Source of the DNA: a virus
Strand: one strand, 5' to 3'
IMG/VR virus record: IMGVR_UViG_3300046558_000010
Span: 1-21,884 of that record
Length of the DNA stretch: 21,884 nt
Within the stretch, counting starts at the first letter, position 1, and each line of letters starts with the position of its first letter. Both the position numbers and the translations under genes were made by a program. The notes below the pieces were generated by a model. That model worked only from the letters and a program-made list of their open reading frames with translations. It made no database searches and was not told the DNA's origin. Shown in pieces: positions 1-21,884 of the stretch.

Positions 1-225
1 GCCTTCTCCGCAGGAGTGGCAGCGCCAGAGCCCCTTGTCCGTGTTGTAGGACATCGAGGGTGTGTTGTCGTCGTGCAGTGGGCAGTGGCCCATGCCGGTT
101 GCCCGCTCGGGGTTGAAGTCGACCTCGTAGTGGTCGAGCACCGCCGAGAGCTCGGGCTTGCTGTCGTCGTCGTTGTCCCAGCTCCTACCCTTGGGCTTGC
201 TGGGCTCTCGCCACTGGATGGCCAC
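1..225 (-). CDS. DnaG-type DNA primase, N-terminal fragment (runs off the left edge)
   Basis: Only the first 75 codons are in the window. The reading frame starts with GTG at 225, sharing one base with the TAG stop of the preceding small gene, and has GGAGG just upstream. Around residues 48-74 the translation reads CPLHDDNTPSMS, then WRCHSCGEG. This gives a Cys-x2-His and a Cys-x2-Cys pair, the CHC2-type zinc-binding module at the N terminus of DnaG-like primases. Such primases make RNA primers at the replication fork and bind template DNA through this zinc ribbon. The gene follows a helicase and a resolvase in the same direction, as expected in a replication block. The TOPRIM catalytic domain would lie outside the window, so a stand-alone zinc-ribbon protein cannot be excluded. 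Confidence 0.85.
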   Translation of the reverse strand, partial: MAIQWREPSKPKGRSWDNDDDSKPELSAVLDHYEVDFNPERATGMGHCPLHDDNTPSMSYNTDKGLWRCHSCGEG

Positions 226-374
226 TACACCTCCACGTCGTAGAACTCCTCGATCGCGAGGATCACGTCCATGTCTGAGTCGGGGTCTTCGATGAAGGCG
301 AAGAACGCCTCGGTCTCATCGGCGAGCTGATCGCGTTCCGCCTGGGTCATGTCCCAGCCCATGAAGCCGATCAC
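225..374 (-). CDS. Small acidic protein of unknown function, 49 residues
   Basis: This is a short open frame between the resolvase-like gene and the primase. It starts with GTG at 374, overlapping the resolvase stop in a GTGA arrangement, and ends in TAG at 225 where the primase GTG begins. Internal ATG starts at residues 5 and 9 are alternatives. The product begins MIGFMGWDMTQAERD and is strongly acidic towards the end (IEDPDSDMD, IEEFYDVEV), with several aromatic residues. No family was recognised. The gap-free coupling on both sides is the main evidence that it is a real gene, translated as part of the replication operon. Acidity would suit a protein partner or DNA-mimic role, but that is only a guess. 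Confidence 0.65.
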   Translation of the reverse strand: MIGFMGWDMTQAERDQLADETEAFFAFIEDPDSDMDVILAIEEFYDVEV

Positions 375-733
375 TCCGGGTCCAGCCCGAAGAAGCGCTC
401 AACCGTGGTGATGACGTACGCCTTGCGCCAGGGCTTGCGGTACGCCTTCACGATCACTACGCCGTCGACCAGCGCGGGGTCCAGCCCTCGGTGAGAGGCG
501 TAGTGACCGACCTCGGTCTCCATCTCGCGGACGAACGTGTTGGCGTCCATCTTGGCGTTCTTCGCCTCGATCACCCAGGTCTTGCCGTTCCAGGCGCGGA
601 TGACCAGGTCACCCTCGTCCTCGTTGCCGTTCAGGTGCAGGTGCTCGATGTCGAAGCCGGTGGAACGGAACTTGTTCTTCAGCTCGTTCTCCCACTCGGC
701 CCCCTTCTTCTTGTTCCTGACGGGGTTGGTCAC
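371..733 (-). CDS. Holliday junction resolvase-like PD-(D/E)xK endonuclease
   Basis: The 120-residue product has the layout of archaeal Hjc-like and phage resolvases. An N-terminal helix carries acidic residues (E13, E16). The motif DEGDLVI (D42) is followed by WVIEAKN, which gives E56-x-K58 of the PD-(D/E)xK nuclease core. Enzymes of this fold cut branched DNA, such as four-way junctions formed by recombination or replication, using metal ions held by these acidic residues. The basic N terminus (NKKKG) suits DNA binding. The start is GTG at 733, about ten bases after AGGGAG. The stop overlaps the next small gene. It lies downstream of the helicase, separated by a short hairpin. A general VRR-NUC-type nuclease is the main alternative. 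Confidence 0.8.
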   Translation of the reverse strand: MTNPVRNKKKGAEWENELKNKFRSTGFDIEHLHLNGNEDEGDLVIRAWNGKTWVIEAKNAKMDANTFVREMETEVGHYASHRGLDPALVDGVVIVKAYRKPWRKAYVITTVERFFGLDPE

Positions 734-758
734 ACAGTCACACTCCCTTCAAGGAGAG

Positions 759-776
759 GCGCACCTTCCGGTGCGC
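759..776 (-). terminator. Short hairpin with GGAA tetraloop between helicase and resolvase genes
   Basis: A perfect 7-bp stem (GCGCACC / GGTGCGC) closes a four-base loop that reads GGAA, a GNRA-type tetraloop, in the minus-strand transcript. It sits between the helicase stop at 812 and the ribosome-binding site of the resolvase gene. No uridine tract follows, so it may be a weak terminator, a processing signal or a leader element rather than a full stop. Confidence 0.4.
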
Positions 777-811
777 TTCCCCCGTTCGTGGTACTCACAG
801 TATCACACACT

Positions 812-1705
812 TCAGCCGAGGCCCAGACGTTCGAGCGAGCTCGTCGGGGTCCAGCCAGATCCGGCAGGAGCCGGGGTGTTGGGCTGGCTGGTCTTGGCCA
901 TGACCTCCAGCTTGGAGAAGCGGGTCACGTCCGGGTGGCAGCGCATCATGGCGTAGCTCCGGGCGGTCGGGTCGCACGGACCCATGCGCTGCTTCACGCA
1001 GGCGACTCGGTACTCCAGCGACGTCGGGTCCAGGGCCACCGTCAGGGACAGCTCAGGCTTCTCGGAGAGACCGCCCTTCACCTGGTCACGGGACGGGGGA
1101 GCCCACGGGTCGCTCTTGGCTTCCCAGCTCTTGTCGCTCGCGTGGTGGAGGATGATCACCGTCGCGCCGGTAGCGCGGGCCAGCTCGGTCGCGTTGGACA
1201 TGACGGCCATCTGCTCGGTGTAGTCCGACTCAGCGCCCTCGAAGTCCATCAGGTTGTCGAACACGATGACCTCGGGGTACGCATCCCAGAGCTCGACGTA
1301 CGCCTCCAGCTCCTCATCGACGGCACGCCAGGTGATGGGCGACCCGAAGGAGAAGGTGATGTTCGAGTGAGACAGCGCGTCGATGTACGCCTGACGGTGC
1401 TTGCCGCCCTGGGCCATGCCAGCCTCGACCATCTCGGTCGTGTCTCCAGTCGCCATCGAGGCGAGGCGCGAGGACGCCGTGAAGGCGCTCATGTCGGCGG
1501 AGAAGTACAGGCTGGGCAGGTTCATCGACGCCACCCAGAACAGAGCGAAGCCGGACTTCTGGGTACCGGACCGACCGGCGATCATGATGACCTCGCCGTG
1601 ACGGGGTCGAACGCCCTTCTGGTACAGGGCCTCGAACGCCTCGACGCGGGGGAGCTCTCGTCCCGACTCCGCGTGAAGCGACAGGGACCTTCCAGGGGTG
1701 AGCAC
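812..1705 (-). CDS. DnaB-like replicative DNA helicase (RecA-fold ATPase)
   Basis: The chosen GTG start at 1705 overlaps the dCMP deaminase stop (TAGTG) and lies seven bases after AGAGGAG, giving 297 residues. A RecA-type ATPase core is visible: a Walker A-like GRSGTQKS at 44-51, a Walker B-like VIVFD at 146-150, and a VIILHH strand with H187-H188 as in DnaB-family helicases. Such hexameric helicases unwind the fork using ATP. The protein lacks the roughly 100-residue N-terminal primase-interaction domain of bacterial DnaB, so it resembles the shorter RepA-like type. The Walker A motif has Gln49 where Gly is usual. The Pro/Ser/Thr-rich C-terminal tail looks disordered. The primase-like gene nearby supports a fork role. 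A RecA- or KaiC-like ATPase is the alternative. Confidence 0.75.
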   Translation of the reverse strand: MLTPGRSLSLHAESGRELPRVEAFEALYQKGVRPRHGEVIMIAGRSGTQKSGFALFWVASMNLPSLYFSADMSAFTASSRLASMATGDTTEMVEAGMAQGGKHRQAYIDALSHSNITFSFGSPITWRAVDEELEAYVELWDAYPEVIVFDNLMDFEGAESDYTEQMAVMSNATELARATGATVIILHHASDKSWEAKSDPWAPPSRDQVKGGLSEKPELSLTVALDPTSLEYRVACVKQRMGPCDPTARSYAMMRCHPDVTRFSKLEVMAKTSQPNTPAPAGSGWTPTSSLERLGLG

Positions 1706-2112
1706 TACTTGTCTCCTCTCACGATCACAGCGCCGATGCCGACAGAGGTGATCAGGGTCTGGCACGCAGGGCAGGGAGCCCGCGTCACGTACAGGGTTGC
1801 GTCCTTCAGCTCGTCCGGGTGGATGCCCTTGTCGAGTACGTCTCGGATCGCGTTGCGCTCAGCATGGTCGGCGGCACAGTTGGAGTAGTCGCTGTTCGCG
1901 GCCACCTCCTCGTAGGTCATCCGACCTCGGGGACAGTTGCCTGCCGACTTGCAGCCAGGGATGCCGGGCATCAGCCCGTTGTATCCAACCCCCAGGAACC
2001 GCTTGCGCTTGTTCAGGATCACCGCCCCCACCTGGGAGCGAGTGCAGTCAGCCATCGTGGCGACCTCGTCGGCGATGTTCAGCGCCCACTCGTCGCGTGT
2101 AGGTCGTGTCAC
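1705..2112 (-). CDS. dCMP (deoxycytidylate) deaminase
   Basis: The 135-residue product carries the complete zinc signature of the cytidine/deoxycytidylate deaminase family: HAE at 83-85 (zinc ligand His and catalytic Glu) and PCPAC at 113-117 (two Cys ligands). The N-terminal CTRSQVGAVI stretch (23-32) is also typical of dCMP deaminases. The enzyme converts dCMP to dUMP, the precursor of dTMP, and so feeds phage DNA synthesis. Additional cysteines at 54 and 60 could hold a second zinc, as in the T4 enzyme. The GTG start at 2112 follows AGGAGG at good spacing. It is one-base coupled to the helicase gene. Length and motifs are normal for the family. Confidence 0.93.
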   Translation of the reverse strand: MTRPTRDEWALNIADEVATMADCTRSQVGAVILNKRKRFLGVGYNGLMPGIPGCKSAGNCPRGRMTYEEVAANSDYSNCAADHAERNAIRDVLDKGIHPDELKDATLYVTRAPCPACQTLITSVGIGAVIVRGDK

Positions 2113-2137
2113 TCGACCTCCTCTCTCACTGCCCCAA

Positions 2138-2163
2138 GGGGGCCGCTCCGAAGAACGACCCCC
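2138..2163 (-). terminator. Very stable hairpin with UUCG tetraloop
   Basis: In the minus-strand transcript the 26 bases fold without interruption into an 11-bp stem, with two G-U pairs, capped by C(UUCG)G, one of the most stable RNA tetraloops known. It lies between the stop of the gene at 2185 and the ribosome-binding site of dCMP deaminase. Only a short TT run follows the stem, so it may terminate partially, or protect or separate the two messages. Confidence 0.65.
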
Positions 2164-2184
2164 AAGGTGCTCACACTGTCACAC

Positions 2185-2616
2185 TCAGTCGAAGTCAGGC
2201 GCAGCGTCGAGCGCCGCGTTGACCTCCGCCTCGCGCTTCGTGGCGTAGTCGATGACCTTCTGCTGAGCAGCGCGCTCAGCCTGACGCCACACCCACGCCG
2301 GGTACGCACCGGGCTTCTTCGCCGGGATCTGCGCGAGGGTCACGATGGTTGCACCACCGACGATCGCCTCCAGGTCACGGGCGAGGACCGTCTGCTCGAT
2401 GCGCTGGCCCTTCGCGATCTCCGGGCGACCGGCGTCCAGGTCGGCCTGCGTCTTGAAGACGGAGACGTCAGCGAGGACGGAGTCCTTCGGGCCGTTCGGG
2501 GTCGGGCGCTGCCTGTCGAACGACTTGACCTCGATGAGGATCGCGACCGCGTCGACGTTGTCCTTCGGCTTGAACCAGCCGCCGCCCTGGGTGGGGATGT
2601 CCATGAAGTTCAGCAC
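2185..2616 (-). CDS. Unrecognised phage protein of the replication block, 143 residues
   Basis: No family was recognised with confidence. GTG at 2616 is preceded by AAGGAG nine bases upstream; ATG five codons in is an alternative. The N terminus reads MLNFMDIP and matches the LNFMEIP start of the Cas4-type exonuclease two genes upstream. The first 90 residues alternate hydrophobic and charged positions as in a beta-rich domain (VAILIEVKSF, VLADVSVFKT, RIEQTVLARDLEAIVG). A charged, helical, Ala-rich tail follows and ends acidic (AAPDFD). An OB-like single-strand DNA-binding protein with an acidic tip would suit these features and the setting beside exonuclease and helicase. That is inference, and no defining motif proves it. 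Confidence 0.8.
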   Translation of the reverse strand: MLNFMDIPTQGGGWFKPKDNVDAVAILIEVKSFDRQRPTPNGPKDSVLADVSVFKTQADLDAGRPEIAKGQRIEQTVLARDLEAIVGGATIVTLAQIPAKKPGAYPAWVWRQAERAAQQKVIDYATKREAEVNAALDAAPDFD

Positions 2617-2683
2617 TGTGTTGTTCTCCTTCGTTCGGTGAGTCGATGCTCGGTGTCTGTTGATGTTGGGTGGAGCGGTGCTG

Positions 2684-3163
2684 CTACGCGGCGCTGAGGG
2701 CCTTGCCCTTGGCCTTCCACGCAGCCATCACGCTCGGGTCGGAGAAGAAGGACTGGTTCTCAGCCCACAGGCGCTTCAGGCCCGCGACGTCCGTCTGCTT
2801 CTCGATCTCGCCCAGGATGTAGGCGTTGGGGTCCTCAGCAGGCTGAGCTGCCGGGGCCGGTGCGGCACTGGAGGCCGCTGCCCACGGGTCTTCGTTCGAC
2901 GCCGTGGAAGTCTGGGGAGGAGCGTCATGCTCACTCGGGGGGATGATGGTCCCACCCAGGAACCGGGCGATGTTGCCCTTGCCGTGAGCCAGGCTGGTCA
3001 TCTCGACCACCAGCTCGCTCAGGGTCAGCTCGGTCACACTGTCACGCTGGACTCCGAAGTAGGAGATGATGTCCTCGCGGACCTCGTCCGGGCTTCCCTT
3101 GAAGACCGCCCAGGTCTCCTCGTAGCCCTTGCCGTACTTGATGGTGACGGTCAGTTCCCTCAC
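2684..3163 (-). CDS. Unrecognised two-domain phage protein, 159 residues
   Basis: This is the first gene after the promoter pair at 3203-3321. GTG at 3163 follows AGGAG. The protein has a compact N-terminal part (1-75; MRELTVTIKYGKGYEETWAVF, then a helical stretch ending in GNIARFLGG). A Pro/Ala/Ser-rich linker occupies about 76-108. A C-terminal helical module (about 109-159) reads DVAGLKRLWAENQSFF and ends in AAWKAKGKALSAA. The C-terminal style, with a leucine/tryptophan helix and a final AWKxKGK element, resembles short tails seen on phage recombination-associated proteins. I recognise the pattern, not a named family. Its place between exonuclease and dCMP deaminase suggests an early DNA-metabolism role. 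Confidence 0.8.
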   Translation of the reverse strand: MRELTVTIKYGKGYEETWAVFKGSPDEVREDIISYFGVQRDSVTELTLSELVVEMTSLAHGKGNIARFLGGTIIPPSEHDAPPQTSTASNEDPWAAASSAAPAPAAQPAEDPNAYILGEIEKQTDVAGLKRLWAENQSFFSDPSVMAAWKAKGKALSAA

Positions 3164-3190
3164 GCGGTGTAGCTCCTCTCGTTGTTCTCT

Positions 3191-3301
3191 CTGTCTTGGT
3201 ACAAGTTACACGATCCGGGTGTCGGTGTCAACCTCCGGTTCGGCGACTTGCGCCTTGCAGTTCGTCGCTCCCGCGTCGCCCTGACTTGATACAAGTTACA
3301 C
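3191..3301. repeat. Pair of near-identical 21-bp direct repeats exactly 90 bp apart
   Basis: Positions 3191-3211 and 3281-3301 match at 19 of 21 bases. Each contains the palindrome CTTG-N3-CAAG (3195-3205 and 3285-3295) followed by TTACAC on the plus strand. Read on the minus strand, each copy supplies a TAACTT -10 box whose last four bases (CTT and part of the arm) merge with the palindrome. This makes the repeats candidate operators as well as promoter parts. The second copy overlaps the exonuclease stop codon. Confidence 0.75.
3203..3231 (-). promoter_or_regulatory. Candidate sigma70-type promoter with overlapping operator
   Basis: On the minus strand, TTGACA (3231-3226, a perfect -35 box) is followed after exactly 17 bases by TAACTT (3208-3203), preceded by TG as in extended -10 promoters. 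The palindrome CTTGTACCAAG at 3205-3195 begins inside the -10 box, so a bound repressor would block the polymerase. It would drive the 159-residue gene starting at 3163 and the replication genes beyond. Confidence 0.75.
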
Positions 3302-3321
3302 ACTCACGGCGGAAGAAGCAA
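3293..3321 (-). promoter_or_regulatory. Second candidate promoter, overlapping the exonuclease stop codon
   Basis: On the minus strand, TTGCTT (3321-3316) and TAACTT (3298-3293) are again separated by exactly 17 bases, with the same TG extension and the same overlapping palindrome (CTTGTATCAAG, 3295-3285). The -35 box is a poorer match than in the downstream copy. The -10 box contains the TAA stop of the exonuclease gene, so its sequence serves both coding and regulation. Confidence 0.55.
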
Positions 3322-4264
3322 CCTCGTTCTCCGTGACCTGCGTCACGAACGGCTTCATCGCACCTCGGGTGCTTCGTGCCTTGCGGATCTGAAGCGCGAG
3401 CTGGGCCAGCGCCCACCCGATGTTCAGGTCCACCCAGTACAGGGTGCACTCGCCCGTGCCCGCAGGCAGGTGGACGATGATGCCCCAGTCCTGGTTCACC
3501 TCGGGGAGCGGGCTGTACGCCTTCTCCGCCTCGGCTGCGTCGACCGCGACCTTCTTCCATGCGGCCAGGGCCTTCTTGTCCTGGTGGTCCACGGGGAACA
3601 GGGTGTGGTCGTACTTCTCCCCTCGCGAGTAGATCGCGAGCTGGCTTGCCATCTTCAGCGCCCCGTACTCGACGGACCCAGTCTTCAGGTCGCCGATGAA
3701 CAGGCCGCTGATCGGCTTGCCGTCCGGGCCAGGCCCGTCGTACTCGTAGGTGCGGTCGAACGTGCCACCCACGTTGAGCTCGTTGACGACGACGAACTGC
3801 TCGACGGCGTGAACCTTCAGCACCGACGTGGCCAGCATGTACGCCATCATGTCCTCGACGTCCTTCTGCGGCGTGCCGAAGGGGAGCGGTTCACCACGGT
3901 CCACGTACTCCGAGAGCGTGTGGAGGTGGGTCCCCTTCTCCCGCTTGTCGTTCGCGCCGCTGACGTCCACTGCCCGTTCGGCCAGCGCGTCGAGCTTCTT
4001 CTTGTCTTCCTTGTCGTTGGGGTCCAGGCCCGCTACCGCGTCCAGGAGGGACGGCTTCTTCGCCGCACCCACAAGCGTCATGCGCTTGCCCCACGTCGTC
4101 AGGTTCGACTTGTCCTCGATGCAGTCGATGAACGTCGTCGTCCTGGTGTGTCCGACCGGCTTGCCGCCAGCCTTCGGCACGATGAGCGGACGGTCCCACC
4201 CGTCACGCGGGACTGAGTTGTTCGGGTGTGCCTTGTTCGGGATCTCCATGAAGTTCAGGGTCAC
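3296..4264 (-). CDS. Cas4/RecB-type PD-(D/E)xK exonuclease
   Basis: The 322-residue protein shows the ordered motifs of Cas4/RecB-like nucleases. KGTHLHTLSEYVDRG (110-124) carries His113/His115, GGTFDR has D170, GDLKTGS has D192-x-K194, and the QLAIYS helix has Q208 and Y212. These form the metal-dependent core that degrades DNA ends. Phages use such enzymes to make single-stranded ends for recombination. The four cysteines that hold the Fe-S cluster in many Cas4 proteins are not present; only C48 and C273 are seen. GTG at 4264 is seven bases after GGAGGAAG. The start overlaps the upstream gene by 62 bases. The N terminus LNFMEIP is shared with the 143-residue gene downstream. Confidence 0.82.
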   Translation of the reverse strand: MTLNFMEIPNKAHPNNSVPRDGWDRPLIVPKAGGKPVGHTRTTTFIDCIEDKSNLTTWGKRMTLVGAAKKPSLLDAVAGLDPNDKEDKKKLDALAERAVDVSGANDKREKGTHLHTLSEYVDRGEPLPFGTPQKDVEDMMAYMLATSVLKVHAVEQFVVVNELNVGGTFDRTYEYDGPGPDGKPISGLFIGDLKTGSVEYGALKMASQLAIYSRGEKYDHTLFPVDHQDKKALAAWKKVAVDAAEAEKAYSPLPEVNQDWGIIVHLPAGTGECTLYWVDLNIGWALAQLALQIRKARSTRGAMKPFVTQVTENEVASSAVSV

Positions 4265-4631
4265 TCGGTACTTCCTCCAAGCTGTCGTCCAACGGGGCTG
4301 CCGTCAGCGCATCCACCTCAGCCAGGAGTTCGCGGATCATCTCAGCCTCGGCCACCTCGGGCGGCACGATCGGCGTCAGGTAGATCCTCATGATGCCGTG
4401 CTCCAGGAACTCCACGTCACACTCGTCGTAGGACATGAGCTCCAGTCCCCAGCCTTCGAGCTGGTTCAGGACGTGTCCCATCACGCTGGGCTTGTAGCCC
4501 GGCGAGGCGTCGATGTGGAAGTCGAAGGACTCCAGGTCGAAGCTGAAGTGGATGCAGCCATCCCGTGTGGTGAAGCTCCTCGGATTCCCGAGCTCGCGCT
4601 TCCAGGCTGGCAGGTCCCTGCGGTACGGCAT
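4203..4631 (-). CDS. Unrecognised acidic protein, 142 residues
   Basis: The frame starts at ATG 4631 (MPYRRDLPAWKREL) with GGAGGG about 14 bases upstream, a rather long spacing. The frame stays open further upstream, but that extension runs through the terminator and promoter region and is unlikely to be coding. Residues 1-100 look like a compact mixed domain (CIHFSFDLESFDFHID, VMGHVLNQLEGWGLELMSY, VEFLEHGIMRIYLTPI). The last 45 residues are strongly acidic and proline-rich and probably disordered. No family was recognised. The 3' end overlaps the exonuclease gene by 62 bases, which suggests translational coupling and a related role in early DNA metabolism. Confidence 0.7.
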   Translation of the reverse strand: MPYRRDLPAWKRELGNPRSFTTRDGCIHFSFDLESFDFHIDASPGYKPSVMGHVLNQLEGWGLELMSYDECDVEFLEHGIMRIYLTPIVPPEVAEAEMIRELLAEVDALTAAPLDDSLEEVPSDPELHGDPEQGTPEQLSPA

Positions 4632-4670
4632 GACTGCTGGTTGTTCCCTCCGGTGCGTGCAACTTGCGCT

Positions 4671-4696
4671 GACAGGAAGGACAGTACATCCCTGTC
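4671..4696. promoter_or_regulatory. Inverted repeat upstream of the 142-residue gene
   Basis: GACAGG (4671-4676) and CCTGTC (4691-4696) are inverted copies around a 14-base centre. The element lies just downstream of the candidate -10 box for the gene at 4631, where a repressor could act. The arms are short, so chance cannot be excluded. Confidence 0.35.
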
Positions 4697-4710
4697 GGGC
4701 AAGTGTGCAA
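4683..4710 (-). promoter_or_regulatory. Weak candidate promoter for the exonuclease operon
   Basis: On the minus strand, TTGCAC (4710-4705) and TGTACT (4688-4683) are 16 bases apart, and the start codon of the next gene is about 50 bases further on. The 249-bp gap between 4632 and 4880 holds this, the inverted repeat and the terminator at 4839, and nothing else that I can see. The boxes match the consensus only partly. Confidence 0.35.
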
Positions 4711-4838
4711 GTTGGATCAGTTACCGCTCTCGATTCCGTGGCACCGGAGGGGGAGCGGAGAGAACAGTAACACTGCTCAGCGGCCACTCAGCCAGGGGGT
4801 GGTACTGGTGCGCGGGTGGCCTGCGTGGCGCATGAGGA

Positions 4839-4870
4839 AGGGGCGGACCCCGGTCATGGAGCCCGCCCCT
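4839..4870 (-). terminator. Terminator-like hairpin after the HTH gene
   Basis: AGGGGCGG (4839-4846) pairs with CCGCCCCT (4863-4870) around a 16-base loop that itself contains a self-complementary ACCCCGGT. It lies ten bases after the stop of the helix-turn-helix gene at 4881 in the direction of transcription. No clear T-tract follows, as is common for GC-rich actinophage terminators. Confidence 0.6.
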
Positions 4871-4880
4871 GCTGGGTCGG

Positions 4881-5336
4881 TCAGTCGGCAGCCTTCAGGC
4901 GCGTCGTCTTCTTGGGCTTGTGGACGAGGTCGTCGTCCCCCTCGCCCCGAGGGATGTAGAAGAAGCCCTCCTCGGTATCCGGGTCGTAGTGCACTACGGC
5001 GTTCTCGTCCTTCAGCATCTTCAGCCAGGACGTGAGGCGGGTGAGCTCCAGCTCGGACAGGGCCTCCTCACCCTTCTCTCGCCGACGTGCCTCGACTCGT
5101 AACATGCCGATCGGGTACAGCCAGCGGTGCTCGGGCTTCACCTGCCAGGGGATGAGCTCGTCGTTCCGGGTGATCCGTCGCTGCAACCCGCGACGACGGC
5201 GGAAGTTCCCCCAGAGGGACGGCACAGTCTCGATGTTGTACTTGCGCCGGTACTCCTTGACCATCCAGTCGTAGGTTCGACCCTCCTCGAACCAGCGGAT
5301 GACCTCGCCCTCATCTTGTATCTTCCGTGCACCCAT
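4881..5336 (-). CDS. Putative helix-turn-helix DNA-binding regulator
   Basis: The start is ATG 5336 with AAGGGAG seven bases upstream, giving 151 residues. The frame is open further upstream but there it crosses the divergent control region. The N-terminal 50 residues look like a small DNA-binding fold: EVIRWFEEGRTYDWMVKEY (11-29), a turn, then a second helix SLWGNFRRRRG (40-50) rich in arginine. A basic, Trp-containing middle (RRITRNDELIPW, EHRWLYP, EARRREKGEE) and an acidic/aromatic segment (HYDPDTEEGFFYIP, 116-129) follow, with a Lys-rich tail. I recall similar actinophage proteins being described only as HTH DNA-binding. Its position opposite the lone plus-strand gene suggests it controls that region. 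It could be a repressor or an activator. Confidence 0.65.
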   Translation of the reverse strand: MGARKIQDEGEVIRWFEEGRTYDWMVKEYRRKYNIETVPSLWGNFRRRRGLQRRITRNDELIPWQVKPEHRWLYPIGMLRVEARRREKGEEALSELELTRLTSWLKMLKDENAVVHYDPDTEEGFFYIPRGEGDDDLVHKPKKTTRLKAAD

Positions 5337-5375
5337 GTTGCGCTCCCTTCTGAACGACCAACCCTGTAACCAACA

Positions 5376-5434
5376 GTCACACCCTTGCACACACAGTGTG
5401 ACAATGCAAGGGAGTTCGTGTAGGTTGCACCTAC
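5376..5434. promoter_or_regulatory. Divergent control region with nested inverted repeats
   Basis: The 135-bp gap between the two divergent genes contains CCCTTGCA / TGCAAGGG (5382-5389 / 5405-5412), GTCACAC / GTGTGAC (5376-5382 / 5396-5402), CACAC-A-GTGTG (5390-5400) and GTAGGT-TGC-ACCTAC (5420-5434). Candidate promoters face away from one another with overlapping -35 boxes. The rightward one has GTGACA (5398-5403), 17 bases, TAGGTT (5421-5426). The leftward one has TTGTCA (5404-5399), 17 bases, TGTGAC (5381-5376). The -10 boxes are poor matches, but the geometry is exact in both directions. Confidence 0.55.
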
Positions 5435-5471
5435 CCAGCAACACACACTGACCAGGAAGGACGTACAGAAC

Positions 5472-5756
5472 ATGGCTCAGATCAAGGTGACCGTCTGCGA
5501 CATCGACCCCACCGAGGTGGGCAAGCCGACCACCCGCTACACCATCACGCGCGACGGCGACCGTAGCGAGATGGACCTGTGCAAGGACCACGCCAGCCCG
5601 ATCGAGACGCTGCTCTACAACGTCGACAAGACCGGCGAGAAGATCAAGGCCGTCCCGGTCAAGCGGACTCCCGCCAAGAAGGCAGCTCCTACTCGCCGTC
5701 GTGGCACCGCGAAGGTCGTCAGCCTGGAGGAGATCGAGGCGATGAAGAAGTCATGA
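5472..5756 (+). CDS. Small basic Lsr2-like protein, sole plus-strand gene
   Basis: The ATG at 5472 is ten bases after AGGAAGGA. The 94-residue product has an N-terminal half (KVTVCDIDPTEVG, then YTITRDGDRSEMDL) laid out like the beta-strand dimerisation domain of actinobacterial Lsr2, which bridges DNA as a nucleoid protein. C9, C37 and H40 could bind a metal, as in related small Cys/His proteins. The second half is strongly basic (VKRTPAKKAAPTRRRG, 63-78), like an AT-hook-style tail. It ends in SLEEIEAMKKS rather than the helical DNA-binding domain of full-length Lsr2. The gene converges on the lysis genes and diverges from the HTH gene, a usual place for a regulator. A non-Lsr2 zinc-ribbon-like protein is the alternative. 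Confidence 0.6.
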   Translation: MAQIKVTVCDIDPTEVGKPTTRYTITRDGDRSEMDLCKDHASPIETLLYNVDKTGEKIKAVPVKRTPAKKAAPTRRRGTAKVVSLEEIEAMKKS

Positions 5757-5775
5757 GGCTCAGGCCGGTAGACGA

Positions 5776-5817
5776 CAGAAGACCCCCACTCAGCACGTAG
5801 CTGGTGGGGGTCTTCTG
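5776..5817. terminator. Bidirectional terminator between convergent genes
   Basis: A perfect 14-bp stem (5776-5789 with 5804-5817; CAGAAGACCCCCAC on the left) encloses an inner 4-bp stem CAGC / GCTG (5791-5794 / 5800-5803) with a five-base loop. It lies 19 bases after the stop of the plus-strand gene and ten bases after the stop of the leftward holin-like gene, so it can serve both strands. Confidence 0.85.
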
Positions 5818-5827
5818 CGTTACAGGG

Positions 5828-6076
5828 TCAGCCCTCGGACAGGGGCTCCGAGGTGAGCTCGTTCTCGTCCAGCCCGGTCTCGGGGAAGTCCACCGGGACA
5901 GAGCCGTTCGGCTGGGCGTACACACCCAGAGCGGTGAGTATCTGCACACCCGCAGCCACGCGCGGGTCGTCCGCGTAGAGCAGCGTGGCGACCGAAGCCA
6001 CCGTGCCGAGGAAGGCGATGATCGCCTTCGCGTAGGGCCGGACCTTGGTCGGGAGCAGGGGCAGGAGCAGGGTCAC
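5828..6076 (-). CDS. Holin-like small membrane protein
   Basis: GTG at 6076 lies six bases after AAGGAG and gives 82 residues beginning MTLLLPLLPTKVRPYAK. A hydrophobic helix (about 16-34, AIIAFLGTVASVATLLYA) is followed by a second weaker one (about 41-53, VAAGVQILTALGVYA). The C-terminal tail is acidic (PETGLDENELTSEPLSEG). Size, membrane helices, charged tail and position directly after the endolysin are what is expected of a holin, which forms lesions in the inner membrane so that the endolysin can reach the wall. An upstream ATG at 6130 would add 18 residues and overlap the endolysin stop (ATGA), but it lacks so good a ribosome-binding site. No conserved catalytic motif can prove the function. 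Confidence 0.65.
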   Translation of the reverse strand: MTLLLPLLPTKVRPYAKAIIAFLGTVASVATLLYADDPRVAAGVQILTALGVYAQPNGSVPVDFPETGLDENELTSEPLSEG

Positions 6077-6126
6077 GAAGGACTCCTTCTGGAACCTTGG
6101 GGGAGTGGGCTCAGCGTGACGTCCGC

Positions 6127-7020
6127 TCATCGACGCCCACACTGCTTCTGGAGGGCGAGGTAGCCCGCAGGGCCGATGCGGGTGTCCCGCTTCAGGCCGT
6201 AGTTCTTGTACTTCGGGTTCCGCTCGTGCCAGGCCGCGACAGCCGCCTCGGTGTTCGGGCCGTAGAAGTCCGTCACCGCGCCAGGGATCTTGTAGCCCAG
6301 CTTCAGCAGGAGCTGCTGGATGTCCTTGACCTGGACGTGGTGGCAGCCAGGCACAACCGCAGCGGCCAGCTTGTAGAGCTGGGACTTCTTGACGACCGGA
6401 GCCTTGACCGGCTTCGGGGCGGGAGCAGGCTTGACCGGGGCAGGCTTGACCGGGGCAGGCTTCGCGGGAGCAGGCTTGGCCGGGGTGGGCTCGGGCTTGG
6501 GAGCCTGGGAGGCCCAGTCCGGGTCAGCCGAGGTGATGCCCTCGGGGAACTTCGGGTAGCCGTAGCCGTACACGTACGAGCTCTTGCGCTGCCGGGTCTT
6601 CCGGTAGACGCCGTCGCCCTCAGCCCCACCGTCCGCGTTGGTGTTGCCCTCGATCGTGGTGATCGTGGTGCTGGTGTAGGACTCAACGATGCCGGTGTGG
6701 GTACCACCGCCAGGGCCGAAGAAGACCTGAGCCCCGATCGCGGGGTACTCGCTGAAGCGACCGGCCTTCTTGAACCAGGCGACAGCCGTCTCGCAGCCAG
6801 CGGTCTTCGGGTACAGCGCGGGGAAGCCAGCCTCGTGGGCGACCCACGTCACGAACGCGGCACACCAGGGCCAGCCGTAGCCGTCCTGCGAGTAGCCGGG
6901 GATCTTGCCGAACCAGCGGTTGTACTTCGAGTTGTTGACCCAGTGGCCACCCTCGAACTTCTCGTGCGTCCCGACCTCGCCAGAGGCGACGGCCAGGATC
7001 TTCTGGACAGTAGTGCTCAC
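6127..7020 (-). CDS. Endolysin with CHAP peptidase/amidase domain
   Basis: The 297-residue enzyme starts at GTG 7020, six bases after AAGGAG. The N-terminal CHAP domain (about 1-155) shows the catalytic Cys53 in WPWCAAF, His108 in GGTHTGIV, and a polar residue in the EGNTN motif (E124/N126). It cleaves peptide or amide bonds in peptidoglycan. A Pro/Ala/Lys linker (about 173-206), made of PVKPA-like units, follows. The C-terminal domain (about 213-297; QLYKLAAAV, VKDIQQLLLKLGYKI, FYGPNTEAAVAAWHER) has the helical pattern of a peptidoglycan-binding domain. No signal peptide is present, so release depends on a holin; candidates lie on both sides. Confidence 0.93.
   Translation of the reverse strand: MSTTVQKILAVASGEVGTHEKFEGGHWVNNSKYNRWFGKIPGYSQDGYGWPWCAAFVTWVAHEAGFPALYPKTAGCETAVAWFKKAGRFSEYPAIGAQVFFGPGGGTHTGIVESYTSTTITTIEGNTNADGGAEGDGVYRKTRQRKSSYVYGYGYPKFPEGITSADPDWASQAPKPEPTPAKPAPAKPAPVKPAPVKPAPAPKPVKAPVVKKSQLYKLAAAVVPGCHHVQVKDIQQLLLKLGYKIPGAVTDFYGPNTEAAVAAWHERNPKYKNYGLKRDTRIGPAGYLALQKQCGRR
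6425..6484 (-). repeat. Four tandem 15-bp units coding the endolysin linker
   Basis: Units begin at 6425, 6440, 6455 and 6470 on the plus strand. The first two are identical (GCAGGCTTGACCGGG) and the others differ at a few bases. They code for repeated Pro-Val/Ala-Lys-Pro-Ala pentapeptides. Slippage between units could change linker length. Confidence 0.8.
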
Positions 7021-7040
7021 GCACGACTCCTTCCGGTACA

Positions 7041-7077
7041 GCGAAGGCCCCAGCTCGCAGTGAGCCAGGGCCTTCGC
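7041..7077 (-). terminator. Terminator-like hairpin before the endolysin gene
   Basis: GCGAAGGCCC (7041-7050) pairs with GGGCCTTCGC (7068-7077). Inside, separated by a CA/CA mismatch, GCTC (7053-7056) pairs with GAGC (7062-7065) around five bases. The apical part is nearly the same as that of the hairpin behind the capsid gene at 21049. It lies between the membrane protein stop (7086) and the endolysin ribosome-binding site and may reduce or time lysis-gene expression. Confidence 0.65.
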
Positions 7078-7085
7078 GGTGTGTG

Positions 7086-7436
7086 TTACTTGACGGTGAT
7101 GCTCAGGTGGTGGTCCAGCCGGTCAGCCACAGCCAGGCGCTCGACGCGCTCCTGGCGAAGGTCTTCACGGAGACCGCCGATCTCCTTGCCGTGCTGTCTC
7201 AGGACGTCGAGAACTTCCCGGACGTCGTCGTGGAGGCTGTCCATGTCGTCACGGAGGTTCGTGCTGTGGGAGTTGGCGACCTGGTCGCGTGCGACCTGGA
7301 CGTTCTCCTGCACCTCCGTCAGGGCCTTGCGGTTGCGTCGAAGCATCTCGACAACCACGCCGATGAGGGTCACAAGGATCGTGCCTCCGGTACTGACGAG
7401 CGCCACCTGGACCGTGGGCTCCATCGCGCTGGTCAC
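7086..7436 (-). CDS. DUF2746-like membrane protein next to the endolysin
   Basis: The 116-residue product has one N-terminal membrane helix (about 8-29, VQVALVSTGGTILVTLIGVVVEM) followed by RRNRK, which suggests a cytoplasmic C terminus. A long charged coiled-coil-like region runs from about 37 to 108. The layout matches DUF2746-type proteins, common beside lysis genes in actinophages and of unproven function. Some are treated as holin candidates. The GTG start at 7436 overlaps the stop of the tail fibre gene (GTGA); an ATG at the fifth codon is an alternative. With the second small membrane protein after the endolysin, a two-component holin system is possible but not shown. Confidence 0.7.
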   Translation of the reverse strand: MTSAMEPTVQVALVSTGGTILVTLIGVVVEMLRRNRKALTEVQENVQVARDQVANSHSTNLRDDMDSLHDDVREVLDVLRQHGKEIGGLREDLRQERVERLAVADRLDHHLSITVK

Positions 7437-8674
7437 TTGCTCAGCTCCTCGACCAGCTTCTCCAGCTTCTCGATGCGAGCCTGCTGGTCCTGGAGCACCG
7501 TGATCATCGCCACCGGCAGAAGGTCGTAGCGGATGCCGTCGACCTCGCCGTCCAGGATGTTGATGATCTCGGGGATCTGCTCATGCACTTCCTCAGCGAT
7601 CAGGCCGAACTCGTCGGTCCTGCGCGAGGTCTTGCCCTCCTCCAGCTTCCGGTCGTAGATGACCGGGCGAAGTGCGAGCACAGCCTTGGGGTCGATGGGG
7701 TGGTCCCGGACGTTCTCCTTGAACCGGATCGAGGAGGTGTTCCGGGCGAAGACGCCAGAGCCTTCCACCCACACCGCGTAGTACGGGCCACCGTCCGAGA
7801 CCGAGTTGGACGCGGGCTTCTTCGAGCCGTTGGCCCAAGCGATGGTGTCGCTCGCGTCCAGGTAGGAGTGCGTGTGCGAGCTCGGAGGGAACGTGGTCGG
7901 CTTCGAGGTGATCGAGGACCAGGAGTGGGAGTGCGTCGAGGGCGGGAACGTCGTCGGCTCGTTGACGATCTGCGACCAGTCGTGCGTGTGCGAGCTGGGG
8001 GTGAAGGTCGTCGGCTTGCCAGTGACCGAGGCCCAGTCGTGCGAGTGTGCGTCCGGAGGGAAGGTCGAGGGCTTGTTGCTCAGACTGGCCCAGTCGACAG
8101 ACTGCGTCAGGTTCGTCCAGGCGGTGCCGTTCCAGAACTCCCAGACGGTGGTGTCGGTGTTGAAGCCGAGGCGTCCCACGCGGGGCGTGGTGGGCCGCAG
8201 GGCAGTGCTCCAGGTACCCACGCGCGTGGAGACGAAGCGGCGCTGGTCGGCGATGTTCGCAGCCACGATCGAGGTGACGCTCGCGCCGACCGTGATGTTC
8301 GCCAGGCACGACTCGTAGATGCCGGTGTCCGTCTGGGTCAGCGACGGGATGCCACCGCCAGCCGTGCCCTTGACGACGGCCAGCACGATGCTGTTCGCCG
8401 CAGGGTCGAGGCGCAGGACCACGCGGTCCGTACGGGCAGCCGTGTCGGCAGCCGCGATGGTGACCGTCGCGACCGCGTCGTTGCTGTAGAAGTGGCCGCG
8501 CACGATGGCAGATCCGATGGCGACGTTGAGGACCATGCCGGTACCGGCAGTCACCTTCAAGGACGTGCTGTCCGAGGAGCCGACTACGCCAGTGTCCTGG
8601 AGCTCGCGGAAGTAGGAGCTGTACTGGGACTCGCTGACGGTCTGGGCATCGAACGGGTAGGAGGTCTGGGCCAC
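7433..8674 (-). CDS. Tail fibre protein with HxH repeats and S74 self-cleaving chaperone
   Basis: GTG at 8674 (MAQTSYPFDAQ) is preferred because AGGAAGGA lies eight bases before it; ATG at 8698 would include that site. The N terminus (about 1-150) resembles tail-attachment domains of siphovirus fibres (YPFDAQ, YFRELQDTGV). Four exact 19-residue repeats (195-270) each end in HxH; in T4 gp37 such motifs hold iron along a trimeric needle. The C terminus (about 314-413) matches the S74 intramolecular chaperone: S314 and K319 in SSIRFKENVRD, then FGLIAEEVHEQIPEI and a terminal helix DQQARIEKLEKL. It probably folds the trimer and cuts itself off at S314. Role: receptor binding at the tail tip. Confidence 0.88.
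   Translation of the reverse strand: MAQTSYPFDAQTVSESQYSSYFRELQDTGVVGSSDSTSLKVTAGTGMVLNVAIGSAIVRGHFYSNDAVATVTIAAADTAARTDRVVLRLDPAANSIVLAVVKGTAGGGIPSLTQTDTGIYESCLANITVGASVTSIVAANIADQRRFVSTRVGTWSTALRPTTPRVGRLGFNTDTTVWEFWNGTAWTNLTQSVDWASLSNKPSTFPPDAHSHDWASVTGKPTTFTPSSHTHDWSQIVNEPTTFPPSTHSHSWSSITSKPTTFPPSSHTHSYLDASDTIAWANGSKKPASNSVSDGGPYYAVWVEGSGVFARNTSSIRFKENVRDHPIDPKAVLALRPVIYDRKLEEGKTSRRTDEFGLIAEEVHEQIPEIINILDGEVDGIRYDLLPVAMITVLQDQQARIEKLEKLVEELSK
7865..8092 (-). repeat. Four 57-bp coding repeats (HxH motifs)
   Basis: The stretch codes four consecutive 19-residue units of the pattern W-[AS]-S/Q-hydrophobic-x-x-[KE]-P-[ST]-T-F-x-P, ending in H-[ST]-H. The HxH pairs fall at residues 210/212, 229/231, 248/250 and 267/269, a strict 19-residue period. 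The units are diverged at DNA level, so this is an old duplication held by selection. Confidence 0.85.
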
Positions 8675-8704
8675 TTGGGGGGTCCTTCCTGTAGGCATGG
8701 AAGA

Positions 8705-8731
8705 AGCCCCCGGCCAGGAGGCTCAGGGGCT
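8705..8731 (-). terminator. Terminator-like hairpin upstream of the S74 fibre gene
   Basis: AGCCCC (8705-8710) and GGGGCT (8726-8731) form a 6-bp stem with a 15-base loop. On the minus strand the stem is followed by TCTTCC, a short pyrimidine run. It lies between the stop at 8748 and the fibre start at 8674, and may reduce fibre-gene transcription. Confidence 0.45.
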
Positions 8732-8747
8732 CGCGGGTGGGTGGAAG

Positions 8748-9131
8748 TCAGAGCACGAAGGTGCAGGAGACACGGACCGTCTCGCCCGCGCTGAACGGGT
8801 AGCCGTTCGTGGTGCGGAGGGTCACCGCTCCTGTCGACGCGAAGTCGCACTCGCCGTCTGCGTAGCCGGTCGAGTAGATGCCGGTCATGGTCCGGCGCGG
8901 ACGGTACCCATCCGGGACCGTGGCGATCGTGTGGTCGCCGACGTGCGGAGGGTTGTCCGAGGTCGTGTACGGCGTGACGATCGCGAGGTCGAAGCCGACC
9001 GTGCAGACGCCGTTGATCTTGGTGGCCAAGAAGTTGTTGACCGAGTACCCCGAAGACGCCGTCAGTCCTGACGTGATCGACTCCGGGGTGGGCGCGGGGG
9101 CAACAGGTGGGGGGTAGAGACTTGCGCCCAT
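8748..9131 (-). CDS. Small tail-tip protein, 127 residues, MGAxxYPPP type
   Basis: No family was recognised. The start is ATG 9131, with AAGGAG about 13 bases upstream. The N terminus reads MGASLYPPP, followed by a Pro/Ala linker, and is almost the same as that of the upstream gene at 9674. The rest is rich in Thr, Ser, Gly and Tyr with short beta-like stretches and ends SAGETVRVSCTFVL, as is typical of small beta-sandwich heads on phage tails. C43, C95 and C123 could form a disulphide. Position among fibre genes suggests it decorates the tail tip or contributes to receptor binding. Confidence 0.75.
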   Translation of the reverse strand: MGASLYPPPVAPAPTPESITSGLTASSGYSVNNFLATKINGVCTVGFDLAIVTPYTTSDNPPHVGDHTIATVPDGYRPRRTMTGIYSTGYADGECDFASTGAVTLRTTNGYPFSAGETVRVSCTFVL

Positions 9132-9158
9132 GTGGGGGGAGGGCTCCTTCGGGATGGG

Positions 9159-9674
9159 TTACGGGACGGGGTAGGCCCCGATGTCCTCGATGTGTAGCGA
9201 CGTCGTGTTGCCGCCGTTCGTGAGGATGCGGACGGAGCCGTAGGTGGCTGCCGCCTTGGTGGCCCTCAGCGTGATCGCGATGGCGACGTCACCCGCTGCG
9301 GCACCACCAAGGAACCAGTCGTGGTTGCAGCCAGAGCCGAACATCGAGTCGTCATCGAACACCGAGGCGTAGAAGGCTCCAAGGTCCGAGCTGGCTGTGG
9401 TGGCGTCGGTGCCGTAGGCCCAACGCGCGCGGATCGTGGCGCTGTTCTTGGCACCGTGGTCGGCAGTGGTGGCGGTGTCGCCGACCCCGTCAGCGTCCAC
9501 GCCCGCGAGGTTGATGGTGACCCGGTACAGGCGACCGGCTTCGGCGGTGAAGGTGCCGAGGTAGGCGCGGGTCTCGGTGTCACCGACGTAGGCCGTCGAG
9601 CCGAGGGACGAGTAGAAGCGGGTGCCGCGAGGCAGGTTGGGGTTGGTTGGGGGCGGGTAGATCCCAGCTCCCAT
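9159..9674 (-). CDS. Small tail-tip protein, 171 residues, MGAxxYPPP type
   Basis: The start is ATG 9674 with GGGAG seven bases upstream; the frame is open further upstream but that part overlaps the collagen-like gene and lacks a ribosome-binding site. The N terminus MGAGIYPPPTNPNLP is a short Pro-rich arm. The body is beta-rich (YRVTINLAGVDADG, VAIAITLRATKAA, VRILTNGGNTTSLHIEDIGAYPVP). This pattern is what one would expect of a jelly-roll or carbohydrate-binding-like head domain, but no specific family was recognised. Gene order places it with the receptor-binding proteins. A structural role without sugar binding is possible. Confidence 0.75.
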   Translation of the reverse strand: MGAGIYPPPTNPNLPRGTRFYSSLGSTAYVGDTETRAYLGTFTAEAGRLYRVTINLAGVDADGVGDTATTADHGAKNSATIRARWAYGTDATTASSDLGAFYASVFDDDSMFGSGCNHDWFLGGAAAGDVAIAITLRATKAAATYGSVRILTNGGNTTSLHIEDIGAYPVP

Positions 9675-9708
9675 GTTGATCTCCCTTCTGTCACAAGGGG
9701 ATGGGTGG

Positions 9709-11118
9709 TTACTTCTCTGCCGGGTATCGCATCGTGGAGAGGTCCACCCAGGCGTTGCTGATCGTGCCGATGCCGGGCGTGCCGACCGTGATGTAGCCAC
9801 CCTCAGAGAAGGCGTCAACGCGCATCATCGCGCCGTTGTTCGGCAGGTAGAAGATGTGGTTGGCGAAGGGCCGGTAGCCCACCGGCATGGTGCAGATGTC
9901 GTAGGTGGCGGTCGCGACGCCACCCTTGATCAGGCCCTTGAACTCGACCATGCGGCCAGCGCCCATCCGGTAGGCACCGCCTCGGAAGTTCGAGGAACCG
10001 TCGAGGACGCCAGCCGGTTCTGGGTAGGCACCCTCGGACGCAGCCGTGTAGGAGGTCCAGTTGTTCTTGTAGGCCAGCGGCCTCCAGTGGTCGAGCTGTT
10101 CGCCCGTGCCGAGCTTCAGTGACGGCGCAGTGCCGTCGTTGTTGATGGTCGCGATCATGACGTAGTCGTCGCTCAACGGCGCGAAGGATGTGCTCGTGTA
10201 GCCGGTGATCAGGAAGTTGCCGGGCACCGAGGTGTTCGACCCGCCGATCGGCAGCTTGTACCAGAGCTGTCCCCACGTCACGGTGCGCAGCGGGATGCGC
10301 CCGTTGGCCACTGTGACCGAGGTGATCGAAGCGTCGCCCTGTACTGGGATGACGGTGCCGTTCGGAGGCATGTCGATCTGGAAGTACCCAGCGGTCGAGG
10401 AGGAGGCTCCGCGACCGGCACCCATGCCGACCATGAACCGCTTGCTCCAGGACAGGTTCATGTTGTCCCAGAAGATGTTGCCGCCGCCGTACATCATGTG
10501 CCGGACTGCGAGCTCGTAGCTCTGGGTCGACGTCAGCGAGGTGGTGCCAGCCGGACCCTGCGCACCAGTGTCACCCTTCGGACCCTGCGGTCCAGTCGGA
10601 CCGGCAGGACCCTGGGGACCAGTCGGTCCAGGGACTGTGGAATCGGCTCCTGCCGGGCCGGTAGGTCCAGCCGGTCCCGTAGGTCCAGTCGGTCCTTGCG
10701 GGCCTGGCACAGTCGACGCAGCGCCTTGCGGACCCTGCGGACCGGTCGCGCCAGTCGCACCCTTCGCGGCCAGCACGGCGTACTTGGTGACGTCGTTGTC
10801 CGGCGTGGTGGCCGTGGACGTGTGAGCCGCAGTGACTCGGTAGGTCGCCCCGTTGTAGGTGACCGCGTCGTTGACGACGTACGCCGTCGAGGCAGCCCAG
10901 GCGTTCTTCCAGGTGAGGCCAGCCGGACCGGTAGGTCCAGTCGCACCAGTCGGTCCGATCGGACCCTGGGCACCGGTCGCGCCGGTTGCACCCGTAGCGC
11001 CAGTGGCACCGGTAGGACCGGCAGGACCAGTCGCTCCAGTGTCGCCCTTCAGGCCCTGCGGTCCCGGAGCTCCGGTGAGGCCCGATACCTCGGGAGCCGG
11101 AACTACGTTGAAGCCCAT
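9709..11118 (-). CDS. Collagen-like tail fibre with inserted chitin-binding-like module
   Basis: ATG 11118 shares one base with the stop of the preceding gene (TGATG) and follows GGAGGT, giving 469 residues. After [10 protein letters not shown] come two Gly-x-y collagen-like blocks (about 14-68 and 120-191), rich in GPTGPA and GATGAT. They should form a trimeric rod. Between them, residues 69-118 ([21 protein letters not shown], then [12 protein letters not shown]) look like a small CBM5/12-type chitin- or carbohydrate-binding module. The C-terminal 275 residues form a beta-rich head with no recognised family, ending [14 protein letters not shown]. The protein probably reaches the host surface. 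Collagen stretches are prone to length variation. Confidence 0.85.
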
Positions 11119-11423
11119 CAGGCAGTCACCTCCACTCCGCAGATGTGCACGCCGACCGTGGTCGAGCTGGCCTGGACGTCGATCGTGTTGCCCTCGGTCA
11201 GCACCTGGCTGATGTCGAGGGTGAAGATGCCGTTCGCCGGGACGGGTGTGTTCGGGACGATGGCGATGGAACCGAACCGGACCAGGACGGTTGCCGCCGT
11301 GGTGCCCGAGTTGGTCAGGACGATGTTCGTGACGATCGTCGTCGCGCCGGTAGGCACGGTGTAGACGACGGTCTGGGTGGTTGTCGCGTTGCTTCGGTTC
11401 AGTCGCTTGGGCGTGTTCGCCAC
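11118..11423 (-). CDS. Small beta-rich minor tail protein, 101 residues
   Basis: GTG 11423 begins three bases after the stop of the Gp37-like gene and its own stop overlaps the fibre start. The sequence is Thr/Val-rich with regular alternating hydrophobic positions ([24 protein letters not shown] is the first pair of strands, then [13 protein letters not shown]). This indicates a single beta-sandwich, of the kind found in small tail-tip or decoration proteins. I recognise no exact family. Tight coupling on both sides suggests a structural role alongside the hub protein and the collagen-like fibre. Confidence 0.8.
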
Positions 11424-11426
11424 TCG

Positions 11427-12644
11427 TTACCACACCCCCATGATGCGAAGTATCTGATCGTCTGTAGAGACGCCAGAACCACCGGAACTGTTGCGCTCCA
11501 ACTGGCTCACGCGGTTCTCCGTGTTCTGCACTCGCTGCGCGTACGCGGCCTCAGCGTTGAAGCCGGTCGCGTCGCCGAGCTCGACACCGAGCAGGAAGCC
11601 ATCAGAGGTGGCCTTCAGGATCATGCCGGTGACCGTGGAGGTGAGCTCCTGGTCGTTGACCACGACGGACACGGCGTCGCCCAGTCCCCAGTCGATGCCG
11701 AACTGCATCGCCGAGTCCTCCATCGGGACCGCCTGTACGGCGATCGAGGTGAAGCCTTCCTTGGCCAGAGTCTCCAGGCCGGACTGGTCGAGCTGTCCGT
11801 CATCGCTCTGGTCGCGCCGGTCCTCGAAGACCTCGATGCGACGACCCCAATCCGCTTCAGCGGCAAGGGACTCCGTCGTTGTGACGTCTCGGAAGGTCCG
11901 GTCTTCCTGCTCTCCCTGACCGGCCACGATGACGTGCGTCGCGGACGGGGGAGTGATGGCCACGCGCTGACCGGCGAGCGTGTTGTTCAGGACGTCGAGC
12001 CGGATCGTCTTGGTCCGGTCGGTGATCTGGTAGGTCTCGAAGACCAGGTTGCTGCCACGCTGCACGACTCGGAAGCCGAGGCCGTCCACGATGGCGATGT
12101 CAGTGAGCAGGTTGCCGAGCACCACGAACCGAGCGGACTTGCTCATGATCGTGCCGCGCCCGAGGTTGGTGCCCATGATGAGCCCCGCCTTGCGTCGAGC
12201 TGCCGGTGCGCCCGGTCCGAGGTTCGCGTTCACGTAGGCGTGGAGCAGCGTCTCGGCGTTGCCGGTGCGGTCGTCGTGCGCCTTGGTCTGAGTGGTCGGG
12301 TTGACGTTGGTGGGGTCAGGGAACGCCAGGTAGTCGGACAGGATGCAGGTGTCGCTGATGCCCTCGAAGACCACGGAGCCACCGGGATCTTCGGGCGTTG
12401 CAGCGAACTCGTTCTTCGTCGTGGGTCCGGACATCAGGATGTCGCTCGGGCCGGTGATGATGACGCCGGAACCTGGAGTCCGCAGGGCTGTGGTGAGCGG
12501 GTGCTCGACAGCCAGCGTGAGCTTCCAGGTTCCGACGTTGTTGAACTGGTCTTCCAGCTCCAACACCAGCTCCTCCGGTCGGATCACTCCGAGCCGGTTG
12601 AGCGCCTTGTCCCGGACCTCAACGGTGAGGTCGCGGAGCTTCAC
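11427..12644 (-). CDS. Minor tail protein, Gp37-like (ReqiPepy6-type) hub protein
   Basis: The 405-residue protein starts at GTG 12644, just after the distal tail protein stop. It matches the pattern of the Gp37-like family of actinophage tail proteins: an N-terminal domain in which a ligand-like [16 protein letters not shown] (27-42) precedes a hydrophobic strand pair, a central region ([20 protein letters not shown]), and a C-terminal domain with [17 protein letters not shown]. The end has a short coiled coil ([19 protein letters not shown]) that could anchor the fibres. These proteins occupy the place of the tail hub or Tal protein below the tape measure and link tube to fibres. No peptidase or lysozyme motif is seen. 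Confidence 0.82.
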
Positions 12645-12647
12645 AGG

Positions 12648-13505
12648 TCAGATCACCATCCACTTCCGGGGTTGCCATGCGACCTCGATCTTCGAGGCTG
12701 ACGTGGTGTTGAGCAGGCTTGCCGTGCAGGTGGAGATCCCAGGCTCGACGGCCCAGAAGCGCGGAGCGGGAGCGAGGAGGCTGTACTGGTTCGAGCCGTC
12801 CTCCCGCTTCACCGTGCCGTAGCGCGAGTCCACGATCAGCTTCTGCGTGGAGGTCAGAGAGCCCTTCCACCACAGCGTCTCGCCCGTAGGGGAGACCGCC
12901 TTGAAGTTGTCGCCGGGACCGTAGACGGTCCACTTGGGGTACGCCGGAACGTCGCCCGTGTTCTCCAGCGCGATGTCGCCGATTGCCTGAGAGGAGGCCA
13001 CCGGCATGGACATGATGTTCGCCATGAAGGGCGAGGCCGTGGTGGCTCCGCCGATCTGCTGCGTGGTCGCGACCGAGGACGTCCAGTACGGGTCGCCAGC
13101 ACGGAAGGTGATGACGGTCTGGACGTCCTTGTTGCCGATCGTGTTCTCGCCGTAGACGTACTCGCCGCCTCCGACTCGGACCACCTCGGTCGACCAGCTC
13201 GACCCGTCGTCCTCGACCATGCGCAGAGTGCACGGTCCGGCGATGAGCTTGGCCAGTCGAGAGAGGGTCTTCTTCAGTTGGTCGCGGTTCGCCGCGACGA
13301 TGTCCAGCGGGATGTCAATGTCCCGCGCAAGGACGCGGGTGCGTCGGTACATCGCACCGTCACCCGCGCCTTCCAGCCACTGGACGGACACGGGGGGCAG
13401 GCCCAGACCGGTTACCCCAGTCGTGGCCTGCACCCCCTTGCCTTCGTCCTCGATCCCGTTGAGGGACAAGGAGTCCAGGGCGTTCTCCAAGAGGAGCTTC
13501 GCCAT
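12648..13505 (-). CDS. Distal tail protein (Dit-like)
   Basis: ATG 13505 follows the tape measure stop by two bases. The 285-residue product has the features of siphovirus Dit proteins. An N-terminal tube-forming domain (about 1-130) contains the belt-like RRTRVLARDIDIPLDIVA and QLKKTLSRLAKLI. A C-terminal galectin-like half (about 165-285) includes IALENTGDVPAYPKWTVYGPG and ends with EVAWQPRKWMVI. Dit forms a hexameric ring at the end of the tail tube, where the baseplate or tip proteins attach. Its position directly after the tape measure gene is the standard one. Confidence 0.87.
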   Translation of the reverse strand: MAKLLLENALDSLSLNGIEDEGKGVQATTGVTGLGLPPVSVQWLEGAGDGAMYRRTRVLARDIDIPLDIVAANRDQLKKTLSRLAKLIAGPCTLRMVEDDGSSWSTEVVRVGGGEYVYGENTIGNKDVQTVITFRAGDPYWTSSVATTQQIGGATTASPFMANIMSMPVASSQAIGDIALENTGDVPAYPKWTVYGPGDNFKAVSPTGETLWWKGSLTSTQKLIVDSRYGTVKREDGSNQYSLLAPAPRFWAVEPGISTCTASLLNTTSASKIEVAWQPRKWMVI

Positions 13506-13507
13506 CG

Positions 13508-16500
13508 TTACCAGCCCACCATCCTTGCTCGGTTGGCGGCAGCGAACAGGTCTTCCTCCGCAGAGATGGACGAGCCCGGAGCCGCGTAGTAGTTGAGAAC
13601 CTTGGTGACACCGCCTCCCGAGTTGTCGCCGAGAGCGGAGCCGACCGATGCCGAGACGGACTGTGCGGCCTTGATCTGACCCACCGTGGGGGGCTCGATG
13701 TCAGTGCCAGCAACGTCGGTCGCGATCTTCTGGATCGAGGCCAGGACGGTCTTCGCCTCGGACGTGACGCCCTTGGCCAGACCCTTCGAGACCCATGCAC
13801 CGAGAGCCGCCATCACCCGCGAGGGGGAGTGGATGCCGAGCGCCTTCTTGATGGCCTTGACCATCGAGTCAGCGATCTTCAGCATCTGGTTCTCGATCGC
13901 GTTGGCCTGCTTCTCCAGACCCTTGACCAGACCCTCGGCCATGTGGATGCCGTTGTCGTACATGACTTCCGACGCGGTCTTGCCGACCTTGCCAGCGGCG
14001 TCCGCGAGCTGCTTCTCCAGGGCGTTGACCTGGTCGACACCCGCCTTGCCCGCGTTGGCCAGAGCCTCAGCCGCAGCCATGCCAGCCTCGGGTCCAGCCT
14101 GTGCGAGCTGGTCGAACATCTCCTGGTTCAGGCCCAGCTTCTTCAGCGTGCCGAGTACGGACGCGAAGTGCTTCGCCTGCTCCACCTGCATCTTCAGGCT
14201 GGCCACGATGTCCGTGAACCCGCCCTCGACCTTGGTGACGTCGGCAGCGTCGATGATCTTCTGGGCGATGTTCGAGGCGTAGTCCGCCTTCGCCGCCTTC
14301 AGATCCGCGAGCTTCTTCTGCGCGTCTTCGAGCTTGGCGTGCACCTTGTCCCACGACGAGAGCAGCGTGTTGAGCTGCTTCTGCTCAGCCTTCAGCTTGT
14401 TGGTGACAGCCTTGCTGAGCTTCGCCTTGCCGATCTGGTCAGTCAGCCCGTTCAGGGTCTTCTTGACGTTGTCGAACTGGGACTCCAGGCCCTTGATCAG
14501 ACCCTTGATGATGACGACACCGGCGTTGTAGAGCAGCACCTTGTCCTTGGGCAGCGGACCCTTCCAGTCGGTCAGCTTCGAGGTGAGGCTGCCGAGCTTG
14601 GACTTGACCGCGCCGAACATGGAGCTGATGCCCGAGATCAGGCCCGAGATCAGGGCCTTGCCCGCACCGATCAGCGTCGAGCCCAGAGAGCCCAGCGCCG
14701 ACTTCGCCTTGCCGGGGAGCGACTTGACGAGGGTGATCACCGACGAGATGCCGGTCGAGACAGCCGACTTCAGCGAGCTCCACGCGGAGGTGAAGACGCC
14801 CTTGACCGCAGACCAGCCGGACGAGAACAAGCCTCGCAGGCCGGACATGAGGGAGGAGCCGATGCCGCGCAACGATCCACCGAAGCCGGTGAACGCGCCC
14901 TTGATCATGTCCCACACGACGACCGCCGCCATGCGGATGCCACCCCAGGCTGCCTTCCAGAGGCCGGTGACCAGGGTCATGACCTTCTTGATGCCGCCGA
15001 GGATGCCGACGTCCAGGAACACCCGGAGAGCGCCAAGGATGATGTCCCAGACGCCGTGCACGATGTTCCACAGGCCGTGCCAGAACTTCGACCAGCCAGC
15101 ACCGAGGGTGCTCCAGTTGCCGGTGAACAGTCCGACGATCAGACCCCACGCCATCTGGAGGATGCCGACGATGACATCCCAGACACCCTTGACGATTCCG
15201 ACCAGACCCTCGAAGACTTCCGCCACCGCGTTGACCGCGTCGACCAGCGTCATCGCCAGGAGCTGCACGATGAAGCCGATGACCGGAGCCAGGATCGGCA
15301 TCAGGAAGTTGACCACCGCGAGGAGCGCCTGGAGCACCGGCGTGATCGCCGTGACCAGTCGCTCGAACGCCTGCTGGAGAGGCGGCAGGCAGGTCGTGAT
15401 GATGTTCTGGATGATCGGGATCAGCGGCATCAGAACGGCGTTCAGGATCTGGAGCAGGATCGCGATCAGCGGGGTAGCCGCCTTGACGATCGCGCCGAGG
15501 AACTGACCGACGACCGGGAGGATCGGAGCCAGGCCCGTGAGCAGCGCCTGCACCAGGGGCATGACCGCCTGGAGGATGGTGCCGAACAGAGCAGCGATCG
15601 GAGGCAGGAGCGCACCGATCATCTGGAACGCCGAGCCCAGCATCTGCCCCACGATCGGGACGAGCTGCATGAAGATCGGCGTGAGCTGCTGGACTGCGCC
15701 GAGCAGAGCGCCCGAGAGCAGGGTGACCAGCGGCTGGATCAGCGGCACCAGAGTGGTGAACGCCTTGGCCAGCGGAGTCAGCACCGCAGCGATGAGCGGA
15801 CCGAAGGCCGCGAGCATCGTGCCGCCGAGCTTCAGGATCGCGCCGATCGCCTGGCCGAGCGGAGCCATCGCGGGAGCGAGGGCCTTGACCGCAACCAGGA
15901 TGCCGTCGAACACGGCCTTCAGACCGTCCGTCACAGCAGGCTGCGCCAGGGCCGAAGCCACCGCACTCAGCGCCGTGCCGATGATCGTGCCGACCTGCGG
16001 CAGGACAGTCGTCAGGAGCTTGCCCAGCGAGCTGAACAACTTCTCGACTGCCGGACCAGACGTGGTGGCGATCGTGTTCATGGCGGTGTGAGCCGCCTTC
16101 AGCACGTTGACCAGGCCGTTCTGGAAGCCGTCGCTGTTGACCGCCTTGTTGATGCGCTCCAGCGTGTCGCCCAGCATCTTCAGCGAGGAGCCGCCCGCCT
16201 GGTCAGCCGCGCCAGCGATCCCCGCGAGGATGCCGCCAGCCTGCTTCAGGACGTTGCCGAGCTCCTTGATCCGAGTGATCGCGGTGTCGATCCACTTGGT
16301 GAGGTTGCCGTTGTCGTTGTTCTTGGTCAGCCAGTTGGAGAACTGGACGTTCAGCTTCTCGAAGAAGCTGGCCAGTCGCGGCAGGTAGCCAGCACCGACC
16401 GAGCCAAGGATGGCGATCGAGTTCGCCATGTCGTCCGTACCGCCAGTGGCGATCTTGATGGACGAGTTGAAGTCCTTGAACATCGAGCCGAGGATCGGCC

Positions 16501-17902
16501 CGAGCTTGCTGTTGAGCGCCCCGGCGAACTTGCCGAAGAAGGTGCCCAGGAGAGTCGAGCTCGCCTGGATGTTGGTGGAGAACTTGGGGAGCAGGTTGTC
16601 GATCAGATCCTGGAACGGGGCCTTGGCCTGCGCCCAGAAGTTCGCGGAGATCCCGTCCTGCATCTTGGCGAGAGCGCCCTTGACCTGCGGGAAGATCTTG
16701 TTGAAGTCCTTGAACGCCGCGATGGACGCGCCGATGCCGACTGCCAGGCCACCGAAGATGCCAGGCAGAGCAAGGGCTGCGGGTCCGATCTGCGCCAGGC
16801 TCTGTGCCAGGGCGAACATGTTCGAGCCAGCGGTGAGCAGCCAGGCCGACAGACCGGCGACAGCCGTAGCCATCGTGCCGATGATCGGGATGTTCTTGTC
16901 GAGGTTCTTCAGGGTGTTGCCCAGGAACTCGAACATCTCGCCGATGACTCGCCCACCAGACAGCGCCTTCAGCGCCGTCATCGCGGCACCCGCAGCGGTC
17001 ATGCTGACCTTCGGCACCAGGTTGACGATCCGGTCGCGAGACAGGACCGCGAGCTGAGCGACCGCAGCGTACTTGCCGGTCTTGCTCACCTCGACCTGGA
17101 TCTGGCCCTTGATGTTGTCGACCTTGTCCTTCAGGTCCTTGATCTGGTGCTCGACCTCGCGCTTGTCACGCTCGGACATCTCGGGGGTGATCGTCGCCTT
17201 CAGGTCGCTGATCTGCATCAGCGCCCGCTCGATGTCCCGCTTGGCCTTGGCCACTGCGGAGGCGTCGAGATCCGGCTTGATCTTCAGCTCGCCGAGCTGC
17301 TTCTGGATCTTCGTCTGGAGGGCACGGAAGTCGGCGTTGTCGAACGCCAGCTTGATGTCCGCCTCGCGCTGCATCACGTTCATGAGGTCGGAGCGCGCAG
17401 CGTTCAGCGAGTCACGGTCGAGCTTGACCTTCAGGTCGACCTCGTCCATCGCGGCGATCTGCGCCTCGATGGAAGCCAGTGCCTTCTGCACCGAGCCCAT
17501 CGAGCTGCGGTCCACCTTCAGGTCGAGGGTGGCGACCTTGTCGAGCTGTTCCTTCAGAAGCTGTTCAGCGGCAGTGAGATCGGAGCGGTTCACACCGACG
17601 CTGATCTCGGTCTCGTCCAGTCGCTTCAGTTGTGCCTGGACCTGCTTGATCGCCGCCTGGAGCGACGACTGGTCATCGAGGTTGACCCGGACCTTGATGT
17701 CCTTCAGTGCAGCCTCAGCGCGCTTGCGCGCGTCCTTGGCCTCACGCACCAGCTCGGAGGTATCAGCCCCGATCTGAGCGTCGAGTCGGAGCTCCTTCTC
17801 GATCTTCTTCAGCTCGCGCTTCAAGGTGTCCTTGAAGTCTGAGGTGTCAGGGAGAACCTTGATCGAGATCCGCCCGACCTCGGTTCCTCCGGGACTGGCC
17901 AT
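13508..17902 (-). CDS. Tape measure protein
   Basis: This is the largest gene (1464 residues) and lies in the standard place after the frameshifted chaperone. ATG 17902 follows GGAGGT, which contains the stop region of the chaperone. Residues 1 to about 290 are made of degenerate strand-plus-helix repeats. A hydrophobic stretch follows (about 320-395), then a long helical, leucine- and proline-rich centre (about 640-900), Trp/Gly-rich segments (GVWDVIVGILQ, GLWNIVHGVWDI), and a coiled-coil and Gly/Ser-rich end with GIHSPSRVMAALG, a motif common near tape measure C termini. It sets tail length and passes into the host during DNA entry. At about 0.15 nm per residue it predicts a tail near 220 nm. 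Confidence 0.95.
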   Translation of the reverse strand: MASPGGTEVGRISIKVLPDTSDFKDTLKRELKKIEKELRLDAQIGADTSELVREAKDARKRAEAALKDIKVRVNLDDQSSLQAAIKQVQAQLKRLDETEISVGVNRSDLTAAEQLLKEQLDKVATLDLKVDRSSMGSVQKALASIEAQIAAMDEVDLKVKLDRDSLNAARSDLMNVMQREADIKLAFDNADFRALQTKIQKQLGELKIKPDLDASAVAKAKRDIERALMQISDLKATITPEMSERDKREVEHQIKDLKDKVDNIKGQIQVEVSKTGKYAAVAQLAVLSRDRIVNLVPKVSMTAAGAAMTALKALSGGRVIGEMFEFLGNTLKNLDKNIPIIGTMATAVAGLSAWLLTAGSNMFALAQSLAQIGPAALALPGIFGGLAVGIGASIAAFKDFNKIFPQVKGALAKMQDGISANFWAQAKAPFQDLIDNLLPKFSTNIQASSTLLGTFFGKFAGALNSKLGPILGSMFKDFNSSIKIATGGTDDMANSIAILGSVGAGYLPRLASFFEKLNVQFSNWLTKNNDNGNLTKWIDTAITRIKELGNVLKQAGGILAGIAGAADQAGGSSLKMLGDTLERINKAVNSDGFQNGLVNVLKAAHTAMNTIATTSGPAVEKLFSSLGKLLTTVLPQVGTIIGTALSAVASALAQPAVTDGLKAVFDGILVAVKALAPAMAPLGQAIGAILKLGGTMLAAFGPLIAAVLTPLAKAFTTLVPLIQPLVTLLSGALLGAVQQLTPIFMQLVPIVGQMLGSAFQMIGALLPPIAALFGTILQAVMPLVQALLTGLAPILPVVGQFLGAIVKAATPLIAILLQILNAVLMPLIPIIQNIITTCLPPLQQAFERLVTAITPVLQALLAVVNFLMPILAPVIGFIVQLLAMTLVDAVNAVAEVFEGLVGIVKGVWDVIVGILQMAWGLIVGLFTGNWSTLGAGWSKFWHGLWNIVHGVWDIILGALRVFLDVGILGGIKKVMTLVTGLWKAAWGGIRMAAVVVWDMIKGAFTGFGGSLRGIGSSLMSGLRGLFSSGWSAVKGVFTSAWSSLKSAVSTGISSVITLVKSLPGKAKSALGSLGSTLIGAGKALISGLISGISSMFGAVKSKLGSLTSKLTDWKGPLPKDKVLLYNAGVVIIKGLIKGLESQFDNVKKTLNGLTDQIGKAKLSKAVTNKLKAEQKQLNTLLSSWDKVHAKLEDAQKKLADLKAAKADYASNIAQKIIDAADVTKVEGGFTDIVASLKMQVEQAKHFASVLGTLKKLGLNQEMFDQLAQAGPEAGMAAAEALANAGKAGVDQVNALEKQLADAAGKVGKTASEVMYDNGIHMAEGLVKGLEKQANAIENQMLKIADSMVKAIKKALGIHSPSRVMAALGAWVSKGLAKGVTSEAKTVLASIQKIATDVAGTDIEPPTVGQIKAAQSVSASVGSALGDNSGGGVTKVLNYYAAPGSSISAEEDLFAAANRARMVGW

Positions 17903-17906
17903 GCGG

Positions 17907-18616
17907 TTACCTCCGAGGTGAGAACTTCTTGTAGAGGTCGCGGACCGAGGTGATCTTCTTCTCGGCCTTCGCCTTCTTGGTCTTCGGGCGTGGGTACTCG
18001 GGGATCTTGGGAGCGCCCTTCTTGCCCCACTGACCAGTCGCCCTGGTGTTCTGGTTGAGCGCGTCGTAGAGGTCGGCTGTCATGTGGCGATCGACGCCCC
18101 AGCCGAAGTGCTCACGACCACCCGACGCGAGGGCCATCGTGAGAGATGTGTCCGGCAGCCTCTGCACCAGCAAGAGGACGAGAGACGGCGAAGGCCCCCG
18201 ACCCGCGATCACGTCAGCAAGGTCGATGCCGAAGTGGAACCGCAGGTCGGGGTAGATGCCTTCGCCGTAGTCGTCTACGAGCCGGGCGAGGCTCAGGCTT
18301 CCCCCGCCTGAGTGCCCTTGCCGTAGGACTCGAAGATCTGGGCCAGCACAGCGAGGTCCCCGCCGACCGCAGCGAGCAGCTTGTCAGCCGCCTTGTCGCT
18401 CTCGGCGACCAGCTTGATCGCGTCAGCGAGCACCTGCTCCTGGTCGACGTCTTCGCCGTCGAGCTTGCTCTGGATGTTGATCAGCTCCGCGCGCTTCTCC
18501 TTCGGGAGGCGAAGCGGGTTGAGCAGGCGGCAGACGTCGTCGCCGAAGGTGATGTCAGTGGAACCGTACTTGGCCTCAGCGGCAGAACGGATGTCATCGA
18601 GAGAGAAGCTGGACAT
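17907..18616 (-). CDS. Tail assembly chaperone, -1 frameshift product (long form)
   Basis: The long form starts at ATG 18616, reads the short form to near its end, slips back one base at about 18299-18305, and continues to 17907, for about 236 residues. The extension translates without a stop to LVDDYGEGIYPDL, DLADVIAGRGPSPS, LLLVQRLPDTSLT and EHFGWGVDRH, which is typical of actinophage chaperone extensions. The end is basic (TKKAKAEKKI). Short and long forms bind the tape measure protein and hold it ready for tail tube assembly. The extension has no ribosome-binding site of its own for the internal GTG at 18212. The coding frame, not translation data, supports the shift. Confidence 0.85.
18293..18616 (-). 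CDS. Tail assembly chaperone, short form
   Basis: ATG 18616 follows AGGAGG by 11 bases and gives 107 residues (MSSFSLDDIRSAAEAKYGS). It is helical and acidic-to-neutral, with IQSKLDGEDVDQEQVLADAI and LLAAVGGDLAVLAQIFESYG, and matches the usual size and place of the first chaperone ORF between the major tail protein and the tape measure. It ends in GTQAGEA, where the G-rich slip site lies. The upstream in-frame extension to about 18721 runs through the paired hairpins and is not expected to be coding. Confidence 0.87.
   Translation of the reverse strand: MSSFSLDDIRSAAEAKYGSTDITFGDDVCRLLNPLRLPKEKRAELINIQSKLDGEDVDQEQVLADAIKLVAESDKAADKLLAAVGGDLAVLAQIFESYGKGTQAGEA
18299..18305 (-). promoter_or_regulatory. 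Probable -1 ribosomal frameshift site (GGGGGAA)
   Basis: The minus-strand heptamer GGGGGAA lies two codons before the short-form stop. In zero frame it reads G GGG GAA, so a tRNA on GGG can re-pair on GGG one base back. The A-site pairing would be imperfect (GAA to GGA), so slipping probably relies on the glycine tRNA. The -1 frame is open from here to 17907. No other slippery run is visible in the overlap. Confidence 0.75.
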
Positions 18617-18670
18617 GGGGTTGCGGACCTCCTGTGTTGGATGGGAACTACGGGATGCGGACCTGGGGTT

Positions 18671-18728
18671 GGGGCTCCGGGTGGAGCCCCGGTGTGCAAG
18701 CGGGTCCGCACTCACTTGCACACCGGGG
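18671..18728 (-). promoter_or_regulatory. Two mutually exclusive hairpins between major tail protein and chaperone genes
   Basis: Hairpin A is a perfect 14-bp stem (18687-18700 with 18715-18728) with a 14-base loop. Hairpin B is a perfect 8-bp stem (18671-18678 with 18683-18690) with a four-base loop. They share the four bases 18687-18690, so both cannot form fully at once. In transcription order A forms first, just after the major tail protein stop, then B. This could be a terminator for the abundant tail message or an attenuator. A short palindrome over the stop codon (18738-18752) may add to it. Confidence 0.75.
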
Positions 18729-18748
18729 TGTTACTGGGTGAGCTCAGC

Positions 18749-19315
18749 TCACGGGGTGACCGGGGCCTCCGGGACAGCGCCGAGCGGCGTGACCGAGTAG
18801 GTCCAGGTGTTGGTGCCGCTGGCCACCGGCTTGACGCCGAGGGGCAGACCGGCCAGCGACTCGGTGTCCGCGAGGGACAGGTCGTCGGCACGGTAGATCT
18901 CGGCCTTCGGGGCGTAGAAGGCGAAGTGGTTGTCGCCGTCCACGAAGATCGCGAGGAACGCAGCCACGGTGGGCTCCGGGTCGGTCGGGACACCGACGCT
19001 GCCGTCCGGCAGGATCGGGGCGTTCGCGCCGTAGTAGAGCTTCAGGCCAGCCTCATCGAACTGCTGGAGCGTGAAGGTCATGGTCTCGGTCCGGGCGCTG
19101 TACTTGGTGCGCAGCGACTTGTTCTGGAGCGAGCCGATGACGGTGGCCTCGCCACCCTCGGACGAGATGCTGAAGATGTCCTCCAGCGAGGTGTGGCCGA
19201 CGTTCTCCCACGGGGTGTTCGGGGACAGGAGGTCGGCCGGGATGTCGGTACCGACCGGGGCGGTCAGGTAGTTACCGGAACCGATGACGAGAGTTGCGTC
19301 GTCGTTCAGAGGCAC
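18749..19315 (-). CDS. Major tail protein
   Basis: GTG 19315 is nine bases after AAGGAG. The 188-residue product is the size of a siphovirus tail tube protein and lies between the tail terminator and chaperone genes. Residues 1-60 contain the N-terminal arm and loop (DATLVIGSGNYLTAPVGTDIP, split by Pro/Gly turns). About 60-170 contain the beta-barrel strands (TMTFTLQQFDEAGLKLYYG, FLAIFVDGDNHFAFYAPKAEI). The end is TNTWTYSVTPLG plus a Pro-rich tail. It forms stacked hexameric rings around the tape measure. The strong hairpins directly after its stop fit a highly expressed structural gene. Confidence 0.85.
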   Translation of the reverse strand: MPLNDDATLVIGSGNYLTAPVGTDIPADLLSPNTPWENVGHTSLEDIFSISSEGGEATVIGSLQNKSLRTKYSARTETMTFTLQQFDEAGLKLYYGANAPILPDGSVGVPTDPEPTVAAFLAIFVDGDNHFAFYAPKAEIYRADDLSLADTESLAGLPLGVKPVASGTNTWTYSVTPLGAVPEAPVTP

Positions 19316-19331
19316 TGTGTGTACTCCTTGC

Positions 19332-19835
19332 TCAGGGGGTCAGGTTGGGGTAGGGCCGGGTGCGTGGCTTGCGGATGCTGATCTGGTAGATCGACTCGTA
19401 GCGCCACACACCCGTAGGGAGGTCGGCGTACTGGACAGGCCCTGCGGCTGTTGCCCAGTCCGTGACCCGCCGAGGTGCGGAGGTGAGGTCCACCCGAGTC
19501 AGGTGGCCTCGTCCGGGGACGACCTTCTGGCTGAGCCAGGCGTCGCGGAGGACTACGCGCACGGCCTCGGAGAGGATCGCCGCGTCCTCGTCACCGTCTG
19601 GGTCAGGGCAGAACGTGTGGATCGTGATCTGCGCTGAGTCGGTGAAGCGTGTGTCTGCGCCCCACTGCCCGAAGGTGGGGGCGCGTCGAACGAGGACCAG
19701 AGGGAACGTCTGGTGTGCCGCGATGAGCGACTTCACCTGCATCCCCGGTAGGCCCTCGCGAAGGATGGCGAGCAGGAGGTCTTCGACCGGACTGAGCTCA
19801 GCCATCGCCTTGATCTCGGGAGGGAGCCCGGCCAT
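19332..19835 (-). CDS. Tail terminator protein
   Basis: ATG 19835 shares one base with the stop of the preceding gene (TGATG). The 167-residue product has the tail terminator (lambda gpU-like) layout: helix VEDLLLAILREGLPG, strand-rich FPLVLVRRAPTFG, SAQITIHTFCPD, a helix AAILSEAVRVVLRDAW, and a final strand RYESIYQISIRKPR. These proteins cap the tube and join it to the head connector. Position between neck and major tail protein genes supports the call. No catalytic motif is expected. Confidence 0.78.
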   Translation of the reverse strand: MAGLPPEIKAMAELSPVEDLLLAILREGLPGMQVKSLIAAHQTFPLVLVRRAPTFGQWGADTRFTDSAQITIHTFCPDPDGDEDAAILSEAVRVVLRDAWLSQKVVPGRGHLTRVDLTSAPRRVTDWATAAGPVQYADLPTGVWRYESIYQISIRKPRTRPYPNLTP

Positions 19836-20230
19836 CAGAGCTTCACCTTGCCCTTGCGCTTCTTGGGCAGGTTCGAGGCTTGGGCCAGGATGTAGAGGCC
19901 GTCCATCGCGCCCCAGGTGACCTCGACGTCGTTGCCGTGCTTGTCCTTCACGGTCTTGCTGCCAGCCGCTCGTCCGTACTCGATGGACATCGCGGCCTTC
20001 TGGCCACGGTCATCGTTGAGCACCACGTAGCGGTCGACTGCACCGCGCTCGATGTCGATCTCGGAGTGCGCGTCGAGGCTGTCGTCGTAGTCCTGGTGGA
20101 GCTGAAGCGCAGCCTCAGCCTTGACGGCGACCTCGAAGGTCGTGTCGTCCAGGGCGGCAGCGACGCCCTTCATCTGGCCGAGGAACTTCTCCAGCTCCTT
20201 GCCGCCGATGTTGTCGTAGACCCTTGCCAC
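19835..20230 (-). CDS. DUF5403-like head-to-tail (neck) protein
   Basis: The 131-residue protein begins with GTG 20230 one base after the preceding stop. It has an N-terminal helical stretch (GGKELEKFLGQMKGVAAAL), a helix-rich middle (VAVKAEAALQLHQDYDD) and strand-rich YVVLNDDRGQKAAMSIEYGRAAG. The terminus is basic (LPKKRKGKVKL). It resembles the DUF5403 / HK97 gp10-like proteins found between head-closure and tail terminator genes. Its precise function is not known; it probably bridges neck and tail or assists their joining. Alternative: a minor structural protein not in the virion. Confidence 0.75.
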   Translation of the reverse strand: MARVYDNIGGKELEKFLGQMKGVAAALDDTTFEVAVKAEAALQLHQDYDDSLDAHSEIDIERGAVDRYVVLNDDRGQKAAMSIEYGRAAGSKTVKDKHGNDVEVTWGAMDGLYILAQASNLPKKRKGKVKL

Positions 20231-20231
20231 G

Positions 20232-20567
20232 TCACGTCCTCTCTCGGATGTCGATCGACCAGTGCCGGGACTTCCGAGGGCCGTGGTGGTACGCGGGCGG
20301 TGTGACGATGTCCCACTGCTTGCCCATGTACTCGACGCGCGACCAGAGGGTCACGTCTTCCAGGTCGGCGGCGACGATCATCCGAGTCACGTTGATGAGC
20401 TGCTGACCGGGGACCTCAGCCTTGGCCGAGCGCTGCGGGATGAACGCAGCTCGCACTTCATGCGGTCCGTCAGCCGTCGCTCGGACGACGTCGTTGCCTC
20501 GCCGGTCAGTCTCGATCCGGGTCTTCCAGATGCGCGCCGTCTGGCCGCGCCTGCGCTGCATGCTCAC
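20232..20567 (-). CDS. Head closure (stopper) protein
   Basis: GTG 20567 overlaps the adaptor stop (GTGA). The 111-residue product is small, basic at the start (MSMQRRRGQTARI) and beta-rich, with VRAAFIPQRS, LINVTRMIVAAD, VTLWSRVEYMGKQWDIVTPPAYHHG, the last split into two strands, and a final strand HWSIDIRERT. This is the usual pattern of head-closure proteins (SPP1 gp16-like), where a final turn precedes the terminal strand. Such proteins plug the portal channel after packaging and provide the tail docking surface. The gene order adaptor, stopper, neck, terminator is canonical. Confidence 0.78.
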   Translation of the reverse strand: MSMQRRRGQTARIWKTRIETDRRGNDVVRATADGPHEVRAAFIPQRSAKAEVPGQQLINVTRMIVAADLEDVTLWSRVEYMGKQWDIVTPPAYHHGPRKSRHWSIDIRERT

Positions 20568-21025
20568 CAGGGACTCACCGCATCCCCGTACATCGGGAAG
20601 GTGTCGCCGCCGTAGTCGACGGGGACTCGGCCTCCGTCATCGCGGTGTCGCAGCTTGGTCTTGTACGCGGTCAGCGGCACCGAGTAGATGCCGGGCTGCT
20701 TGCCAGCCAGCGACCGCAGGAGCTTGATCTCCTCGTCGGCGAAGTAGACGGTGCCAGCGTTCTCGCCAGCCGCGTCGTTCCACGCCAGGGTCTCGTCGCC
20801 CGCACGGGACTGCGTGTAGCCGTCCGGGTTCTTCATGTACCGCTGTGCGGCCTTCAGGACCAGGGTCCGAACCAGGCGAGGCGCTGTGTCCTCGGGCCAC
20901 TCTCTGCCGTAGTGGGCAGCGAGGTCCGACGCATCTTCCAGCGCGCCGCCTGCGATCCGCTCCTCGTCCTCGTCAAGCTCCCAGTCGAGGCGAGCCTTCA
21001 GGTCTTCCATCGTGGCGTAGGCCAT
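20564..21025 (-). CDS. Head-tail adaptor protein
   Basis: ATG 21025 follows GAAGGAG by six bases. The 153-residue product is mostly helical in its first 75 residues (MEDLKARLDWELDEDEERIAG, divided into two helices; LEDASDLAAHYGREW; VRTLVLKAAQRYMKNPDG). This is the pattern of HK97 gp6 / SPP1 gp15-like adaptors, in which a helical bundle forms a ring on the portal. The C-terminal half (IKLLRSLAGKQPGIYS, then TFPMYGDAVSPW) suits an arm that reaches the next ring. It directly follows the capsid gene. Confidence 0.8.
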   Translation of the reverse strand: MAYATMEDLKARLDWELDEDEERIAGGALEDASDLAAHYGREWPEDTAPRLVRTLVLKAAQRYMKNPDGYTQSRAGDETLAWNDAAGENAGTVYFADEEIKLLRSLAGKQPGIYSVPLTAYKTKLRHRDDGGRVPVDYGGDTFPMYGDAVSPW

Positions 21026-21048
21026 CGGTTACTCCTTCGAGGACGGGC

Positions 21049-21083
21049 GGAGGGGGCCAGCTCGATGTGAGCCAGCCCCCTCC
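21049..21083 (-). terminator. Terminator-like hairpin after the major capsid gene
   Basis: GGAGGGGGC (21049-21057) pairs with GCCCCCTCC (21075-21083), and inside it GCTC / GAGC (21060-21063 / 21069-21072) forms a second stem. The 19-base apical core differs from that of the hairpin at 7041 at only two positions. It lies ten bases beyond the capsid stop in the direction of transcription. Confidence 0.7.
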
Positions 21084-21092
21084 TCAGTCAGA

Positions 21093-21884
21093 TCAGGCAG
21101 CCGGGTCGGCCACGATCGGACGCTCGGTCAGACCGGTGATGGTCTGGAGCTCCGAGCCCACAGCCGGGTACGCCGAGGTGCCACCGAGGGTGAGCTTGAT
21201 GCCACGGACGAAGTGCTCGCCCGTGCTCACGACCTCACGGTTGTTGGCCTCGTCCCAGCCGAGCAGGACGTCGGTCACCGCGCGGAAGCCCGCGTAGGTG
21301 TTGACGACGGAACGGTCCTGCATGTACGTCGGGTCGTAGTCGCGGACCCAGCGAAGGGCGATGCCCTCGAAGGACTGCGTCGCGCCGTAGGGCACCGACT
21401 GCGGGACAGCCGGGGCACCCGACAGGAAGACGAACGCGGAGCCAGCGAAGGCGAACGCGGCGTCGGACGGGATGGTCTGGTCGACCACGATCTTGAAGCC
21501 GAAGCGGTTCGTGATCGTCGCGGTGTGCAGCGCGGACTCGGCCTCGCTGTCGCCGACGTTCTGGGCCAGGTTCAGCTTCTCGTCCGAGAGCAGGGCGCTC
21601 TCGAAGTCCGAGCCGACGAGCAGGTAGCGCTGGTCGTCCGGGACGTTGAGCTTGTTCAGGACCCGACGCGCCTCGATGATCGCGCCGCGCAGGTTCGCCT
21701 CAGCGCCACCGATGGTGACGGCGTAGTCCTGCGAGAGCAGGGTGGAGACGGCCCGACGCTGGAGACCACGGCCAACGGCCTTGACCTGCGGACGGAGCAG
21801 CTTGCCCCAGTCGTCCAGGTCGAAGTCGTTCTGCTCGTCGGTCACCTTGACGGCGGAGTAGACGTTCCCGCCGAACGTGACGGC
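21093..21884 (-). CDS. Major capsid protein, C-terminal part (runs off the right edge)
   Basis: The frame is open to the window edge, and the 263 residues present begin AVTFGGNVYSAVKVTDEQ, so the true start lies outside. It resembles the P22 coat-like family of actinophage capsids: a helix-rich domain (DDWGKLLRPQVKAVGRGLQR), a strand-rich core (YLLVGSDFESALL, FGFKIVVDQTI), and a C-terminal part with FEGIALRWVRDYDPTYMQDRSV, split by a turn, and NTYAGFRAVTDV. Many copies form the icosahedral head. The gene is followed by a hairpin and the adaptor gene, the normal order. A GTG 13 codons in is an internal codon and not a start. Confidence 0.85.
   Translation of the reverse strand, partial: AVTFGGNVYSAVKVTDEQNDFDLDDWGKLLRPQVKAVGRGLQRRAVSTLLSQDYAVTIGGAEANLRGAIIEARRVLNKLNVPDDQRYLLVGSDFESALLSDEKLNLAQNVGDSEAESALHTATITNRFGFKIVVDQTIPSDAAFAFAGSAFVFLSGAPAVPQSVPYGATQSFEGIALRWVRDYDPTYMQDRSVVNTYAGFRAVTDVLLGWDEANNREVVSTGEHFVRGIKLTLGGTSAYPAVGSELQTITGLTERPIVADPAA

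Follow-up and report, generated by a model that had tools for sequence, protein, structure and literature searches.

How is transcription into the replication genes of this phage controlled, and what part do two closely similar repeats in front of those genes play? The window, that is, the whole 21,884-nt stretch of DNA analysed here, has the Camvirus phages of Streptomyces as its nearest known relatives (phiScoe3 at 91.9% and Endor1 at 90.5% over the region), and by sequence it is part of a Camvirus phage, within the R4-like cluster BD of subfamily Arquatrovirinae. The repeats lie on the minus strand between a Cas4-family exonuclease gene (3296-4264, minus strand; phrog_466) and the conserved phrog_3912 gene (2684-3163, minus strand; function unknown), which heads a replication operon that continues with phrog_1288, dCMP deaminase, a DnaB-like helicase, a resolvase and a primase. 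On comparative grounds, we think it likely that the repeats mark tandem early-lytic replication promoters, P1 and P2, each with its -10 box covered by an operator for an L5-type repressor.

Paired promoter-like elements near the exonuclease stop

The two 21-bp repeats, GTGTAACTTGTATCAAGTCAG (copy 1, 3301 to 3281, minus strand) and GTGTAACTTGTACCAAGACAG (copy 2, 3211 to 3191, minus strand), are identical at 19 of 21 positions and lie 90 bp apart; when the 190-bp region was dinucleotide-shuffled 150 times, no 21-bp repeat did better than 16/21. Each copy supplies TAACTT, and in both cases a -35 box lies exactly 17 bp upstream on the minus strand: TTGCTT (3316-3321) before TAACTT (3293-3298) at P1, and TTGACA (3226-3231) before TAACTT (3203-3208) at P2. 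The sequence-only reading had described this arrangement, and its coordinates hold, as does its remark that the upstream copy is embedded in the exonuclease stop codon, since the TAA that ends gene 3296-4264 is the TAA of the P1 -10 box. It had also reported a palindrome, CTTGTAYCAAG, overlapping each -10 box; we find it at 3285-3295 and 3195-3205 and, as an exact match, nowhere else in the whole window. P1 and P2 are likewise the sole matches to TTG[AC]-N19-TAACTT on both strands of the window. The 21-bp pair was not listed by a default-setting repeat search of the window, and a strict E. coli-type promoter scan returned zero promoters in the P1/P2 part of it.

We compared this slot across viral contigs (L-numbered) and phage genomes of the subfamily, bearing in mind that homologous genomes are not independent evidence, and took the promoter forms from an unfiltered promoter list. 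Tandem promoters occur at the homologous slot in most of the subfamily. P1 lies at the exonuclease stop and, wherever it was found among non-redundant relatives, almost always takes the form TTGNNN-N17-tgtgTAAnnT, with TTGCTT or TTGAYT at the place of its -35 box. In many relatives a second promoter, P2, precedes the next gene, as TTGACA or TTGCAC-N17 followed by cgtgTAASTT or TACGGT. In L020 the exonuclease stop has shifted upstream while TGTGTAACTTG is retained, which argues that conservation is not merely a by-product of the stop codon. As a separate observation, the non-Camvirus contigs L005 (25710), L009 (25360) and L094 (23944) carry an extra promoter-like TTGCCT-N17-TAANNT with TGTG before the -10 box, inside the exonuclease gene and about 150 bp upstream of P1.

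The proposed operators are O1, TGTGTAACTTGTATCAAG (3285-3302, minus strand), which overlaps the P1 -10 box, includes the dyad CTTG-TAT-CAAG and fits the motif TGTGNNASTK, and its copy O2, CGTGTAACTTGTACCAAG (3195-3212, minus strand), which overlaps the P2 -10 box and co-varies with O1 between lineages. In Camvirus both -10 regions read GTGTAACTTG-N3-CAAG (TAACTTG...CAAG), apart from one L016 copy with CACG. Yosif, phiScoe10, SqueakyClean and L042 have GTGTAAGTTG at both sites, in the form TAAGTTG...ACG, and in L068 both operators are TAAGTTAAGC and both -10 regions GTGTAAGTTAAGC. Many genera have a P2 that lacks the TGTGTAA part (TACGGT) and keeps GGACAACG. Thus, the paired copies vary from lineage to lineage but match each other inside any one genome, which is what a single protein reading both would predict, and this concerted change suggests a single shared binder. 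The repeat begins 5' of the palindrome, with GTGTAA, and this 5' part is better conserved than the palindrome among relatives; conservation also extends over positions 6-13 downstream of where the -10 box starts. The pooled column counts used only sites matching GTGT[AT]A[CG], which makes the constancy of those letters in part a product of the selection.

The resident repressor and a genome-wide motif

If one protein reads both operators, the closest candidate named from the window was the HTH protein at 4881-5336 (minus strand, 151 aa), and this suggestion is now well supported. The protein belongs to phrog_3929 (E=4e-83), is named immunity repressor in relatives, is of the L5 gp71/R4 gp29 type and is 69.7% identical to R4 gp29. 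A tblastn search with it gave 46 matches in Gordonia and Mycobacterium phages. PDB entry 7r6r, the structure of the TipsytheTRex repressor with DNA, was found by phmmer (4.6e-7) and was the best profile match (E=2.2e-9, to 7r6r residues 56-182). It was also the sole Foldseek match with E<0.001 for the AlphaFold model (mean pLDDT 84), at E=3.8e-5, probability 1.00 and TM 0.50. By sequence profile and predicted fold, then, the protein is a cluster A-type immunity repressor, a kind that combines an HTH with a stoperator domain.

Both in promoters and in the gaps separating genes, repressors of the L5-type family bind 13-bp asymmetric sites as monomers (PMC9283540, PMC6550527), and R45, W50 and R108 are essential base-contacting residues in the TipsytheTRex repressor (PMC9283540). 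In our alignment, W50 corresponds to W42 and R108 to R100, both at least 90% conserved, and R45 corresponds to T37. Residues 37-51, the recognition-helix region, are nearly constant across the subfamily, and others, such as 52, 56 and 65, vary by lineage, like the 3' half of the site motif; these lineage-varying residues may carry specificity. The genes here run repressor, unknown gene, Cas4, which is the L5-clade arrangement (PMC6550527). The repressor gene is separated from a small plus-strand gene (5472-5756, 94 aa, annotated as a DNA binding protein in some relatives) by a divergent control region, 5337-5471. This region contains dyads such as GTAGGTTGCACCTAC and CTTGCA...TGCAAG plus a TGTGCAA site, and is probably an autoregulated repressor promoter.

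The TGTG that precedes the P1 -10 box is part of a genome-wide motif, TGTGNNASTK. Word counts show lineage-specific versions, with TGTGYAAGTG enriched in R4 and SqueakyClean, TGTGCAACCT in Lannister and TGTGACAGTGTGA in Camvirus, and these words share homologous slots, for example between the phrog_1288 and dCMP deaminase genes. As the present phage is represented by a 21.9-kb fragment, whose own sites alone can be counted, genome-wide counts are those of six relatives, in which 9-12% of the genome is intergenic. Each of these has 18-30 intergenic sites, and the sites are mostly oriented with transcription, with counts along and against it of 15:1 in R4, 26:3 in SqueakyClean, 22:7 in Yosif, 20:7 in phiScoe10, 18:4 in Joe and 20:5 in phiScoe3. 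Most of the oriented intergenic sites have no -35 box. In number and orientation, this set looks as expected for the stoperators of L5/R4-type repressor systems in all six genomes.

Two such stoperator-like sites lie on the minus strand of the window. The consensus Camvirus motif TGTGACAGTGTGAGC occurs at 2169-2183, where genes 2185-2616 and 1705-2112 meet, in a slot that carries TGTGTAAGTGTCGCG in R4 and TGTGCAACCTTCGCA in Lannister. TGTGATACTGTGAGT (793-807) follows the helicase gene, as it directly does in Joe (28580) and phiScoe3 (28494). Elsewhere, the gap that separates the repressor gene from its neighbour downstream holds repressor-type sites at 4704-4713 and 4656-4665 on the plus strand, against transcription; R4, SqueakyClean, Yosif, phiScoe3 and Lika likewise have an anti-oriented site in this gap. 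Adjoining the major tail protein gene is an inverted repeat (18689-18726), CCGGTGTGCAAG-N14-CTTGCACACCGG, with a 12-bp stem, which is also present in Joe, phiScoe3, Amela and phiCAM. One of its arms bears the repressor-type site TGTGCAAGTGAGTGC, placing the site within a possible hairpin.

Do P1 and P2 belong to this set? Motif sites were sought one per segment, and scores come from matrices trained without the P1/P2 region; the Likavirus form, TGTGYAACCT, is not covered by the pooled TGTGNNASTK and was scored by its own matrix. R4 P1 scored 22.4 bits, third of 99,970 positions, and P1 and P2 of SqueakyClean scored 20.7 bits each, in the top 22. P1 scored 23.2 bits in Lika and 17.2 bits in both Yosif and Lannister, so that its rank was within the top 3-28 genome positions across R4, SqueakyClean, Yosif, Lika and Lannister. 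The Camvirus sites match the consensus of their own genus, TGTGACAGTGTGAGC, weakly, with P1/P2 scores of 8.1/6.5 bits in Joe (ranks 68/107) and 12.8/4.0 bits in phiScoe3 (ranks 35/134) among about 97,000 positions. These scores point to a repressor-type site at this slot throughout the subfamily, with the Camvirus version diverged from the rest of its set. Geometry also ties P1 and P2 to the motif. Across the six genomes, a TTG[AC][CTA] start lies exactly 19 bp upstream of [TC]GTGNNASTK at 26 places, compared with at most 6 for any other offset, although the reversed-motif control for this offset is imperfect in that GTGACAGTGT fits the reversed pattern too. The 26 places include right-arm sites with the consensus TGTGACAGTGTGAG, and this common geometry links P1/P2 to the same promoter-operator class.

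Palindrome, spacing and competing readings

The sequence-only reading had taken CTTGTAYCAAG itself as the operator and expected it to be conserved in related phages. It is conserved throughout Camvirus; outside Camvirus it is replaced or lost. One reading that keeps the dyad central, and that we regard as unlikely though worth weighing, is that CTTG-N3-CAAG in Camvirus and GTTG-N2-CAAC in other genera form the operator of a second, dimeric regulator, with TGTG serving the promoter only. Of 53 non-redundant sites, 42 have the dyad, against a column-shuffled mean of 9 and maximum of 19, but the column shuffle ignores relatedness and the excess may reflect clade structure. The arm sequence switches at both sites together, TAA[CG]TTG-N2/3-CAA is confined to P1/P2 sites in the Camvirus genomes examined, and the poor fit of Camvirus P1/P2 to the stoperator matrix also counts for this reading. 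Against it, the two lineage forms differ in register, with spacers of 3 and 2, and hence the switch does not amount to a compensated pair. Nor is the dyad kept wherever the promoter is kept, as would be expected of a dimeric-repressor operator: it is missing in 11 of the 53 sites, where the promoter, TGTG or CGTG, and TAA remain, and it is broken in phiScoe10, L016 P2, L021, L025, L040, L050, L068 and Likavirus with promoter and GTGTAA intact. Among the genes tested, none encodes a second regulator of known family, and neither Pfam nor NCBIfam gave a match for the 94-aa product of 5472-5756. The unit recognised is probably something other than the palindrome.

A related possibility, to which we give a similarly small chance, is that the Camvirus replication-promoter operators form a separate class, TGTGTAACTTGNAYCA, that has moved off the stoperator consensus, with concerted change at both promoters, and is read by a second regulator or by a second mode of the repressor. 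If so, this class would set the replication switch apart from the rest of the prophage. A third TGTGTAACTTGNAYCA site occurs on the minus strand in Joe (39615) and phiScoe3 (39018) where a right-arm gene ends, covering its stop codon; at what appears to be the corresponding gene junction, R4 has a consensus stoperator (40374, minus strand).

Could the repeats simply be ordinary constitutive tandem promoters, alike because of promoter constraint only? TAASTT with a 17-bp spacing makes an acceptable actinobacterial housekeeping-sigma promoter, which fits such a reading, as does the P2 of many genera, TTGCAC-N17-TACGGT, which lacks TGTG and is presumably functional. But a P2 that does without TGTG also suggests that TGTG is no promoter need, yet it is kept at P1 and in some 15-30 other oriented intergenic sites, and the conservation of positions 6-13 beyond the -10 start counts against constitutive promoters as well. 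We therefore hold this explanation to be quite improbable.

The idea that DNA loops between operators exactly 90 bp apart fares worse, and we consider looping very unlikely. In its favour, Yosif and the examined Camvirus genomes all keep a spacing of 89-91 bp despite internal indels. Across the subfamily, however, the O1-O2 spacing ranges from 66 to 94 bp (94 in phiScoe10, 66-79 in other genera) and several genera have no second operator, so the fixed, helically phased spacing expected of a looping pair is not what we observe. In addition, 90 bp is about 8.6 helical turns, so that the two sites would not lie on the same face of the helix, and the solved L5-type repressor is a monomeric binder (PMC9283540).

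A coding role for the repeats, as part of the small protein of ORF 3160-3303 (47 aa, in which CNLYQ appears twice), is hardly credible: 90 bp is divisible by 3, the ORF opens within the exonuclease stop and reaches the next start, and R4 has an annotated 40-aa gp32 in the homologous gap, but the spacings of 89, 90, 91 and 94 bp in relatives, with compensating single-base indels, do not maintain a reading frame and no family match is better than E=0.045, which largely refutes it. A host regulator was rejected too, as the site follows phage lineage and none of the host sites considered (SOS box, HspR HAIR and others) fits; the HAIR element is CTTGAGT-N7-ACTCAAG.

A proposed double lock on replication and its known counterparts

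Collectively, these comparisons favour the repressor-operator model, which is built on the boxes, their 17-bp spacing and conservation, the oriented motif set, the distance from -35 to TGTG and the repressor family. In a lysogen, the L5-type repressor encoded at 4881-5336, most likely in monomeric form, would occupy the asymmetric sites TGTGTAACTTGTATCAAG and CGTGTAACTTGTACCAAG and by covering each -10 box would block initiation of the replication operon and so keep lytic genes silent. The same repressor, on oriented intergenic stoperators, would halt elongating polymerase and read-through. Two promoters with one operator each would amount to a double lock on the replication genes, placed just downstream of a repressor-exonuclease transcript that could read into them. 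From sequence comparison we infer that P1 and P2 are active promoters, that the repressor binds and represses them, that they act early and that they serve as a double lock. Of the repressed early promoter pair first proposed for this locus, the tandem promoters, the shared operator over the -10 boxes and the replication genes downstream are supported; the palindrome and the looping are not.

Under the model, a known immunity repressor would govern the early replication promoters in a large group of Streptomyces phages. It also suggests a rule for this subfamily, by which a -35 start, 19 bp and then TGTGNNASTK over the -10 box would tell promoter operators from elongation-blocking stoperators. 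Moreover, the lineage-wise concerted change of paired operators would offer a natural data set on shifts of immunity specificity.

P1 and P2 appear to be members of a control system already known in outline from phage R4. Kronheim 2023 (PMC10276819) describes a repressor-stoperator system in R4 and reports at least eight intergenic sites in the closely related phiScoe phages. The R4/phiScoe system (cluster BD) shares with the present one its subfamily, gene slot, repressor family and oriented intergenic sites, and R4 has its own P1 site, TGTGTAAGTTGGACAACG, at the place homologous to P1 here. It differs in consensus, TGTGYAAGTGNCGCA as against TGTGACAGTGTGAGC in Camvirus; both operators here are of the CTTG...CAAG variant, and the P2 of R4 has no TGTGTAA site. 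The cluster A mycobacteriophages (L5, Bxb1, TipsytheTRex) are alike in repressor family and fold (7r6r), in the order of repressor, unknown gene and Cas4, in their oriented asymmetric sites and in having operators at early promoters. They are unlike in their 13-bp motifs, as opposed to TGTGNNASTK here, and in their repressor, the crystallised chain having 203 residues compared with 151 aa here, where R45 is not conserved. Finally, the arrangement recalls the operator pair of lambda-type phages in that a repressor would sit over early promoters at more than one operator. In contrast to the cooperative dimers and looping of those systems, the sites here have neither a strictly conserved dyad nor a fixed spacing, and the repressor comes from a family shown to bind as a monomer.
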